From: Methylorubrum sp. B1-46
GTDB taxonomy: Bacteria > Pseudomonadota > Alphaproteobacteria > Rhizobiales > Beijerinckiaceae
Assembly (NCBI RefSeq): GCF_021117295.1
Contig: NZ_CP088247.1
Location: 124,001 to 188,000, forward strand
Reading direction: 5' to 3'
Length of the DNA: 64,000 nucleotides
Below, in pieces: positions 1 through 64,000 of the stretch. Under the pieces are notes generated by a model that had not been told where the DNA came from, did not search any database, and saw only the letters and a list, made by a program, of their open reading frames with translations. Every line of letters begins with the position of its first letter. Position 1 is the stretch's first letter. Position numbers and translations under genes: made by a program.

Positions 1-41
1 CAACAGCAACTTCTCGGTTTACATTATACAGTCCGCGGAAC

Positions 42-1979
42 TCAGAAGCCGAAGCTGACCTCGCGGCTGTTGCCACGTTGCAAATTCTGCAAGCGGGACA
101 GGGCAAGGAGGGGGAAGAACAACCGGTAGCCGTGATACCTGAGGTAGAACACCCGCGGAAAGCCAACCGCGTTGTAGGCCTGCTCCTGCCACTCGCCATC
201 CGCTCCTTGCGTATGCTGAAGGTAAGCCGCCCCGCGCAGCACCGCCGGGTGGTCGGCTTGCCCAACTGCCATCAGTCCGAGCATCGCCCAAGCCGTCTGC
301 GAGGGCAGGCTCTCGGCGTTCTCGACGTAACGGCCGAGGTCATAGCTCCGCTGGTCCTCGCCCCAGCCACCGTCCTTGCGCTGGATCGAGACGAGCCAGT
401 CCACCGCGCGGCTCACCATCGGATCACCGTGTGGCACGCCCGCGGCGTTGAGGGCGCATAACACCGACCAAGTGCCATAGATATAGTTGGTACCCCAACG
501 GCCGTACCAGCTGCCGTTCGCCTCCTGCTCGGCGCGCAGATAAGCCAGCGCGCGCTCGATGACCGGACGGTCCCCCTCGTGTCCGAGCTGGGACAGGAAG
601 GAGATGCAGCGGCCGGTGACGTCGGCGGTCGGCGGGTCGAGCAGCGCGCCATGGTCGGCGAACGGGATGTGGTTGAGGAACTCGCGGTCGTTCTCAGCGT
701 CGAAGGCGCCCCAGCCGCCACTCCGGCTCTGCATGCCGACGATCCAGCGCCGTGCCCTCTCGACTGCCTCCGTGTGCTCGGGTCGGCCGTTGCGGTGGAG
801 CAGCATGCCGACGACTGCCGTGTCGTCCACGTCGGGGTAGTGGTCATTGCCATACTGGAAGGCCCAGCCGCCGGGCTCGGCCTCGGGTCGCATCGCGGTC
901 CAGTCACCGCGAACCTTCGTGATCTGCCGCGCCGCCAGCCAGTCGCAGGCCGCATTCAGGTCTCTCTGCGCCTCAACGCCGCCAGTGCGCAGGGCCTCGA
1001 TCATGGCATGTCCGGAGAGGCTGGTGTCCCAGACAGGCGAGACGCAAGGCTGGCAGAAGACCTCGTCGTCCTTTTCGACGAGAAGCTTCTCTATGGCTCT
1101 CCAGATCGTGACGCAGCGTGGATCGTCCTCGGGATAGCCGAGCACGTCGTACATCATCAGCGCGTAGGCCATGGCCGGGTAGATCGCGCCGAGCCCGTCC
1201 TCGCCGTTCAGGCGCTCCTCCACGAAGGCGATGGCCTTGGCGATGGCACTCCCGCGCGCAAGCTTCGAGAACAGGGGCTCAGTCCATCGCAGCACGGTGT
1301 CGATGTGCTTGAACACCATGCCCCAACGCGAGCGGTAGGGGCCGCGGATCCAGTCTCGAACCTGATCCGGCGGAGTCTGGAAGATCTCTTCGAAGCTCAC
1401 CGCGCGCGGGTTGCGGGCACGAGGCTGGAGTGCCTGTAGCACAAGGAGCGGCACCACGCAGACGCGAGCCCAGTAGGACATTGCCCAGACGTTGAAGAAG
1501 AACCACCTGGGCAAGTGCATGATCTCGACCGGCATCACCGGAACGCCGCGCCAGGGGATGGCGCCGAACAGGGCGAGCTGGATGCGGGTGAAGACGTTGG
1601 CGCGTTCCGCGCCGCCGTGGCCGAGGATGGCTTGGCGCGCTCGTACCATGTGCGGCGCCTGAGGATCCTCGCCGATGGCCTTGAGGGCACAGTACGCCTT
1701 CACGCTGGCTGACATGTTGAAGACGCCACCGTGGTACATGGGCCAGCCGCCGTGCTCGCCCTGGATGCGCCGCAAGTAGGCGCCGATCCGGGCCTGTCGA
1801 TGTGGTGTGATGCGGTCCATGTAGTGCTCCAGGAGCACGTATTCGGCTGGGATGGTGGCATCCGCCTCCAGCTCAAAGACCCAATGGCCGTCACGGTTCT
1901 GCCGCCGGCTCAGAGCGTGGCCGGCGTTGGTGATGGCGCACAGGTTCTCGGGTGCGGAGAAGCGAGGCTCCGTGTTCAT
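42..1979 (-). CDS. shc: Squalene-hopene cyclase
   Basis: 645-aa class II triterpene cyclase that folds squalene into hopene/hopanol, the committed step of hopanoid synthesis, acting as a monotopic enzyme on the inner membrane. The acid motif DVDDTA, which protonates the terminal double bond, lies near residues 381-386, and several QW-type repeats (QDGGWG-like, e.g. RSGGWGAFD, RKDGGWGED) run through the protein. The C-terminus (GFPRVFYLRYHGYRLFFPLLAL) is typical and complete, and length is normal. ATG at 1977-1979 has only a weak ribosome site. A TetR gene ends 42 bases upstream on the same strand, so the two may form one autoregulated unit. Confidence 0.95.
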   Translation of the reverse strand: MNTEPRFSAPENLCAITNAGHALSRRQNRDGHWVFELEADATIPAEYVLLEHYMDRITPHRQARIGAYLRRIQGEHGGWPMYHGGVFNMSASVKAYCALKAIGEDPQAPHMVRARQAILGHGGAERANVFTRIQLALFGAIPWRGVPVMPVEIMHLPRWFFFNVWAMSYWARVCVVPLLVLQALQPRARNPRAVSFEEIFQTPPDQVRDWIRGPYRSRWGMVFKHIDTVLRWTEPLFSKLARGSAIAKAIAFVEERLNGEDGLGAIYPAMAYALMMYDVLGYPEDDPRCVTIWRAIEKLLVEKDDEVFCQPCVSPVWDTSLSGHAMIEALRTGGVEAQRDLNAACDWLAARQITKVRGDWTAMRPEAEPGGWAFQYGNDHYPDVDDTAVVGMLLHRNGRPEHTEAVERARRWIVGMQSRSGGWGAFDAENDREFLNHIPFADHGALLDPPTADVTGRCISFLSQLGHEGDRPVIERALAYLRAEQEANGSWYGRWGTNYIYGTWSVLCALNAAGVPHGDPMVSRAVDWLVSIQRKDGGWGEDQRSYDLGRYVENAESLPSQTAWAMLGLMAVGQADHPAVLRGAAYLQHTQGADGEWQEQAYNAVGFPRVFYLRYHGYRLFFPLLALSRLQNLQRGNSREVSFGF

Positions 1980-2021
1980 CTGTCACTCTACTGGTTGGGT
2001 TGGATTGAGCGTCGGGACCGG

Positions 2022-2555
2022 TCAGAGCAGCTTCAGGAAGTCGGCGAAGACACCGTCCCATTCAGCTTGATCCATCTCGACCAGCCCGAGGCTGCGGAGG
2101 AAAAAGGCGCCCTCGGCAGCAAAGAAAGCCGTTCGGGCCCGCCGTTGCGCCTCGAAACTGGGGTCAAACTTGCCGATCCAGCCAGCGTACCAGACACGGA
2201 CGCGTTCCAGGTGCTCGGGCGACTGCAGCAGGGTCACCAGCATGCCGACCATCTTGGTCTGCGACGCTTCGTCGACGCGGCTCGAAGCTGCAACGTAGCC
2301 ACGTGCTTGTTCCGCGGTATCGCCGCCCGGCGCGGTGCTGCGCTCGAGTTCGGCATCGAAGGCTGCGAACCAGCGCTCAATCAAGGCGGCAATCATACCG
2401 TCTTTATCGCCGAAGCAGTATTGCAGGCCGCCCTTGGTGATGCCGGCCGCCTTAGCAACGGCGTCGAAGGTCAGTGCCGTAGCACCGTCGCGGCGGACGA
2501 TCTGCTCCGCGTGGTCCAGCACCTTGTCCCGGTCGATGGTTCGAGTTCGCCCCAT
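2022..2555 (-). CDS. TetR family transcriptional regulator
   Basis: 177-aa regulator. Residues 1-50 form a TetR DNA-binding helix-turn-helix (KVLDHAEQIV, then AAGITKGGLQYCFGDKDGMI); the rest is an all-helical ligand/dimer domain with no recognisable ligand signature. It lies directly upstream of the squalene-hopene cyclase gene on the same strand, and a 7-bp inverted repeat sits 17 bases before its start codon. That suggests autoregulation and possible control of hopanoid synthesis; this is inference from position only. Confidence 0.9.
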   Translation of the reverse strand: MGRTRTIDRDKVLDHAEQIVRRDGATALTFDAVAKAAGITKGGLQYCFGDKDGMIAALIERWFAAFDAELERSTAPGGDTAEQARGYVAASSRVDEASQTKMVGMLVTLLQSPEHLERVRVWYAGWIGKFDPSFEAQRRARTAFFAAEGAFFLRSLGLVEMDQAEWDGVFADFLKLL

Positions 2556-2571
2556 TCACCCAACTCCATCA

Positions 2572-2593
2572 TAAATCCATATGTACGGATTTA
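2572..2593. promoter_or_regulatory. Putative TetR operator (inverted repeat)
   Basis: TAAATCC at 2572-2578 and GGATTTA at 2587-2593 form perfect 7-bp arms around an 8-base centre. It lies 17 bases upstream of the TetR start codon, in a small AT-rich patch of otherwise GC-rich DNA, where an autoregulatory operator would be expected to overlap the promoter. Binding is inferred. Confidence 0.5.
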
Positions 2594-2667
2594 ATTGAGG
2601 GCGCGTGGCATGGCAAGTGCGGACCTGCGACCTGTAGGTTCACTCGCGCTTGGCGCAAGCTGGTCTC

Positions 2668-3049
2668 CAGGCGCTCGGCACCGTCACGATCCCAGCTGTC
2701 GGTCGGCGCGATCGACCAGACGGATCAGATCTGGTACCGCTCGTCGAGCGAGCAGATCGACGAGGTTCCGAAGCGCATCACACCGACACTGATCGGCCCC
2801 GGGGCTGACGTATGGTCGTGCGTGCCGGGGGCGGGGATGCGCTCCTTGTCCGGAACGTCGATGGCGGCGCCCCACGTCGCCGGCTTGGCCGCCCTCCTCA
2901 TGCAGCATCGGCCGGAGGCGTCCATCGACGCGATCCAAAATGCGACCACCGGCTCTTGCAAACGCCCCGCCGGAATCAGCACATTGAGGGGCAACAAAGG
3001 CGTGCCCGACGCCGTTGATGCCTTGGCCCTCCCGGAGGCAACCTCATGA
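2668..3049 (+). pseudogene. Subtilisin-like (S8) protease, C-terminal remnant
   Basis: Remnant of a subtilase. The catalytic-serine block GTSMAAPHVAGLAALL is intact (about 2858-2905), followed by a typical downstream helix and a C-terminal end at 3047-3049. The N-terminal part with the Asp and His active sites is absent. Homology enters in one frame (QALGTVTIPAVG, 2668-2703) and continues in another (VGAIDQTDQIWYRSS from 2702), so there is also a frameshift. It cannot make an active protease. The missing 5' part is not seen elsewhere in the window. Confidence 0.7.
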
Positions 3050-3317
3050 AGACACCCGATCATAGGATCGATCCCCGGCTCGTTATGGCCCTGTGAAGCG
3101 ACTGCAACTCGCGTCCGCTTGAGCCGGCGGTCACGGACAGGTCGGTTAAGACCATCGTCGACGAAGCCTCGCGGAGGACGCACACGGTCCCGAAGGACGT
3201 GGTAGTCTTCCCCTATATGCAATCGTTAACGATCGAAGCGGAGCCGAGCCTCATTCACATCATCCTCGATGAGAACGAGCTCGACTCCGCGTCGCTCAAC
3301 GCATCCTGAGGGGCCGA

Positions 3318-4065
3318 TCAGGACCATTGTCGGGCAAGCAGGCCAACGGCGACCGGGGCGAGCATCGCCGTCCGTGCCCAGGGTTGCGGAGCGGAGCTCG
3401 CCTGCTCGAGGAAGAGCAGCGCGGTGGCTGCCAGGGCGGAGGGGTAGGACGAGGCTCGCTTCGGCCAGCATGACACCCGCCATGACCGTCCAACAGGCCG
3501 TCACGCAAGCCGATGCGTGCGAGATGCCGTAGCGCGCGCAGCTCCAATCGGCGCGAACCCCAACCGCCGCGATCGCCCGCGTCTGGTGGCACCGCCGGAG
3601 GGCCGCCGCCCTCCAGTTCGACAACTGCCACGCGACGGCGAGTCCGGACGGAAGGACCGCCTGCCCGGCCGTCAGCGTCACGTCCACGACCCGCAGGCCG
3701 ACGTTCATCGACGCGGCCGCAGCGCCAGCCACCATCCATACGGCGCCGTACCCGACAAGGATCGCTGAAACTGCCCTGGCACGTCGCGGGCGGAAGCTGC
3801 AGCCGGCGACGTGGCGCGCGGGCGGCATCAGCAGAGGTGACATCATCGCCGCGACCATCATCACCCAATGCAGGAAGCCGTCCTGGATGGCCCCCGTCGT
3901 CAACGCGGCCTCCGACGTGGCGCCGCCCCGGTCTCCCCACCCGCCGGTCGCACAAAAAGGAAGGAGCTCGCCTCGGGAGAAGGTGGTCGCGAGGCCAATC
4001 CAACCGGCAAGGCTGAGGGCGACGAGGCCCCGCTGCGGTCCGCTGGCCGGAGCGGCGCCCCGCAT
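3318..4065 (-). pseudogene. DUF2182 membrane protein, frameshifted
   Basis: Resembles the DUF2182 family of predicted metal-binding integral membrane proteins: WVMMVAAMMSPLLMPPARHVA, then GYGAVWMVAG, then a late block RYGISHASACVTACWTVMAGVML. After the block ending EASLVLP the family-like C-terminus continues in another frame (ALAATALLFLEQASS, stop at 3318-3320), whereas the unshifted frame runs on into unrelated sequence to 3226. I start at the ATG at 4065 because the longer upstream reading overlaps the uvrA remnant on the other strand. The frameshift makes a functional product doubtful. Confidence 0.55.
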
Positions 4066-4084
4066 CGCCGCTTGGAGGCGCCAC

Positions 4085-4756
4085 TCCACCTTCAACGTTG
4101 TCAAGGGCCGCTGCCCGGCCTGCGAGGGTGAGGGCTTCGTCAGTGTCGAACTCATGTTGATGCCGAGCGTCTACGCCCCCTGCCCGACCTGCCACGGGTC
4201 CCGCTACGCGCCGGAAACGCTGGAGGTTACTTGAGACGGGGCGACCGTCGCGGACGTGCTTGGGCTCACCGTCGAGCGCGCCTGTGAAGCCTTCGCGGAC
4301 GAGCCCACGGTGCTACGGTCGCTCTCCGTGCTGCGGGATCTCGGTCTGGGCTACCTGCGTCTGGGCCAACCCGCGACCGAACTCTCCGGTGGCGAGGACC
4401 AGCGCATCAAGCTCGCGACCGAGCTGCAGCGGGGCCAGCGCGGGGGCACGCTCCACGTCCTCAACGAGCCGACGACCGGGTTGCACCCGACCGACGTGGA
4501 TCGCCTCATGCTCGAGCTCAACGGCTTGGTCGATGCGCGCAATGCGGTGGTCATGGTCGAGCACGGTATGCGCGTCGTCGCGGGAGCCGACCACGTCATT
4601 GATGTGGGGCTTAGCGCTGGAAACAAGGGTGGCGCTGTGGTTGCCGCCCGCCGTCCCGAGGTGGTGGCCGAGGCGCGGGCGAGCCGCACGGCACGGTATC
4701 AGCGGGAAGAGCTTTGTGCCTACGAAGGCGCAGGCTCGCCACCGGAGCATCCCTGA
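4085..4756 (+). pseudogene. uvrA: UvrA-like excinuclease subunit, C-terminal remnant
   Basis: C-terminal third of a UvrA/UvrA2-type ABC ATPase: the zinc-finger block CPACEGEG...CPTCHGSRY, the signature LSGGEDQRIKLATEL (LSGGExQR), the Walker B region TLHVLNEPTTGLHPTDVDRL and the switch region VMVEHGMRVVAGADHVIDVG. An in-frame TGA at 4232-4234 replaces the residue after LEVT, and everything 5' of about 4085 is missing. LNEPTTGL carries N where functional proteins have D, a further sign of decay. The break coincides with the start of the DUF2182 pseudogene on the opposite strand. Confidence 0.8.
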
Positions 4757-4869
4757 TGCCCCATTTCGAACCTTCGAGGCGTTGCGGCCTAGGGTCAAAA
4801 CCGCATCAAGGTGTTGCTTGGTCTGTAATTTTGTGGTTCGAGGCCGCCGTTTGCAGCGCGGAGGCGGCG

Positions 4870-4926
4870 GTGGCGGATCTGTTCTGGCTCTCGGATGAGC
4901 AGTGGGCGGTGATCGAGCCGTTCAAC
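4870..4926 (+). pseudogene. IS5-family transposase N-terminal stub
   Basis: GTG at 4870 followed by ADLFWLSDEQWAVIEPF, the well-known N-terminus of IS5-group transposases, then unrelated sequence from about 4924. Only about 18 codons remain, so this marks an old deletion endpoint. Confidence 0.6.
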
Positions 4927-5268
4927 TCTTCGCTGCAGTTTCCACTGCATTGCAAAAAATCGTGCACCTAGATCGTTTTCCGGCGTCCGTTTTATTATCC
5001 AACATCTGTTGGAAAGCTTCGTGTGGTCTCTAGGAGCACGGCCGATCGTGAGTTGTGCCAAAATATTTAATACTCGGTTTAAGGACAGTCGTGGGCGTTA
5101 ACCGTCTTCGCATTTATGCGTGGTATCGTGGGAATCTATGCCGATCCGCCGCATCGCCATTGTCGTTTCGTGTAAGGGTGCCCGGCGGAGAACATTCTTC
5201 CATCAGGCACCTTGCTGGCATCGCGGGTGACAAGGGTGAGCCACCATCCAGTCTGAACGGAGTTCATC
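4927..5268. other. No gene recognised
   Basis: Locally AT-rich spacer between the IS5 stub and the DUF6894 remnant. Short open frames lack family features and convincing ribosome sites. I see no repeat or RNA gene here. Confidence 0.5.
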
Positions 5269-5486
5269 GTGCGGTACTTCTACGATGTGGCCGTAGCGGG
5301 CACCGTTTTTTCAGCTCCCGCCTAGCGGGAACAGGAGTTTTTGGGCGCATGACAGCACTGGAGGTTATGGCTGACACAGTCGCTGATCCTGCGGAGGGAC
5401 TCTCAGATGCAGGAGAGCCCTCATCCCCGGCTCGGTTTCGTGAGTATGAACAGCTCCGCCGGCCGGTGCGCAGGGCTGCCGCTTGA
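5269..5486 (+). pseudogene. DUF6894-like small protein, degenerate
   Basis: GTG at 5269 (GGAG just upstream) reads RYFYDVAVAGTVFS, the typical opening of DUF6894-type small proteins common in Methylobacterium, then stops (TAG at the AP* position). Related text (QEFLGA, then an ALEVMADTVAD-like helix) continues across two further frame breaks to 5486. Too short and broken to be functional; family assignment is by pattern only. Confidence 0.35.
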
Positions 5487-5502
5487 GGCGCCTATGCGCC
5501 TC
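5485..5502. other. 7-bp hairpin before a small membrane gene
   Basis: GAGGCGC at 5485-5491 and GCGCCTC at 5496-5502 form a perfect stem with a CTAT loop, 11 bases before the ATG at 5514. No T-run follows, so it is not a classical terminator; it could affect translation start. Confidence 0.3.
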
Positions 5503-5513
5503 TAGGCGACGCC

Positions 5514-5816
5514 ATGCTTGGCCTGGTGTTTGCCGGGTACCTCGGCGGCGGACTGACGATCGTCCTGCTCTGGCCATTGGGAGAATGGGTCGCTCTTCTT
5601 TGTGCCCCCCTGGGTGGCAGCTTAGCGACGCTTCTTGCTGCGGCCTGTGTGCTCCAGAGCGCTGATGGCAGCAATGAGCTGGTACCGCAGGAACCAGAGG
5701 GTGCCGCGCTGGTCTCATCGCCGGCACATGATGCGGATCTGCACGATCCACCACCTCCAGGTCCCTGTCGCCGACGTCAGGCAGACCCGTCGTTACCAGA
5801 CAATGGACCACCCTAG
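5514..5816 (+). CDS. Small membrane protein, function unknown
   Basis: 100-aa reading frame. Residues 1-45 are strongly hydrophobic with glycine motifs (MLGLVFAGYLGGGLTIVLL, then CAPLGGSLATLLAAACVL), consistent with two membrane segments; the rest is polar and proline-rich with no recognisable domain. The ribosome site is weak and a hairpin lies directly upstream. It stands alone among remnants, so it may be a relic itself. Confidence 0.4.
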   Translation: MLGLVFAGYLGGGLTIVLLWPLGEWVALLCAPLGGSLATLLAAACVLQSADGSNELVPQEPEGAALVSSPAHDADLHDPPPPGPCRRRQADPSLPDNGPP

Positions 5817-5985
5817 AATGGAAGCTCGCGCCCATGGATGGATCATGAGAGGTCTCATGCTTATGCGGAGGATCGGAATTGGTGGAGTTTGCCGCCAGGC
5901 AAATAATTCCGGCCGTTGTCTGAGTGTGTATAGGTTGATCAAAAGCGATTTTGCCCAGCGGAATATTAGTAAGGGCTGATTTGTC

Positions 5986-6786
5986 ATGTTTTATCGGTTG
6001 TACAAAGTTCTGTGTGGGGGCGATAGCAGACTATGCCGTGGAATAAGTCCGAAAAAGGCCGTCGTGCTGCTGGCATTTTCTGTCTCACTGAGCAGCAACC
6101 TGGGAGCATCGATGCTCCTCTACTGGCAGCATCGCAATGAGCTCAACGGCGCACAGGAAGGCGGAAGGATCATCGCCGAACTGATTTCGGCGCAATCCAA
6201 GCGCACGATACAGGCGCTTGATGTCGCACATAAAAGTGTCGCTGATTACATTAGCGCGGCTGGCGTGCGCACGCCGGAAGATCTCAAGCTTCTGGCAGAC
6301 CAAGAAGCGACTTATAAGCATTTAAAGGTTCTGGAGCATGCAGTGAGTCCGCTGCATGGCCTGCTCATCTCTGACAAGGATGGCAAGATTATCGCCGTAT
6401 CACGGACATTTCTGACGCCATCACAGCGAAATGAGAGCGTAGCTGATCGTGATTATTTTCTGTCATTGGAGAAGAACGATCGGTTGGACCGATATATTGG
6501 CAAGACAATTCGCAACCGCTATAATGGCGAATGGGTGATCCCGTTCGCCTACCGCATAGCGAATGCGTCCGGTAGCTTCCTGGGATTGATCATCTGCCCA
6601 GTCCCCCTGACCTATTTCGAGCAGCACTATCGTAGCGTCCGTGCTGGACCCGGTGCCATCGTCAGCCTCTACCGGGACGACGGCATGCTGCTCGCGTCGA
6701 GCCTGCAGGGTGAGGATAGAGACGCTGCCGCTGTCCCTTCCGGCGGACAAATCCTCGTGACGCGGGCGGTCGCGGAAACCCCACTC
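5986..6786 (+). pseudogene. Cache-domain sensor protein, 5' part cut by IS21
   Basis: N-terminal 267 codons of a membrane sensor: a transmembrane helix near residues 25-45 (VVLLAFSVSLSSNLGASMLL), then a periplasmic dCache-type domain with ADRDYFLSLE and an aromatic ligand-pocket pattern ending in AVAETPL. The output domain (GGDEF, kinase or chemotaxis) is absent because the IS21 element begins at 6787. AAGGG upstream of the ATG at 5986 supports the start. The rest of the gene is not found on the other side of the IS. Confidence 0.75.
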
Positions 6787-6908
6787 TGTAAAGGGCGGAC
6801 CAATTTTAGGCCGCCGTGGCGGAGTAAAACCAGGCCACGGACTGCGGACAGCCTGAACGATGAAGGGGCCCGATCGGGCCTCTTCATCGTTTGTCGCGGA
6901 TCGTGAGG

Positions 6909-7751
6909 TCAGGCTGGCCGGATCTCGCCCGTCGCGGGATCAGGGTCATCAAGGGTGGCCTGGTTTTGCTCCGCCCTGTCTGTGCGGCCCCGCCGGCTGC
7001 GGGAGGATCTGAGGCGGTAGCTGTCTCCGTTCAGGCTCAGGATGCTGACGTGATGGGTCAGCCGATCCAGCAGCGCACCGGTCAGCCGCTCCGAGCCCAG
7101 GACCGAGGTCCAGTCCTCGAACGGAAGGTTCGAGGTCACCACCGTCGAGCCGCGCTCGTAGCGCTGGGACAGGACCTCGAACAAAAGCTCGGCCCCCGTC
7201 GGCGACAGCGGCACGTAGCCGAGTTCATCGACAATCAGCAACTTCACCGCGGCCAGCTCCCTCTGAAGCCGGAGCAGGCGGCGCTCGTCACGCGCCTCCA
7301 TGAGCTGGTTGACCAGCGAGGCCGCCGTGGTGAACGTGACCGAGAAGCCCTTCTGGCAGGCTGCCAGTCCGAGAGCCAGGGCGATGTGCGTCTTGCCGGT
7401 GCCGGAGTTGCCGAGCGCGATGACGTTCTCCCGACCGAGGACGTAGCCGCAGCGCGCCAGCTCCAGCACGAGCATCTTGTTCAGGCTCGGGATGGCGGCG
7501 AAGTCGAAGGTGTCGAGGCTCTTCACCGCCGGGAAGCGTGCCGCCCGGATCCGGCGCTCGACCATGCGCCGTTCGCGGTCGATCAGTTCCAGCTCAACCA
7601 GCCGCAGCAGATAGCGGGGGTGGTCGAGGCCGCTCCGGGCGCAGTCCCGGGCGACCTTGTCGTACTCGCGCAGGACCGTCGGCAACTTCAACTGCTTGAG
7701 GTGATGGGCGAGCAGGACGCCCGGTGTCGTCTCATCGCCGCTCACGCTCAT
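6909..7751 (-). CDS. istB: IS21 helper ATPase IstB
   Basis: 280-aa AAA+ protein that assists IstA in target selection. Walker A is ALGNSGTGKTHIAL and Walker B is KLLIVDELGYVPL, followed by the family block LLFEVLSQRYERGSTVVTSNLPFEDW (sensor region). The N-terminal helical segment (HHLKQLKLPTVLREYD) is standard. The ATG at 7749-7751 overlaps the last bases of istA (7748-7751), the usual translational coupling. An upstream open extension to 8417 is only the shadow of istA. Confidence 0.93.
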   Translation of the reverse strand: MSVSGDETTPGVLLAHHLKQLKLPTVLREYDKVARDCARSGLDHPRYLLRLVELELIDRERRMVERRIRAARFPAVKSLDTFDFAAIPSLNKMLVLELARCGYVLGRENVIALGNSGTGKTHIALALGLAACQKGFSVTFTTAASLVNQLMEARDERRLLRLQRELAAVKLLIVDELGYVPLSPTGAELLFEVLSQRYERGSTVVTSNLPFEDWTSVLGSERLTGALLDRLTHHVSILSLNGDSYRLRSSRSRRGRTDRAEQNQATLDDPDPATGEIRPA

Positions 7752-9247
7752 GCCGCCACCTCCGGCACCAGCACCGTGTAGTCGGCGGCCATCGTCGCGC
7801 GCACCGCAGGCCGGGGCAGATGCGGGTAGGCCGACAAGTCGAGCCGAGGCGGCCGCCGTTCGAGACGGGCCAGCGCGATCAACTTGACCGCATCGAAGCC
7901 AATCGCCCCGAGCCGGATCGCCTCGGTGACGGCCCAGGCCACGAGGTCCTTCGGCATCGCCTCCATCAGGCGCAGCACCTGGATGAACTCGCGCTTGCCG
8001 CGGTTGCCCATGCGCGCCTCCAGAAGGTGGCGCAGGTGCTGGAACGCCTCGGGCAGATCCCAGCCCTGGAGTGCCGCGGCTTGGTCGAGGGCGTTCGGCT
8101 TGGTCTCGATCAGCGCGAGGTAGTGCAGAGGTTCGGCGACGAAAACGCCGCTGCCGTAGCTGCGCGGGTGCCGGGCGATCTCGACCCCCGCACACAGGAT
8201 CACGACTTCCTCGACGAAGCCCTTCACCAGCACGTCCCGGAAGCCGTAGGTGGTCGGCACCGAGTAGTCGTTGCCGCGATAGCGCACCAGCGCGGTCGAC
8301 GAGACGCGCCCGGCCCTCTTCTCGCACGGCTCCAGCGGCACCGCCGGCAGGGCTCGCAGAACCACTCGATCGGCCATGAGCCGCGTTCCGATGCTCTCGG
8401 GATGCCGCCCGGCGCACTCGTTCTGCCGAGCTCGGCAGCGGCGCTCCAGGTCAGCGTTCAGCGCCTCGAACGAGGCCGCCTCCGGAGCCGGGGTCATGAA
8501 GTGGGACCGGGCGAACTTGACCAGCCCCTCGACCTTGCCCTTGTCGTTGCCCCTGCCCGGACGGCCGAAGCGATCCCGGAACAGGCAGTGGCTCACCAAC
8601 TCGGTGAAGGCGCGCGTACGCTCACGCTGTCCGTCGCCGCAGATCTTGGCCACTGCGATTTTGGTGTTGTCGTACAGGATCGACAGAGGCACGCCGCCGA
8701 AGAAGGCGAAGGCGGCGACATGCCCGTCGAGAAAAGCTTCGGTGGTCTCCCGCGGATACGCCTTCACGAAGCAGGCGTCGGAGTGCGGCAGATCCATGCA
8801 GAAGAAATGGATCTTGCGGCGCACGCCAGCGATGGTGGCGACCGCCTCGCCAAAATCGACCTGGGCATGGCCGGGCGGGTGGGCGAGCGGCACGAAAGTC
8901 TCCTGCCCCCGTGCTCGGCAGATCCGTACGTGGTCCTTCACCACGGTATAGCCACCGGCATAGCCGTGCTCGTCGCGTAGGCGCTCGAAGATCCGCTTGG
9001 CCGTATGGCGTTGCTTGAGCGGTGCAGTCCGGTCCGCCTCAAGGATCGCCGCGATCACTGGCAGAAGAGGCCCGAGCTTCGGCTTCTCGACCGGCTTCGA
9101 GCGTGTGTAGCCCGGCGGCAACGAGAACCGACACATCTTGGCGATCGTCTCTCGGCTCAACCCGAAGACCCGAGCCGCCTCACGCCGGGACTGGCCCTCG
9201 ATGAACACGAACTGCCGAACGGCTGCGTAGACTTCCACGACGAACAT
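7748..9247 (-). CDS. istA: IS21 transposase IstA
   Basis: 499-aa DDE transposase. An N-terminal helix-turn-helix (SRREAARVFGLSRETIAKM) precedes the integrase core, with catalytic residues in QVDFGEA (first D), LYDNTKIAV (second D) and GKVEGLVKFARSHF (E). A C-terminal DNA-binding domain (YRGNDYSVP) follows. I choose ATG 9245-9247 because AGGAG lies 6 bases upstream; an upstream in-frame ATG at 9280 lacks a site. The element looks potentially active. Confidence 0.93.
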   Translation of the reverse strand: MFVVEVYAAVRQFVFIEGQSRREAARVFGLSRETIAKMCRFSLPPGYTRSKPVEKPKLGPLLPVIAAILEADRTAPLKQRHTAKRIFERLRDEHGYAGGYTVVKDHVRICRARGQETFVPLAHPPGHAQVDFGEAVATIAGVRRKIHFFCMDLPHSDACFVKAYPRETTEAFLDGHVAAFAFFGGVPLSILYDNTKIAVAKICGDGQRERTRAFTELVSHCLFRDRFGRPGRGNDKGKVEGLVKFARSHFMTPAPEAASFEALNADLERRCRARQNECAGRHPESIGTRLMADRVVLRALPAVPLEPCEKRAGRVSSTALVRYRGNDYSVPTTYGFRDVLVKGFVEEVVILCAGVEIARHPRSYGSGVFVAEPLHYLALIETKPNALDQAAALQGWDLPEAFQHLRHLLEARMGNRGKREFIQVLRLMEAMPKDLVAWAVTEAIRLGAIGFDAVKLIALARLERRPPRLDLSAYPHLPRPAVRATMAADYTVLVPEVAA

Positions 9248-9354
9248 CCTCGGCTCCTCTCGAAAGAGAAGCCTCTCCACTGGCCGGCTTTTACACCGCC
9301 CGCATCAGCACAAAGCCGACGCTCCAGTGGATGGTTTTGTCACCGCCCTACACA

Positions 9355-10298
9355 AGCTGAGCCGCCTCTCGAACGGGCAGGTGGTCTCGCGGGTGGTGGA
9401 CGGGTATCGCCGCTTCGACGTGGTGATGCGCCTCTCCGACACGATGCGTACCACCCAGCGCCTCGGTGACCTCCTCATCGAGACTCCATCGGGCTGGGTG
9501 CCGGCGCGCCAGATCGCCGACATCCGCGAGACCGACGGGCCGAACCAGATCCTGCGCGAGAACGCCCGCCGACGCATCGTCGTGCAGGCCAACACCCAGC
9601 CCGGTTCCGACATGGGCAAGATCGTCCAGGCCATCCAGGAGAAGGACGCCGCGGCGAGCCTGCCCAACGGGTACACCACGAGCCTGGAGGGCTCGTTCCA
9701 GGCCCAGGCCGAAGCGAGCCGGACCATCGGCCTGCTCTCGCTCCTCTCCCTCGCCCTGGTCTTCGCGCTGCTCTACAGCCGCTACCGTTCGGTGGTGTTC
9801 ACGCTGATCATCCTGGGCAGCATCCCGCTGGCGCTGATCGGCTCGGTCGCCGCCCTATGGCTCGCCGGGCAACCTCTTTCGGTGGCCTCGATGATCGGCT
9901 TCATCACGCTGACCGGCATCGCCACCCGCAACGGCATCCTCAAGATCAGCCACTACCTGAATCTTGCCATTCACGAGGGCATGCCGTTCGGGCGCGACCT
10001 CGTCATCCGCGGCAGCCTGGAACGGCTCGCGCCGGTCCTGATGACCGCGCTGTCCGCCGGCGTCGCGCTGGTGCCGCTGCTCATCGGCGCCGACGCTCCG
10101 GGCAAGGAGATCCTGCATCCCGTGGCGGTGACGATCTTCGGCGGCCTGATCAGCGCGACGCTCCTCGACACCGTGCTGACCCCGGTGCTGTTCCTCACCT
10201 TCGGCCGCAAGCCCCTGGAGCGGCTGCGCGACGATGCCCGTCACCGTCCCGAGGTTTCCCCCGAGGCACCGAGAAGTTCGCCCGTCGAGGCGTTCTGA
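9355..10298 (+). pseudogene. Heavy-metal RND efflux pump, 3' part only
   Basis: C-terminal 314 codons of a CusA/CzcA-type inner-membrane RND transporter: the porter-domain text VVSRVVDGYRRFDVV...TPSGWVPARQIADIRETDGPNQILREN and the last transmembrane bundle (LLYSRYRSVVFTLIILGSIPLALIG, GFITLTGIATRNGIL, GGLISATLLDTVLTPVLF). The first two thirds, including the proton-relay helix, are missing because the reading enters directly from the IS21 end. It ends PVEAF-stop, 32 bases before the next gene, a tail that reappears at 19034. Confidence 0.85.
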
Positions 10299-10330
10299 GA
10301 CCTTCCCGACCGACCCAGAAAGGACACGTC

Positions 10331-10696
10331 ATGCGCCTCCGTTTCCGATCCACGATCCTCTCCGTCACCCTCGCGCTCGCGTCGCCCTGCCTCGCCGCCG
10401 GCCCGAATGGCGGCCAGACGACGGTCGCCGATGGACATCCCATCGAGTTCGTCGCGACGGACACCGGCATCACGTTCTTCGTGACCGGCGAGGACGGCAA
10501 GCCGGTCGAGACGGCCGGCCTCGCGGCCAAGGCCTTCGTCCAAGTCGGCGGCAAGACGGAGACACTCGTCCTGAAACCGGCGGCGCCAAACAAGCTCGCG
10601 GCCGATCTCAAGGGTCCGCTGACGGCGGGGGCGAAGGTCGTGCTGTCCGCGAAGGTGCACGGGCACAACATTCAAGCCCGCTTCGAGAACCAGTAG
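10331..10696 (+). CDS. Exported protein linked to metal efflux
   Basis: 121 aa with a clear signal peptide (MRLRFRSTILSVTLALASPCLAA). The mature part has GPNGGQ near its start, a DTGITFFVTGEDGKPV strand pair, and HGHNIQARFE at the C-terminus. No catalytic motif; it looks like a small beta-rich periplasmic protein that rides with RND pump genes, and the His-Gly-His could bind metal (inference). AAAGGA precedes the ATG. It was presumably the last gene of the operon whose pump gene is now truncated. A decayed copy lies at 19078-19433. Confidence 0.75.
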   Translation: MRLRFRSTILSVTLALASPCLAAGPNGGQTTVADGHPIEFVATDTGITFFVTGEDGKPVETAGLAAKAFVQVGGKTETLVLKPAAPNKLAADLKGPLTAGAKVVLSAKVHGHNIQARFENQ

Positions 10697-11079
10697 CATC
10701 GGGCATTGGGCAGGGTGCGCGACCGCCCCGTGCTGCCTGCCCGACGGCCGAAACCTCACGTTCCGTCCTGATGTCCAAGCTCAGCACCGATTAGATAGCG
10801 GAAGCTCGACCATTGCTCGGCAACTGTTTGGATTGAGTGACAGGGCGGATCATCCGGCCACTCAGCTCTTCGCACTGGTTCGAAGGGGCATGGGACGGAG
10901 TCGGGGATGAGCCGTACCATCGCAAGACAGACAAACAGGGCCGTCACTTCGACTGCCACCGGTCAGGATCCTATTGCGCACCGAAAGGGCTTGCCAGATG
11001 CCGTAACCACTCTCCCCCTGTCAGGTCCAAACGAGGATAGTTCATCGAAATCATTCTTCATTCGCAGCTGGAGGCATTT
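10697..11079. other. No gene recognised
   Basis: 383-base spacer. One 60-codon frame (10907-11089) has a purine-rich start region but no family resemblance and runs into the next gene's ribosome site, so I do not call it. No repeats were seen. Confidence 0.5.
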
Positions 11080-11370
11080 TTGGAGATAGTCGGCGACAAG
11101 ATCATTGGACCATACGTCTTGGAACGAAATATCGAATTTCGCGGGATGGCGACTGAGGGTATGACCGTAAAGTGCGGCGTGGAGCTAATATTGCGCGGAG
11201 TAGTGATCGGCGACCTCATCGTGGAAGCCGGCGCCCGAGTCGAAGTTCATGGAATGGTCGGCGGGACGGTATTCAACGAGGGTGGCAACGTCACTATTTG
11301 GGGTATGGTTGATCGCATCGCTGGATCCAGTTCTTGTACATTGGCTCCAGGCGCAATCGTCAGGCTATGA
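11080..11370 (+). CDS. Bactofilin-like beta-helix small protein
   Basis: 96-aa protein built of short hydrophobic-glycine repeats (GVELILRGVVIGDLIVEAGARVEVHGMVGG) that fit the right-handed beta-helix of bactofilin/polymer-forming proteins. Start is TTG at 11080, chosen because GGAGG lies 5 bases upstream (11070-11074). Reading is intact and codon use is more AT-rich than the chromosome-like genes. Isolated between remnants, so no pathway can be assigned. Confidence 0.55.
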   Translation: MEIVGDKIIGPYVLERNIEFRGMATEGMTVKCGVELILRGVVIGDLIVEAGARVEVHGMVGGTVFNEGGNVTIWGMVDRIAGSSSCTLAPGAIVRL

Positions 11371-11477
11371 ACATCATACGCAGTCTGGCGGAAGTATATG
11401 CCAAGTCGCTACCGTAGTTGGCGGCGGCCAAACAGTTGACCTCATTCCATGACGGTCTGTCGTACTATCGTTCGAGG

Positions 11478-11662
11478 TGAGCGGCGAGCTGCGTATGAAG
11501 TCGGTACAATCCCGCGACGGTGTGGCGGGCGCAGGACGGTGTCGCCGCTGACCGGCATGGCCAAGCGCTACGACAGTCGCGCGCTGAGCTCGCCGCCGAG
11601 CACCATGCCGATATCGGTCTGTGCCTCGGCCAAACGGTCGCTGCGGCGGGTCTTGCGCGCTC
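11478..11662 (-). pseudogene. ISL3-family transposase fragment
   Basis: Minus-strand reading KTRRSDRLAEAQTDIGMVL, GGELSARLS, stop, RLAMPVSGDTVLR matches the pre-catalytic region of ISL3-type transposases (LAEAQ...LGGEAGARLAxRLAMPVSxDTLLR). A TAG splits it and neither end of the gene remains. It lies just before the IS481 element. Confidence 0.5.
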
Positions 11663-12645
11663 CCTAGATGTGAGCTTTCAGGAGGTTGTCCATCCGGCCT
11701 GAACCGAGGACGCTGGAGTTGCGAGGTTTCAGCGATCCCGGAGAGAACGGATGAACATCCACCAGAATGCGCGTTTGATGCCGTCCGGTCGAGAGCGCCT
11801 TGTGCGGCTGGCCCAGAGCGGGCTCAGCCCGAAGGCGGTGGCTGAGACGATAGGCGTGTGCCTCAAAACGGTGGGCAAGTAGGTCGCCCGCTTCGAGGCC
11901 GAAGGAGCCGCCGGGCTGCAGGATCGCTCCTCGCGGCCTCACACGCTGCACCGCCCGACCCCGGTCGCGACCCAGGAAGCCATCGTGACCTTGCGCCGTC
12001 AGCGCCTGACCGGCGCGCAGATCGCCCGTGATCTCGCCGTCTCGCCGGCCACCGTCAGCCGAGTGTTGCGCCGGTACGGCCTGAGTCGCATGCGCGACCT
12101 CGAACCGCCTGTGCCTGTCCAGCGATACGAGCGCGACAAGCCGGGCGAGTTGATCCACATCGACATCAAGAAGCTCGGTCGCTTCGAACGCATGGGCTAT
12201 CGCATCACCGGCGACCGCACCCGGCAGAGCTCGGGCCGCGGCATCGGCTGGGAGTATCTGCATCTGGCCATCGACGACCATTCGCGGCTGGCCTATTCCG
12301 AGATCCACCCGGACGAGCAGCGCGGCTCCTGCCTCGCCTTCCTCTTCAACGCGCTCCGCTTCTTCCGCCGCCACGGCATCGCGGTCGAGCGTGTGATGAC
12401 CGACAACGTCCTACGTTGCGAGGAAGGACGGTTGGCCGGGCAACAGGTCTCCGTCCGCGAACATGCGCTCGCGGCGTGAACTTCGTCAACGTCGATCCAG
12501 GCGGCCCCTGCCGATCCGGAAGAACTCTCGGCCATAGCGAACATAGGATCCAGCCGATGCACGCGGCACCGTGGTCCTCACCGTCCTCAACACGAGATGC
12601 CAATCCAGGCAGGAGACCCGAGCATCATCTACAGGGTCGTGGCTC

Positions 12646-13922
12646 TCACGCCCTCACGGCTCTGCTGAGAGGGGTTCTCCCACCTGGCACCGGCCCCTCG
12701 ACAAAGGGCCGATAGTCGTCACCGGTCTTGATGACGGCCTGTACCACGCGCGCCATCTTGGCGGTGATCGCGGTCAGCGCCTTGCGCCGCAGGTCGGCAT
12801 TGTGCCGGTCGCGGGCGATGTAGCGCTCGAACTTGTCGCGGAAGCTGTTCTCCCGCTGGCGGATGGCGATCTGACCGGCCAGCCAGAGCGTACGCCGGAG
12901 CCGGGCGTTGCCGTACTTCGACAGCTTGGTCTGGCCCCGGAAGGTGCCGGATTGCGGCGTGGCCAGATCGAGCCCGCAGAACTTCAGGAACTGGCGGTGA
13001 TGGCTGAAGCGGCGCAGATCGCCGGCCTCAGCCAGGATGGTCAGCGCGTTGATCGGGCCGATGCCGGGGATGCGGGGCAGCAGCTTGTAATCGGCGCTGT
13101 CCGATAGGAGGGTGTCGGCCGCGACCTCGATCGCGTCGCGTTGCCGGATGAGACCGCGCGCCTCGCCGATGACGAGCCGGAACAAGCTCACCGCCGGAGC
13201 ATCCGGCGACACCGGCAGCCCGATCGAGCTGCGCACCGTCTCGTAGATGTCGCCGAGCACCTGCGCCTTGGCGACCTTGCGCCCGACCACTCCCAGGCCG
13301 CAACGAGGAAGGCTTCCTTGCTCAGGGTGGTGATGCTTCCCGGTGTGGGGAAGCGATCGAGGAAGGCGAAGAACCAGTCCGAGCGGCTGTTGTGCCGGAA
13401 ACGGTCGATCTCTGGAAAGTACAGCGGCAGGTAGTGGCTCAGGATCCGGTGCAGCACTTCGGTCTTGGCCTGCGAGACGGCGTCGTGCGTCTTGGAGAGT
13501 TCCTGCACGTCGTTGATCCCGGCGACGAGTGGAGCCTGGTAGACCTGCGAGGCGCCGATGCGGATCATGTGCAGCATGACCTGGGCATCCTTCGGATCGT
13601 TCTTGTCCCAGCCGTTGTGCAGGGCCTCGCGGGTGCGGGCGAGCGCCACGGAGGAGATCAGGCGCACGGCAAAGCCGGCCTGGAGCATGCGTCAAGCGAT
13701 CGGGCGGTGGTAGTTGCCGGTCGCCTCGAAGCCACAGGTCACTGGTTGTCCGAGATCGGACAGGAGTGTGATCAGGCGGTCGTGCTCGGCCCGTGTGTTG
13801 AGGACGCTCAACCGGCGTCGTCGGCCGGAGCCGAGCACCTCGATTAGGAGCTCGTTACGGGCCTTGGCAACGTCGATGGCTACGAGAACGCCGGCAGGAG
13901 GCGTAAGCTGCGGTCTGGTCAT
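12646..13922 (-). pseudogene. IS110-family transposase (stop + frameshift)
   Basis: DEDD transposase: GVLVAIDVAKARNELLIE (first D), GFEATGNYHRPIA (E), NDPKDAQVML (DD), and a C-terminal helix-hairpin-helix/serine domain (PGIGPINALTILAEAGDLRRF, LATPQSGTFRGQTKLSKYGN). TGA interrupts the frame after HRPIA, where family members have W (HRPIAWRML), and a one-base loss near 13290-13300 shifts the frame at VAAW/VVGRKVAKAQ. Inactive as written. Start ATG 13920-13922. Confidence 0.8.
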
Positions 13923-13995
13923 GGTCGATCCGTCTCCGGAATGAGGCTTCGAACACCGTCACTCTAGAGACCTGTTGATCGGCCATGACCGCCCA

Positions 13996-14035
13996 GGGCG
14001 GCGCGCTGCGCTCAGCGTGGCTTCGCGCGCCGCCC
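13996..14035. ncRNA. Strong hairpin in IS110 5' end; possible bridge RNA part
   Basis: GGGCGGCGCGC (13996-14006) and GCGCGCCGCCC (14025-14035) form a perfect 11-bp stem with an 18-base loop. It lies between the transposase start (13922) and the element edge (14068), the end where IS110-group elements encode the bridge RNA that guides DNA choice. An alternative pairing CCGCCC/GGGCGG (13989-14001) could compete. The RNA itself is inferred; only the structure is seen. Confidence 0.35.
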
Positions 14036-14377
14036 CAGAACCGGCGAGCCATCTTCCCGATGTGCTATGGGCCGGCCTTCAAATCCAGACGCTACGCCAA
14101 GGCGTTGCGGCGCCTGACCATCCGCCACAAGCGTACCCGGCCCTACACGCTGAAATCCAACGGCAAGGCCGAGCGCTTCGTCCAGACGTCCTTGCGCGAA
14201 TGGGCTTACGCCCGCGCCGACGACACCTCGGAGCAGCGCGGCGCGGAACTGTCCGCCTTCCTGTTCCGCTACAACTGGAAGCGCCCGCACGGCAGCATCA
14301 ACGGCAAAACACCAATCAGCCGCCTCGGCTTGGCCGAGGACAACCTATTGAGCATCCACACCTAGAGCGGCATCCGA

Positions 14378-14533
14378 TCAGGCTGCCTCGTAGCCCGCAG
14401 CAGTAAGATAGGCTTGTCACTCCGTCGGCACGAAGCGGTCCAGGCTCTGCCGTATGGCTTCCCAGAGATCTGGGATGGTCCGCGCCGCAGCGCTACGCAT
14501 GAGGCCCTTCAGCTTCGCGAAGGCCAGCTCGAT
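14378..14533 (-). pseudogene. IS630-family transposase C-terminal fragment
   Basis: Minus-strand reading IELAFAKLKGLMRSAAART, IPDLWEAIRQSLDRF, VPTE-stop-QAYLTAAGYE is the end of an IS630 transposase, closely related to the copy at 58302-58823. A TGA replaces the Cys codon of the ECRNYI-like motif. Only the last 50 codons remain, directly abutting the IS481 end and the second IS110 element. Confidence 0.7.
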
Positions 14534-14614
14534 TTATGGTGTGGATGGCTCCTGCTCCTGGCGGTGCCTCGGGGCATAGTCGGGATGTTGTCGCCTCAAG
14601 CTGAGGAGCCATCC

Positions 14615-15562
14615 ATGTCCGAGCTTGCCACGGTCGGTATCGGCCTCGCGAAGAGCGTTTTCCAGATCCATGGTGTCGATGAGGACGTTCGGCCTGGAGG
14701 CGGGACCGCTCTCGCCGTGGCTCTACGCCGGCTTGGTCGAGGTCGAGCTGCCGGCGATCTGCGTCGAGACCCGTCACATGCACACCGCCCTCTCGGCGCG
14801 CATCAACAAGACCGACCGCAACAACACCCTGGGCATCGCGCAGATGATGCGGGTCGGGCTGTTCAAGCCGGTCCACGTCAAGACGCCGGCCAGCCAGCAG
14901 CGCCGCCTACTCCTGACCTCGCGCAAGCTCCTGCAGCGCAAGGCCTACGACATCGAGAGCGACCTGCGCGGCCAGCTGCGCAACTTCGGCCTCAAGGTCG
15001 GCGTCGTCGGGGCGGTGGGCTTCGAGCAGCGCGTGCGCGACCTCGTGCTCGATCTGCCCTTCGTCGCCGCCGTGGTCCTGCCGCTGCTGGAGGCGCGCGC
15101 GGCGCTTCGGACTCAACTCGCCAAGCTGCACAAGATGCTGCTGGAGCAGGTTCGCACCGACCCAGTCTGCCGGCGATTGATGACCGCGGCCGGAGTGGGG
15201 CCGGTCGTGGCGCTGACCTACCGCACCTGCGTCGACAACCCGGCCCGGTTTGGACGTTCGCAGTGCGTCGGGGCGCATTACGGTCTGACGCCGCGGCTCT
15301 ACCAGTCCGGCGAGACGATGCGGGTCGGGCGGATCTCGAAGTGCGGGGATCGGATGATGCGCGCCGCGCTCTACGAGGCCGCGCTCGTGCTGCTGACCGG
15401 CTCACGCGGCCGGTGGTCAGGGCTGAAGGTGTGGGGGGCGTAGCCAAGCGCCGGGGCATGCAGAAGGCCCTCGTGGCCGTTGCCCGCAAGCTGGCGATCG
15501 TGTTGCACCGCATGTGGCGCGACGGGACGGACGTCCGCTGGTCGGCCACGACAGCGGCCTGA
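14615..15562 (+). pseudogene. IS110-family transposase, frameshifted and possibly chimeric
   Basis: Starts ATG 14615 after GAGGAG with SELATVGIGLAKSVFQIHGVD, then jumps frame near 14680 to FGLEAGPLSPWLYAGLVEV, CVETRHMHTALSA, NKTDRNNTLGIAQMMRVGLF and the C-terminal MTAAGVGPVVALTYRT, then shifts frame again at about 15425 to end RRGMQKALVAVARKLAIVLHRMW. The first 24 codons resemble a different IS110 subtype from the remainder and the usual intervening part is missing. Catalytic D of DARG has become N (NNTLG). Not functional. Confidence 0.75.
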
Positions 15563-15592
15563 GGTCCACCGACGCCACCAAGTAACATCGAG

Positions 15593-15611
15593 CTCCTCCG
15601 GCGTGGAGGAG
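15593..15611. other. Hairpin downstream of the second IS110 gene
   Basis: CTCCTCC (15593-15599) pairs with GGAGGAG (15605-15611) around a GGCGT loop in the noncoding 3' end of the IS110 element. It could be a terminator or part of a structured element RNA; no T-run follows. Confidence 0.3.
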
Positions 15612-15769
15612 GTCCCTGCGGGGACGACGGGAGCGGGTGAGACCGAGGAAACTCGAGCGCCGGTTTTGCCGAGCGCGCGGCTTGAGAATAGCTCCACCCA
15701 CTCCCTCTGATCCCATCATGAGGCGGCACGCGCCGACCTCGGAGAGAAGCAAGAACTCCGCAGGACCGT

Positions 15770-16105
15770 TCACGCACTGGATAGGGATGAGCACGCAGGG
15801 GAGTTGACCGATGAACCCCGAATAGAGAAGAAGTTTCCCCGTACCGCCTCCTGCAGGATGAGCTTGTCGAGCATCAGGTCTGCAATCGCCTTCCTGAGCC
15901 GCTGGTTCTCCGTCTCCAGGTCCTTCATGCGCCGGACCTGATCCGTCTTCATTTCGCCGAACTCACGACGCCAGCGGTAGTAGGTAACCGCGCTCGCGCC
16001 GATCGCTCGGATTGCTTCCGCCACGCTCGTACCTTGGCCGATCAGCACGTCGGCTTGGCGCAGCTTCGCAACAATCTCCTCGGGCTTGGGTCGCTTCCTC
16101 GACAT
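15770..16105 (-). pseudogene. IS3-family OrfA, 3' end replaced
   Basis: OrfA of an IS3-type element: SRKRPKPEEIVAKLRQADVL, a helix-turn-helix (GTSVAEAIRAIGASAVTYYRWRREF) and a leucine-zipper segment (RMKDLETENQRLRKAIADLMLDKLIL). AGGAGG lies 8 bases before the ATG at 16105. After QEAVRGNF the reading continues into unrelated sequence to 15770, and no OrfB follows, so the element lost its catalytic subunit. Confidence 0.7.
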
Positions 16106-16171
16106 CAATCCGTCCTCCTGGATCGAAAGCCATACTAAAGGGCAGAAAAGTCCGCTGGGGGCGGATCAGAG

Positions 16172-16240
16172 GCGCGGACGGCGGTCTTCAGCTCCATCGA
16201 AGCCTTCTACAACCCGCTCTGTCGCCACAGGGCAATCCCA
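16172..16240 (+). pseudogene. IS3-family OrfB C-terminal fragment
   Basis: ARTAVFSSIEAFYNPLCRHR matches the region around the last catalytic residue of IS3 OrfB (AVFxYIExFYNxxRRHSALG). About 23 codons, opposite in strand to the neighbouring OrfA, so it comes from another copy or an inversion. Confidence 0.45.
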
Positions 16241-16411
16241 GATCCAGGCGTAATTGGTTGTTGGCGCCGTGGTGCGGTGGCAGTTGGTCCGGATTGTCGA
16301 AGCGGACCAGCGCAATGCAGCCGTCCCAAAAGGCGCGGTTGCGCAGCCGCCTCGCGGTAGGGATCGGGCGGGAGGTCCGCCACCGACGATCAGACGTGTG
16401 GCGATCCGTCG

Positions 16412-18910
16412 TCATGCTGTCAGTTTCGCCGGATCACGGTAGGCCAGCAGCCGCAGCGCGTTGATGACGACCAAGAGCGTCGAACCTTCGTGAACTGCCA
16501 CCGCCGGCCCGATTCCCACGCCCAGGATGGTCGCCGGCACGAGGAAGGCGACGACGCCGAGGCTCACGAAGACGTTCTGCCGGATGATGCTACGGGTATG
16601 GCGGCTCAGACCGACCGCGAATGGCAGATGGGCCAGATCATCGGCCATCAGAGCGACATCGGCTGTCTCCAGCGCAACGTCGGAGCCCGCCGCGCCCATG
16701 GCGATGCCGACTGTGGCGCTCGCCATGGCCGGCGCGTCGTTGACGCCATCACCTACCATCGCAACCTTATCCTCGCCGGCCAGCTTCTTGATCGCCGCGA
16801 CCTTGTCCTCGGGCATCAGATCGCCCCAGGCCTCGTCGATGCCGACTTCGTTGGAGATTGCCTCCGCTACCTTCTGGTGGTCGCCGGAGATCATAATCAT
16901 CCGCGACACGCCCATCCCGCGCAGGCGACGAAGCGCAATCTTGGCAGCCTCGCGCGGTGTGTCCATCAAGCCGATTGCACCCAGGTCGCGGTCGCCCATG
17001 CGGACCACCATCGTGGTGCGGCCGCTCTCGCGCAGACGGGCGATGGCATCTGTCGCCCTCTGTCCCAGCGCCGGGACGCCATCGGTCCCGAACATCTCGG
17101 CCTTGCCGATCCACACCGTATGGCCGTCGACCGTGGCGGTAACGCCTCGCCCGGTCAAGCTCTTCATGTCGGCTGCGACGGGAAGCGCACGGTCCTGCAA
17201 GCGTTCGCGGCCATCCTTGACGATCGCCTGTGCAAGTGGGTGATCACTTAGATCCTCCACGGCAACGGCGAGTGCAAGCAACTCGCCCTCGTCCGTGCCG
17301 TCGACGGGCACGACATCGGTGATGCGCGGCCGTCCTTCGGTCAATGTCCCCGTCTTGTCGAAGGCGATTGCCTTGAGCGAGCCAAGATGCTCCAGCGGCG
17401 CCCCGCCCTTTACCAGCACACCGCTACGCGCGGCACGCGCGACGCCCGAAAGCACCGCGCTCGGGGTCGCGATCGCAAGCGCACACGGGCTCGCCGCCAC
17501 CAAGACTGCCATCGCGCGATAGAAGCTGTTGCGGAACGGCTCGTCGACGACGATCCATGCGAACAGCAGTAGCACCGAGAGAACCAGGATGGCCGGCACG
17601 AAGACTCGCTCGAAGCGATCAGTGAAGCGCTGCGTTGGCGACTTCTGTGTCTCCGCCTCGCTCACCATCTTCACAACCTTGGCAAGCGCGCTCTCGTTCG
17701 AGCGGCGCGTCACCTCGATCTCGATTGCGCCCCCGCCGTTGATAGTGCCGGCGAAAACTCGGCTTTCCGCCTCGACCGCATCGGGCTCAGCGCGCGCCGC
17801 GACCGCATCGGCGACAGGCACCTTGTCGACAGGAATGCTTTCACCGGTGACCGGCGCTTGGTTGATCGCGCTCGACCCTTTGATGACGAAGCCATCGGCG
17901 GGGAGTCGCTCATTCGGGCGTATGATCGCAACATCGCCGACCACCAACTGCTCGACCGGGATCTCGCTCGTCTGTCCGTCGCGCCGCACGGTCGCGGTCT
18001 CGGGTGCCAGCTTCGCCAGAGCCTCGATCGCCTGCTTGGCGCGACCCATCGCGTAATGCTCGAGCGCATGGCCGAGGCTGAACAGAAACAGCAGCAGCGC
18101 GCCCTCGGCCCACGCTCCCAGCGCCGCCGCACCGGCCGCCGCTACCAGCATCAGCGTGTCGATTTCGAACTTCTTCAGGCGAAGGTTGTCGATCGCCTCA
18201 CGTAACGTGAAGAAGCCGCCGAAGAAGTAGGCGGCGACATAGCTCCCGGTCGGCAACCATTTCGGCGCGCCCGTGACCAGATTATCGATGAGATAGCCGA
18301 TGCCAAGCATCGCGCCGCAGACGAGCGCAAAGATCAGCTCGGTATTCGGACCAAGAAAGTTCGCATGGGAATGGTCGTGACCGTCCCCCAGGTCATGCTT
18401 CTCCTCGCCATCCGCGTGCCCGCCCGAGCCATGATCGTGGCCAGCATGGTCATCGGGCGCGATCCGCTTGCCAAGGCCGACCTTGAGCTTGCGAAGCGTC
18501 GCACGGATCTCGGCTTCCGTTGTCTGCTCGCGGTTGTATTCGATGCGGATCGTACCGCCGGGGGTGGCACCGACCTGCACTACGCCAGCAAGTGCATATA
18601 GCGCCTCGCTGACTGTGCGGGCACGGCGTTCATGGTTGATGCCCGAAACCTGCCAGATGGTATGGCCGTAGCGCTCGGTGATCTCGGCGCCGGCCGCTCG
18701 CACCATCTCGCGCAGTCGCGGCAGCGGTAGCTTGGCCGCATCGAAATGGATGCACAGCCTTACCGGCATCTGTGCATCGTTGATGACATGCACCCGATCG
18801 ACACCACCCTTCGCCGAGAGCGTCGAGACGAGGCGGTCCAGGCAGGCATCGGCTGCATCGGGGAGGTCGGGCAGCAGGATGGGTATATCGAGTTCGAGCT
18901 TGTCGTTCAT
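16412..18910 (-). CDS. P1B-4-type heavy-metal-exporting ATPase
   Basis: 832-aa transporter that should pump divalent metal (Zn/Cd/Co-type) out of the cytoplasm. It has two N-terminal HMA-like folds without CxxC, a His-rich linker (HAGHDHGSGGH, DGHDHSHAN), the channel motif SPC (AASPCALAIATPSAV), phosphorylation motif DKTGTLTEGRP, HP motif (DHPLAQAIV), nucleotide motif MVGDGVNDAPAM, and HEGST in the last helix. SPC plus HEGST is the P1B-4 signature rather than the CPC of Cu or Zn/Cd pumps. ATG 18910 has AAGGAGG 6 bases upstream; a longer frame to 19069 lacks support. Codon use is less GC-rich than the neighbours, suggesting import. Confidence 0.93.
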   Translation of the reverse strand: MNDKLELDIPILLPDLPDAADACLDRLVSTLSAKGGVDRVHVINDAQMPVRLCIHFDAAKLPLPRLREMVRAAGAEITERYGHTIWQVSGINHERRARTVSEALYALAGVVQVGATPGGTIRIEYNREQTTEAEIRATLRKLKVGLGKRIAPDDHAGHDHGSGGHADGEEKHDLGDGHDHSHANFLGPNTELIFALVCGAMLGIGYLIDNLVTGAPKWLPTGSYVAAYFFGGFFTLREAIDNLRLKKFEIDTLMLVAAAGAAALGAWAEGALLLFLFSLGHALEHYAMGRAKQAIEALAKLAPETATVRRDGQTSEIPVEQLVVGDVAIIRPNERLPADGFVIKGSSAINQAPVTGESIPVDKVPVADAVAARAEPDAVEAESRVFAGTINGGGAIEIEVTRRSNESALAKVVKMVSEAETQKSPTQRFTDRFERVFVPAILVLSVLLLFAWIVVDEPFRNSFYRAMAVLVAASPCALAIATPSAVLSGVARAARSGVLVKGGAPLEHLGSLKAIAFDKTGTLTEGRPRITDVVPVDGTDEGELLALAVAVEDLSDHPLAQAIVKDGRERLQDRALPVAADMKSLTGRGVTATVDGHTVWIGKAEMFGTDGVPALGQRATDAIARLRESGRTTMVVRMGDRDLGAIGLMDTPREAAKIALRRLRGMGVSRMIMISGDHQKVAEAISNEVGIDEAWGDLMPEDKVAAIKKLAGEDKVAMVGDGVNDAPAMASATVGIAMGAAGSDVALETADVALMADDLAHLPFAVGLSRHTRSIIRQNVFVSLGVVAFLVPATILGVGIGPAVAVHEGSTLLVVINALRLLAYRDPAKLTA

Positions 18911-19033
18911 GACGACCTCCTTTCGCTTTTTTTGGTTTCGGCGCGCGTCGCGCAGAATCTTGATGTTGCCCTTGATGGCGATGATTACGATTGCGAACCC
19001 ACTAGCAGGTCCACCAATTGGTTCCCAACCAGT

Positions 19034-19433
19034 GCGCCCGTCGAGGCTTTCTGAGACCTTTCCAATCAACCGAAAAAATGGAAAACGCCATGCACTTCCC
19101 CTTGCGCCCCGCTGCCCCCGCGGTAGCCCTCGCCGCCAGCCCGAACGGCGGCCAGCCGATGGTCGCTGATGGTTATCTCATCGAGTTCGTTGCGACCGAT
19201 ACCGGCATCACGTTCTTCGTGACTAGCGAGGATGGTAAGCTGGCCAAGATGGCTGGCCTCTCGGCAAGGTCTTCGTCCAGGTCGGCAGCAAGACGGAGAC
19301 GCTTACTTAGAGCCCGGCGGCGCCGAACAAGCTCGTTGCCAACCTCAAGGCCCCTTTTGCAACGGGCGCGAAGGTTGGGCTGTCCACGAAACTACATGGG
19401 CACAACATCCAGGTCCGCTTCGAGAAGCCGTAG
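19034..19433 (+). pseudogene. Decayed duplicate of the efflux-linked exported protein
   Basis: The segment begins with the same pump-gene tail as 10285 (APVEAF-like text, stop), then ATG 19078 and SPNGGQPMVADG, LIEFVATDTGITFFVTSEDGK, nearly identical to the protein at 10331-10696. The frame breaks near 19262; the rest (KVFVQVGSKTETLT, stop, SPAAPNKLVANLKAPF, HGHNIQVRFEKP) is readable in another frame with a TAG inside. It has a shorter N-terminus without a proper signal peptide. Non-functional copy. Confidence 0.8.
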
Positions 19434-19499
19434 GGCTAGGGGCAGGGCGACCGCGCGGTTCCATCCCGCTGCAGACCGCCCGGACCCGACGGTTCCGTG

Positions 19500-19670
19500 T
19501 CATGCGAAGTGGCCCAGAAGCACCAGCAAGCCAAGGAGCAGGAAGACTAGCGCCAGCACCTTGACGAGGTCGCGGCCCGCCCGCCTTCTGACGTGCAGGC
19601 GAGCACGCCGCCTGCCACGCGGCTGGGCTCCCCAGTCATTGATTTGCCGGGCCAGCTTCTTGCTTACCAT
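19500..19670 (-). CDS. 56-aa single-pass membrane peptide
   Basis: Small frame: a very basic N-terminal half (QPRGRRRARLHVRRRAGRDL) followed by one hydrophobic helix (VKVLALVFLLLGLLVLLGHFA). The ATG at 19670 lies 12 bases after the stop of the CDF exporter gene, with TGAGGTGG as a ribosome site, so it looks like the last gene of the metal-efflux operon. No family recognised. Confidence 0.55.
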   Translation of the reverse strand: MVSKKLARQINDWGAQPRGRRRARLHVRRRAGRDLVKVLALVFLLLGLLVLLGHFA

Positions 19671-19682
19671 GGCTACGCCACC

Positions 19683-20624
19683 TCAGACGGAAAGGTGTGC
19701 AGCTTCCGTGGCGAGCGCCTCGTCCTCGACCTGGAGGGTGACGTGCTCGATGCCGTGCCGCTCCTTCATCAGGGCGCGGACCGCGCGGATCACCCCTGGG
19801 CCTGCCGCGACGTCGTCGACCACCACGTGCCCGCTCATCGCGTCGAAGCCCGACGTCAACGTCCAGGCATGCAGGTCATAGGCGCGGCGCACCCCCGGCA
19901 TCGCCTCGATCTCGGTCTTCAGGGTGGCGAGGTCCACGCCGGGAGGCGTGCCCTCCAGCAGGATGTGCAGGGCTTCGCTCAGCAGTCGCCAGGTACGGGG
20001 TACGATGAAAAGGCCTATGCCGGCGCCGATGAGAGGATCGACCCAGGTCCAGCCCGTGCCCATCACCACGAGGGCCGCGAGGATGACACCGACCGAGCCC
20101 AGCATGTCCGAGAAGACTTCGAAATAGGCTCCCTTGACGTTCAGGCTCTCGGAAGAGCCGCCCGACAGCAGCTTCATGCTGGCGAGGTTCACGCCCAGTC
20201 CGACCAGCGCCACCAGCATCATCGGCCAGCCGAGGATCTCGGTCGGCTCCACGAAGCGCCGGTAGGCCTCGTAGAGGATGTAGGCGGTGACCCCGAGCAG
20301 CACGACGGCGTTGGCGAGCGCCGCCAGGATCTCGAAGCGCATGTACCCGAAGCTCTTGCTCGCCGTCGGCGCAATGGCCGCGTAGTGAATGGCGAGCAAC
20401 GCCAGGGCGAGGCCGCCCGCATCGGTCACCATGTGCGCGGCATCCGCCAGGAGCGCGAGGCTGCCGGTGAGCAGTCCGCCGACGACCTCGGCGAGCATGT
20501 AGGTCAATGTCAGCACGAGCGCCCAGGCGAGGCGTCCCTTGTTGCGGGCCGCCGCCGAGCCCGAGGGAATGCCGCCGCCATGCGAATGTCCATGGCCGCC
20601 ACCGTGCGCGTGTCCGTGTCCCAT
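19683..20624 (-). CDS. Cation diffusion facilitator (CzcD/ZitB-like)
   Basis: 313-aa proton-antiport exporter of Zn/Cd/Co-type ions in the inner membrane. A His-rich N-terminus (GHGHAHGGGHGHSHGGG) precedes six helices; metal-site motifs are LLADAAHMVTDAGG (HxxxD) in helix 2 and YFEVFSDMLGSVGVI in helix 5. The cytoplasmic C-terminal domain (PGVRRAYDLHAWTLTSGFDAMSGHV) is complete. It follows the CzcBA genes on the same strand, 42 bases after the preceding gene, as expected for a czc-type operon. Confidence 0.93.
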   Translation of the reverse strand: MGHGHAHGGGHGHSHGGGIPSGSAAARNKGRLAWALVLTLTYMLAEVVGGLLTGSLALLADAAHMVTDAGGLALALLAIHYAAIAPTASKSFGYMRFEILAALANAVVLLGVTAYILYEAYRRFVEPTEILGWPMMLVALVGLGVNLASMKLLSGGSSESLNVKGAYFEVFSDMLGSVGVILAALVVMGTGWTWVDPLIGAGIGLFIVPRTWRLLSEALHILLEGTPPGVDLATLKTEIEAMPGVRRAYDLHAWTLTSGFDAMSGHVVVDDVAAGPGVIRAVRALMKERHGIEHVTLQVEDEALATEAAHLSV

Positions 20625-20666
20625 ATGCCGATCCCAGGTTTGCGATGATGTTTCCGACCGAAGGTC

Positions 20667-21224
20667 TCAGGGCAGGTTGGTGCCGATCAGTTCGGCCACG
20701 TGCGCGCCCGCCGGATGCCCGGCTTCGACGCGATGGGTCCTGGAACAGGCCGGGTAATCGGGACCGAACGTCGTCATGACCAGTTCGCGCCTTCCGTCCG
20801 CCGTCTCGCGGCTTGCCAGCAGCGCCTGCCCGTCGCGCCAGAGTTCCGTATCCGCCGTGGGTCCGGGCTCGGGTTCGCCGTAGCGGCGAACCCCCTCGTC
20901 GTGGATGGCCCGCCGCGCCCTCGCGAGGTCGTCACCCGAAAGTGGCACGCCGACCCACACCACCTGTTGCAAACCCTCGGTCCGACAGATCACCAGGATG
21001 ACCTCGGCCGTCCCGGCTCCCGTGGCCGGCCGCCAGCCCCGCGGGTAGTACAGGGCCGTCAGGTTCGCCTCACGATCGACCTTCAGCGGACGGGGCACTT
21101 CGGAGAGCGGTCCCCACGCGAAGCCGAACGGTGCTTCGCCCGCATCGGCGGCAATGGCGGGCGCGACCGTTAAGGCCGCCGCGTGAAGGACGCGCAGGTG
21201 CCACTTCAACAATCGGTTCCCCAT
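20667..21224 (-). CDS. Exported protein of metal-efflux operon, unknown function
   Basis: 185 aa with an N-terminal export signal (LRVLHAAALTVAPAIAADA). The mature region opens FGFAWGPLSEVPRPL and carries ALYYPRGWRPATG, EVILVICRTEGLQQVVWVG and YGEPEPG, patterns shared by small secreted hypothetical proteins. No catalytic residues or metal motif stand out. Tight spacing to both neighbours places it inside the czc-like operon. Confidence 0.7.
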   Translation of the reverse strand: MGNRLLKWHLRVLHAAALTVAPAIAADAGEAPFGFAWGPLSEVPRPLKVDREANLTALYYPRGWRPATGAGTAEVILVICRTEGLQQVVWVGVPLSGDDLARARRAIHDEGVRRYGEPEPGPTADTELWRDGQALLASRETADGRRELVMTTFGPDYPACSRTHRVEAGHPAGAHVAELIGTNLP

Positions 21225-21236
21225 CGGACCCGGTTT

Positions 21237-21590
21237 CTAGGACGCGGGTCCACGCAGTCGGTGGTTGAGGGCGCGAACGGCTTCCGAATAATCCGTGGCC
21301 GGATTGGCCGCGCAGTACGCACGCAGGAAGTCCGCCTGTGCGGCCAGGGGCATGGACGGCGGAGCGAGGTCCAAGCCTTCGTCGACCCCGTCCGGCGCCC
21401 GGATCAAGGCACCGCACATGAACCCCTGCGCCCACGCGAAGTAGTCGCGCTCCGCGGCCGGATGCGCCGCGGCATCCGCGCCGAACCGGGCGCAGGAGAC
21501 GGCCCCAATGCCGACGATCTTGGCCGGCCCGGCCTGGGCGGCCAGGATCAAGCCGGACCAGACGAGCACGTTCGACAGGACCCTTCCCAT
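21237..21590 (-). CDS. Small secreted protein, unknown function
   Basis: 117 aa from ATG 21588-21590 with a signal peptide (RVLSNVLVWSGLILAAQAGPA). The mature part has two conserved-looking Cys (SCARFG and GFMCGAL), an ERDYFAWAQGF segment and FLRAYCAANPATDYSEAV near the C-terminus, a pattern reminiscent of Rap1a/Tai-like small proteins but not decisive. A much longer frame to 22865 is a shadow of czcA. Five bases separate it from the czcA stop, so it is operonic. Confidence 0.65.
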   Translation of the reverse strand: MGRVLSNVLVWSGLILAAQAGPAKIVGIGAVSCARFGADAAAHPAAERDYFAWAQGFMCGALIRAPDGVDEGLDLAPPSMPLAAQADFLRAYCAANPATDYSEAVRALNHRLRGPAS

Positions 21591-21595
21591 CGACG

Positions 21596-24500
21596 CTACT
21601 CCGCTGCCTTGAGCTGCCGGGAGGCCGCTGGCACCGGGTCGGCCGCCTCCGCGGTCTCGACCCTGCCGAAGCGCGCGTACAGGGCCGGAAGCACGACCAA
21701 CGTCAGCAGGGTCGCACTGATCAGGCCGCCGATGACCACGGTCGCGAGCGGCCGCTGGATCTCGGCGCCGGTCTCCGTGGCGATGGCCATCGGCACGAAG
21801 CCGAGCGAGGCCACGAGCGCCGTCATCGCAACCGGCCGCAGCCGGGTCATGGCGCCTTCGAGGATGGCCTCGCGCTTGGGCCGCCCTTCGGCGACGAGTT
21901 GCTTGATGAAGGTGAGCATGACGAGCCCGTTCAGCACCGCCACACCCGAGAGCGCGATGAACCCGACCGCCGCCGGCACCGAGATGGGCATGCCCCGCAG
22001 CCACAGCGCCGCGATGCCGCCGGTCAGGGCCAGGGGGACCGCGCTGAACACGAGCAGGGCGTCCCGGGGCGAGCCTAGCGCCGAGTAGAGCAACAGGAAG
22101 ATCAGGAAGAAGCAGACCGGCACCACGATCATGAGACGCTGCTTGGCCGAGGCGAGATTCTCGAACTGGCCACCCCAGGTGACGTAGTAGCCGGAGGGAA
22201 GCTGGACCTGGGTGGCGACCTTTCCTTGCGCCTCCGCCACCAGCGAGCCAATGTCGCGGCCGCGCACGTTGGCGGTGACCACGACCCGGCGCTTGCCGTT
22301 CTCGCGGCTGATCTGGTTCGGACCCTCGGTCACCGAGAACGACGCCACCTGCTTGAGCAGCACCGAACTCGCGCGACCGCCGGGGCCGGGCGGCAGGGGC
22401 ACCGGGATGTTCTCCAGGGCCTCGCGGTCCTCGCGCACCTTGTCGTTCAGGCGCACGACGATGGGGAAGCGCCGGTCGCCCTCGAACACCACGCCCGCAT
22501 CCTTGCCGCCGATGGCCGCACCCACGACGTCCTGGATGGCGCCGATGCTGAGCCCGTAGCGGGCGGCCTCGGCCTTGTTGATCTTGATCTCCAGGAACGG
22601 CAGGCCGGCGGTCTGCTCGACCTTGACGTCCTCCGCCCCGGTGATGCCGCGCAGCACCTGGGCGACCTGGTTCGCCGCCTTGAGCATCGGCTCGAACTCC
22701 TCGCCGAACACCTTCACGGCGAGGTCGCCGCGGGTGCCGGCCAGGAGCTCGTTGAAGCGCAGCTGGATCGGCTGGGAGAACTCGTAGACGTTGCCGGCAA
22801 GCTCGCCGACCGCCTTCTCGATCTGCTCCTGCAGGTCCGCCTTGGACAGGCTCGGGTCGGGCCATTCCTCCTGAGGCTTCAGGATGACGAAGGTGTCCGA
22901 CGAGTTCGGCGGCATCGGGTCCGAGGCGACCTCCGCCGTGCCGGTCTTCGAGAAGACGTAAGCCACCTGAGGGAACTTCGACACGGCCTGCTCGACCTTC
23001 AACTGCATCGCCTGCGACTGGGTCAGCGAGGTCGAGGGGATGCGGGTCGCGTTCAGCGCGATGCTCTTCTCGTCGAGTTGCGGGATGAACTCGGTGCCCA
23101 GGCGCGTGGACAGGATTCCCGCACCGACGAGAAGCAGGAGCGCCCCGGCGACGAAGGCGACGGGCGCGCGAACAGCAGAGGCCAGCACCGGCCGGTAGGC
23201 GGCCTTGAGCGCCCGGATGATGAGGTTGTCCTCCTCGGTGACCTTGCCGCTGATCACGATGGAGATCAGGGCCGGCACGAACGTCAGCGACAGGACGAAG
23301 GCGGCCACGAGCGCGATGATGACGGTCAGGGCCATCGGCTCGAACATCTTGCCCTCGACCCCGGTGAAGGTCAGGAGCGGCACGTAGACGAGGATGATGA
23401 TGGCCTGTCCGTAGAGCGACGGCTTGATCATCTCCTCCGCCGAGGCCCGCACCGTCTGCAGGCGCTCCTCGGTGGCGAGGGCCCGCCCGAGCTCGTGCTG
23501 CTTCTCGGCGAGGTGCCGCAGGGCGTTCTCGGTGATGATGACCGCCCCGTCGACGATGAGGCCGAAGTCGAGGGCGCCCAGACTCATCAGGTTGGCCGAG
23601 ATCTTGGCCTCGACCATCCCGGTCATGGTCATCAGCATGGCGACCGGGATGACGAGCGCCGTGATGATGGCCGCGCGGATGTTGCCGAGCAGCAGGAACA
23701 GGATGACGATGACGAGGGCGGCGCCCTCGGACAGGTTCTTGGCCACGGTCTTGATGGTGGCTTCGACGAGGCGGGTACGGTCGAGGACGGTCTGCACCTC
23801 GACCCCCGGCGGCAGCGACTTGCGGATCTGCTCCATGCGCGCGTCGACCGCGGCGGCGACCTTACGGCTGTTGTCCCCGATCAACATCAGGGCCGTGCCG
23901 ATCACGACCTCCTGGCCGTTCTCGCTGCCGGAGCCGGTGCGCAGGTCCTTGCCGATGCGGACCTCGGCGATGTCCCGGATGCGCACCGGGACGCCGGCAC
24001 GGGTGGCGACGACCACGTCGCCGATCTCGTCCATGCTCTCCAGGCGCCCGGCAGCGCGAACGACGTAGCCCTCGCCGTTGTCCTCCAGGTAGCGCGCGCC
24101 CTGGTTGGCGTTGTTCGTCTCCAGGGCGCGGGCGACGTCGCCGAAGGACAGGTCGCGGGCGGCGAGCTTCGTCGGGTCCGGCTGGACGTGGTACTGCTTC
24201 TCGAAGCCGCCGATGCCGTCGATGCCGGCGACCCCCGGGACCGTCTTGATCTGGGGGCGGATGATCCAGTCCTGGACCGTGCGCAGGTAGGCGGTCTGTT
24301 CCAGTTCCGTCGTGAGGCCCTGACCTTCCGGCGTCAGGTAGCTGCCGTCCGGCTGCCAACCGGGCTTGCCCGCGGCCGAGACCTTGCGCTCGCCCGGCTT
24401 CGCGTAGTGGATCGACCACATGTAGATCTCGCCCAGGCCCGTCGAGATCGGGCCCATGGCGGGCTCTGCGCCGGGCGGGAGGTCCTGCTTCACCTGCGAG

Positions 24501-24841
24501 AGGCGTTCGGCGACCTGCTGGCGCGCGAAGTAGATGTCGAGCTTCTCCGCGAAGACGGCGGTGACCTGCGAGAAGCCGTTGCGCGAGAGCGAGCGGGTGT
24601 ACTCAAGCCCCTTGATGCCGGCGAGCGCGGTCTCGACCGGGTAGGTGACCTGCTTCTCGATGTCGACGGGCGAGAGCGAGGGCGCAGTCGTGTTGATCTG
24701 GACCTGGTTGTTGGTGATGTCTGGGACGGCGTCGATGGGTAGCTTGGTCACCGCATAGCCGCCGAACCCTGCCGCCAGCAGCGACAGCAGCAGCACGAGC
24801 CAGCGCTGGTGGACCGAGAAGTCGAGGATCTTCGAAATCAT
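21596..24841 (-). CDS. czcA: CzcA-type heavy-metal RND efflux pump
   Basis: About 1081-aa inner-membrane proton-driven pump expelling divalent metal from the periplasm through a CzcCBA-type tripartite complex. It opens ISKILDFSVHQRWLVLLLSLL and contains the helix-4 signature LDFGLIVDGAVIITENALRHL, whose D/D/E residues are the proton relay of CzcA-type (HME) pumps. The second half repeats the fold (GGLISATLLTLVVLPALYARFG). I start at ATG 24841; a TTG at 24856 overlapping the czcB stop would add five residues. No CzcC outer-membrane gene is present in the window. Confidence 0.95.
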   Translation of the reverse strand: MISKILDFSVHQRWLVLLLSLLAAGFGGYAVTKLPIDAVPDITNNQVQINTTAPSLSPVDIEKQVTYPVETALAGIKGLEYTRSLSRNGFSQVTAVFAEKLDIYFARQQVAERLSQVKQDLPPGAEPAMGPISTGLGEIYMWSIHYAKPGERKVSAAGKPGWQPDGSYLTPEGQGLTTELEQTAYLRTVQDWIIRPQIKTVPGVAGIDGIGGFEKQYHVQPDPTKLAARDLSFGDVARALETNNANQGARYLEDNGEGYVVRAAGRLESMDEIGDVVVATRAGVPVRIRDIAEVRIGKDLRTGSGSENGQEVVIGTALMLIGDNSRKVAAAVDARMEQIRKSLPPGVEVQTVLDRTRLVEATIKTVAKNLSEGAALVIVILFLLLGNIRAAIITALVIPVAMLMTMTGMVEAKISANLMSLGALDFGLIVDGAVIITENALRHLAEKQHELGRALATEERLQTVRASAEEMIKPSLYGQAIIILVYVPLLTFTGVEGKMFEPMALTVIIALVAAFVLSLTFVPALISIVISGKVTEEDNLIIRALKAAYRPVLASAVRAPVAFVAGALLLLVGAGILSTRLGTEFIPQLDEKSIALNATRIPSTSLTQSQAMQLKVEQAVSKFPQVAYVFSKTGTAEVASDPMPPNSSDTFVILKPQEEWPDPSLSKADLQEQIEKAVGELAGNVYEFSQPIQLRFNELLAGTRGDLAVKVFGEEFEPMLKAANQVAQVLRGITGAEDVKVEQTAGLPFLEIKINKAEAARYGLSIGAIQDVVGAAIGGKDAGVVFEGDRRFPIVVRLNDKVREDREALENIPVPLPPGPGGRASSVLLKQVASFSVTEGPNQISRENGKRRVVVTANVRGRDIGSLVAEAQGKVATQVQLPSGYYVTWGGQFENLASAKQRLMIVVPVCFFLIFLLLYSALGSPRDALLVFSAVPLALTGGIAALWLRGMPISVPAAVGFIALSGVAVLNGLVMLTFIKQLVAEGRPKREAILEGAMTRLRPVAMTALVASLGFVPMAIATETGAEIQRPLATVVIGGLISATLLTLVVLPALYARFGRVETAEAADPVPAASRQLKAAE

Positions 24842-24852
24842 GTCCCGCGCCC

Positions 24853-26220
24853 TCAATGCGCGTGGTCGGCTTCGCTCTTTCCGAGCTCGGCCTTGAGGAG
24901 GAAGGTGTTGCCGACGGCGATGGCCTCGCCGGGCTTGAGACCCGAGGCGACCTCGTAGGCGTCGTCGTCGGAGCGCCCGAGTTCGACCTCACGCTTCTCG
25001 AAACCCTCGTCCGTACGGACGAAGACGACGCGCTTGCCCTCGACGGTCTGGAGGGCCCCCTTGGGCACGCTCACCGGAACGGCATCCCGCGAGATCTCGA
25101 CCTCGGCGGTGACGTAGGTTCCCGGACGCCAAGCCATGTCCTTGTTGGGCAGGGCGACGATGACCTTGGCGGCACGCGTGTCGGCGGTGAGGAAAGGACT
25201 GACGAAGACGACCTTGCCCTTCTCGTGCTGCTCGCCGCCCTCCTGGCCCGGCGCGACCGTCACGGTGGCGCCCTCCTTGACCTTGGCGAGTTCCGAGGTC
25301 GGAACGGCGAGTTCGATCCAGACCGTCGAGAGGTCGGCGACGGTGTAGAGATCGGAGGGGTCGCCTTCCTTGCCAACCGCGGTGCCGACGTCGACCTTAC
25401 GCTCGACGATGCGCCCCGACATCGGCGAGCGCAGTTCGTACTGGCGCAGGCTCGACAGGTTCGGGGTGGTCTCGTCGCGCTTGGCCAGCTTGGCGACCGC
25501 CGCCGCGTCGAGACCGAGCGCCGACAGCTTCTGACGCGCCAGGTCCTGACGAAGCGTCGCCTCGGAATAGACGGCCTTGGCGTTCAGGAAGGCGCTCTCG
25601 GCCGAGATCCGCTTGTCCCAGAGCGCCTGCTGCCGCTCGAAGTTGGTCTTCTCCAGGTCGGCCTTCACCGAGGCGGTCAGGTACTCGCTCTTGGCGTCCG
25701 CGACCTCGCGGCTGTCGAGGACGGCGACGACCTCGTCCTTCTTGACGGCATCGCCGAGGCGCTTGCGCATCTCGGCGACGGTGCCGACGACCCGGGCCGG
25801 AACGCGCGCGATCCGGTCGGTGTCGGGCGTGATCGTGCCGGGCACCAGGATGTGGCGGGACAGGGTACCGCCCTCGGCCTTGGCCACCTTGATGTCTTGG
25901 TTCTCGATCTGCTCGGCGGTCATCTTGACGTGCCCCTCCTCGCCCTCGGCTTCGGAGTGCTCGTGCTCGCCTTGGGCCTGCTCGGCCCTGGGCTTGGCCG
26001 ACGGCTTGCCATGGGCGTGGCCATCACCCTCGGCATGGCCGGCATCGTCGGCCGGAGCCTCGGCAGATTTCGCGCTTGTGGGACCGTCGGCGAAGGTGAG
26101 GACGCTCGGGGGCAGGCCGACCGAGGTCAGCAGACCCTGGACGAAGCCGGAGACGGCGGGAACGCCAGCGCCCACGAGAACGCCGGCGGCCAGGATGAGG
26201 GCGGTCAGAAGGATGCGCAT
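24853..26220 (-). CDS. czcB: CzcB-type periplasmic adaptor (membrane fusion protein)
   Basis: 455 aa. N-terminal membrane anchor (RILLTALILAAGVLVGAGV), a His/acid-rich metal-binding-like segment (GHAEGDGHAHGK, GEHEHSEAEGEEGH), then barrel-sandwich and hairpin domains (VPGTITPDTDRIARVPARV, LRSPMSGRIVERKVDVGTAV) and a C-terminal domain ending EADHAH. It links CzcA to the outer-membrane channel. ATG 26218-26220 matches the anchor; the longer open frame upstream is not supported. Twelve bases separate its stop from the czcA start. Confidence 0.93.
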   Translation of the reverse strand: MRILLTALILAAGVLVGAGVPAVSGFVQGLLTSVGLPPSVLTFADGPTSAKSAEAPADDAGHAEGDGHAHGKPSAKPRAEQAQGEHEHSEAEGEEGHVKMTAEQIENQDIKVAKAEGGTLSRHILVPGTITPDTDRIARVPARVVGTVAEMRKRLGDAVKKDEVVAVLDSREVADAKSEYLTASVKADLEKTNFERQQALWDKRISAESAFLNAKAVYSEATLRQDLARQKLSALGLDAAAVAKLAKRDETTPNLSSLRQYELRSPMSGRIVERKVDVGTAVGKEGDPSDLYTVADLSTVWIELAVPTSELAKVKEGATVTVAPGQEGGEQHEKGKVVFVSPFLTADTRAAKVIVALPNKDMAWRPGTYVTAEVEISRDAVPVSVPKGALQTVEGKRVVFVRTDEGFEKREVELGRSDDDAYEVASGLKPGEAIAVGNTFLLKAELGKSEADHAH

Positions 26221-26344
26221 GATGCCTGCTCGGTCGTGCCGGGAGCCGATGAAGGCATGCCCGACAATCGCGGTCGGTAACGTGAGGAGATGGCCCGGGT
26301 CGCCAGGATCCGGATTCGGGACGCGCCACCTTTGCGGCGTCACC

Positions 26345-26719
26345 TCAGATGCGCGGCGGCCGTGGCAGGCGGTCGGGAGAGACCAAGGACACGATCTCGG
26401 ACAACGTGGCGAAGGACGGACGCATGCCGTTCCGTGGCGTGGCACCGCCAGCGACGACCGCACTCAGGGCGACGTGGCAGCCGCAATCGACATGGCCGGT
26501 TGCCCCGGTATCGGAGGCCTGATCCACGCCGGAGGCCGTGTCCGTGACGAACGAGAGTTCGGTCTGGTCGTGGCCCGGATGGCCCTGATGATGGGAAAGA
26601 TCCGACGCCAGCCCAGTGGTCGACATCGCGATGGCTAGCGCCAGGACGAGCGCGAGGGCAGCGGTTGCCCACCACCCCGTCATCACCTCAAAGGTCCTAT
26701 GGCGCTGCGCCGAACTCAT
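26345..26719 (-). CDS. CzcI-like small exported protein
   Basis: About 124 aa: a hydrophobic N-terminal segment (GWWATAALALVLALAIAMS), a His-rich stretch (DLSHHQGHPGHDQT), VDCGCHVALSAV with paired Cys, and a C-terminus rich in proline and arginine (SPDRLPRPPRI). This layout resembles CzcI/CopL-type small proteins at the head of czc or cop operons. AAGG precedes the ATG at 26719; ATG 26725 is also possible. Same strand as czcB with a 124-base gap that may hold the promoter. Confidence 0.6.
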   Translation of the reverse strand: MSSAQRHRTFEVMTGWWATAALALVLALAIAMSTTGLASDLSHHQGHPGHDQTELSFVTDTASGVDQASDTGATGHVDCGCHVALSAVVAGGATPRNGMRPSFATLSEIVSLVSPDRLPRPPRI

Positions 26720-26875
26720 CGCCATCCTTATGTGCGTTTCAGAGGCTATGTCGCAAGCTATGATCGCCTCCCGTGGTGAAGGCATTCCTGGCCGGAGACT
26801 GCATCAACGGTTGCTTCACACCCTGTTCAAAGTCGTCAATGGAACCTGTTGCGATCAGAAAAGGGACCTCCGACC

Positions 26876-27103
26876 ATGAAAAGTCTCCTGATCGCCCTCA
26901 TGACCGTCGCCGCCGCGTCGGCCCCCGTGGCCGCGTCGGCCCAATATTACGGCTACGGACCACCTCCCCACCATCACGAGGAGGTGCGCCGCTACCATCA
27001 CGGCGACCACGACCACGTGGAGGTTCGTCGCCGTCATCACGACTACCGGGACGAGGACCACCACGGCTTTGAACGCCGCCATCACCACGACTTCGACGAC
27101 TGA
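26876..27103 (+). CDS. His-rich exported protein
   Basis: 75 aa: signal peptide (KSLLIALMTVAAASAPVAASA) followed by about 50 residues dominated by His, Asp, Glu and Arg (PPPHHHEEVRRYHHGDHDH, then RRHHDYRDEDHHGFERRHHH). Such a composition suggests periplasmic metal buffering; no fold is recognisable. AAGGG lies before the ATG. It is divergent from the czc-like operon and its 3' end overlaps the end of the next minus-strand gene by 22 bases. Confidence 0.7.
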   Translation: MKSLLIALMTVAAASAPVAASAQYYGYGPPPHHHEEVRRYHHGDHDHVEVRRRHHDYRDEDHHGFERRHHHDFDD

Positions 27104-27288
27104 AGGTCCCGAAAAGACGGATCATGGTGGGCGCCCGCCCCAACTTGCGTCGAGGCGGGCGTTTCCACGATGCGTGAGGGGGCGGTCCCGCATCGTGAAC
27201 CTTTGTCCATGCAAGGCGACGCCGCGAGCGCATAGCCGAGGCTCGCGGCCAGGAGCGCGAAGACGAAGAGCAGGGGCAGCAACCGCAT
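27082..27288 (-). CDS. Small secreted protein, unknown function
   Basis: 68 aa with a strong signal peptide (RLLPLLFVFALLAASLGYALA), then ASPCMDKGSRCGTAPSR with two Cys that could form a disulfide, and a polar tail. GGGAG lies 8 bases before the ATG at 27286-27288. Convergent overlap with the His-rich gene. No family recognised. Confidence 0.5.
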   Translation of the reverse strand: MRLLPLLFVFALLAASLGYALAASPCMDKGSRCGTAPSRIVETPASTQVGAGAHHDPSFRDLQSSKSW

Positions 27289-27326
27289 CGCGCATCTCCC
27301 GCTCATCGTGTCACCCTGTGGGAAGC

Positions 27327-27590
27327 TTACTTCTTGCCGGGCTTGTCCTGGCTGTGCCCGTGCGCGTGGCCGTCGCCTTCGCGATGCGCGGGCTTGCCGT
27401 CCGGGCCTTTCTCCTGCGCCTCCCGCACCCGCGGATCGTCACGGTGGGCGGGTCCGCCGGAGACGCCACCCGTGTTCGGGACGCTGCGCTCCGGATTGGA
27501 GGCGTTGCCGTGCCCGTCGACCGCAAGGGCAGGCGCTGCGGCCCCGCCCAGCATCGCAGCGGTGAGAACGGCGGCAAGCGTACGCTTCAT
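27327..27590 (-). CDS. Small exported His/Gly-rich protein
   Basis: 87 aa: signal peptide (KRTLAAVLTAAMLGGAAAPALA), then a low-complexity region rich in Gly, Asn, Pro, Asp and charged residues, ending HREGDGHAHGHSQDKPGKK. The GHAHGH cluster resembles that in the CzcB and CDF tails, suggesting metal binding in the periplasm (inference). GGGAG lies about 8 bases before ATG 27588-27590. Divergent from the DUF1275 gene, with a long palindrome between. Confidence 0.6.
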   Translation of the reverse strand: MKRTLAAVLTAAMLGGAAAPALAVDGHGNASNPERSVPNTGGVSGGPAHRDDPRVREAQEKGPDGKPAHREGDGHAHGHSQDKPGKK

Positions 27591-27673
27591 CGATCTGTCT
27601 CCCTTCCATCGGCCCCATGGCCGCTTGAGGAGTGGAGATAGCCGACCCGTTTGACTGCCGTTCGCCGCGTTCG

Positions 27674-27714
27674 TGACGAAGTGTGTCAGGCACGCGTGCC
27701 GACACACTTCGTCA
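27674..27714. promoter_or_regulatory. 41-base near-perfect palindrome
   Basis: TGACGAAGTGTGTC (27674-27687) pairs perfectly with GACACACTTCGTCA (27701-27714); the centre GGCACG/CGTGCC is itself a perfect 12-base palindrome, leaving one unpaired A at 27688. It lies in the divergent region between 27590 and 27832. It could be a large operator, a bidirectional terminator or a recombination site; no T-run flanks it. Confidence 0.5.
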
Positions 27715-27831
27715 AGGTCGAGCAAAGCCTCGGCCATGGGATCGACGTAGCCCTACCGGCTCCCCGCAGGACCGGACGCCGGGTCGAACGCGACCCCGGC
27801 GAGATTCGATGCGGCAGCGACAGGTGGCCAG

Positions 27832-28563
27832 GTGGACAAATCCTTCCCGTCGAGACCCGAGACCCGCGTGCCTCTGGCCGTCGCGCTGGCATTCCTGGCC
27901 GGTGCGGTCGACTCGATAGGCTTCCTGGAACACTCCCAACTGTTCATGTCGTTCATGAGCGGGAACACGACCCGGTTCGGCGTCGCGGCAAGTTCCTTCG
28001 ATTGGTCGGGCGTCGCCAGGTTCGGCAGCACCATCGCGCTGTTCTGCTTCGGCGCGTTCGTCGGCACCCTCGTCGCGGCCTGGGCCGGGCGGTGGCGTCT
28101 TTCGGTCCTGCTCGGCGCGCAGGCCGTCCTGCTGTCCATCGGGAACCTTCTGCCAGAGGCCCCAGATGCGTTTCCTCTTCACGCCTATCCCGTCGTCCTT
28201 GCCCTCGGCATGCTGAATGCGACCCTGCAGGATGAGGCCGGGCGGAGCCTCGCCCTGACCTACGTCACCGGAACCGTCGTACGTTTCGGGACCGGTCTGG
28301 CGAACATGGTCCTGCACAAGCCCGCGCCGTCGTTCTGGCTACAGGCACCGCTTTGGGCGGGCCTGACACTTGGCGCCGTCGCCGGCGGCTTCATCCAGAA
28401 GGCCCTTGGACCCGATGCCTTCCTCGTTCCGGCGGCCCTCTCCGCGTCGTTGGCTGTCGCCGGCATCATCCTCACGGTGGCACTGCCCGGGAGCGGCTAC
28501 GTCTCGAACGAGCGGTCGGCGCAGCCGGACGCACACCCCGACGCACCGGCGACCGCCCGGTAG
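27832..28563 (+). CDS. DUF1275 (YoaK-type) membrane protein
   Basis: 243-aa inner-membrane protein of the YoaK/DUF1275 family, with six predicted helices. Family features include AFLAGAVDSIGFLE, FMSFMSGNTTRFGVAAS, a mid-protein ALGMLNATLQDEAG and YVTGTVVRFG. GTG start at 27832 with an AGGTGG-like site. Function of the family is not known. Its 3' end overlaps the histidine kinase gene end by 67 bases in convergent orientation. Confidence 0.88.
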   Translation: MDKSFPSRPETRVPLAVALAFLAGAVDSIGFLEHSQLFMSFMSGNTTRFGVAASSFDWSGVARFGSTIALFCFGAFVGTLVAAWAGRWRLSVLLGAQAVLLSIGNLLPEAPDAFPLHAYPVVLALGMLNATLQDEAGRSLALTYVTGTVVRFGTGLANMVLHKPAPSFWLQAPLWAGLTLGAVAGGFIQKALGPDAFLVPAALSASLAVAGIILTVALPGSGYVSNERSAQPDAHPDAPATAR

Positions 28564-29903
28564 GCGGCGTCTCGGCCAAGTCCCTTCGCCCTCGACAGGC
28601 GGATCTCGGCCCGCAGGCTGCCCTCTGGCCGGTTCGACAGGACGAGCGTGCCGCCGTCCGCCTCGACCGCGCGCCGGGCGATGGTCAGTCCGAGCCCCGT
28701 CCCGCCCGTGTTGCGGTTACGCGACCCCTCCAGCCTGGTGAAGGGCTGGAAGGCCCGGGCGACGTCCTCCGGCGCGATGCCGGGGCCGTCGTCGTCGATG
28801 CGCACCACCAGGGTCGCCTCTTCGATCTCGATGCCGACCCGGACCCGGATCCCGTAGCGCACACCGTTGTCGACAAGGTTCTCGACCGCGCGGCGGAAGG
28901 CAACGGGACGTACCGACGCCAGCGCCCGGCCGGGGCCGTCGTAGCCCACCTCGCGGCCCACGTCCGCGGAGGCGTCGGCGACGCTCATCAGCACGCTCGC
29001 CACGTTGACGACCTGCCGTGCTTCCGGGTCGGCTTCGCCACGCAGGTACGACAGCGTCGCGTCGATCATGGCCTGCATGTCGTCGAGGTCGGCAGCCATG
29101 GCACGGCGGTCCGCAAGGTCATCGACCTTGTCCAGGCGAAGACGGAGCCGGGCGATCGGCGTGCGCAGATCGTGCGAGACCGCCGCCAAAGCCTGCGTCC
29201 GTTCCGCGACGAGGCGGTGGATGCGCCCTTGCATCGCGTTCAGCGCCCGACCGATCCCCCGGGTCTCGTCCGGTCCGACCTCAGGCACGGACACGACCGT
29301 ACCGTGCCCGATCCGGACGGTGGCGTGCGTCAGTTCCCTGAGCGGGCCGGCGATCCGGTGCACCAGCACGACGGCGGCGACGCCGACCAAGATGGCCATC
29401 GCGGTGGCGAGATACGCCCAGGGTGCAAGGTGGACCAAGTGAGGCGAATGGGCGGACCGGAAGGTCAGGAAGCTGCCGTCCGGTAGCGGGAAGGCGCCGC
29501 GCAGGTCCTGTTGGTGCAGCGGCTCGTCCGGCGCCGCCAGGGCGAGCGCCAGACCTGGGCCGAGCACGGGCTCGATCTCCAGGACGCGGTCGCGCAGACC
29601 GCGCAAGGCGGGGTCGGTCTTGCCGGTCTCGGCGGATGATCCCCGCTCCCAGCCTATCTCGAAATGACCCGACGAGAGGGCTTTTGCCTCGATGCCACGC
29701 TCCTCCGGCGGTCGCCGCAGTACCGCTTCCCGCGCCAAGCCGAGCTGTCGTGCCACCTCGTTGGCGAACGCCTCGTCGGCCGCCGCCGCCGCCGACTGAC
29801 GGTACAGCAGCAACGCGCCCCCGTGGACCACGAGTACCGCCAGCAACAGCACGGCGACGGTGCGCCCCTCCAGGCTGCGGGCTAGATCGACCAGAAATTT
29901 CAT
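28497..29903 (-). CDS. Sensor histidine kinase
   Basis: 468 aa: N-terminal transmembrane helix, periplasmic domain of about 120 residues, second helix (AYLATAMAILVGVAAVVLVHRIA) leading into a HAMP segment, then the H-box AAVSHDLRTPIARLRLRL, N-box VENLVDNGVRYG, G1 DDDGPGI and G2 NTGGTGLGLTIARRAVEADGG. It is an EnvZ/CpxA-like kinase whose ligand cannot be read. Its start overlaps the upstream response-regulator gene by 4 bases (29900-29903), indicating translational coupling. Confidence 0.93.
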   Translation of the reverse strand: MKFLVDLARSLEGRTVAVLLLAVLVVHGGALLLYRQSAAAAADEAFANEVARQLGLAREAVLRRPPEERGIEAKALSSGHFEIGWERGSSAETGKTDPALRGLRDRVLEIEPVLGPGLALALAAPDEPLHQQDLRGAFPLPDGSFLTFRSAHSPHLVHLAPWAYLATAMAILVGVAAVVLVHRIAGPLRELTHATVRIGHGTVVSVPEVGPDETRGIGRALNAMQGRIHRLVAERTQALAAVSHDLRTPIARLRLRLDKVDDLADRRAMAADLDDMQAMIDATLSYLRGEADPEARQVVNVASVLMSVADASADVGREVGYDGPGRALASVRPVAFRRAVENLVDNGVRYGIRVRVGIEIEEATLVVRIDDDGPGIAPEDVARAFQPFTRLEGSRNRNTGGTGLGLTIARRAVEADGGTLVLSNRPEGSLRAEIRLSRAKGLGRDAAYRAVAGASGCASGCADRSFET

Positions 29904-30646
29904 GCCCGCTCAACCTTGGCGGTCATCATGTAGCCGGAGCCGCGAACCGTCTTGATCACGGGGAGCGTGCCTTCGGGCGGTTCGAGCTTGCGCCTGAGTC
30001 GGCTGACCAGGGTGTCGACGCTGCGGTCGGACGGGGCAGCGAGCCGTCCGCGGCTCATCTCCAGGATCTGCTCGCGGCCGAGCACGCGCCCGGGATGCTC
30101 CAAGAACACCATGAGAAGGTCGTGCTCGGCCCCCGAGAGGTCGACGGCTGCCCCCTCGGGATCGGTCAGCTGCCGGCTGCGCAAATCGAGCCGCCAACCG
30201 TCGAAGGTCAGAATCTGTGCCCTGGCCGCCCCGGTGGCAGTCGGCGCGATGGCGGTCCGGCGCAGCACCGCGCGGATGCGGGCCAGGAGTTCCGGCCGGC
30301 CGAACGGCTTGGCGACGTAGTCGTCGGCTCCGAGTTCGAGCCCGAGCACCCGGTCCGCCTCTTCGTTGCGGGCGGAGAGCATGATGACCGGCACGGTGCC
30401 TTTGGTTCGCAGCGCCCGCAGCAGGTCGAAGCCGGAGGCACCGGGCAGCATCACGTCGAGCAGAATGAGGTCGGCCGACGGTTCGGGCAGCAGCGACCAC
30501 ATCTCTGCGCCGCTCCGGCAACAGGTGACGCGATAGCCGTTTTCCCTCAGAATTCGTGTGACCAACACCCGCATGCCGTCGTCGTCTTCGATCAGGAGGA
30601 TGTGCTCCTGTGCGCAGCCCGCTCCCAGTCTGTCATCGCGTTCCAT
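29900..30646 (-). CDS. OmpR-family response regulator
   Basis: 248 aa: receiver domain with acid pocket LIEDDDGM, phospho-acceptor Asp in LILLDVMLPGASGFDLL, conserved Thr/Ser (VIMLSARNEEAD) and Lys (DYVAKPFGRPEL), then a C-terminal winged helix (LSGAEHDLLMVFLEHPGRVLGREQIL, DTLVSRLRRKLE, IKTVRGSGYMM). First gene of the two-component operon. Position near the metal cluster hints at, but does not prove, a metal or envelope signal. Confidence 0.93.
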   Translation of the reverse strand: MERDDRLGAGCAQEHILLIEDDDGMRVLVTRILRENGYRVTCCRSGAEMWSLLPEPSADLILLDVMLPGASGFDLLRALRTKGTVPVIMLSARNEEADRVLGLELGADDYVAKPFGRPELLARIRAVLRRTAIAPTATGAARAQILTFDGWRLDLRSRQLTDPEGAAVDLSGAEHDLLMVFLEHPGRVLGREQILEMSRGRLAAPSDRSVDTLVSRLRRKLEPPEGTLPVIKTVRGSGYMMTAKVERA

Positions 30647-30697
30647 CAGCCAACCGTTTCATTCATCGCCGCGAGGTCCATTACGAACACTTGGGTG

Positions 30698-30925
30698 CGT
30701 CCGGCGCTCCACGCCAAGAAGCTGCGGGAACTGGAGCTGCGCTCGGGCGAGCCGCCACGGCGTGGTCAGCGCGGAACGGCCTACGCCTACAACCTGACAC
30801 GCGTCTGACAGGAGGAGCGGCGGCGTGTCGAGCAGGCGGAGGTCGCCTACCAACACCTGACTGAGGGCTGGAGCCGGCGTGGGCGGCGCGTACCCACGGG
30901 CGCCGCAAAGGAGGAGCGACTATGA
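30698..30925 (+). pseudogene. Small conserved hypothetical, interrupted
   Basis: Frame reads ALHAKKLRELELRSGEPPRRG, YAYNLTRV, stop (30806-30808), QEERRRVEQAEVAYQHLTEGW, then RRVPTGAAKEERL to 30925. The two halves look like one charged, helical small protein with a nonsense codon in the middle. No start codon with a ribosome site is seen. Family not recognised. Confidence 0.35.
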
Positions 30926-31029
30926 AGACGGCGCGGCCGGGCTTGCACCTCGAACCTGGCTCTTCGTCACGCGGTCGCCCGTGGGCGGCAACAAAATAGC
31001 ACAGATCGCAACAAGGGGACTGTTCAACT

Positions 31030-31345
31030 TCATCCGTCGTCCATGGACAGCGCGGCTTTTGTCAGGCGATGCTCGATCTTGGTCTGCTCGCAGGCCCCCT
31101 CAAACGAGTGCCAGCGGTAGATGCGCGGCCGGTCCCGGGTCGCCCAATAGGCGGCCTCCTTGTCCACCGTAAGATTGCCGGCCAACCGGATGCCATTACC
31201 TGTTAGCACCGTGTGGATCGTGTACGGCACGGCAGCGACCAGATCGTGTAGAAAGGCTGCTGCGATCCGTTGAGTGGCCTTTTCGTGCAGTTGAACGAAG
31301 GCAAACTTGCTTGTGCGGTCGATGGCCACGAATAGGCCTGGGTCC
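31030..31345 (-). pseudogene. IS481-family transposase fragment
   Basis: Core-domain piece with FVAIDRTSKFAFVQLHEKAT (containing the second catalytic Asp), IAAAFLHDLVAAVPYTIHTVL, TGNGI (normally TDNGI) and GACEQTKIEHRLTKAA, then ends at SMDDG. The N-terminus, the DNA-binding domain and the final Glu region are missing, and NVTGNG carries a catalytic change. A different IS481 type from the copy at 11751. Confidence 0.7.
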
Positions 31346-31555
31346 GAGGCAGAATGGGCCGACTGCGGCGAGCCCCTTGGGGGCAAGGGGGCAGGCGCGA
31401 CGCAGACGGTTCGCTTGTTCCTTGCGACGGTGGCGCTCCTTACGGCGCTTGCGGCTGAAGATGTCGAACATAGTGGGGTCTTCGTTGAACCATTCACCGC
31501 CCTACATGCTCTCAGACTGCGCCCTCGTCCGGTCGCGCAGCTCAGGAGTGATCCA

Positions 31556-31843
31556 TTGCGCAAAGCTATCTTCGTTATCGCCAGCCTGCTGCTGGCACCT
31601 GCGGCCTCAGCAGCACCGCTGGCCGTACCGTCGACATCTAATGCTGCCTCGTCCGTTGAAACCGTCCAGTATGGTCATGGCGGGCATGGACGGCCCCAGG
31701 GCTACCGTGGAGGTCGCCATGGTCGCGGGTTCGGAGGACACAGCCCGCGTCCGCGGTTCTACGGTCGCGGCGGGTATGGAGGCCGGCACTTGGGCGGCCC
31801 GGGCCGCGGGTTCCGCGGCGGGCATGGTCGCCAGTTCCACTGA
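31556..31843 (+). CDS. Small exported Gly/His/Arg-rich protein
   Basis: 95 aa starting at TTG 31556, supported by AGGAG 7 bases upstream (31544-31548). A signal peptide (RKAIFVIASLLLAPAASA) is followed by a low-complexity mature region of Gly, His, Arg, Phe and Tyr (YGHGGHGRPQGYRGGRHGRG...). Similar small secreted proteins occur in Rhizobiales without known function; metal or RNA binding is only a guess. Confidence 0.6.
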   Translation: MRKAIFVIASLLLAPAASAAPLAVPSTSNAASSVETVQYGHGGHGRPQGYRGGRHGRGFGGHSPRPRFYGRGGYGGRHLGGPGRGFRGGHGRQFH

Positions 31844-32054
31844 TGCGGTCGCAGACAGCGTCTTGATATCGGCATGACGCGTCGGGGGCTACGGTCCCCG
31901 ACCACCCGTGTTGGTTTGGGGGCTCTAGATGTTTGGTCCCGCTGTGTGGTGGTACGACTGATGCTGCTTGGAGGTCGCGCTATGGGACAGGTTCTCCACC
32001 ACACCACCACGACGACTGAGACGGTCCGTCGTGCAGTCCAAGCTCGTCAAGAGT

Positions 32055-32270
32055 GCGAACGCGAGCTTCCTTGTTCGCCTTGATCTTGCCGATGCGACCC
32101 ATGCCGCCACAGTGCGGGCAAACTGGACCCTGCGGCCACAGCGTCTCCTCAAGCTAATCGAACGCGGCTTCTTCGCAGTGAAACTGAGGATGGCTGAGAA
32201 CGGACATAGCTCGGGCTTCGACGATCAAGCTGTACCGCGAGAGCGCCGGGTTTGCAGCTACATAATCGCC
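32055..32270 (-). pseudogene. IS1595-type element, truncated left end
   Basis: The first 216 bases of an element closely related to the transposon at 54623-57997: its terminal repeat ends at 32270 (read inward GGCGATTATGTAGCTGCAAACC), followed by the transposase start ATG 32205-32207 with SVLSHPQFHCEEAAFD, a TAG at 32154-32156 (normally W), then LEETLWPQGPVCPHCGG and KANKEARVR, where homology ends. Zinc-ribbon first half only. Non-functional relic. Confidence 0.75.
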
Positions 32271-32302
32271 GTTCCGAAAGCCGGGCTCCGCCCTTCGGAA
32301 CG
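32270..32302. other. 9-bp hairpin at the IS1595 relic edge
   Basis: CGTTCCGAA (32270-32278) pairs with TTCGGAACG (32294-32302) around a GC-rich loop, immediately outside the element end. It may be a terminator of an earlier gene or mark a preferred insertion point; no T-run is present. Confidence 0.3.
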
Positions 32303-32602
32303 ATGCTCTAGCTCGCACCTCGGCGGGTGAGCGCGCCCCGATGGAACCTCGCGATAGTGGCCGTTGGCAGTGGCCGGCGTCATCTGAGCCGCATTGTGGG
32401 CCGTTGCCGAGTGCCACGGGCCGATCAGGTCGTAGCCGCTCTCCGGCAAGGAACGGTGCGTTCGTCACAGACCTCGTCGGCGGTCGTCGTGATCCAAATC
32501 CGGTGGCGGCGTTCCGCGCTGTCGTTGATCTGCGTCATCGCGCTGGGGAACCGACGTGCATCATCTTCCTCAGCCGAAGCGGTGCCTTGGGCTCGGAAAA
32601 CA

Positions 32603-33238
32603 GTGCCGCAAGACGACCATCACCGCGCACCGCCATCGGCCGAAGTGGACGAGTTCGAGGGCTACGTTGATCCGTGGCCCCTGTTCGGGGTGTGGATGGC
32701 GCAGGCCTGACTCTCGGAGTCGAATGACCCGCATGCCATGACACTCGCCACCGCGGGATGCGATGGGCTCCCAGACGCCCGTATCGTGTTGCTGAAGTCC
32801 TACGACGAGCGCGGACTTGTGTTCTTCACCAACGAGCGGTCCGCCAAGGGCATGCAGCTTGCCGAGAACGCGCAGGCCGCGGTCGTCCTCCACTGGGAAA
32901 GCCTGTGCCGGCAGGTCCGCGCCCGGGGCGCGGTCCAGCCGATCGATCCGGTAGAGTCGGATGCCTACTTTGCTCGTCGTCCGCGCGGGAGTCGGCTCGG
33001 GGCCGTCGCGAGCCGACAATCGGAGCCGCTCTCGGATCGTGAGACCCTGCTTCTCGAGGTCGATGCCGCGACCACGCGCTTCGAAGGCAGGCCGGTGCTT
33101 CGACCATCCCATTGGAGAGGCTTCCGCCTCGTTCCGGTCGCATTCGAATTCTGGCGAGGGGGAGGCTACCGCCTCCACGATCGCATCCGGTTCACGCGGT
33201 GCGATGCCGGCTGGACATCCGGACGCCTCTATCCCTGA
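32603..33238 (+). pseudogene. pdxH: Pyridoxamine 5'-phosphate oxidase with one stop codon
   Basis: Reads as a full PdxH of 211 residues (FMN enzyme making pyridoxal phosphate) from GTG 32603: EFEGYVDPWPLFGVWMAQA, TGA (32708-32710), LSESNDPHAMTLATAG, ARIVLLKSYDERGLVFFTNERS (FMN site), LHWESLCRQVRARG, YFARRPRGSRLGAVAS, FRLVPVAFEFW and the C-terminal RLHDRIRFTR...GRLYP. Translation from ATG 32738 would lack the first 45 residues including part of the dimer/FMN region. A second pdxH elsewhere in the genome is likely (inference). Confidence 0.85.
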
Positions 33239-33699
33239 GGTAGAGTGGGACACGCCACAACTCACCTCTTCGGTGAGATCTCGCCCAACGGAGCTCGGCC
33301 TCGCGCCTATCGACCGCGAGGACCGGCTCGCCGAGGCGCGAACCCACGAGGTTGTGGCAGCGGGCTCGGTCTACGTGCTGCACCGGCTCGATCCCGAACG
33401 TTCTCGCCGGCCCACTCTTGCGCGGGATGATTCGCGATCGTCGGATCAAGGCCGTGCTCCTGCGCGGCCGCTGGAGCACTCTCCGTCGAAGTGAATACCG
33501 GTTCGGCGCAGCAGAGCGCGTCAAATCAAGAACTGATACGGCTTCCGGTTGATCCCTTCGATGCCACTTCGTCATCACTTCGGCTTCGCCTTGCAAGGGC
33601 GCAGGAGAGTCCGAAGCAATCAACCGGATAGCGTATAAGGGCCGCGGACGATTCAAACGCGATCGGGAACGGCTCCAGCATGTTCCGACCGGGCGGTAT
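33239..33699. other. No intact gene recognised
   Basis: About 460 bases between the pdxH and fixK-like pseudogenes. One plus-strand stretch (about 33290-33400, LGLAPIDREDRLAEARTHEVVAAGSVYVLHRLDP) looks protein-like but has no start or family. Probably further decayed coding sequence. Confidence 0.4.
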
Positions 33700-34268
33700 G
33701 CCAGGAGCACCGATCCACCCGCGCCCATGGCTTGGCGGGTCAGCCGGCTAGATGGCGCAGAGCTGCCGTTCGACATCCGCTGCGACAGGCTGAACAGGAA
33801 GGTGGCGATCCGTTCCTTGGCCGATTTGCGCTCCAGCAGCATCATATGATCCTGCGCCCGCTCCAGACCGCGCATCACCGCCGCCACGACCTCGCGGGCC
33901 AGGACACCGTCGTCGCCGACCAAGCCTCGGAGCTCGCGCCGGTGATCGATCAGTCGCGTCGCGGTGACAACCTCCGCGCCGAATCGGTGCTCCTCGTCCG
34001 CCTCCAAGCCGAAGATGTCGTCCGGCAGGTGAACGGCGTCGATCTGACGAGGCCCGTCCGAAAGGAGCTTGTAGGTCCGGACCGCGCCGGAAACGACCTT
34101 GTAGAAACAGATCGCCCGGTCGCCCTCGGCGAAGATCTCCCCATCGGCCTCGTAGTTCCGACGTGCCCCACCGCAGGTCTCGGAATCGAGGCAGGCCGTC
34201 GAAACACGGTTCGACAGGGTCGCCGAGAGGACGGGGACGAGGCCGGCTGTGGCGAGGGAGGTCTACAT
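33700..34268 (-). pseudogene. fixK: FixK/FNR-type regulator, dead copy next to fixLJ
   Basis: Clear FixK2-like effector domain: YEADGEIFAEGDRAICFYKV, VSGAVRTYKLLSDGPRQIDA, HLPDDIFGLEADEEHRFGAE, then the dimer helix QDHMMLLERKSAKERIATFLF. The ATG at 34266-34268 has GGAGG 6 bases upstream, but codon 2 is TAG. After the dimer helix the reading degenerates (SQRMSNGSSAP) and the DNA-binding helix-turn-helix is not recognisable. In relatives a gene of this type follows fixLJ, so the local relay has been lost here. Confidence 0.75.
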
Positions 34269-34388
34269 GGGAGCCTCCGGGGGGGCGGAACGTGGCTCCA
34301 TGGCAATGCCGTACCTGGCTGGGGTGAAATTCCGGTTCTTCTCTTAAGGGGCGCACCTAGGGGGAATTACGGAGGTACCCGACGGCTC

Positions 34389-34640
34389 TCAGGCGGACGG
34401 TGAGAGGGCGTCAATGATCCTGTCGGGGAGCGAGACGTCCTCGAACGGCTTCTCGACGAGGTACCGGAAGCCTGGACAGACAGCGCATCGCTACAGGTCG
34501 TAACGAAGGTCGAGCCGTGAATAGGATTGCGGGAAGCTCGACGTCGCAGTTGCGCAGGGGCCGATGCGTGGGCGCCGGACGAAGATCTCGCCTGAGCGCC
34601 TCGGCGCCCGGATGGACCGGTCGGTATCCGGACACCCCGA
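34389..34640 (-). pseudogene. Response-regulator receiver remnant
   Basis: Minus strand: LPAILFTARPSLRPVAMR (beta4/Thr region of a receiver) in one frame, then FRYLVEKPFEDVSLPDRI (beta5 Lys region) to a stop at 34389-34391 in another. The phospho-acceptor part is missing. Likely a decayed single-domain regulator of the fixLJ neighbourhood. Confidence 0.5.
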
Positions 34641-34704
34641 CAAAGGTGCATGGGGGCGACCGTTGGACCCTCCGAGCTTGCCGACGCGTACCTGCTTGCA
34701 GGGG

Positions 34705-35325
34705 TCAGCGTCCGTCTTCGAGCTGCCCGGCAAGGAGAGCCGTCCGGACAAGGTCGGGCAGGCTGTCCGCCTGCAGCTTCGACATGACGTCGGCCCGGTA
34801 GATCTCGACAGTCCACGGGCTGATACCGAGATCGAGGCCGATCACTTTGTTCGCCTTGCCGGCAACCAGCCGATCCAGCACTTGGCGCTCGCGCTCGGAG
34901 AGCGCGGCCAGACGCGCTCGTGCTGCGTCGCGCTGAGTGGCGAGGTTCGCGCTCCGCTCCGCCTGGGCCAACGCCGACCTGACGCTGGCAAGCAGCACCT
35001 CGTCGTCGAACGGCTTCGCGATGAAATGGACGGCGCCCGCCCGCATGGCCTCCACCGCCAGGGGCACGTCCGCATGGCCCGTCATGACAATGACGGGCGG
35101 CATCGGCCCCTTCTGCCGGAGGCGACGCAGGAACTCGATGCCATCGACCTCGGGCATCCGAACGTCGGTGACGATGCATCCCCCAGGGCCTGTCACGGCG
35201 TCGAGGTAGGCATTCGCGGACTCGTGCACACGCACCGCCAGCCCATCGGCGGCGAGGAGGAAGGCCAGCGCCTGACGCACTGCCAAGTCGTCGTCCACGA
35301 CATGCACGAGTGCGTCAGTGGGCAT
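34705..35325 (-). CDS. fixJ: FixJ oxygen-responsive response regulator
   Basis: 206 aa. Receiver: acid pocket [13 protein letters not shown], phospho-acceptor Asp54 ([13 protein letters not shown]), [21 protein letters not shown] and Lys in [12 protein letters not shown], as in FixJ. C-terminal LuxR-type helix-turn-helix: [21 protein letters not shown]...[15 protein letters not shown]. When phosphorylated it should activate fixK-type promoters. ATG 35323-35325 has AAAGGAG upstream and overlaps the end of fixL by 11 bases; an upstream extension to 35454 is a shadow. Confidence 0.93.
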
Positions 35326-36865
35326 GCGCGAGCTCCTTTCGATCGAACGTGCGCAGAGTGAAGCGGAAGGTCGTCCCGCACGTGGGGCCAGGCTCGGCCA
35401 GGATCTTGCCGCCATGCGCCTCGACGATGGTGCGGCAGATCGATAGGCCGACACCCATGCCGTTGGCTTTCGTCGTCACGAAGGGCTGAAACAGCTGGGA
35501 GGCCACCTCGGGCGCGATGCCGCTGCCCGTATCGGCGACGCTCACCTCCACGAGACCGTCAACCGGCAGAGCTTTCGTCGCGACGACGAGCTCGCGATGG
35601 GGTGCCCCCTGCATGGCCTCGATGGCATTGCGGATGAGGTTGAGCAGCACCTGCTGCACCTGGATGCGATCGGCCAGCACCAGCGGGGCGTCCGGATCGA
35701 GATCGAAGCGTACGTGCACGCCCTTCTCCCTGGCTCCGACGAGGGCCAAAGCGCTCGCCTCCTCGATCAGCTTCGGCAGCCCCTCGATGTGCCGTTCGCT
35801 CTCACCGCGGGCGACAAACTCGCGCAGGTGCCGGATGACCTGTCCCGCCCGCAGCGCCTGCTGGGCGGCTCGGTTCACGGCGTCGGCGAGCAACGGCACT
35901 TCCGCCCCCTCCATGCGGCCGAGGATGCGCCGGCAGCCATTGAGATAGCTCGCGATCGCGGTAAGCGGCTGGTTGATCTCGTGAGCCAGCGTCGAGGCCA
36001 TCTCGCCGAGCGCGGTGAAGCGGGACATGTGCACCAGCTCGGACTGAAGTTCCTGCAGGCGCGTCCCCGTGTTCCGCCGCTCGGTCAGGTCACGAATGAA
36101 CCCGGTGAAATAGCGCTCGCCGCCGGAGCGCATCTCGCCGACCGAGAGCTCCATCGGGAAGGTCGATCCATCCTTGCGCCGGCCGACAACGACCCGACCA
36201 ATGCCGATGATGCGCCGCTCCCCCGTCGTGAGGTAGCGGGCCATGTAGGCGTCGTGCTGGGTGCGGTAGGGCTCCGGCATGAGCAGGCTGACGTTGTGAC
36301 CCTCCACCTCGTCCGGCGCGTAGCCGAACTGGCGCTCGGCGGCTGCGCTGAAGGACTTGATCCGGGCCTGCTCGTCGATGACGACCATGGCGTCGGGGAT
36401 GGTCTCCAGGATCGAGCGCAGATGCGCCTCGCGGGCCCGCAACTCTTCGTCGGCCTGCCGCTGCTCGTGGATGCTGAAGATCACGCCCCGGTGACGGGAC
36501 GATCGACCGTCCGGGCCGTCCTGCACCTGTCCGCGCGAGCGCAGCCACCGAATGCTTCCGTCGGGGTGCACCGCACGATAGTCGACCTCGTAGCTTCCGC
36601 CACGCTCCATCGCGTCCCGGATCGCGTCAGCCCTAGCCGCGCGGTCGTCCGGGTGCACGCAGTCTTGAATGGCGCCGAAGGTCGCCAAGCCGTTCGGCGG
36701 AACACCGAACAACTGGATACAGGTCGATGAGATCGTGACGCGGCCGGACGGCATATGCAGCGCCCAACTGCAGATGCCCGCCTCGTCGAGGGTCAGCCTG
36801 AGCTCCTCGGTGTGGACGTCTTCGTCGGCCCCCTGCCGGCGAGACGAGTCGTCAGGCTTCGTCAT
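35315..36865 (-). CDS. fixL: FixL heme-PAS oxygen-sensing histidine kinase
   Basis: 516-aa soluble kinase. A first PAS (residues about 20-140) precedes the heme PAS (about 145-260), which matches Fix[19 protein letters not shown], with the proximal heme ligand at His204, and [20 protein letters not shown], with the regulatory Arg at 224. The kinase follows: H-box [18 protein letters not shown] (His295), N-box [13 protein letters not shown]1 DTGSGIAP, G2 [18 protein letters not shown]. Oxygen bound to the heme should inhibit phosphorylation of FixJ. No membrane helices, as in several FixL proteins. Operon with fixJ. Confidence 0.95.
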
Positions 36866-37279
36866 GAGCAGCGGAAGTCATGGGCAGCGGGATTCGTACA
36901 AATCCGTCATCCGGTGGTTTTTCGAGGCCATCTCCGACGCCGCCGCAGGGTTCGGGAGCGTTCGACGGGAGCGGGTGCAACCGCCATCCGTGCGGCCGCT
37001 GCGGCCCCTTTCCAACGCATCCCGCTTCGCAAGGCAACCTGTCTCGATCTATATCCGACCCGACGGCATCAGCCCGGCTTCTGTAGGCCACTGTTTCGAT
37101 GGGCCATTTAAGGAACCGGCGACCACTTCGTCGTACCGCGCCCCAGCAACCGGCATCGGTTCGACCGAGAACGAGCTGCCGCGATGACCGTCGCTTGCCT
37201 GCGAGGCGGATGAGGCCAGGGCCGCGGCCCCGCCCCTGCATCGCCGGCTCCGGTTGGCTGGACGACTCCAGTCTGCGGT
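36866..37279. other. Intergenic region upstream of fixL
   Basis: 414 bases between the ends of hemN and fixL, presumably holding the fixL promoter. No FNR/FixK-type box, no inverted repeat longer than about 6 bp and no convincing gene were seen. Confidence 0.5.
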
Positions 37280-38632
37280 TCAGGCGGCGCGGCTGTGCAC
37301 CGCGGCGCAGTTCCCGAGATGGGCGTCGAAGGCAGCGGCGACATTCCGGACGAACGGCCGGGCATCATCGGGAATGCTGAGGGTGGCTCCCTCGCGACGG
37401 ACCAGACCATCGGCGACGAGCGTGGGCAGGCGTGACAGCGAAGCGAGTAGCGCATCCGGATCCCGGCCATGAGCGCCGCAGACCACGCCGACATCGACGG
37501 CGAAATCGCACATGATCCGCTCGATCAGCTCGGCGCGCAGGCGGTCGTCCGGGGTCAGACAATAGCCCTTCAGTGTGGCGAGGTCGCCGCGAGCGATGCG
37601 TTCGGCATAGGTGCGCAGCGCCGGCTCGTTCTGGACGTAGCCCTGGGGCAGCCGCCCGATGGCCGAGGCGCCGAGGCCGATCAGTACCTCGCTCGGGTCC
37701 GTCGTGTAGCCCTGGAAATTGCGACGCAGGGAGCCCCGGGCGCCGGCAACCGCGATGGGGTCGTCCGGCAAGGCGAAGTGATCGAGGCCGATCCGCTGAT
37801 AGCCGGCTTCCGCGAGCACCTCGGCGATGGCCTCGAACTGGGCTTGGCGAGCGGCACCGTCCGGCAGGGTCGCCCCGTCGATGCGGCGCTGGTGCTTCTT
37901 GAAGGTGGGTACGTGGGCGTATCCGAACACCGCGAGGCGGTCGGGTCGCAGGCTCAGGCATTGCCGCACGGTGTCGATGCACGAGGCCTCCGTCTGATGA
38001 GGCAGGCCGTAGATCAGGTCGAGGTTGATCCGGCGAATCCCCGACGCCCTCAATCCGGCGACCGCCGCTTCGGTGACGTCGTAGCCCTGGCGGCGCCGGA
38101 TCGCCTCCTGGACCACCGGATCGAAGCTCTGGACGCCGAGGCTCGCCCGCGGCACGCCGACCGCGCCAAGGGCACGGATCATCTCAGGCGTGAGGGTGCG
38201 GGGATCGATCTCGACGGCGATCTCGGCATCGGAATCCACTGGGAAGGTGTCGCGCAGAAGGTCGACGAGGTCGCGGAAGGCATCCGGCGCCACGATCGTC
38301 GGGGTGCCACCACCGAAATGGACGTGGCGGACTCGCGGCGGCGTCCCGAGATGGCCGGCGACGAGATCGATTTCGGCTCGCAGCATCCCGAGATACTCCG
38401 CGATGGGCGCGTCGTGCCGTGTGATGCTGGTGTGACAGCCGCAATACCAGCACATCGAGCGGCAGAAGGGCACGTGCAGGTAGAGCGAGGCGTTGGCCGC
38501 CGCAGGCAGCGTGCGCAGCCAGTCCGCGTAGGTCCCGGCGCCCACAGCAGGACCGAAATGCGGGCTGGACGGATAGCTCGTGTAACGGGGCAGACGCGCT
38601 TCAGCGTAGAGCGCCCTCAGATCCTCTCGCAC
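37280..38632 (-). CDS. hemN: Oxygen-independent coproporphyrinogen III oxidase
   Basis: 450-aa radical SAM enzyme that makes protoporphyrinogen without oxygen, needed for heme supply to the cbb3 oxidase at low oxygen. The cluster motif is CRSMCWYCGC (Cys57, 61, 64), followed by HVHFGGGTPTIV (glycine loop), EIDPRTLTPEM, ASLGVQSFDPVVQEAIRRRQ, INLDLIYGLPHQT and the HemN-specific region VFGYAHVPTFKKHQRR. GTG start with GGGGAGG 8 bases upstream. An FNR/FixK-like box lies 78 bases before the start. Confidence 0.95.
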   Translation of the reverse strand: MREDLRALYAEARLPRYTSYPSSPHFGPAVGAGTYADWLRTLPAAANASLYLHVPFCRSMCWYCGCHTSITRHDAPIAEYLGMLRAEIDLVAGHLGTPPRVRHVHFGGGTPTIVAPDAFRDLVDLLRDTFPVDSDAEIAVEIDPRTLTPEMIRALGAVGVPRASLGVQSFDPVVQEAIRRRQGYDVTEAAVAGLRASGIRRINLDLIYGLPHQTEASCIDTVRQCLSLRPDRLAVFGYAHVPTFKKHQRRIDGATLPDGAARQAQFEAIAEVLAEAGYQRIGLDHFALPDDPIAVAGARGSLRRNFQGYTTDPSEVLIGLGASAIGRLPQGYVQNEPALRTYAERIARGDLATLKGYCLTPDDRLRAELIERIMCDFAVDVGVVCGAHGRDPDALLASLSRLPTLVADGLVRREGATLSIPDDARPFVRNVAAAFDAHLGNCAAVHSRAA

Positions 38633-38709
38633 GCGCCGTGCCTCCCCGCCATGCTCGTGGCCGCCTTGGTCACGTGCGGCGGCGATACGGGCCCTCGGCT
38701 CGCGCCGCC

Positions 38710-38723
38710 TTGATGTGGCTCAA
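38710..38723. promoter_or_regulatory. FNR/FixK-type box before hemN
   Basis: TTGAT-GTGG-CTCAA, one base from the TTGAT-N4-ATCAA dyad, 78 bases upstream of the hemN start. Same architecture as the boxes in front of ccoN and ccoG. Confidence 0.65.
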
Positions 38724-38882
38724 GGCTGGCGGCGGGGCACGGGTCCGTGCGGGCCCTGGCATCCACCGCGGACGCGTGCCGGACGGCGATGCGTGGAACG
38801 CGGGGCCGTCTGACAGCGCGTCGGCGGTCGTCGGCCGGACGCGCACATCCCGGTCACGGGGCAGGAACGGCGCCGCTCGATG

Positions 38883-39575
38883 TTAGTCGAAGGCCCGCAG
38901 ACTGGCGAGGGGTTCGGGGCCGATCAGAAGCGCGTGGCCCTGCAGGAGGATCCAGGCGTAGAGCAGTCCGGCCGCCGCTGCCGGCAGAGCCAGCCGGTGA
39001 AGCCCGTCGCCGCGGGCGCGTCCGCCGAGCAACCCGCGAAGGGAACGAACGACGTGTTCCGGCTCATGGCGTTCCAGCACGGTCGTCCGAGGCGCCGGCG
39101 CGCCTTGGTGTCGAGAAGAGGCATGCCGACGGCCGCGAAGGCGGCCATGGTGCCGAAGAAGGCGACGGACGCCAAGTCGCCGTTGGGCGGAACGTGGGCC
39201 AGGGCCCAGAGGAGGAACCCCCCAGAGCACCGGATGGCGGGTGACAGCCGTGATCGGGCCCGGCTCGGTCGCCGAGCGCAGCGAGACGGACAGCGGGTTA
39301 GCGGCGGACAGGCCGGCCACGAGGAGGAACAGCGCCCAGGGCATCATGAGGGGGGGCACGTGCCATTGCCATGCTGAGGCCGCCCACAGTTTCACTGTGG
39401 CGGCCCGCCTCACCGCCACGACGAGCCAGACGAGCAGTGCAACGGACAGGAGCGAGTACCCCGTGAGATAGGGGCCGCGACCGAGCAAACCGATGAATCG
39501 GGTACATAGGCGTGGCGAGGCCGGGATCGTGTGGGCAACCAGGAAGGCAGTCAGGGCGACGGCGAACTCGCTCAC
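38883..39575 (-). pseudogene. nnrU: NnrU-family membrane protein with paired frameshifts
   Basis: NnrU (integral membrane protein linked to nitric-oxide respiration): SEFAVALTAFLVAHTIPASPRL, GRGPYLTGYSLLSVALLVWL, AVTRHPVLWG. At a six-G run near 39220 the family reading shifts frame (FLLWALAHVPPNGDLASVAF, MPLLDTKARRRLG) and shifts back after FVPFAG near 39040, ending LLYAWILLQGHALLIG. The single frame is open from 39575 to 38883, so a full-length product with about 55 wrong residues would form. GTG at 39575 overlaps the stop of the upstream gene (GTGA). Confidence 0.7.
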
Positions 39576-40765
39576 GGCGCGGTCCGCCCCTGGTGCCGGC
39601 GAGCGCTCCGGGTCGAGAGGGCGAGGCAGGCCGCGAAGGACGCAATGGCGGCCGCCGTGACTACTCCACTCCACCGGCGCCCCGCATCCAATGCGAGGAG
39701 ATCGGACACGACGCGTAGCGTCACCGAGGCGTGCAGCGTCGCAAGTGGTGCGTACAGAGCGGGACCGAAGCGGGGCCGGATGCGCATGACCGCCGGCAGG
39801 ATGATCAGGGCATGTCCGAATACCATCGAGAGGACGAACCCGAGCAGCACGGCATGGAGGGCCATGTCGTATCCGAAGGCGTGCATCCCCGGCGGGGCCG
39901 CGAGGAGCAGGATCCCCGCCGCGCCGAGCCAAGCGTAGCCGGCGAGCATGCAGATCGCCATGAATCGGGCTTGGCCGCCCAAGCGCACGGTGCGCAGGGC
40001 AATATCGTGCCGGGACAGCCAACTCGCGAGCAGGAGGAGGCCGACACCCGAGAGGACGGCTCCGCGCGCGGTGGCGAAGCCCTCGCCGGCTCCCGTCAGG
40101 ACGGCCGCGACGGCGATCAGGTAGAGCGGCCGGCTCAGGCGGCTTCGCGGCATGAGGCGGCTGAGTTCGAGGCGCTCGCCCGCGATGGTGAGGACGAGGA
40201 AGGCGAGCCACCAGCCTACTAGGTCCGGCACGGGAACGCCGGCGGCCCATAGCCCCGAGCCCCAGAGCCACGCCGCCGCCCCGATCGCGAGCGTGGCCGT
40301 GAAGGCTGCCGGTTGCCGCCACACGGCGACGAGCGACGCGAGCGTGAAAATCGCTGCCGCGAGGAGGTAGGCCAAGGCGCCGGCCCTGAGCGATGCTCCG
40401 CCCATGAGAAGGACGGTCCCGCAAGCCGAGAAGGCCGGGGCCGCGTAGGGCCAGCGTCCTCCGAGCGCGACGGCCCGTTCGAGCGATACGAGGGTACCGA
40501 AAACACCCGAGATCAGGAGCGGCCCATGCAGTTGCATGAGCGACGGCCCATTCGGCAGATCCCAGCCCAACCGCCCCAAACCGGACCAGATCCCGACCAG
40601 AAGGGCGCCCGCGGCGCAGGCGAGTATCACGAAGCGTTGCGGACCGGTCGTCTGAGCAGCCGGATCGAGCCTGGGCGGCACCGGCGATGCCGCGTCGTTC
40701 GACGCAGCCCGATCGTCGCCCGCCCCTGAGCGGGGCGCCGTATCGGGCATGACACCATGGGTCAC
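39572..40765 (-). CDS. NnrS-related polytopic membrane protein
   Basis: About 397 aa with roughly twelve membrane helices (e.g. RFVILACAAGALLVGIWSGL, LHGPLLISGVFGTLVSLERA, ALHAVLLGFVLSMVFGHALIILPAV). His residues in helices (MQLHGP, MALHA, FGHA) and overall layout recall NnrS, and it sits in the Nnr cluster between DUF59 and nnrU genes. GTG 40763-40765 with GGGAGG upstream is the preferred start; ATG 40750 is an alternative. Function not established; nitrosative stress or copper/heme handling are guesses. Confidence 0.7.
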   Translation of the reverse strand: MTHGVMPDTAPRSGAGDDRAASNDAASPVPPRLDPAAQTTGPQRFVILACAAGALLVGIWSGLGRLGWDLPNGPSLMQLHGPLLISGVFGTLVSLERAVALGGRWPYAAPAFSACGTVLLMGGASLRAGALAYLLAAAIFTLASLVAVWRQPAAFTATLAIGAAAWLWGSGLWAAGVPVPDLVGWWLAFLVLTIAGERLELSRLMPRSRLSRPLYLIAVAAVLTGAGEGFATARGAVLSGVGLLLLASWLSRHDIALRTVRLGGQARFMAICMLAGYAWLGAAGILLLAAPPGMHAFGYDMALHAVLLGFVLSMVFGHALIILPAVMRIRPRFGPALYAPLATLHASVTLRVVSDLLALDAGRRWSGVVTAAAIASFAACLALSTRSARRHQGRTAP

Positions 40766-40833
40766 GACGTCGTACCTCCCTACGCTGCCGGCCTCGACGG
40801 TCGTGCGACGAAACCGGTCGCGCGCGTCGCCGT

Positions 40834-41235
40834 TCAGGACACGCCCCGGATCGGATGTCCCAACAGCGCATGACCCTGGTCGGTGATGCGGTCGGGGGTC
40901 CAGGCCGGGCTCCAGACGAGACTGACCAAGATGACCGGGCAGTCGTCGAAGCGGCGCGCGAGGCACTCGCGTGCATCCTCCACGATCATGCCGGCGAGCG
41001 GACAGGTCCGGGCCGTGAGCGTCAGATCGACCTCGATTCGCCCGGGCACGCGCACCGCGCGGTAGACGAGGCCGAGATGGACTACGCTGATACCGACCTC
41101 CGGATCGAGCACGTCGAGCAGGCCGTCGAGCACGTCTGGATCGAGGGCATCGCGGCAGCCGGACGCCTCCTCCGCTGCGGCTCTAGGCGAATGCCGTGTC
41201 GCACGATCTCTCAACCAAGACAGCACCTTCGTCAC
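40834..41235 (-). CDS. DUF59 (MIP18/SufT-like) metal-sulfur cluster protein
   Basis: About 133 aa. DUF59 signature: LLDVLDPEVGISVVHLGLVYR, then VDLTLTARTCPLAGMIVEDA (the conserved TCP), and VSLVWSPAWTPDRITDQG. Proteins of this family help mature Fe-S proteins. It heads a minus-strand run with the NnrS-related and nnrU genes and is divergent from nnrS, sharing the FNR-like box at 41287-41300. Start GTG 41235 is provisional; an open frame to 41472 exists. Confidence 0.8.
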   Translation of the reverse strand: MTKVLSWLRDRATRHSPRAAAEEASGCRDALDPDVLDGLLDVLDPEVGISVVHLGLVYRAVRVPGRIEVDLTLTARTCPLAGMIVEDARECLARRFDDCPVILVSLVWSPAWTPDRITDQGHALLGHPIRGVS

Positions 41236-41286
41236 CCGTCCGTTCGTCCCGACCCGCACAGGATGCGCCGGGCGTGGGCAGGAGCC

Positions 41287-41300
41287 TTGATCTGGATCAT
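41287..41300. promoter_or_regulatory. FNR/FixK-type box between nnrS and the DUF59 operon
   Basis: TTGAT-CTGG-ATCAT, one base from a perfect dyad, in the divergent region: 87 bases before nnrS and 51 before the DUF59 start. One site could serve both promoters. Confidence 0.65.
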
Positions 41301-41387
41301 GCGCCGCCCCGGCCCGCCGCCGTATCGTTGGAGCTCGGGTGGTGCGCGCCTGCATGTCGGGCATGCACGCGCCGAGGAAGGTGGACG

Positions 41388-42566
41388 ATGGCTCCGATAC
41401 CGCGCCTGCGGGACTACGAGGGACCCGCAATTCTGTCCTACGGCTTCCGGCCGTTCTTCCTGTTCGGCTCACTCTACGCTGGCCTCGCGGTGCTGGCGTG
41501 GCTCCCGATGTTCTCAGGCGACCTCACGCTCCCGACGGCGTTCGCGCGGCGCGACTGGCACGTCCACGAGATGCTCTACGGCTTCGCCGGGGCGGTCGTG
41601 GCGGGCTTCCTGCTGACTGCGGTCCCGAACTGGACCGGGCGGCTGCCCTTGCAGGGAGGTCCCCTTCTCCTGCTCCTAGCGGCATGGTCCGCGGGCCGGC
41701 TCGCAGTCGCCTGTTCGGCGATCCTCGGCTGGTTGCCTGCGGCCTTCCTCGACCTTTCGTTCCTCGTCCTTCTCACCGTCGCCATCGCCCGGGAGGTCGT
41801 GGCCGGGCGAAACTGGCGCAACCTCAAGGCCCTCGGCGCCCTCTCGATCCTGCTGGTCGGCAACGCCCTATTCCACGTCGAGGCATTTCGGTCGGGTACG
41901 GCCGAGTACGGCATCCGGGTGGGCATCGCCGCGACACTGACGATGGTGATGCTGATCGGGGGCCGCATCGTCCCGAGCTTCACCCGCAACTGGCTGGCGC
42001 GCGTGAACCCGGGCCGCATGCCCGCCTCCTTCGGCACATTCGACACGATCTCCATGGCACTCGCCGTCACAAGCTTGGCCGCTTGGATCCTGACGCCGGG
42101 AAGCGTGGCGGTGGGCGCGGGCCTGATCGTCGCCGGGCTGGTCCAGGCAATTCGCATGGCACGCTGGGCCGGCTACCGGACTTGGCGCGATCCGCTCGTG
42201 CTCATCCTGCACGTCGCCTATGCGTTCGTCCCGGCCGGCTTCGTCCTCGTCGGGGCCTCCGCGCTCGGGGCCGTCCCGGCCAGCGCCGGCATCCACGCCT
42301 GGACGGGAGGGGCCATCGGCGTGATGACGCTGGCCGTCATGTCGCGCGCGAGCCTGGGGCACACCGGTCGGCCGCTGACCGCCCCACCGACCGTGCAGGC
42401 GATCTACGTCCTGGCGATCGCAGCGGTCCTGGCGCGGGTCTGCGCCCCGCTCCACCCGGCTTGGTACGGACCCTTGGTGCTAACGGCGGGCGCCCTGTGG
42501 GCGGCCGCGTTCCTCGGCTTCGCGGCTGCGTACTGGCGAATCCTGACAGGGCCGAAGGCCTCTTGA
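41388..42566 (+). CDS. nnrS: NnrS heme/copper membrane protein
   Basis: 392-aa protein with about twelve helices, family NnrS, involved in nitric-oxide tolerance under low oxygen. Typical start: YGFRPFFLFGSLYAGLAVLAW and RRDWHVHEMLYGFAGAVVAGFLL with the conserved His pair; later GGRIVPSFTRNWL, LHVAYAFVPAGF and VMSRASLGHTGRPL. ATG 41388 follows GAGGAAGG; a longer open frame from 41196 is not supported. Likely driven by the box at 41287. Confidence 0.93.
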   Translation: MAPIPRLRDYEGPAILSYGFRPFFLFGSLYAGLAVLAWLPMFSGDLTLPTAFARRDWHVHEMLYGFAGAVVAGFLLTAVPNWTGRLPLQGGPLLLLLAAWSAGRLAVACSAILGWLPAAFLDLSFLVLLTVAIAREVVAGRNWRNLKALGALSILLVGNALFHVEAFRSGTAEYGIRVGIAATLTMVMLIGGRIVPSFTRNWLARVNPGRMPASFGTFDTISMALAVTSLAAWILTPGSVAVGAGLIVAGLVQAIRMARWAGYRTWRDPLVLILHVAYAFVPAGFVLVGASALGAVPASAGIHAWTGGAIGVMTLAVMSRASLGHTGRPLTAPPTVQAIYVLAIAAVLARVCAPLHPAWYGPLVLTAGALWAAAFLGFAAAYWRILTGPKAS

Positions 42567-42690
42567 ACGCCGCTCGGCTGCGCCAAGCCGGAAGGGGCCA
42601 TCCGAGTATCGTTCCGGTCACCGGATCCCAGCGGCCCGATCTTCGTCGCCCACTCGATCCGCGGAGGGTGGAGGATTCGGACCGAGGGCC

Positions 42691-43143
42691 TCAGTTCGCA
42701 GGTGCTCGGCCGCCTTCCCAGTGGCCTTGCGCCTTGAGGGCGGCTGCCACCTCGCGCGGCATATAAGTCTCGTCGTGCTTAGCCAGCACGGTGTCGGCCC
42801 GGAACGACCCGTCGGGCTGCAACACGCCCTCTGCCACCACGCCCTGGCCCTCGCGGAACAGGTCGGGCAACAGACCGGTGTAACGCACCGGAGTCGAGGC
42901 GTTGGTGTCGGTCACGGTGAAGTCGACCGTCTGGTCGGGGCCGCGACGGATCGAACCTTCCTTTACGAGGCCACCGAGGCGCATTCGCGAGCCTTTGGCG
43001 GTCCCTGGGAGAGCGAGCTCGCTGGACGAGCGGAAGAACACCACCGAGCCGTTCAGCGCTGAAAGGATCAGCCCGACCGCCAGCGCCAGCACGGCGGCGC
43101 AACACGCGATGAGAAGGAGGCGGCGGTTCTTACGTCGGGGCAC
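42691..43143 (-). CDS. ccmE: Cytochrome c maturation heme chaperone CcmE
   Basis: About 150 aa: basic N-terminus and membrane anchor ([22 protein letters not shown]), then the OB-fold heme chaperone with [44 protein letters not shown], and the heme-binding His and Tyr in [10 protein letters not shown]. It hands heme to apocytochromes such as CcoO and CcoP. Other ccm genes are absent, so this is a stand-alone copy. The frame is open to a GTG at 43230, which would place the box at 43297 67 bases upstream; the true start is uncertain. Confidence 0.9.
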
Positions 43144-43296
43144 GGCGATGCTCGAGATACGCTTGCCGCAGGGAGGGGCGACCTGGATTCCTCGTCGGCG
43201 AGGCCGTTCGGAATCGAGGAGGTCGGGCACACCGCCGAGGGACGTTCGGCTCGACCGATTTCCGCGCCCACGCTAGCTGGCCGGCATGCCAAGTCT

Positions 43297-43310
43297 TTGA
43301 ATTGGATCAA
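43297..43310. promoter_or_regulatory. FNR/FixK-type box before ccmE
   Basis: TTGAA-TTGG-ATCAA, one mismatch from TTGAT-N4-ATCAA. Only ccmE is placed to use it, since the neighbouring MFS gene ends here. Confidence 0.6.
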
Positions 43311-43374
43311 GGGCAGGCGGCATCGGTCCCGTATTCCGCTGTCGGATCGCATGGCGGGTATGCCGCCGCCCCGT

Positions 43375-44655
43375 TCACGGCGGCATGTCCCGCCCGGCGG
43401 CGAGTGGAAGGATGGCCGCGGCCGCGAGGAGGCAGAGGGCGCCCGCGGCGAGGAAGGACGGCAGGTAGCTCCCCAGGTCGATCCTGGCCAGGGCCGCGGC
43501 GTAGGCGGCCGCGGCGGCTCCGGCCTGATGCGCGGCGAGCATGAAGCCGAAGACCAGGGGCGCGCGCTCGGGCCCGAAACGGGCGAGCACCAGCCGTGCG
43601 GTTGGTGGCACCGTGGCGATCCAGTCGAGCCCGTAGACCGCCGCGAACAGGGACAGGCCCGCGAAGGAGAGATCCGTGAACGGCAGGCACACGAGCGAGA
43701 GGCCGCGCACGCCGTAGAACCAGAAGAGCAGCCAGCCCGCGTCGAACCGGTCCGACAACCAGCCCGCTCCCAAGGAGCCGATGACGGTCAGCAAGCCCAT
43801 CCCGGCGAGAAGGCCCGACGCTTGGAGCGGACGGATGCCGAGGTCGGCGCAGAAGGGCACGAGGTGGCTCTGCACGAGGCCACTGGTGGTGGCGCCGCAG
43901 ATGGCGAAGGCGCCGAGCAGGGCCCAGAACAGGGCAGAACCCGAGATGTCGGCCAGGATCCTCCCGGTGCCCAGCGGGGTCCGGGGCGAGGTGATTGCCG
44001 GTCGCGGATCGCGCGATCCGTAAGGTAGCAGGCCAACATCCTCGGGATGTTCGGGCAGGCGCGCCATCATGGCGACGGCCGCGACTGTGAGCAGGCCGCA
44101 CGGTATCACGATGCCGGTGCGCCAGCCGAGAACGTCCGCGACGGCCGCGAGTCCCGGCAACAGTAGCATCTGGCCGGCGCTCGCTGCGGCCCCGAACAGC
44201 CCGACGACGAGACCGCGTCGGGCCTCGAACCAGCGCCCGGCGATCGCCGTGCCGAGGACCAGGGAGGTCAGCCCGCTCCCCGCACCAACCAGCACGCCCC
44301 AAAGCAGGACGAGGTGCCAAGTCTGCGTCATGGCGAGCGAAGCGAAAATTCCGGTCCCGGTGAGCGCGAGGCCCGCGCAGGCCACGCGGCGCACGCCCCA
44401 GGCGTTTAGCGCGGTGGAGGCGAGAAGGCTCGTCACGCCGAAGGCGGCGAGTCGCACGGAGAGCGCCGACGAGTTGGTCGCGACGTCCCAGCCAAATTCC
44501 CGGCCGAGCGGAAGGATGAGGAGGCTCGGCGCCCCCATCGCGACCGCCGCGGCCAGCAGGGCGAGGACGGTCGCGCCCGCAACCATCCAGGAGCGGTGTA
44601 GACTGAGACTGGGCGGGTGCCTGCACGACCCACGCGGGAGCACGAGGTCAGTCAT
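43375..44655 (-). CDS. MFS transporter in the ccoGHIS operon
   Basis: 426 aa, twelve helices in two halves. N-half: SWMVAGATVLALLAAAVAMG, loop 2-3 RLAAFGVTSLLASTALNAWGVRR, GTAIAGRWFEARRGLVVGLF; C-half: GLLTVIGSLGAGWLSDRFDAGWLL. The ATG lies inside the end of ccoS (8-base overlap), so it is translated with the oxidase assembly genes. CcoA, the copper importer for cbb3 oxidase, is an MFS protein, making copper a possible substrate; CcoA-type MxxxM/HxxxM motifs are not obvious. Confidence 0.85.
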   Translation of the reverse strand: MTDLVLPRGSCRHPPSLSLHRSWMVAGATVLALLAAAVAMGAPSLLILPLGREFGWDVATNSSALSVRLAAFGVTSLLASTALNAWGVRRVACAGLALTGTGIFASLAMTQTWHLVLLWGVLVGAGSGLTSLVLGTAIAGRWFEARRGLVVGLFGAAASAGQMLLLPGLAAVADVLGWRTGIVIPCGLLTVAAVAMMARLPEHPEDVGLLPYGSRDPRPAITSPRTPLGTGRILADISGSALFWALLGAFAICGATTSGLVQSHLVPFCADLGIRPLQASGLLAGMGLLTVIGSLGAGWLSDRFDAGWLLFWFYGVRGLSLVCLPFTDLSFAGLSLFAAVYGLDWIATVPPTARLVLARFGPERAPLVFGFMLAAHQAGAAAAAYAAALARIDLGSYLPSFLAAGALCLLAAAAILPLAAGRDMPP

Positions 44656-44785
44656 CGTGGAGAACGCGGTACTCGGCGCCCTCGATGTCGTCGTACTGGC
44701 CGCTTCTGAGCGCCCACAGGAAAGCGAACAGGCCGAGTGCGCCGAGAGCCAGCGCGATGGGGATGACGAGGAGCAACACGTTCAT
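44648..44785 (-). CDS. ccoS: cbb3 oxidase maturation protein CcoS
   Basis: 45 aa: NVLLLVIPIALALGALGLFAF (single helix), LWALRSGQYDDIEG and a short acidic tail, the standard CcoS layout; the WALRSGQYDD motif is diagnostic. It is needed to insert heme and copper cofactors into CcoN. Follows ccoI by 7 bases; its stop overlaps the MFS start. Confidence 0.93.
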   Translation of the reverse strand: MNVLLLVIPIALALGALGLFAFLWALRSGQYDDIEGAEYRVLHDD

Positions 44786-44792
44786 CGTAACC

Positions 44793-47105
44793 TCAGGCGA
44801 TCCGAGCGACGCCGGGCATGCCCGGCCGGGAAGCGGGCAGCGGCCGCGTGGGCACCGTGCCGAGGCGGGCGCGCAGGGCGTTCAGCGTGACGACGAGGGA
44901 GGAGCCCGACATCGCCAGCGCTGCGATCAGGGGTGTTAGGCATCCCGCCGCCGCCAGCGGGACCGCGACGACGTTGTAGGCCGCCGAGAACCAGAGGTTC
45001 TGAAGCATCAGGCGGCGCGCCCGGCGCCCCGCCGCCAGCACCGACAGCACCGGCGCGAGGCCGCGGCCCAAAAACAGGGCGTCGGCCGCGGCCTGGCTCA
45101 CGTGCGACGCGGTCACGGGCGACAGCGAGGCGTGGGCGGCAGCGAGCGCGGGGGCATCGTTAAGCCCGTCCCCCACCATCAGAACCCTGCGGCCGGCGCG
45201 CCCCAGGGCCTCGATGCGGGCGATTTTGTCCAGCGGCGCGAGGCCCGACTCCCACTCGGCGATTCCGAGGCGCCGGGCGACCGCAGCGACGGCGGCGGCT
45301 CGGTCGCCTGACAGGATCAGCACGCGGTGGCCCTGTTCCACCAGTCTGTCGACGACGTCGCGGGCATCGGGCCGCAGGGCCTGGCGTACCGGAAAGGCGA
45401 TCGGCCTCCCTTCCCCGGCCCGGAAGCAGATCACCGACGCCTCCGGATCGGCCGCCACCGCCGCGGCGGCCTCGGCTTCCGCCTCGCAGAAGCGGGCCGA
45501 GCCCAGGCGCAGCTCGACGCCGTCGACGCGTGCGCGCACGCCGAGCCCCGCGGCCTCCTGCGCGCCGGGGAACGGCTCGGCTCCGCCTGCCGCGGACACG
45601 AGGGCGACCGCCATCGGGTGCCGGCTCGACAGCGCCAGGCGCGCGGCCATTTCCAGTGCGCCCGGCGTTATGATGGCGCCGGCCAAGGTCGGTTCGGGCA
45701 GGGTCAACGTACCGGTCTTGTCGAACACGACGGTGTCGACCGCGGCGAACCGCTCTAGCGCCGTGCCGTCGTTGAGCAGCACGCCCTCTCGAAACAGCGC
45801 GCCGGCTGCCACAACCTGCACGGCCGGGATCGCGAGGCCGAGTGCGCAGGGGCAGGTGACGATTAGGACGGCCACGGCGTCGAGCAGCGCCGCGTGCCAG
45901 CCGACGCCTGCCGCGAGCCAGCCGACGAAGGTCAGGGCGGCGGCGGCGTGGACGAGCGGGATGTAGAGGCGCGTCGCCCTGTCGGCGAGGACCAGGGCGC
46001 GCGAGCGCGCCTCCAGCGCCCGACGCATCAGGCCCTCGACTTCGTCGAGCAGGCTGGCGCCGGCGGGGGCGGTCACCCGCACCGTCAGGGCCCCGCTACC
46101 GTTGAGCGCGCCGGCGAAGACGCGCTCCCCGCCTTGAACGGTGACGGCGGCGGTCTCGCCGGTCACGAGGCTCTGGTCGAGGTCGGAAGCGCCGAGCTCG
46201 ACGACGCCGTCGGCCGGCACCCGCTCGCCCGGCCGGACCAGGATGCGGGCGCCCGGCGCGAGTTCCGAGAGCGGGACGTCGCGCAGGCCACTCTCCGGGT
46301 CGGCCAGGGTCGCGCGCTCGCAGCGAAGCGTCACGAGGTTCTCCGCGCAGGCCCGCATGCGCCGCCGCATGGTCTGATCGAGGACACGCCCGGTCAGCAG
46401 GAAGAACAGCAGCATCACGGCGCCGTCGAAATAGGCGTGCGTGGCGCCCGACAGAGTTTCCGCCACGGACATCACGAGGGTTAGGACGACGCCGAGCGTG
46501 ATGGGGAAGTCCATCGTGACCCGGCCGGCCTTGAGCCCGCGGAACGCGCCCTCGTAGAAGGGGCGCCCGGCATAGGCCGCGGCCGGCAGGGCGATGACGG
46601 CCTGGATCCAGTGGAAGAGGTCGCGGTTCTCCGGCGTCATATCCGAAACGTTGCCGGCCCAGACCGAGATGGCGAGCAGCATCACGTTCATCGACGCGAA
46701 GCCCGCCACCGCGAGCGCCCGAATCAGGCGTTTCGTTTCCGCGGCGTCCCCATCCGCGAGCCGGTCGGGGGCGAAGGGCTGAGCCCCGAAGCCGAGTGCC
46801 TTCAGGCTTCGCAGCAGGGTCTCGACGTCAGCCTCGGCACCCGGCTCCCAGGTCACCGCCAAGCGCCGGTCCGAGAAGTTCAGCCGAGCGGATGCGACGC
46901 CCGGCAGCTCGGCAAGGCCGCGCTCGATCGCGTTCATGCAGGCTGCGCAGCGGACGCCCTCGACGGCGAAGGCGGCGCGCGTCGCGCCGTCCGGCGCACG
47001 TGACACGAATGCGGCGTAGTCCCGGCCGAGGCTGGGCTTGGTATTGGCCTCGCTCCAGGCGGCGTGGGCCTCCACGTAGGCGAGCGCCATGTCGGTGCAG
47101 CACAT
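44793..47105 (-). CDS. ccoI: Copper-exporting P-type ATPase CcoI (FixI)
   Basis: 770-aa P1B ATPase supplying copper for the CcoN active site. N-terminal MCCTDM and one HMA domain with VRCAACMNAIERGL (CxxC), eight helices, the copper-channel motif TCPCALGLAIP, DKTGTLTLPEP, SRHPMAVALV and MVGDGLNDAPALAAAH. Between ccoH and ccoS as in other ccoGHIS operons, 13 bases after ccoH. Confidence 0.95.
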   Translation of the reverse strand: MCCTDMALAYVEAHAAWSEANTKPSLGRDYAAFVSRAPDGATRAAFAVEGVRCAACMNAIERGLAELPGVASARLNFSDRRLAVTWEPGAEADVETLLRSLKALGFGAQPFAPDRLADGDAAETKRLIRALAVAGFASMNVMLLAISVWAGNVSDMTPENRDLFHWIQAVIALPAAAYAGRPFYEGAFRGLKAGRVTMDFPITLGVVLTLVMSVAETLSGATHAYFDGAVMLLFFLLTGRVLDQTMRRRMRACAENLVTLRCERATLADPESGLRDVPLSELAPGARILVRPGERVPADGVVELGASDLDQSLVTGETAAVTVQGGERVFAGALNGSGALTVRVTAPAGASLLDEVEGLMRRALEARSRALVLADRATRLYIPLVHAAAALTFVGWLAAGVGWHAALLDAVAVLIVTCPCALGLAIPAVQVVAAGALFREGVLLNDGTALERFAAVDTVVFDKTGTLTLPEPTLAGAIITPGALEMAARLALSSRHPMAVALVSAAGGAEPFPGAQEAAGLGVRARVDGVELRLGSARFCEAEAEAAAAVAADPEASVICFRAGEGRPIAFPVRQALRPDARDVVDRLVEQGHRVLILSGDRAAAVAAVARRLGIAEWESGLAPLDKIARIEALGRAGRRVLMVGDGLNDAPALAAAHASLSPVTASHVSQAAADALFLGRGLAPVLSVLAAGRRARRLMLQNLWFSAAYNVVAVPLAAAGCLTPLIAALAMSGSSLVVTLNALRARLGTVPTRPLPASRPGMPGVARIA

Positions 47106-47118
47106 CGGATGCTCTCCG

Positions 47119-47634
47119 TCAGTCCAGGATGACCCGGTGCCTGCGCCGGAACGTGACGTCGTCGCCGTCGAGCACCTCGACGACCAGTTCCCATTGGCCG
47201 GCCGACACGGCCGGAAGGCGCCCCACGTACAGGCCGGGAACGGTCTCGGCGACGGCCAGGGTGCGGTCGGCTCGCTTGTCGGTGGGCCGCTCCAGGCGGG
47301 TGCGCAGGGTCCGGCCGGTCAGTGGGGCGGCATCGGCTGCTTGGAGTGAAACGGTCACCGCGGCGCCCGTCTGCCCCTCCCGGGCGACCGTGCCGTCGAG
47401 AATCCAGCCCTGCGCGCTCTGAGCCCTGGCCCGCTCCAGTTCGGCGTTGTAGCGCTGGCTTGCCCGATAGGGTGAAGGCTCCTCCAGTCCGGACCAGGTC
47501 CGGACGGCGGATGTGACCAGGAAGGCGTCGGCGCAGGCGACGGTGCCGAAGAAGGCGGCGAAGATCGCGAACACGGTCCGGCCGGTCAGGCCCGCGCTCG
47601 GGGATGGCCGGGGGGGCGAGGCGGTGGCGGTCAT
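47119..47634 (-). CDS. ccoH: cbb3 oxidase assembly protein CcoH (FixH)
   Basis: 171 aa: one N-terminal membrane helix (TVFAIFAAFFGTVACADAF), the FixH motif AVRTWSGLEEPSPYRASQRYN, and a periplasmic Ig-like domain ending VTFRRRHRVILD. It stabilises the oxidase complex during assembly. Between ccoG and ccoI, with 12-base spacing on both sides. Confidence 0.93.
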   Translation of the reverse strand: MTATASPPRPSPSAGLTGRTVFAIFAAFFGTVACADAFLVTSAVRTWSGLEEPSPYRASQRYNAELERARAQSAQGWILDGTVAREGQTGAAVTVSLQAADAAPLTGRTLRTRLERPTDKRADRTLAVAETVPGLYVGRLPAVSAGQWELVVEVLDGDDVTFRRRHRVILD

Positions 47635-47646
47635 GGTTGGGAAGCC

Positions 47647-49164
47647 TCAGCTGTCGGGAGCCTTGAAGGTGTCCTGAGCCCGAGCCGTCTCGCCCGTGGC
47701 CGGATCGCTGATGCGGAACGTAAGGGGCACGCTCGGGTCCTGGCGCGCCCCAGCGGGAGCGAAGATCAAGACGCGGAATTCCTGCGTCGAGTCGGACGGG
47801 ACCGGCATGACGTCCGGCATGCCGCCGACCAACTCGACGCGCGCATCCGGCAAGCCTTCGACCGCCAGCGCGAAGTGCCGCTCCTCGGACCGCTTGTTGA
47901 TGAGCCTGACTGTGTAGCCGTTGCGGACCGACCCGTCAGAGAGCGTCACGAAGAGCGGGTTGCGGTCGTGAAGTACGCTCAGGCCCGTGAAGCTGCGGGT
48001 TGCGAGGGCGTAGAGCATGCTGCCGCCCACACCGACCACCAGCACGCCGTAGAGCATCGTCCTGGGGCGCAGGATGCGGCTGACGGGCGGCCGGCCCGCC
48101 GCCCGGCTCCGGCAATTGGCCTCCGTGTCGTAGCCGATCAGGCCGCTCGGCCGCCCGAGCTTGCCCATGACCGTGTCGCACGCATCGACGCACAGCCCGC
48201 ACTGGATGCAGTCCATCTGCAGCCCGTCGCGGATGTCGATTCCAGCCGGGCAGGCGGTGACGCAGGCGAAGCAATCGACGCAGTCTCCGGCCGGCTGGCC
48301 AGCTGCACGCAGCGTCGCGGCTCTCTTGGCGGGCGTGCGTGGCTCGCCGCGGTCGCCGCGATAGAGGATGTTGAGTGAGTGCTCGTCGGTGAGTGCGCCC
48401 TGGATGCGGGGCCAGGGGCACATGTAGGTGCAGACCTGCTCTCGCATGTGGCCGGCGAGCAGGTAGGTCGTCGCCGTCAGGATCAGGATGGCGATGTAGG
48501 CGACAGCAGGTGCCTGAAGGGTCGCGAGTTGCCCCACCAGGGTCGGCGCATCCGCGAAGTAGAGCACCCAGGCGCCCCCGGTCCACCATGCGATCATGAG
48601 CCAGGTCGCGTGCTTCACACTCCGCAGGGCGACCTTCGCGAGCGACCAGGAGGCGGCGTCGAGTTTGAGCCGCGCGCGCCGATCGCCTTCGATCAGGCGT
48701 TCGACGGCCAGGAACAGATCCGTCCACACGGTCTGAGGGCAGAGATAGCCGCACCAGACCCGGCCGGCGACCGCATTCATCAGGAAGAGCGTGAAAGCCG
48801 CCAGGATCAGCAGGCCCATGATGTAGGTCACATCCTGCGGCCAAAGCTCGATGGAGAAGAAGTAGAAGCGCCCCCTGTCCAGATCGATCAGCACGGCCTG
48901 GGATGGCTCCCCGGCACCCCGGTTCCAGCGGAGAAAGGGGACGAGGTAGTAGATGCCCAACGTGATCGCGAGCAGCACCCACTTGATGGTCCGGAAGGTG
49001 CCTCGGACCGACTGCGGCTGGATCTTCCTCCGCGCTTCGTAGAGAGCACCGCTGACCGCGGGAATGGCCGTACGTGTCGCCGCCGCGCCGAACTTCTTCG
49101 CCCGACCGGATCCGGACGGGACGGGTACGGCGGCCCGTGTCTCTGTTTGTTCGGCGAGCGACAT
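47647..49164 (-). CDS. ccoG: cbb3 oxidase assembly ferredoxin CcoG (FixG)
   Basis: About 505-aa membrane iron-sulfur protein that reduces Cu(II) to Cu(I) for cbb3 assembly. Helices with WCGYLCPQTVW and YMCPWPRIQGALTDEHSL, then two 4Fe-4S motifs CVDCFACVTACPAGIDIRDG and CIQCGLCVDACDTVM, and a C-terminal periplasmic Ig-like domain. I start at ATG 49164; the frame's first TTG at 49245 lies inside the regulatory box. First gene of ccoGHIS-MFS. Confidence 0.95.
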   Translation of the reverse strand: MSLAEQTETRAAVPVPSGSGRAKKFGAAATRTAIPAVSGALYEARRKIQPQSVRGTFRTIKWVLLAITLGIYYLVPFLRWNRGAGEPSQAVLIDLDRGRFYFFSIELWPQDVTYIMGLLILAAFTLFLMNAVAGRVWCGYLCPQTVWTDLFLAVERLIEGDRRARLKLDAASWSLAKVALRSVKHATWLMIAWWTGGAWVLYFADAPTLVGQLATLQAPAVAYIAILILTATTYLLAGHMREQVCTYMCPWPRIQGALTDEHSLNILYRGDRGEPRTPAKRAATLRAAGQPAGDCVDCFACVTACPAGIDIRDGLQMDCIQCGLCVDACDTVMGKLGRPSGLIGYDTEANCRSRAAGRPPVSRILRPRTMLYGVLVVGVGGSMLYALATRSFTGLSVLHDRNPLFVTLSDGSVRNGYTVRLINKRSEERHFALAVEGLPDARVELVGGMPDVMPVPSDSTQEFRVLIFAPAGARQDPSVPLTFRISDPATGETARAQDTFKAPDS

Positions 49165-49231
49165 CGGCAGTGTTCCAGGCCGGTCGAGGAGCCGGTCTGG
49201 ATGTCGGTAGAAGGGACCTTCGGCGGCGGCT

Positions 49232-49245
49232 TTGATCTGGCTCAA
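49232..49245. promoter_or_regulatory. FNR/FixK-type box before ccoG
   Basis: TTGAT-CTGG-CTCAA, one mismatch from the dyad, 67 bases before the ccoG ATG. It gives ccoGHIS its own low-oxygen promoter. Confidence 0.7.
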
Positions 49246-49375
49246 TCGGCACCGGGATCACGTCCGGCACCGGCCGCCGGTTTGGCGCAAGTGAGTGGGC
49301 GCGTGGAGAAAAGGTCTCGGGGCCGCATCCGATCGTGTCGCGATCGGAAGCGCCCCCGAAGATGGAGAGCCCCTT

Positions 49376-50254
49376 CTACTTGCCGCCGCCCAGGCTGTGC
49401 ACGTAGACCGCAAGAGACTTGATGGTGGCTTGGTCGAGCCGGCCTTCCCAGGCGGGCATCACGCCCTTGCGCCCGTTCGCCACCGTGGCGGTGATCTGCT
49501 CGGGGGACGAGCCGTAGAGCCAGATCGGGTCCGTGAGGTTCGGCGCACCCATCTCGGAGTTCCCCTTGCCACCCTCGCCGTGGCAGGCGGCACAGTTGTC
49601 GGCGAAGACCGCCGCCCCCTTTTCGGCGCTCGAACCAGGCACCCCCGGCTTGCCGGAGAGAGAGAGGACATAGGTCGTCACTGCCTCGATCTCGTCGGGC
49701 TTGAGTATGCCGTCGCGCCCGAAGGCCGGCATGTCGCCCGCATGCGCCTCGCCGTTGCCGGAACGCGCGCCGTAGCGGATGGTCCGCTCGATCTCCTCGG
49801 CGGTACCGCCCCACAGCCAGTCGTCGTCCTGCAGGTTCGGATATCCGATCCGGCCGGTGGCGGAGGTGCCGTGGCAGCCCGCGCAATTGTCGCCGAACGC
49901 GGCCTTGCCGGTCGCGAGCGAAAGGCGCAGCAGGGCTGGATCGGCGCGGATCTCCGCGATGGTGGCGCTGGCGAGCTGCGCTTGGCCGCGCGCTCCGCGG
50001 TCGCGGCGGATCGCCTCGACTTCGTTCAGGACGGTTGCGCGCTGCGAGTAGCCGAGGACGCCGCGGGTGTAGCCGCTCACGAGCGGCCAAGCCGGGTAGG
50101 CGATCCAGTAGCCGACGGACCAGACGATCGTGGCGTAGAGGCAATAGAGCCACCAGCGCGGCAGCGGGTTGTTGTATTCGGCGATGCCGTCCCACTCGTG
50201 CCCAGTGGTCTCCGGGCCTGAGGGCGGGATGCCGGGATGGGCGGTGTCGGCCAC
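49376..50254 (-). CDS. ccoP: cbb3 oxidase diheme subunit CcoP
   Basis: 292 aa: GTG start 50254, one N-terminal helix (WLYCLYATIVWSVGYWIAYPAW) after EYNNPLPRWW, then two cytochrome c domains with CAGCH (GDNCAGCHGTSA) and CAACH (ADNCAACHGEGG), and Met-ligand regions DMPAFG and GVMPAW. It passes electrons from cytochrome c to CcoO/CcoN. Five bases after ccoQ. Confidence 0.95.
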   Translation of the reverse strand: MADTAHPGIPPSGPETTGHEWDGIAEYNNPLPRWWLYCLYATIVWSVGYWIAYPAWPLVSGYTRGVLGYSQRATVLNEVEAIRRDRGARGQAQLASATIAEIRADPALLRLSLATGKAAFGDNCAGCHGTSATGRIGYPNLQDDDWLWGGTAEEIERTIRYGARSGNGEAHAGDMPAFGRDGILKPDEIEAVTTYVLSLSGKPGVPGSSAEKGAAVFADNCAACHGEGGKGNSEMGAPNLTDPIWLYGSSPEQITATVANGRKGVMPAWEGRLDQATIKSLAVYVHSLGGGK

Positions 50255-50259
50255 GGCGA

Positions 50260-50409
50260 TCAGTCCTCGATCAGGGGGAGATGGGCGGCCGCGTCGAACC
50301 TGGCGCGGTTGCGTGGCCAGAAGGCGTACAGGCACACGGCGAGGAAAATGCCGACGAAGTAGAGCAAGCCACTGGTCTGAGCGAAGGCGGCCGCATGTTC
50401 ATAGGTCAT
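50260..50409 (-). CDS. ccoQ: cbb3 oxidase small subunit CcoQ
   Basis: 49 aa: TYEHAAAFAQTSGLLYFVGIF, then LAVCLYAFWPRNRARFDAAAHLPL and ED. The helix followed by FWPxNRxxFDxAAxxPL is the CcoQ signature. It lies between ccoO (5 bases) and ccoP, stabilising the complex. Confidence 0.93.
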   Translation of the reverse strand: MTYEHAAAFAQTSGLLYFVGIFLAVCLYAFWPRNRARFDAAAHLPLIED

Positions 50410-50414
50410 GACGC

Positions 50415-51161
50415 TCACCTGAGATTCTTCTGGTTTTCGTAGATCTTGAAATCGACCATGGTGCCGAGGACCTGCAGGTAGGTGACCAGGGCGTCGATCT
50501 CGGTCGCTCGGGTCTTGTCGCCGCCGAAGTCGCGGACGGTCGCGCCGGGGTAGCGGCGTTGCAGGTCCGCAGCGCCCGGTCCGTCCGGGTCGCGCTGTGC
50601 CTTCAGGTCCTTTTTCGCGGAGGCGATCATCTCGTCGGTATAGGGGACGCCCAGCGTCCTGTTCGCTCTGAGGTCGTCGGCGATGGCGTCGGCGTCGAGC
50701 GGCCGGTCGAGGAAGGCGTAGGCCGGCATGATCGAGGCCGGCACCACGGCACGCGGATCGATCAGGTGCTCGCGATGCCACTGGTCCGAGTACTTGCCGC
50801 CGACCCGGGCGAGATCCGGGCCGGTGCGCTTCGACCCCCACTGGAAGGGGTGGTCGTACATGCTCTCGGCCGCGAGGGAGAAGTGCCCGTAGCGCTCGAT
50901 CTCGTCGCGCATCGGCCGGACCATCTGGCTGTGGCAGAGGTAGCAGCCCTCGCGGATGTAGATGTTGCGGCCGGCAAGCTCCAGGGGGGTATACGGCCGG
51001 ACGCCTTCCACCTTCTCGACGGTGCTCTTCAGGTAGAACAAGGGAGCGATCTCCACGAGGCCGCCGATGGCCACGACGAGGAGCGCGCCGATGAGCAGGA
51101 CGATGGAGTTCTTCTCGAAGATCTCGTGCCTCTTCCAGAGGCCGGGCTGCGGGGTGGCCAT
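50415..51161 (-). CDS. ccoO: cbb3 oxidase monoheme subunit CcoO
   Basis: 248 aa: N-terminal [23 protein letters not shown] (helix), [22 protein letters not shown] with the CxxCH heme site, [36 protein letters not shown] and the Met ligand in [12 protein letters not shown] classic FixO. Transcribed after ccoN with a 64-base gap. Confidence 0.95.
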
Positions 51162-51225
51162 CGGGCTTCTTCCATGATGCGTAGGTGGGGCGGGGCCGCG
51201 GGGATGTGCGGCGCCCGGTATCGGC

Positions 51226-52905
51226 TCACTCGGCCGGGACGAAGCCGGCGGTCGCGGAGCGCTCCCCGGCGGCCGGCGTGCCCTCGCTCTGCGCGGCCGT
51301 CCTGCCCGCGATGGTCATCGCGAGATTGTAGGCCATGATCAGCCCGCCGATCAGGAACAGCACCCCACCCAGCGCCCGGACGAGATAGTAGGGCTGCATT
51401 GCTTCGACGGTCTCGACGAAGGAGTATTCGAGGAAGCCCAGGGCGTTGTAGGCGCGCCACATCAGGCCCTGCATGATTCCGGCGACCCACATCGAGGTGA
51501 TGTACAAAACGATGCCGAGCGTCGAGACCCAGAAGTGCCACTCGACCAGTTTCAGCGAGTAGACCTCACGCCGGTTCCACAGCCAGGGTACCAGGCAGTA
51601 CAGGGCGCCGAAGGAGATGTAGGCGACCCAGCCGAGCGCGCCCGAATGCACGTGGCCGATGGTCCAGTCCGTGTAGTGTGAAAGCGAATTCACGGCCTTG
51701 ATCGACATCATCGGTCCCTCGAAGGTGGCCATGCCGTAGAAGGCCAGCGACACGACCATGAAGCGCAGGACGGGATCGGTGCGCAGCTTGTCCCAGGCGC
51801 CCGACAGGGTCATCAGGCCGTTGATCATTCCGCCCCAGGACGGCATCCAGAGCATGATCGAGAAGGTCATCCCCAGTGTCTGCGCCCAGTCGGGAAGCGC
51901 CGTGTAGTGAAGATGGTGCGGGCCCGCCCAGATATACATGAAGATCAGGGCCCAGAAGTGGATGATCGACAGGCGGTACGAGTAGATCGGCCGCTCGGCC
52001 CGCTTCGGGACGAAGTAGTACATGATCGCCAGGAAGCCGGCTGTGAGGAAGAAGCCCACGGCGTTGTGGCCGTACCACCACTGGATCAGCGCGTCCTGGA
52101 CGCCCGCGAAGATCGGATAGGACTTCGAGCCGAACACCGTCACCGGCAGGGCGAGGTTGTTGACGATGTGGAGCATCGCGATGGTCACGATGAAGGCGAG
52201 GTAGAACCAGTTCGCGACGAAGATGTGCGGTTCCTTGCGCTTCCAGAGCGTTGCCAGGAACACCAGCAGGTAGACGACCCAGACGACCGTAAGCCAGAGG
52301 TCGGCATACCATTCGGGCTCGGCATACTCCTTGGACTGCGTGACGCCCATCAGGTAGCCGGTGCCGGCGATGACGATGAACAGGTTGTAGCCGAGCACAA
52401 CGAACCAGGGCGCGAGCTCGCCCGCGAGCCGAGCCCTGCAAGTGCGCTGCACGACATACAGGGAGGTCCCGATCAGGACGTTGCCGCCGAAGGCGAAGAT
52501 CACCGCCGAGGTGTGCACCGGACGCAGGCGGCCGAAGCTCGCGTATTCGACGCCTAGATTGAGCGAGGGAGCCCAGAGCTGGAAGGCGATGATGGTACCG
52601 ACCAGGAAGCCGGCGATCCCCCATACCATCGCGGCGAGTACGGTGAACTTCACCGGTCCCAGATTGTAGTTCGGCTTGCCCTCGATCTCCTGCGGCGGAG
52701 CCTCGATGGGCCGCGCCTCGTAGCGTTTGAAGATGGCGGCGATACCCGCGATGCCAGCGAGCGCGAACAGGGCCATATGGACGCTAAACGGCGCGTCGAC
52801 CGCGTGGGCGGATGCGAGCGCGCAGAGGATCGCTCCGACGAGCAGGGCCGAGCCTAAACCGACCTCCCCCTCTGTCATGTATTTCGATGAAGGGATCGCG
52901 GCCAT
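51226..52905 (-). CDS. ccoN: cbb3 oxidase catalytic subunit CcoN
   Basis: 559-aa heme-copper oxygen reductase of high oxygen affinity, with twelve or more helices. His ligands appear in [32 protein letters not shown] (CuB/Tyr region), [15 protein letters not shown] and [16 protein letters not shown] choose ATG 52905 ([15 protein letters not shown]) over the GTG at 52941. First gene of ccoNOQP, with the best FNR/FixK box 68 bases upstream. Confidence 0.95.
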
Positions 52906-52973
52906 GGCTCGCTCGTTTCGCCTCGCGCTGGAACGGGTCACGCTGCGATTAGGAGGCGCGGAGAACCTAAGCT

Positions 52974-52987
52974 TTGATTTGAATCAA
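52974..52987. promoter_or_regulatory. Perfect FNR/FixK box before ccoN
   Basis: TTGAT-TTGA-ATCAA, a perfect dyad and the strongest such site in the window, 68 bases before the ccoN ATG. Confidence 0.8.
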
Positions 52988-53190
52988 CGGCTACCACGGA
53001 CATTGAATCCGAGTTCGAGCCTGCTTGGCGGCCACTCGGCCTCCGCGGGCGAGCCGTAGGACCGGGGGCGCCGATATGGCGCCGGAGAATGCGTGCCGCC
53101 ACGCCAGACGTTCGGGAACCGCGGTGGACGTTCCCCTACCGACGAAGGAGGCTCGCCGGAGACGATGCGCCGACGCTGGCTCAAGCTCCT

Positions 53191-53880
53191 TCAGGTGGCG
53201 ACCTGGGCCAGTCGCCGCGGATCGAGGACGACGATCCTGGCCCGACCCAGCCGTACGAGACCTTGTCTCTGCCAATCGCCGAGAATCCGGCTGACCGTGA
53301 AGTAGCTGACGCCCGCCATCTCCGACACGTCCTTGCGCGTCACCGGTTTGCCGATTTCGAGGCCGGTCGAACCGTTGCGTCCGACCTGCGAGACGAGGCG
53401 AAGAAGCACGCTGGCCACGCGTGCTTCGACGCTCTTGTTCGTCATCTCCGCCAAGCGGTCGACCATCTCCCGCGCGCGGTCGCTCACGGTGTCGAGCGCG
53501 TTGGCCGAGACCGTCGGATAGCGGCGCAGCAAGTCCAGAATCTGCGCGGCGCCCCAGCTCAGGACGGTCGTGGGCTTGCTCGCCGTCGCGGTCGCCGGAA
53601 AGGGGAACTGTCGAAACACCGCGACGCAGCCGACGAGATCGCCGGGCCCCATGAAGCGCAGTGTCGTTTGCTCCCCTTCCGGATTCACCCGCGTCAGCCT
53701 CACCAGGCCGGTGCCGACCTGGAAGAGTTGGCTCGGCGCGTCGCCCTGGTGGAACAAGGTCGCTCCTGCCGGGAATTGACGTTGCGACGCCGCGTTCAGC
53801 AGGATCTCGGCGGTGACGCCATCCAGATCCGTAAACAGGGCGCCCTGAGCCAAGTTCGAGCGTGACAGCGCCTGGTTCAT
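53191..53880 (-). CDS. fixK: FixK/FNR-family regulator without Fe-S cysteines
   Basis: 229 aa: cyclic-nucleotide-binding-like beta barrel (RQFPAGATLFHQGDAPSQLFQVGTG), long dimer helix (RAREMVDRLAEMTNKSVEARVASVLLRL) and helix-turn-helix VTRKDVSEMAGVSYFTVSRIL. It has no N-terminal Cys cluster, so it should not sense oxygen itself; FixJ or autoregulation would set its level. In the recognition helix the ExxSR Glu position is Phe (SYFTVSR). ATG 53880 follows AGGAGGAAGG; a TTGAT-N4-CTCAA box lies 83 bases upstream, consistent with autoregulation. Confidence 0.85.
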   Translation of the reverse strand: MNQALSRSNLAQGALFTDLDGVTAEILLNAASQRQFPAGATLFHQGDAPSQLFQVGTGLVRLTRVNPEGEQTTLRFMGPGDLVGCVAVFRQFPFPATATASKPTTVLSWGAAQILDLLRRYPTVSANALDTVSDRAREMVDRLAEMTNKSVEARVASVLLRLVSQVGRNGSTGLEIGKPVTRKDVSEMAGVSYFTVSRILGDWQRQGLVRLGRARIVVLDPRRLAQVAT

Positions 53881-53962
53881 CGCCGGTCCTTCCTCCTGTT
53901 TGACTCCGCCGGGGCGGCCAAGGTTGAGCACGGGCAGCTAGGGCGCGATCGCCGCGGGGGCC

Positions 53963-53976
53963 TTGATCTCCCTCAA
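53963..53976. promoter_or_regulatory. FNR/FixK-type box before the fixK-like gene
   Basis: TTGAT-CTCC-CTCAA, one mismatch from the dyad, 83 bases before the start of the regulator; probable autoregulation or FNR input. Confidence 0.65.
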
Positions 53977-54111
53977 AAGGCGCGCCGGAGCCCCACGCGG
54001 ATCCTCGCTCGCGTTCGTGCAATGAACGAGACCAAGGGACGGGAGGGGCGAAGCCCGCCGCATCATCTTGCCGTCGAGCCCGCCCACGGGCCTCGGCGGC
54101 AGGGGCGGGTT

Positions 54112-54125
54112 TTGATCCATCGCAA
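54112..54125. promoter_or_regulatory. Weak FNR-like half-site
   Basis: TTGAT-CCAT-CGCAA keeps one perfect half-site. It lies 58 bases before the small membrane gene at 54183, so that gene may also be a low-oxygen target. Confidence 0.35.
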
Positions 54126-54182
54126 GGCCGATCGAGCGTTGTTCATGGGATGACGCTGGTGCTGGATAAGGAGACAGCACCG

Positions 54183-54437
54183 ATGAACGTATCTTCGTCA
54201 TCCCCGATGTGGACCCCGGTCCGGGCTTTCACGGCCCTCTTCATCTCGGCCGTCGTGCTCGGGGTGGCCATCCTGACGACTGCGTTCGCCCTCCTCGTCG
54301 CGACAGTCGTCTTCAATGCCGGCGGGGTGATCGTGCAAGTGCTGTTCGCCAGCCTCAAGATCCTCGGACCGGCGATCATCGCCATCGTCATCCTGACGAG
54401 CGCCTTGCTCGGCTCCGGCCGATCGGTGCGAGCCTGA
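54183..54437 (+). CDS. Small two-helix membrane protein, unknown function
   Basis: 84 aa: polar start (NVSSSSPMWTPVRAFTALFI), then two hydrophobic helices (ISAVVLGVAILTTAFALLVA and VLFASLKILGPAIIAIVILT). AAGGAGA before ATG 54183 supports the start. Divergent from the fixK-like gene and close to a weak FNR-like site. No family recognised. Confidence 0.6.
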   Translation: MNVSSSSPMWTPVRAFTALFISAVVLGVAILTTAFALLVATVVFNAGGVIVQVLFASLKILGPAIIAIVILTSALLGSGRSVRA

Positions 54438-54614
54438 GACGGCTCCGGGACGCGCCGAGTCGCTCGGCCCATTCGAGGACGAAGGCGATTTTTCAGCGGT
54501 GTGGCGATCGTGCCCGGCACGGCTGCCCACTCGCGGACACACGCATCGTCATCGATCCTGCCAAACAGGCAGACATCCCTGCCGGCATTTCGGCGTGCCG
54601 CTCAGGCCTGCGCC

Positions 54615-54622
54615 TTCGCTTT
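54615..54622. repeat. Left copy of 8-bp target duplication
   Basis: TTCGCTTT at 54615-54622 is repeated exactly at 57998-58005, immediately outside both terminal repeats of the IS1595-type transposon. An 8-bp duplication is characteristic of IS1595 elements. Confidence 0.85.
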
Positions 54623-54689
54623 GGCGATCATGTAGTTCGCAAACCGGCGCCGTTTGCGCTACGGGTCTCCTTCCTTGGGGAAGGCTTTG

Positions 54690-55116
54690 ATGGTGCCCCG
54701 GTTTGGGCTGGTGCTGCTTGCTGGTGTAATCGCGCTGGGCGTTTGCTCGTCGAGCGGTCCCGATTGTTCGGCAGAGAATGTTATCTCGACGGTCAAGAAA
54801 ATTGATCGGCAAAAGATCGCAACTCATCCGGGGCTCATCTACGTATTCGATTTCGAAGCAAGTCGATACGAAGTGAATGCTATCCGAACTCGGCCCAAGG
54901 CTCCAAGCAGTGCACTTGCGCGGCAGAATTTCGCTTTGTGCCGGAGTTAACTAAAGCATTGCGGGACGGTCGCGCGAGCGACCCGGAGATGTTCCAATCG
55001 CTTATCACGAACATTATAGGGAGGCTTAGACTAAAGAGCTAAATGCCCCTATCGAGCACAAGGCAGAAAAGACTGATAAAGGCGATGACGGATATGTCAC
55101 CGTGAAGGGTCTATAG
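54690..55116 (+). pseudogene. Lipoprotein-like hypothetical, frameshifted
   Basis: From ATG 54690 (GGGGAAGG upstream): VPRFGLVLLAGVIALGVCSSS looks like a lipoprotein signal with lipobox LGVC, then ENVISTVKKIDRQKIATHPGLIY. Near 54900 the plausible reading moves to another frame (CAAEFRFVPELTKALRDG, ASDPEMFQSLITNI), then again after a stop (ELNAPIEHKAEKTDKGDDGY) to 55116. No family known. Confidence 0.45.
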
Positions 55117-55355
55117 GAACCAGACGCCAAGCGACGGTTCTTCGATGACGGTAATGGCTCCGCGTCAGAAGTATTTGGCGGAGCTTTCGCTAGCTTCCTC
55201 ACCCGTTCCGCGAACCGCTCGGGATCGTCATCGGTCCCGAGTTGCTGAGCTGCTTTGATGAAGCGCTCGGATTGGGAGAGACCATCGTCTGCTCTAGAGT
55301 TCTGAGCTCTTCCAATTCGGGGCCGCTCTTCCGTTGTAGGAGGCGCTTTTTTCAT
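55026..55355 (-). CDS. Small charged partner of the Schlafen-like gene
   Basis: 109 aa from ATG 55355. Core: GLSQSERFIKAAQQLGTDDD, then PERFAERVRKLAKAPP, a helical pattern seen in small proteins of mobile elements (SERFIxxAxxLGxDxxxxxFxxxLxxIA). The C-terminal 30 residues overlap the plus-strand remnant and may be read-through. Fifteen bases separate it from the end of the 55371-56924 gene, so the two form an operon. Confidence 0.55.
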   Translation of the reverse strand: MKKAPPTTEERPRIGRAQNSRADDGLSQSERFIKAAQQLGTDDDPERFAERVRKLAKAPPNTSDAEPLPSSKNRRLASGSYRPFTVTYPSSPLSVFSALCSIGAFSSLV

Positions 55356-55370
55356 CGCTCGGCCTGTCCA

Positions 55371-56924
55371 TCACGAAAAGACATTATTGATGGCGTAGTG
55401 GGCCTTAGGGTCTCTTTGAAATTCGCCCTGAACGAAGATAAGAACGCCCTTTCTGGCGAGCCTTTCTAGATCTTTCTTGCTTGTACTCCAAGTCCTGCCA
55501 GTTAGACGTTGTGCCTCAGATACTTGAATTGTTTTGTTGCGAAAAGCGTAGGCTGCAATCTTTATCTCGTGCTCTTGCAAAGATTTCCAAAGCTCGACAC
55601 CGAAAAACTGAGCGACGTCTCTGTCAGTAGATCTCTTGCGAGTCTCGTGATCGTTCCGCAGTGTTACGCGAACAACAACACCATAGATCGCCTCTTGCTT
55701 GAACTGCGGGTCAGGAAGCCCCCAATCCTGCATGCTCTCCCGTATGCGCCGCGTTCCCTCACGTGCCATAAGAACATAGCCGAGATAGCGAAGTGCATCC
55801 ATCGTGTGATGGTTTCGGGATGCACGAGTTTTATAAATTGTATTCTCGTTGACCGGAGGAACGAAGCCGCCGGGGCTTTCGATTTCCAGTCTTTCAGGAA
55901 AGAACTTTATAGTGATTTCCGTTCCGCTGAAGCTATATGATCGATGGACACAAGCGTTGATCAGCGCCTCGTGCCATGCCCATTTAGGATACTCAGGCGT
56001 TGTAACGAATTTACCGTCTTTATTCAGCCACGTTACATCGTAATTTAGATCTTCAATCAATTCCGTTGAGCCAGCGATAATATTAACGAGATTTCCTTCA
56101 ATGAATTTATCTCTTATAGGACTGTACGTATTTCCCGTCCCCTCGTGATCCGTAGCAAATCGCTGAATGCGAACCCTACATCCGGGAATGGTTTTGAGAG
56201 GGTCCTTCGCGGCGAGAAGAACTAGGCTATTCAGAGGAGCGACACTCTTGCCGTCGCTTGACACTAGATGGCGATCAAGCAAAATCTCTTCGTTCGTCCA
56301 ATTTTTACGCCCCTCCCTTTCGCGGAATTTGTCACAGAAATCATTGATGATTTTGAGATCGAATTCATCGGGGTATTTGTAGGGTGCCTTCTCCATCTCG
56401 AAGGATAGCTCCTGGCGCGTCGCCCGAAAATCTCGCCTTTCCTCGTCGCTCATCTTATGACGAGAGTCTCCATACCTAATCCAAGCTTCACCCTTATTCG
56501 TTTCCACAAGCTTGCCCACGTACGGAATATATATCGCTATACAATAATCCTCAGATCCTTCGATCACGACAGGCACGATTTTGACTTCGGGCTTGGCTTG
56601 AGGGCACATTTTTGTATGACACTGCTCAAGCCTGTTTCTGAGATTTATTCCAGCGGCTGCGCAGCCCGTAGCTTCGCCCTTTGAGGTGGCGCCGAAAACG
56701 ATCGTGCCGCCGTCGGGAGTGTTGGAGAACGCACTTAGGTAAGTTGTGAAGTCGTCGAAATGAACTTTTTCGGCGCGCTTGTATTCGATCCGCCGATCCT
56801 CGCCGAGAAAGCTCATCAGGCGCTGACTCAGCCGAACCCAGATGTCCCGTGGCGTCCAGAGTAGCGGGTTTTCTCCCATCTGATATGGGGTATCAAATGG
56901 GAGATCGAGTTGGCCGTCAGTCAC
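55371..56924 (-). CDS. Schlafen/AlbA_2 and HATPase-domain protein (COG2865-like)
   Basis: 517 aa. Residues about 40-170 form an AlbA_2/Schlafen fold (DRRIEYKRAEKVHFDDFTTY, FSNTPDGGTIVFGATSKGE); about 310-400 a HATPase_c_4-type domain (WAWHEALINACVHRSYSFSG, ERLEIESPGGFVPPVNE); a C-terminal winged helix follows (KTIQVSEAQRLTGRTWSTSKKDLERL). Such proteins bind nucleic acid and are annotated as regulators or RecG-like; members occur in mobile and defence loci. GTG start 56924 with a weak site. Reading is intact and AT-rich; it is the main transposon cargo. Confidence 0.8.
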   Translation of the reverse strand: MTDGQLDLPFDTPYQMGENPLLWTPRDIWVRLSQRLMSFLGEDRRIEYKRAEKVHFDDFTTYLSAFSNTPDGGTIVFGATSKGEATGCAAAGINLRNRLEQCHTKMCPQAKPEVKIVPVVIEGSEDYCIAIYIPYVGKLVETNKGEAWIRYGDSRHKMSDEERRDFRATRQELSFEMEKAPYKYPDEFDLKIINDFCDKFREREGRKNWTNEEILLDRHLVSSDGKSVAPLNSLVLLAAKDPLKTIPGCRVRIQRFATDHEGTGNTYSPIRDKFIEGNLVNIIAGSTELIEDLNYDVTWLNKDGKFVTTPEYPKWAWHEALINACVHRSYSFSGTEITIKFFPERLEIESPGGFVPPVNENTIYKTRASRNHHTMDALRYLGYVLMAREGTRRIRESMQDWGLPDPQFKQEAIYGVVVRVTLRNDHETRKRSTDRDVAQFFGVELWKSLQEHEIKIAAYAFRNKTIQVSEAQRLTGRTWSTSKKDLERLARKGVLIFVQGEFQRDPKAHYAINNVFS

Positions 56925-56944
56925 GCTTTCACATCATATAGTAG

Positions 56945-56994
56945 GTCGAGCTAGGCTCGACACGCTATAGGTGGGGTGTCGAGCCTAGCTCGAC
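56945..56994. terminator. 19-bp inverted repeat between transposase and cargo
   Basis: GTCGAGCTAGGCTCGACAC (56945-56963) and its exact complement (56976-56994) flank a 12-base loop. The transposase stop codon (56985-56987) lies inside the right arm and the cargo gene starts 21 bases beyond the left arm. Probably stops transposase read-through into the cargo; an operator role is also possible. Confidence 0.55.
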
Positions 56995-57933
56995 ACCCGG
57001 CTCATCGCTTGCGGCGCACCAGGCCGTTGATACGTCAGGCGCTTACCCACGCCGCCGCTCAAGGCCCGCGTTGCCCGCTCCACATCACACACACCAAGCT
57101 TCACCCAGTTGTTATACCGAAAGTCGAACTCAGCGAGATAGCGGTGCAGGTGCTGCTTACCGCAGTGCTGATAGACGGCCTTCATGCCGCGCTTGAAGAC
57201 GGAGAAGTAGCCCTCGACGGTGTTCGTGTGGACGATGCCGCGCACGTACTCCTTGGCGGAATGCGTCGTCATCTGATGGTCCACGAACGTTCTGATGGTC
57301 CACGAACGTGGTGCCGATTTTCGCGTAGATGGCGGACTCGTCAGTGTGCAGCGTCGCTTCCTTGACGATGTTCTCTTCGATGATCGGGTGGATCGTCTCG
57401 GGCTTGAGTTCGTCCACGACGAGGACGACCTTCATCCTGTGATGAAAGGCACGCTTCTTCGGCTTGCCGGGCTCGCGAACAATGAAGGTCTCATCGGCTT
57501 CCACGATGCCGCCAGCGCCGGGAATGCCGCCAACGCCACCGAACGGGGCCAGAGCGCCTTCGCGCAGCGCCTCACGGATGCGGTGGGCCAGGAACCACGC
57601 GGTCTTGTACTGAACCACTAGGACGCGGTGCAGCTGGTGCGCGCTGATGCCCTTCTTAGAAGAGCACATCAGATGCACGGCTTGCAGCATCTTATGCAGC
57701 GGCACGCGGGCATGCTCGAACACGGTGCCAACCTTGACCGTGAACTGCTTCTTGCAGTCGCCGCACTTGTGGAGGCCCATGCGAACGCGGGCTTCCTTAT
57801 TCGCCTTGATCTTGCCGATCCGGCCCATGCCGCCGCAGTGCGGGCACACCGGACCCTGCGGCCACAGCGTCTTCTCAAGCCAGTCGAACGCGGCTTCCTC
57901 GCAATGAAACTGGGGCTGGCTGAGAACGGACAC
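56985..57933 (-). pseudogene. IS1595-family transposase broken by a 19-bp duplication
   Basis: Zinc-ribbon N-terminus VCPHCGGMGRIGKI...KCGDCKKQFTVK, then the DDE core: GIVEADETFI (first D), TLHTDESAIYAKIG (second D) and, in the other frame, VHTNTVEGYFSVFKRGMKAVY (N/E). The frame breaks at a tandem duplication at 57272-57309. GTG 57931-57933 matches the start of the relic copy at 32207. Inactive unless the duplication is an assembly error. Confidence 0.85.
57272..57309. repeat. 19-bp tandem duplication in the transposase gene
   Basis: TCTGATGGTCCACGAACGT occurs twice in a row (57272-57290, 57291-57309). Nineteen is not a multiple of three, so it alone causes the frameshift; removing one copy joins the FVDHQMTTHSAKEYVRG reading. 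Confidence 0.9.
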
Positions 57934-57997
57934 AGCTCGGGCTCCGACGCTCAAGCCGTACCGCGAGACCGTCGGGTTTGCAAGCTACATAATCGCC

Positions 57998-58005
57998 TTC
58001 GCTTT
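57998..58005. repeat. Right copy of 8-bp target duplication
   Basis: TTCGCTTT, identical to 54615-54622. Removing the transposon and one copy gives an uninterrupted CGCC-TTCGCTTT-GGACC join. Confidence 0.85.
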
Positions 58006-58171
58006 GGACCAGAGGCCGGCAATTCGCGGCCGGACATACCCGACAAGCGGTTGCCGGACGCTCGCCGCTCCGCGGTTAAGAGGGGCCACCGCCGATCGGA
58101 TCGACCGCCATCCGCGTGAACCACGGTAGGGGACTCATTCGGGTTCATTCCTCGTCATTAGAAAACGAGCG

Positions 58172-58303
58172 CTACGGCGGCCAAGTAGTTGCACGCCTAG
58201 AGATCATGACGTCCTCGACGTGGCGATAGCGGGCCAGCTGCTCGCGCAGACCGCGCACCTCGGTCCGGAGAGCGGCGTTGTGCTGCTAGAGCTGTTCCCG
58301 GTC
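58172..58303 (-). pseudogene. Coiled-coil protein fragment
   Basis: Minus strand: DREQL, stop, QHNAALRTEVRGLREQLARYRHVEDVMIS, a leucine-rich helical tail to a stop at 58172-58174. Resembles the end of small DUF6262/TnpC-like mobile-element proteins but is too short to assign. Cut at its 5' end by the IS630 element. Confidence 0.3.
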
Positions 58304-59263
58304 AGGTAGCGACGGCCAAGTCGTTCTCGTAGCCGGCCGCGGCGATGTAGTTGCGGCACTCCTGCGGAGTGAAGCGCGTGAAGGCTTGGCGGATGGCCAC
58401 CCAGAGATCCGGGATCGTGCGGGCTGCCGCGCTGCGTAGCAGAGTCTTCAGCTTCGCGAAGGCCTGCTCGATCGGGTTGAAATCAGGACTGTAGGACGGG
58501 AGGTAGAGCAGCCGCGCTCCTGCGGCCTCGATCGCGTCCTGTACGCCGGCGACCTTGTGGGCTGGCAGGTTATCCATGACGACGATGTCGCCCGGCTGCA
58601 GCACCGGGATCAGGGTCTCGGTGACGTAGCTGCAAAAGCGCCTGCCGTTCGTGGGACCGTCCAGCAGCGCGGTGGCGCACAGCCCGCTGGTGCGCAGGGC
58701 GGCGGTGATGGTGGTGGTTTTGTAGTGACCCAACGGGGCTGCAAGCCGGCAGCGCTCGCCGCGTGGTGCCCAGCCGTAGCGGCGCGCCATGTTGGTGGCC
58801 GCCGCCGTCTCGTCCAAGAACACCAGCCGATCCGGATCGAGTTCGGGCTGGGCCTCGAACCACGCCTCGCGGGCCGCTCTTACGTCCGCACGCTCCTGCT
58901 CAGCTGCGTACGTCGCCCCTTTTTCCAGCTGATCCCGTGGCGGGCAAAGAAGCGCGACAGGCCGCTCGTGCTGGTCTGGACGCCCTGCTCAGCCAGCCGG
59001 TCGCGAAGCTCGCGCAGGAAAAGACGCGGCTCCTGCTCGGAGGTCTCCAGGATCAGCGCGGCATGAGCCTCAATGCGCTTCGAGGTGTGATCGCCGCCCA
59101 TCGGCTTGGAGGCGAGTTGGCCCTCGTGGCGGAAGCGCTCCGACCAGCGGCTGGCACTCGACAAGCTGACCCCGAAGCGGGCTGCGGCGCGATGGCAGGA
59201 GACGCCCGCCATCACGGCAGCCACGACACGCTCGCGCAGGTCCACAGACAGCGGTGAAGGCAT
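58302..59263 (-). CDS. IS630-family transposase (two overlapping frames)
   Basis: OrfA from ATG 59263 (AAAGGAG 7 bases upstream): DLRERVVAAVMAGVSCHRAAA, RFGVSLSSASRWSERFR and GLSRFFARHGISWKKG, stop at 58880. OrfB continues in the -1 frame from the AAAAAGGGG run near 58917-58925 with AAEQERADVRAAREAWFEAQ, FLDETAAATNMARRYGWAPRG (first D), VVMDNLPAHKV (second D) and SPDFNPIEQAFAKLK (E), stop at 58302. IS630 elements can fuse such frames by frameshifting; a fixed mutation is the alternative. Confidence 0.8.
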
Positions 59264-59720
59264 GAGCAAGCTCCTTTACTCACCAACGCGCTACCCGCTA
59301 ACCCGTCTCAAGCGGCGCGGGACCGGCTCTAGGTATGATCGACGATAGGTGATTGACAGTTAGCCCACCGCATCGTTCGGCGGCTGGAGGCTGATTGCCG
59401 AAGCCCAGCGCGCGGCTTCAAGGGGGCCGCTCGTGAGACCGATGCTAGCTAGACAGGGCAGCCTTCGATAAAGCCCTGATGCGGAATGCGAAGCCACCTG
59501 CCGAAAGAGGGAGGGCGCGCAACCATATCGATGGACGCGCCCCAAGGTGGTTCCCGGTCTCGGGGAAGGAACTGCGGCTCCTATAGACGATCCAGGCTCA
59601 CAGAGGCGTGACTCTCCAGCCACAATCCACGCGGAGAGACTGTCATTTGAATGTCATGATAGACTAGGCTGTCGAAGAACCTCGTGCCGCTGAGGTGGCG
59701 CAAGGGGCAACAGGTGTGAC
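59264..59720. other. No gene recognised
   Basis: 457 bases that include the right end of the IS630 element. Open frames here lack family features. No repeat longer than about 10 bases was noticed. Confidence 0.45.
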
Positions 59721-60014
59721 ATGGCCTCAATCCAAGAGCTGGCGAATGCCCTACGTAGCGTCGCCGTCAGCGGCATGAAACCTAAGACGCTTCCCGCCGC
59801 CGTGCGCGAGCGACACCCGGAGGCGACCAAGAAGAAGGTCGTCCAGGCTGCATTCTAAGCGTTGGCCGAGGGTCAGGACGGCAACCATGATCACCTGCAC
59901 AGCTTCGCCTTGACGGAGCGAGCTGTGGACGAGGACGAGCCGGTGGAGGCGGGCAAGCTGCGTAAGAAGAAAAAGGACCGGAAGGCTGAGGCCGCGGGTC
60001 AGGCAGCCCACTAA
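59721..60014 (+). pseudogene. Conserved small hypothetical with nonsense codon
   Basis: ATG 59721: ASIQELANALRSVAVSG, RERHPEATKKKVVQAAF, TAA (59856-59858), ALAEGQDGNHDHLHSFALTE, RAVDEDEPVEAGKLRKKKKDRKAEAAG to 60014. The two halves fit one charged protein of about 97 residues interrupted by a single stop, probably from a Tyr codon. Function unknown. Confidence 0.5.
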
Positions 60015-60030
60015 CAGTCCCTTTGCGTCG

Positions 60031-60285
60031 TCAGGCGCAACGCGACAGTTTGACTTGGCGGCGCTCGATACTGACGCGGACATAGCGGGCGAATGGCGAG
60101 CCGCCGATCCTTCGGTTCTGGCGGACCTCGTGCAGAATCATCTCCAGCGCCACAATACGCTCGCAGGGCTTGCGGTAGGCCTCTTCCAGTTCATCCAGGG
60201 CGGCGTTGATGCGCTCCGCCACGGTGCTGTCCGGCACGGCGGAGAGATGATCGACCTTGCGGAGGCAGCGGCTCACGGGCGTCAT
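60031..60285 (-). CDS. Hypothetical helical protein
   Basis: 84 aa: VAERINAALDELEEAYRKPC, then ERIVALEMILHEVRQNRRIG and a basic tail. Predicted mostly alpha-helical. No ribosome site is convincing and no family is recognised; it may be the shortened end of a longer gene. Confidence 0.3.
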   Translation of the reverse strand: MTPVSRCLRKVDHLSAVPDSTVAERINAALDELEEAYRKPCERIVALEMILHEVRQNRRIGGSPFARYVRVSIERRQVKLSRCA

Positions 60286-60364
60286 AGACTGACGTCTTAG
60301 GAAACTCTCCGTGGATGTCGAGCATCGTTAGCCGGCTGTAATCGAGGAGCTTCATACGCCAGCC

Positions 60365-60624
60365 GCAAGGCTCACGAGTGCCGACGTTGTTGACGAGGAT
60401 GTCGGCGTCGGGAGACTGCGCGACGAGCGCCTCCACGCCTTCCATCGTCGAGAGGTCGGTGGCGACACCGGATACGTCGCTGCCTGGAACGGCGTCCCGG
60501 ATTTGCCGCGACCGTTGACGACGACGGCCGCGCCGGCGCGCGCCAGCCCCTCGGCCGTCGCGCGGCCGATGCCGGCGGTGGACCCGGTCACGATGGCTTT
60601 CCTGCCGGTGAGATCGATATGCAT
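60365..60624 (-). pseudogene. Short-chain dehydrogenase, N-terminal fragment
   Basis: From ATG 60622-60624: HIDLTGRKAIVTGSTAGIGR (NAD-binding TGxxxGIG) and AAVVVNGRG, then after a frameshift near 60530 the reading ATDLSTMEGVEALVAQSPDADILVNNVGTREP (NNxG motif). The catalytic S-Y-K part and the C-terminus are missing. Non-functional. Confidence 0.7.
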
Positions 60625-61439
60625 GATGTCGGTTCCGTCTGGCATTCGCCTGTTGGGAAGAAGCCGTACGCCGGCTCGGCGGGCCTCGCGGTGAGGGCGG
60701 GCGAACCTCATGAGATCCTGGCGAGCGAGCGGAGCCGAGCCGAGGCACCGTCGGAGCGGATCCGACGTGGACTTGCCCGCCCGCCGTGCGGCCAGGGAGA
60801 GGCCGCCATGCCCCCTGCCAGTTCGCACCGATCGGGGAGCAGTGGTCGCTACATGGCTTCCGTGACGTACAATAGGATTATATTCTTGATTTCGCGATCG
60901 TTTCGACCATACTGCCGTTTTTGATCGGTTGTGCCGCGCGCGCTCGTTGCACCGTCCCAGCGACCACGACGACCATGGCCCCTCCGGGTTCGCCATAATC
61001 GGCCGTTCCACCCTCACTGCCGCAACTGCCAGAAGGCCCCCACTTCGGGGGCCTTCGTCGTTTCTGGAGATCCGCGATATGGGGCGCGTTGCTGCGCTCA
61101 TAGTGAGGTGATGGACGTCGATGTCCCCCAACCGCGTTGCGAGCGACCGCCTTCCTTCTATCTTGAGCAGCCTGCCCGTCATCAGCATGCGGTCGCTCGA
61201 GGCTGTGCGCCCATTCTGGCCTGACGTCAGGCCGAGGGCAGCTTGCAACTCATCGACCGCGAGGCTGCAAAACGCACCTAGCAAGTGTGTATTGGCCGGA
61301 TAGCACGCGTAGGACTGTGTTCGGTTGACGTCGCCGTTTGGTACGATAGAAATCCTGCTGCCTAGCTGAAGACGATCTCGGTTGCGCACGATCTTTCCTC
61401 CTCCAAGGCGGGATCTCCACTGTTGCCTCGTCTGCGTAG
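60625..61439. other. Long non-coding stretch
   Basis: About 815 bases between the SDR fragment and the protease gene. It holds one strong hairpin (61032-61056) and AT-rich patches near 60860-60925; no protein family or tRNA-like fold was found. Confidence 0.45.
61032..61056 (+). terminator. Rho-independent-type hairpin
   Basis: GAAGGCCCCC (61032-61041), loop ACTTC, GGGGGCCTTC (61047-61056), then GTCGTTTC. A perfect 10-bp GC-rich stem with a short T-rich tail, the form seen at many alphaproteobacterial terminators. No gene end is visible directly upstream, so it may belong to a deleted gene. Confidence 0.55.
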
Positions 61440-63695
61440 GTGCCAGGTAATCCTTCGGCAGCTCAGCCGCTTACGCACCACATTGTCGTCGATTTCCCAG
61501 GGCTTCAGGAGGTGATCATTCCCGAGGCAACGATCCCGCACGCGCCCTCACGCTTCCGAGGCCTCGCGAGCCTCGTCACGGCTACCGTGCTGCTACCGAT
61601 CGTCCTCCTACTGCTCGGCCTATGGGAGGTGCAGCGCGGCGCCGATGATCATGCCCAGTTCGAGGCCGAACGGCAGCGGCTGGCCAGTCTCGTGACGGAG
61701 ATGGAGGCGCGGGCGCCGCGGGACGAGCGCTTCGATCCCCACCTGCAGTTCCGCTACGAGGGCCGGAACTACGCCGGGCCGCTCGCCGTCGACAAGGCGC
61801 GTGAAGCCCGCGACGAGGCCGGGCTCCTTGCCTCGCTCATGGATTGGCGTCGCGTGCTGCCGCCGGTCGTCGTCGCGGGCGGTGCCGTGGCGGCAGGGCT
61901 CTCCCTCCTCGTGCTGCTCGCCGGGGCCGTCCTGGGCCGGCTCGGTCGCGCCTCGCGCGACGCCCTGGTGCTTGGCTTCTCGCTGGTGCGCCGGCTGCTC
62001 CCCGCGACGCTCTCGCTCCAGATCCTCGCGGCGACAGCAGGCTTCGTCGCCGCCGTGACCTTCGAGGCGGCGGCCCTCCTCCAGGGGGGCTTCGACGGCG
62101 GCGCGATGAAGCTCCTGGCGATCGCCGTCGTCGCGGTCGGCGCCGTCATCGTCGTCGCCGGCACGACCGTGCTCGGCCTGCGCCGGGCACTCGGGGCGTT
62201 CGAACCCGATCCGCTGCCCATCATTGGCCGGACGGTCACGCCCGCCGAGGCGCCGGGCCTGTGGCGCCTCGTTGAGGTACTCGCCGCGCGGCTCGGAGCG
62301 CTGAAGCCAGAAGCGGTGGTGGTCGGGCTCACCGAGGGCTTCTTCGTCAGCGCCGGTCCGGCGGTGCTGGAACCCGGCGGCACCCAGGCCACTGGCCGGA
62401 TCCTCTACCTTCCGCTGCCCTACCTCGCCCTGTTGCGCGGCGATGAGGTGGCGGCGATTGTCGGCCACGAACTCGCTCACTACGCCGGCGGCGACACCAC
62501 CTACAGCCAGCGCTTCCTGCCGATCTATGCCGGTGTCGGACGTTCCCTCGATGCGGTGGCCGAGGGCCACCAGGGCTCGCTCGGGCTGCTCGGGCCGTCG
62601 CTGCGCCTCGGCGTCTTCGTGATGGAGCGCTTCCATCTCGCTGTGCGCCACTGGAGCCGAGCCCGCGAATTCGCCGCCGACGCGGCGGGGGCGGGGGTGA
62701 CCTCGGTCGATGCCTCGGCGCGGGCGCTGCTGCGCACCGGCGCGGTCGGGCCGCGCATCGCCGAGACGCTTCAGGCGGCGGCGGATGCGCCGGACGCGGC
62801 ACCGAACGACCTCGTGGCCGCCGCGCTCGACCGCGCGATCGCGCAGGGGCTCGACGACCCGGCGGCGCATTGGCAGGAGGAGCAGGCCCACCCGACCGAC
62901 ACCCACCCGCCCACCCGCGAGCGCGTCGCCGCCCTCGGGCGCGCGATCGATGCCGACCTCCTGGCCGCGGCCGGCGCCGTGCCGCCGCCCCACGCCCTGG
63001 GGCAGCTCGCCGCCTACTTCGCCGACCCGGTCGGGCTCAGCCGGGCGGCGACCGGCGACTTCCTCGGCGCGCTGCGGGCGCAGGACGCGGCGTTCCGCGC
63101 GCATCTGGAGGCGACGGCGGCGGAGGTCGGCACCGAGGACCGGGTGCTGCGCGCGAACTATCGCCCCCGCGGAATCGCGCTCGCGGTGGGCGGCGGCCTC
63201 TTCGCCGTCATCGCCGCGGCGATCGCCCTGTTCGGCGTGCCGGGGATCTCGCCGAAGGACAACAACGTCGTCCTCGCAGTGGCGATCGGCCTCGGCGCGC
63301 TCCTGGGCGGAGCCGGCGCCCTCGTGCTGCGCCGGGGCGAGCCCGTCATCCTGGTCCTGAGCCCCGAGGGGCTGAAGGCGCCGGGTCTCGACCGGACGAT
63401 CCCCTGGGACGACATCGCCGATCTCGACATGACGCTGAACCAGACGGGCATGGTCACGCGCCTGCTCCTACCGCCCGAGGCCGCTTGGCCGCAGCGTCTG
63501 CCGGGCCGGCACGGTACGAAGCTCGATGCGAAGCGCCGCATCGTCACGCTCGCGACCGGCCTGCCGCGCGGGATGAAGCCGCAGGATTTCGCCGACTTAA
63601 TCGGCCGCTATCAGCACGCGGCCCAGGCCCGGCGTCTCCTCGCCGAGAGCGAGGGCGCCGCCCACAGATCCACCTCCGAAACTCAATCCGTCTGA
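61440..63695 (+). CDS. M48-type membrane metalloprotease
   Basis: 751 aa. Membrane helices near residues 45-60, 140-165 and 195-250 precede the protease domain, whose zinc motif is AAIVGHELAHYAGGDTTYSQ (HExxH) with a later acidic ligand region in SRAREFAADAAGAGV. The C-terminal third adds two more helices (IALAVGGGLFAVIAAAIAL, VVLAVAIGLGALLGGAGAL) and a beta-rich tail. Architecture resembles HtpX/M48 proteases with extra membrane parts. GTG 61440 has no clear ribosome site; the start may lie slightly downstream. Confidence 0.85.
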   Translation: MPGNPSAAQPLTHHIVVDFPGLQEVIIPEATIPHAPSRFRGLASLVTATVLLPIVLLLLGLWEVQRGADDHAQFEAERQRLASLVTEMEARAPRDERFDPHLQFRYEGRNYAGPLAVDKAREARDEAGLLASLMDWRRVLPPVVVAGGAVAAGLSLLVLLAGAVLGRLGRASRDALVLGFSLVRRLLPATLSLQILAATAGFVAAVTFEAAALLQGGFDGGAMKLLAIAVVAVGAVIVVAGTTVLGLRRALGAFEPDPLPIIGRTVTPAEAPGLWRLVEVLAARLGALKPEAVVVGLTEGFFVSAGPAVLEPGGTQATGRILYLPLPYLALLRGDEVAAIVGHELAHYAGGDTTYSQRFLPIYAGVGRSLDAVAEGHQGSLGLLGPSLRLGVFVMERFHLAVRHWSRAREFAADAAGAGVTSVDASARALLRTGAVGPRIAETLQAAADAPDAAPNDLVAAALDRAIAQGLDDPAAHWQEEQAHPTDTHPPTRERVAALGRAIDADLLAAAGAVPPPHALGQLAAYFADPVGLSRAATGDFLGALRAQDAAFRAHLEATAAEVGTEDRVLRANYRPRGIALAVGGGLFAVIAAAIALFGVPGISPKDNNVVLAVAIGLGALLGGAGALVLRRGEPVILVLSPEGLKAPGLDRTIPWDDIADLDMTLNQTGMVTRLLLPPEAAWPQRLPGRHGTKLDAKRRIVTLATGLPRGMKPQDFADLIGRYQHAAQARRLLAESEGAAHRSTSETQSV

Positions 63696-63701
63696 GGCCC
63701 T

Positions 63702-64000
63702 ATGACTGCACCGTCGGAACGCGCCGCGCCCCTACGCCTGCCGCCCCAGGGCCAGCACTGGATGGCCACCTTCTGGGTCCTGTTCGGTGTCTTGGCGCTC
63801 GGCGCCATGCTGGCGGCCTGCGCCGTCTACACGGCCCCGGCCGTCATCTCCGACTGGCAGGTTCGCGGGACGGCCCAGCCGGTCGCCGACGCCCGGATCA
63901 GCGAGGGCAAGTGCAGTTCGAAGATCGCCATCCACATCTGCGACCTGACGCTGAGCCTGCGCCGGCCCGCCGGCACGGTGACGCGCCGGGTGAACTACGT
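63702..64000 (+). CDS. Membrane-anchored protein, cut by window end
   Basis: First 99 residues only, from ATG 63702, six bases after the protease stop, so likely co-transcribed. A proline-rich start is followed by a helix (WMATFWVLFGVLALGAMLAA) and a periplasmic-looking segment (SDWQVRGTAQPVADARISEG, KCSSKIAIHICDLTLSL) with two Cys. No family recognised. Confidence 0.65.
   Translation, partial: MTAPSERAAPLRLPPQGQHWMATFWVLFGVLALGAMLAACAVYTAPAVISDWQVRGTAQPVADARISEGKCSSKIAIHICDLTLSLRRPAGTVTRRVNY

What the first reader, a model, noticed from the sequence alone, without database searches (positions are those of the whole stretch)
54615..58005. 3.4-kb IS1595-type transposon with exact 8-bp target duplication and foreign cargo
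The sequence shows imperfect terminal repeats (20 of 23 identical), flanking TTCGCTTT on both sides, an IS1595 transposase and AT-rich cargo. IS1595 elements are known to duplicate 8 bp, and some subgroups carry passengers. The combination with a Schlafen/AlbA_2-HATPase cargo may be an undescribed element.
Basis: partly seen in the sequence, partly recalled or inferred. Interest (0 to 1): 0.82.

Follow-up and report, generated by a model that had tools for sequence, protein, structure and literature searches.

The report
Jumping gene carrying phage-defence-like cargo
A 3.4-kb bacterial jumping gene carries a nuclease-like gene of the kind found in virus defence, and it belongs to a widespread group of such elements that pair their transposase with one conserved tiny gene and swap the cargo around it.

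Summary
Window 54623-57997 (3375 bp) is flanked by TTCGCTTT on both sides, with inverted ends matching at 20 of 23 positions. It carries an IS1595-family transposase, broken here by a 19-bp tandem duplication (57272-57309), and an AT-rich Schlafen AlbA_2/HATPase gene.

The 109-aa ORF at 55026-55355 belongs to an unnamed small-protein family that accompanies this transposase lineage. Of 80 named genome loci fetched by transposase alone, 63 have it downstream on the same strand, 8 more have a divergent version by eye, and 5 of the other 9 have under 1.5 kb of sequence there. 60 of 80 show inverted ends plus an exact 8-bp target duplication (control 0 of 80).

Around these two genes sits exchangeable cargo: DUF3800, PIN/VapC, AlbA_2, restriction-type and toxin-antitoxin-type genes and, in three elements, both genes of PD-Lambda-5.

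IS1595 elements with passenger genes ("transporter IS") have been known since 2009. The conserved second gene and the defence-like cargo appeared in none of the paper listings seen, but ISfinder could not be consulted. No empty site was found. Verdict: a new variant of a known kind.

The parts
54615..54622 (.). left copy of the 8-bp target duplication TTCGCTTT
   Evidence: sequence
54623..54645 (+). left terminal inverted repeat (small-gene side), 20 of 23 identical to the right end
54654..54950 (+). 98-aa ORF in cargo slot B (between left end and small gene); no Pfam or NCBIfam match, possibly a decayed gene
55026..55355 (-). conserved small companion gene; profile-matching core 55164-55355, C-terminal tail of the ORF unlike the relatives aligned
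55371..56924 (-). cargo gene, 517 aa: SLFN_AlbA_2 + HATPase_c_4, intact reading frame
56945..56994 (.). perfect 19-bp inverted repeat (12-bp loop) between transposase end and cargo start; terminator- or operator-like (inferred)
56985..57284 (-). C-terminal piece of the IS1595 transposase (holds the last residue of the DDE triad, by motif from recall), out of frame with the N-terminal piece
57272..57309 (.). exact 19-bp tandem duplication that breaks the transposase frame
57157..57954 (-). N-terminal piece of the IS1595 transposase (zinc ribbon and first part of the DDE domain)
57975..57997 (-). right terminal inverted repeat (transposase side)
57998..58005 (.). right copy of the 8-bp target duplication TTCGCTTT
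   Evidence: sequence

Best explanation
This is one copy of an IS1595-family transposon lineage ('transporter IS') built as: left end, cargo slot B, small gene, cargo slot A, transposase, right end. The zinc-ribbon/DDE transposase acts on about 24-bp inverted ends (consensus GGCGATTATATACTTGACAAACCC) and inserts into mostly AT-rich 8-bp targets, which are duplicated (shown by sequence; the strand-transfer chemistry is inferred from the family). The small protein is a core part of the element rather than of the cargo, and most likely assists or regulates transposition (inferred). The cargo is exchangeable and rich in defence-like and toxin-antitoxin-like genes. In the window it is a Schlafen-type AlbA_2 protein with a GHKL-like ATPase domain, probably a stress- or phage-triggered RNA/DNA-acting effector (inferred). 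The transposase of this copy is frame-broken, so the copy is probably fixed in place unless helped in trans (inferred).
For: Window anatomy. Ends plus exact 8-bp duplication in 41 of 56 first-set elements and 60 of 80 named loci, control 0 of 80. The 101 duplications (7 loci counted twice) are 74% A+T. Small gene: in 111 genus genomes 25 of 50 hits lie within 10 kb of an IS1595 transposase, all 25 downstream on the same strand; 22 of 26 among hits over 60 bits. In 80 named loci, 63 downstream on the same strand, 1 of them also upstream, 1 locus with a hit anywhere on the opposite strand; the same with the profile built before these loci were seen; 8 more by eye. Slot-A cargo faces either way (14 elements opposite, 20 same as the transposase) while the small gene keeps the transposase strand. 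dN/dS of the small gene: median 0.23 over 253 non-independent pairs, all under 1. Cargo families. PD-Lambda-5 in three elements.
Against: No empty site for the window copy. The window transposase is broken. 15 of 56 first-set elements and 20 of 80 named loci gave no accepted ends. 25 of 50 genus small-gene hits, mostly weak, are not near a transposase hit. L137, L138, L142 and L166 have room but no small gene found. The small protein's role is untested: two helices at mean pLDDT 71, no PDB match. PADLOC family counts do not separate cargo (34 families) from flanking genes (42) at 1e-10; most shown for the flanks are helicase-type models. Most cargo ORFs match no Pfam family: about 35 matches in all for 98 ORFs. 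8 of 9 viral-contig relatives of this cargo lack the transposase nearby.
Confidence: 0.8

Rival explanations
1. An already catalogued IS1595 'transporter IS' (for example the ISNha5 subgroup); the small gene and passenger diversity may already be noted in ISfinder, so only the cargo is local news.
For: Transporter IS of the IS1595 family with passenger genes, and ISNha5 with a transcription regulator, are stated in passages of PMC8496243 and PMC11891212, both citing Siguier 2009.
Against: None of the papers listed by eight literature searches (some lists capped) is, by title and start of abstract, about a conserved small gene of IS1595 elements. Of the 120 listed relatives of the small protein, those with a source name are nearly all 'hypothetical' (one is called diphthamide synthase). 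ISfinder and the 2009 paper could not be read.
Confidence: 0.3
2. The small gene belongs to the cargo (for example the antitoxin or third part of the PIN modules), not to the transposon.
For: It overlaps or abuts the upstream cargo gene in several elements and is annotated beside VapC in pMOC1.
Against: It stays with the transposase whatever the cargo, keeps the transposase strand when slot-A cargo is opposite (14 elements), and sits directly after the transposase in some elements.
Confidence: 0.12
3. A dead relic: the AlbA_2 gene was trapped by a transposon that no longer moves, and the arrangement has no present function.
For: Broken transposase; truncated related end at 32054-32270; slot-B ORF without a family.
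Against: Exact target duplication kept; cargo frame intact with conserved AlbA_2 residues.
Confidence: 0.35

Closest known systems
IS1595 family insertion sequences
   Same: zinc-ribbon plus DDE_Tnp_IS1595 transposase, inverted ends, 8-bp duplication
   Different: members are described as having a single transposase gene (PMC8101967 passage); here a second conserved gene and cargo lie inside the ends
Transporter IS (tIS), e.g. ISNha5 of the IS1595 family
   Same: passenger genes between IS ends of the same family
   Different: the ISNha5 passenger is given as a transcription regulator (PMC11891212 passage); here cargo is swapped between elements and is defence- or toxin-like, with a constant small gene. 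Sequence relation to ISNha5 untested
PD-Lambda-5 anti-phage system (cargo of sister elements, not of the window)
   Same: L040, L068 and L166 hold both genes, best E 3.1e-191 (A) and 8.8e-120 (B)
   Different: described as a compacted prophage version of an RM+Abi system (PMC9519451 passage); here it is in transposons
Schlafen-type AlbA_2 proteins / COG2865-like ATP-binding proteins (COG name recalled)
   Same: AlbA_2 and HATPase_c_4 domains; the model aligns to 3lmm over most of its length and to Schlafen N-terminal domains (7fex, 9jr9, 7cux)
   Different: the fit to 3lmm, an uncharacterised protein, is loose (TM 0.38 and 0.40 for chain A); no function is shown for either

Membership tests
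IS1595 family | N-terminal zinc ribbon Zn_ribbon_IS1595 | tested here: met
   2.5e-11, over the curated cut-off
IS1595 family | DDE_Tnp_IS1595 / NF033547 transposase domain | tested here: met
   N-terminal piece 103 bits (cut-off 75); C-terminal piece 59 bits; split by a frame break
IS1595 family | 8-bp target duplication next to inverted ends | tested here: met
   relatives
IS1595 family | single transposase gene as only content | tested here: not met
   this excludes a plain IS, not a passenger-bearing member
transporter IS (IS1595 type) | passenger gene unrelated to transposition inside IS ends | tested here: met
ISNha5 / ISNwi1 subgroups | transposase and ends cluster with the type elements | not testable with these tools
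   ISfinder not available; the closest plasmid relatives listed bear only the family name
composite transposon | cargo between two IS copies | tested here: not met
   one transposase, one pair of ends at this place
Schlafen-type AlbA_2 effector | AlbA_2 domain with conserved acidic residues | tested here: met
   (E42, R45, K49 invariant in 25 sequences); nuclease activity not tested
anti-phage defence system (window cargo) | protection against phage | not tested
   PADLOC gives partial matches to pAgo and Aga models only

The most novel reading that the evidence does not exclude
A previously unnamed class of two-gene IS1595 transposons, spread through Alphaproteobacteria, whose conserved small protein is a dedicated transposition or cargo-acquisition factor and whose interchangeable slots distribute compact anti-phage and toxin-antitoxin systems, including families (DUF3800, paired PIN proteins, AlbA_2) whose defence role here is still to be tested.
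Probability: 0.45. Interest if true: 0.78.

Novelty: new variant of a known kind. Interest (0 to 1): 0.62.

Why it matters
If right, small single-transposase elements, and not only islands, prophages and plasmids, shuttle compact defence modules between alphaproteobacteria. The constant small gene and 24-bp ends then give a search handle for new defence candidates: whatever sits between them is suspect. The role of a conserved 60-aa companion of a DDE transposase is a directly testable question.

Tried and rejected
Empty site: joined flanks searched in 111 genus genomes; only the own genome matched both halves. Cargo in other genomes: protein search of 367 class genomes at E<=1e-60 found only the own genome, so close relatives of the cargo are rare in that sample. 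PADLOC as a measure of enrichment: rejected as a clean contrast because flanking genes matched as many families. PDB fold search of the small protein: no match; profile hits to lysyl-tRNA ligase at E 0.46 or worse are taken as chance. Order-level adjacency was read only by eye because the transposase list was cut, so it is not counted; one case that looked opposite (G361:C44) proved to be a 7.1-kb element whose own transposase lies on the same strand (L090). Dropped before counts: chance-like end candidates of L049, L060 and L089 by the distance rule; for L067 the second candidate was taken; L061 and L062 were kept by hand. The control for one search used 98 of the 100 flanking ORFs.
Full report
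Observation. The element of 3375 bp (54623-57997), its 23-bp ends (20 of 23 identical) and the flanking TTCGCTTT are in the sequence. The own genome holds one full copy and a 217-bp fragment of the transposase end at window 32054-32270, 90% identical. The transposase lies in two pieces on the minus strand, with Zn_ribbon_IS1595 and DDE_Tnp_IS1595. An exact 19-bp tandem duplication at 57272-57309 breaks the frame between them. The cargo of 517 aa matches SLFN_AlbA_2 and HATPase_c_4. The interior is about 0.46-0.53 G+C against about 0.65 outside.

A lineage, not a single oddity. A DNA search of 111 genomes of the genus (Methylobacterium/Methylorubrum by the names) found matches in 33. Several loci matched the transposase and, at variable distance, a short stretch inside the 109-aa ORF at 55026-55355. 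Wider loci showed elements with matching ends and 8-bp duplications but different contents: for example L033 (4234 bp, AAACATTT), L034 (3816 bp, AAATGATT), L037 (2701 bp, ATTCGTTT) and L038 (3557 bp, AAATATTT).

The small gene. A profile of the ORF (A2) found 50 hits in 34 of 111 genus genomes; the IS1595 family model gave 61 hits in 41 of 111. 25 of 50 small hits lie within 10 kb of a transposase hit, all downstream on the same strand; above 60 bits it is 22 of 26. Of 18 transposase hits of 159.9 bits or more, 16 have the small gene by this measure; of 22 hits of 128-154 bits, mostly a second IS1595 subgroup, none has. 16 loci from outside the lineage, mostly of that second subgroup, also gave no ends by the same kind of search and only weak small-profile hits of 14 bits or less. 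The protein search returned 1207 relatives; the 120 listed bear no Pfam domain, and those with names are nearly all 'hypothetical protein'. In a tree of 142 transposases those 16 did not fall inside the lineage, though the rooting gave no usable support value. Codon comparison gave a median dN/dS of 0.23 over 253 pairs among 93 genes, all below 1; the pairs are not independent. The prediction is two helices with mean pLDDT 71, without a PDB match.

Test on loci chosen by transposase alone. 63 of 80 have the small gene downstream on the same strand; one of these also has a hit upstream, and one locus has a hit somewhere on the opposite strand. The profile made before these loci were seen gives the same 63. 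60 of 80 have inverted ends with an exact 8-bp duplication, control 0 of 80. 8 of these 80 repeat first-set loci; without them it is 55 of 72 and 53 of 72. Of the 17 without a profile hit, 8 (L117, L118, L124, L136, L143, L148, L159, L161) have an ORF of about 50-63 aa with a similar motif at the transposase stop, judged by eye; 5 (L108, L140, L144, L147, L162) have less than 1.5 kb of sequence on that side; L137, L138, L142 and L166 showed none. In 80 viral contigs the figures are 45 (small gene) and 31 (ends), control 0.

Ends and targets. Over 101 end pairs (7 loci counted twice) both ends share the consensus GGCGATTATATACTTGACAAACCC; the duplications are 74% A+T. The first set, which was picked by DNA or small-gene similarity, gave 41 accepted of 56 elements. 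In 13 of 56 elements a hairpin with arms of 9 bp or more lies within 200 bp of the transposase end, against 2 of 56 shuffled; the window's, with 19-bp arms, is the second longest after L041 (22 bp).

Cargo. First set, 110 ORFs from 56 elements (all scanned, spurious ORFs included): DUF3800 16, PIN 8, SLFN_AlbA_2 4 and HATPase_c_4 4, Peptidase_M78 2, MethyltransfD12 2, P63C 2, DUF1829 2, single FRG, Beta_protein, HigB, NYN, GIY-YIG and Cas2-like hits, and further hits such as acetyltransferase domains, HTH domains and two nested IS1595 transposases. Second set, 98 ORFs from 53 elements: 11 families in all, DUF3800 15, PIN 8, SocA_Panacea 3, NYN 2, and single RelA_SpoT, MethyltransfD12, GmrSD_N, DUF1828, DUF433, DUF5343 and a coiled coil; most ORFs match nothing. 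98 flanking ORFs of the same loci gave 123 families, the 25 shown being of housekeeping or phage (terminase) type; DUF3800 and PIN are not among the 13 families with two or more members. The control ORFs are longer on average, so this is not length-matched. PADLOC at 1e-10 listed 34 families for cargo and 42 for flanks, so that library gives no clean contrast. Specific and strong are both genes of PD-Lambda-5 in L040, L068 and L166; L068 and L166 have ends with exact duplications, L040 has none found. PMC9519451 (passages read) reports phage protection by PD-Lambda-5.

The window's cargo. 613 relatives among the candidates scored; the cargo of L034 and L043 aligns over full length at 36-37% to the window's, and in L041 two adjoining ORFs are the likely counterpart of the fourth pair of domain hits. 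In Azospirillum brasilense p1 a 39% relative follows a transposase C-terminal fragment. Of 9 viral-contig relatives 8 have no such transposase within the flanks held (at most 4 kb); one inspected neighbourhood (L262) has a primase-like gene (recalled resemblance). E42, R45 and K49 of the AlbA_2 domain are invariant in 25 sequences. The model (mean pLDDT 81, pTM 0.50) resembles 3lmm, an uncharacterised protein, and Schlafen N-terminal domains. That this makes it a nucleic-acid-acting effector is inference.

A named, annotated example. Methylobacterium oryzae CBMB20 plasmid pMOC1 holds transposase, hypothetical protein, VapC-family toxin and a 62-aa hypothetical protein matching the small profile, within ends 3413 bp apart and an exact AATCGGAA duplication. 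Pseudosulfitobacter plasmid P1 has an 1869-bp form with the small gene and a 33-residue cargo remnant, duplication 7 of 8; Sulfitobacter guttiformis pSD118 has ends but no duplication.

Known or new. IS1595 elements with 8-bp duplications and a single transposase gene are described in PMC8101967 (passages); transporter IS of this family in PMC8496243 (passages) and ISNha5 with a regulator passenger in PMC11891212 (passage). Passages of PMC10667641 and PMC3281130 added nothing on passengers of this family. Siguier 2009 and ISfinder were not read. The searches listed no paper that, by title and start of abstract, is about the conserved small gene or about defence cargo of IS1595 elements; apart from the passages named I saw listings and starts of abstracts only, some lists being capped.

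Noticed in passing
window 32054-32270: Truncated right end of a sister element: inverted end plus transposase N-terminus (82% aa, 90% nt), no partner end found in the window.
   Followed up: partly
window 58302-58823 and 58880-59269: Two ORFs just right of the element look like a split IS630-type transposase (recalled resemblance, not scanned).
   Followed up: no
window 56945-56994: Perfect 19-bp inverted repeat between transposase end and cargo start; hairpins at this place are commoner than in shuffles (13 of 56 against 2 of 56).
   Followed up: partly
L090 5514-12613: A 7.1-kb element with exact duplication that contains two further IS1595 transposases, a nested arrangement.
   Followed up: no
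L261 4432-6300: Pseudosulfitobacter plasmid element reduced to transposase, small gene and a 33-residue remnant of the same type of cargo: cargo loss within intact ends.
   Followed up: partly
L262-L269: Relatives of the AlbA_2/HATPase cargo in viral contigs, without the transposon in the flanks held; L262 lies beside a primase-like gene.
   Followed up: partly
L172 7083-8222: Cargo matching PADLOC candidate PDC-S33 (E 4e-99), RelA/SpoT-like by sequence, inside ends with exact duplication TAACGAAA.
   Followed up: partly
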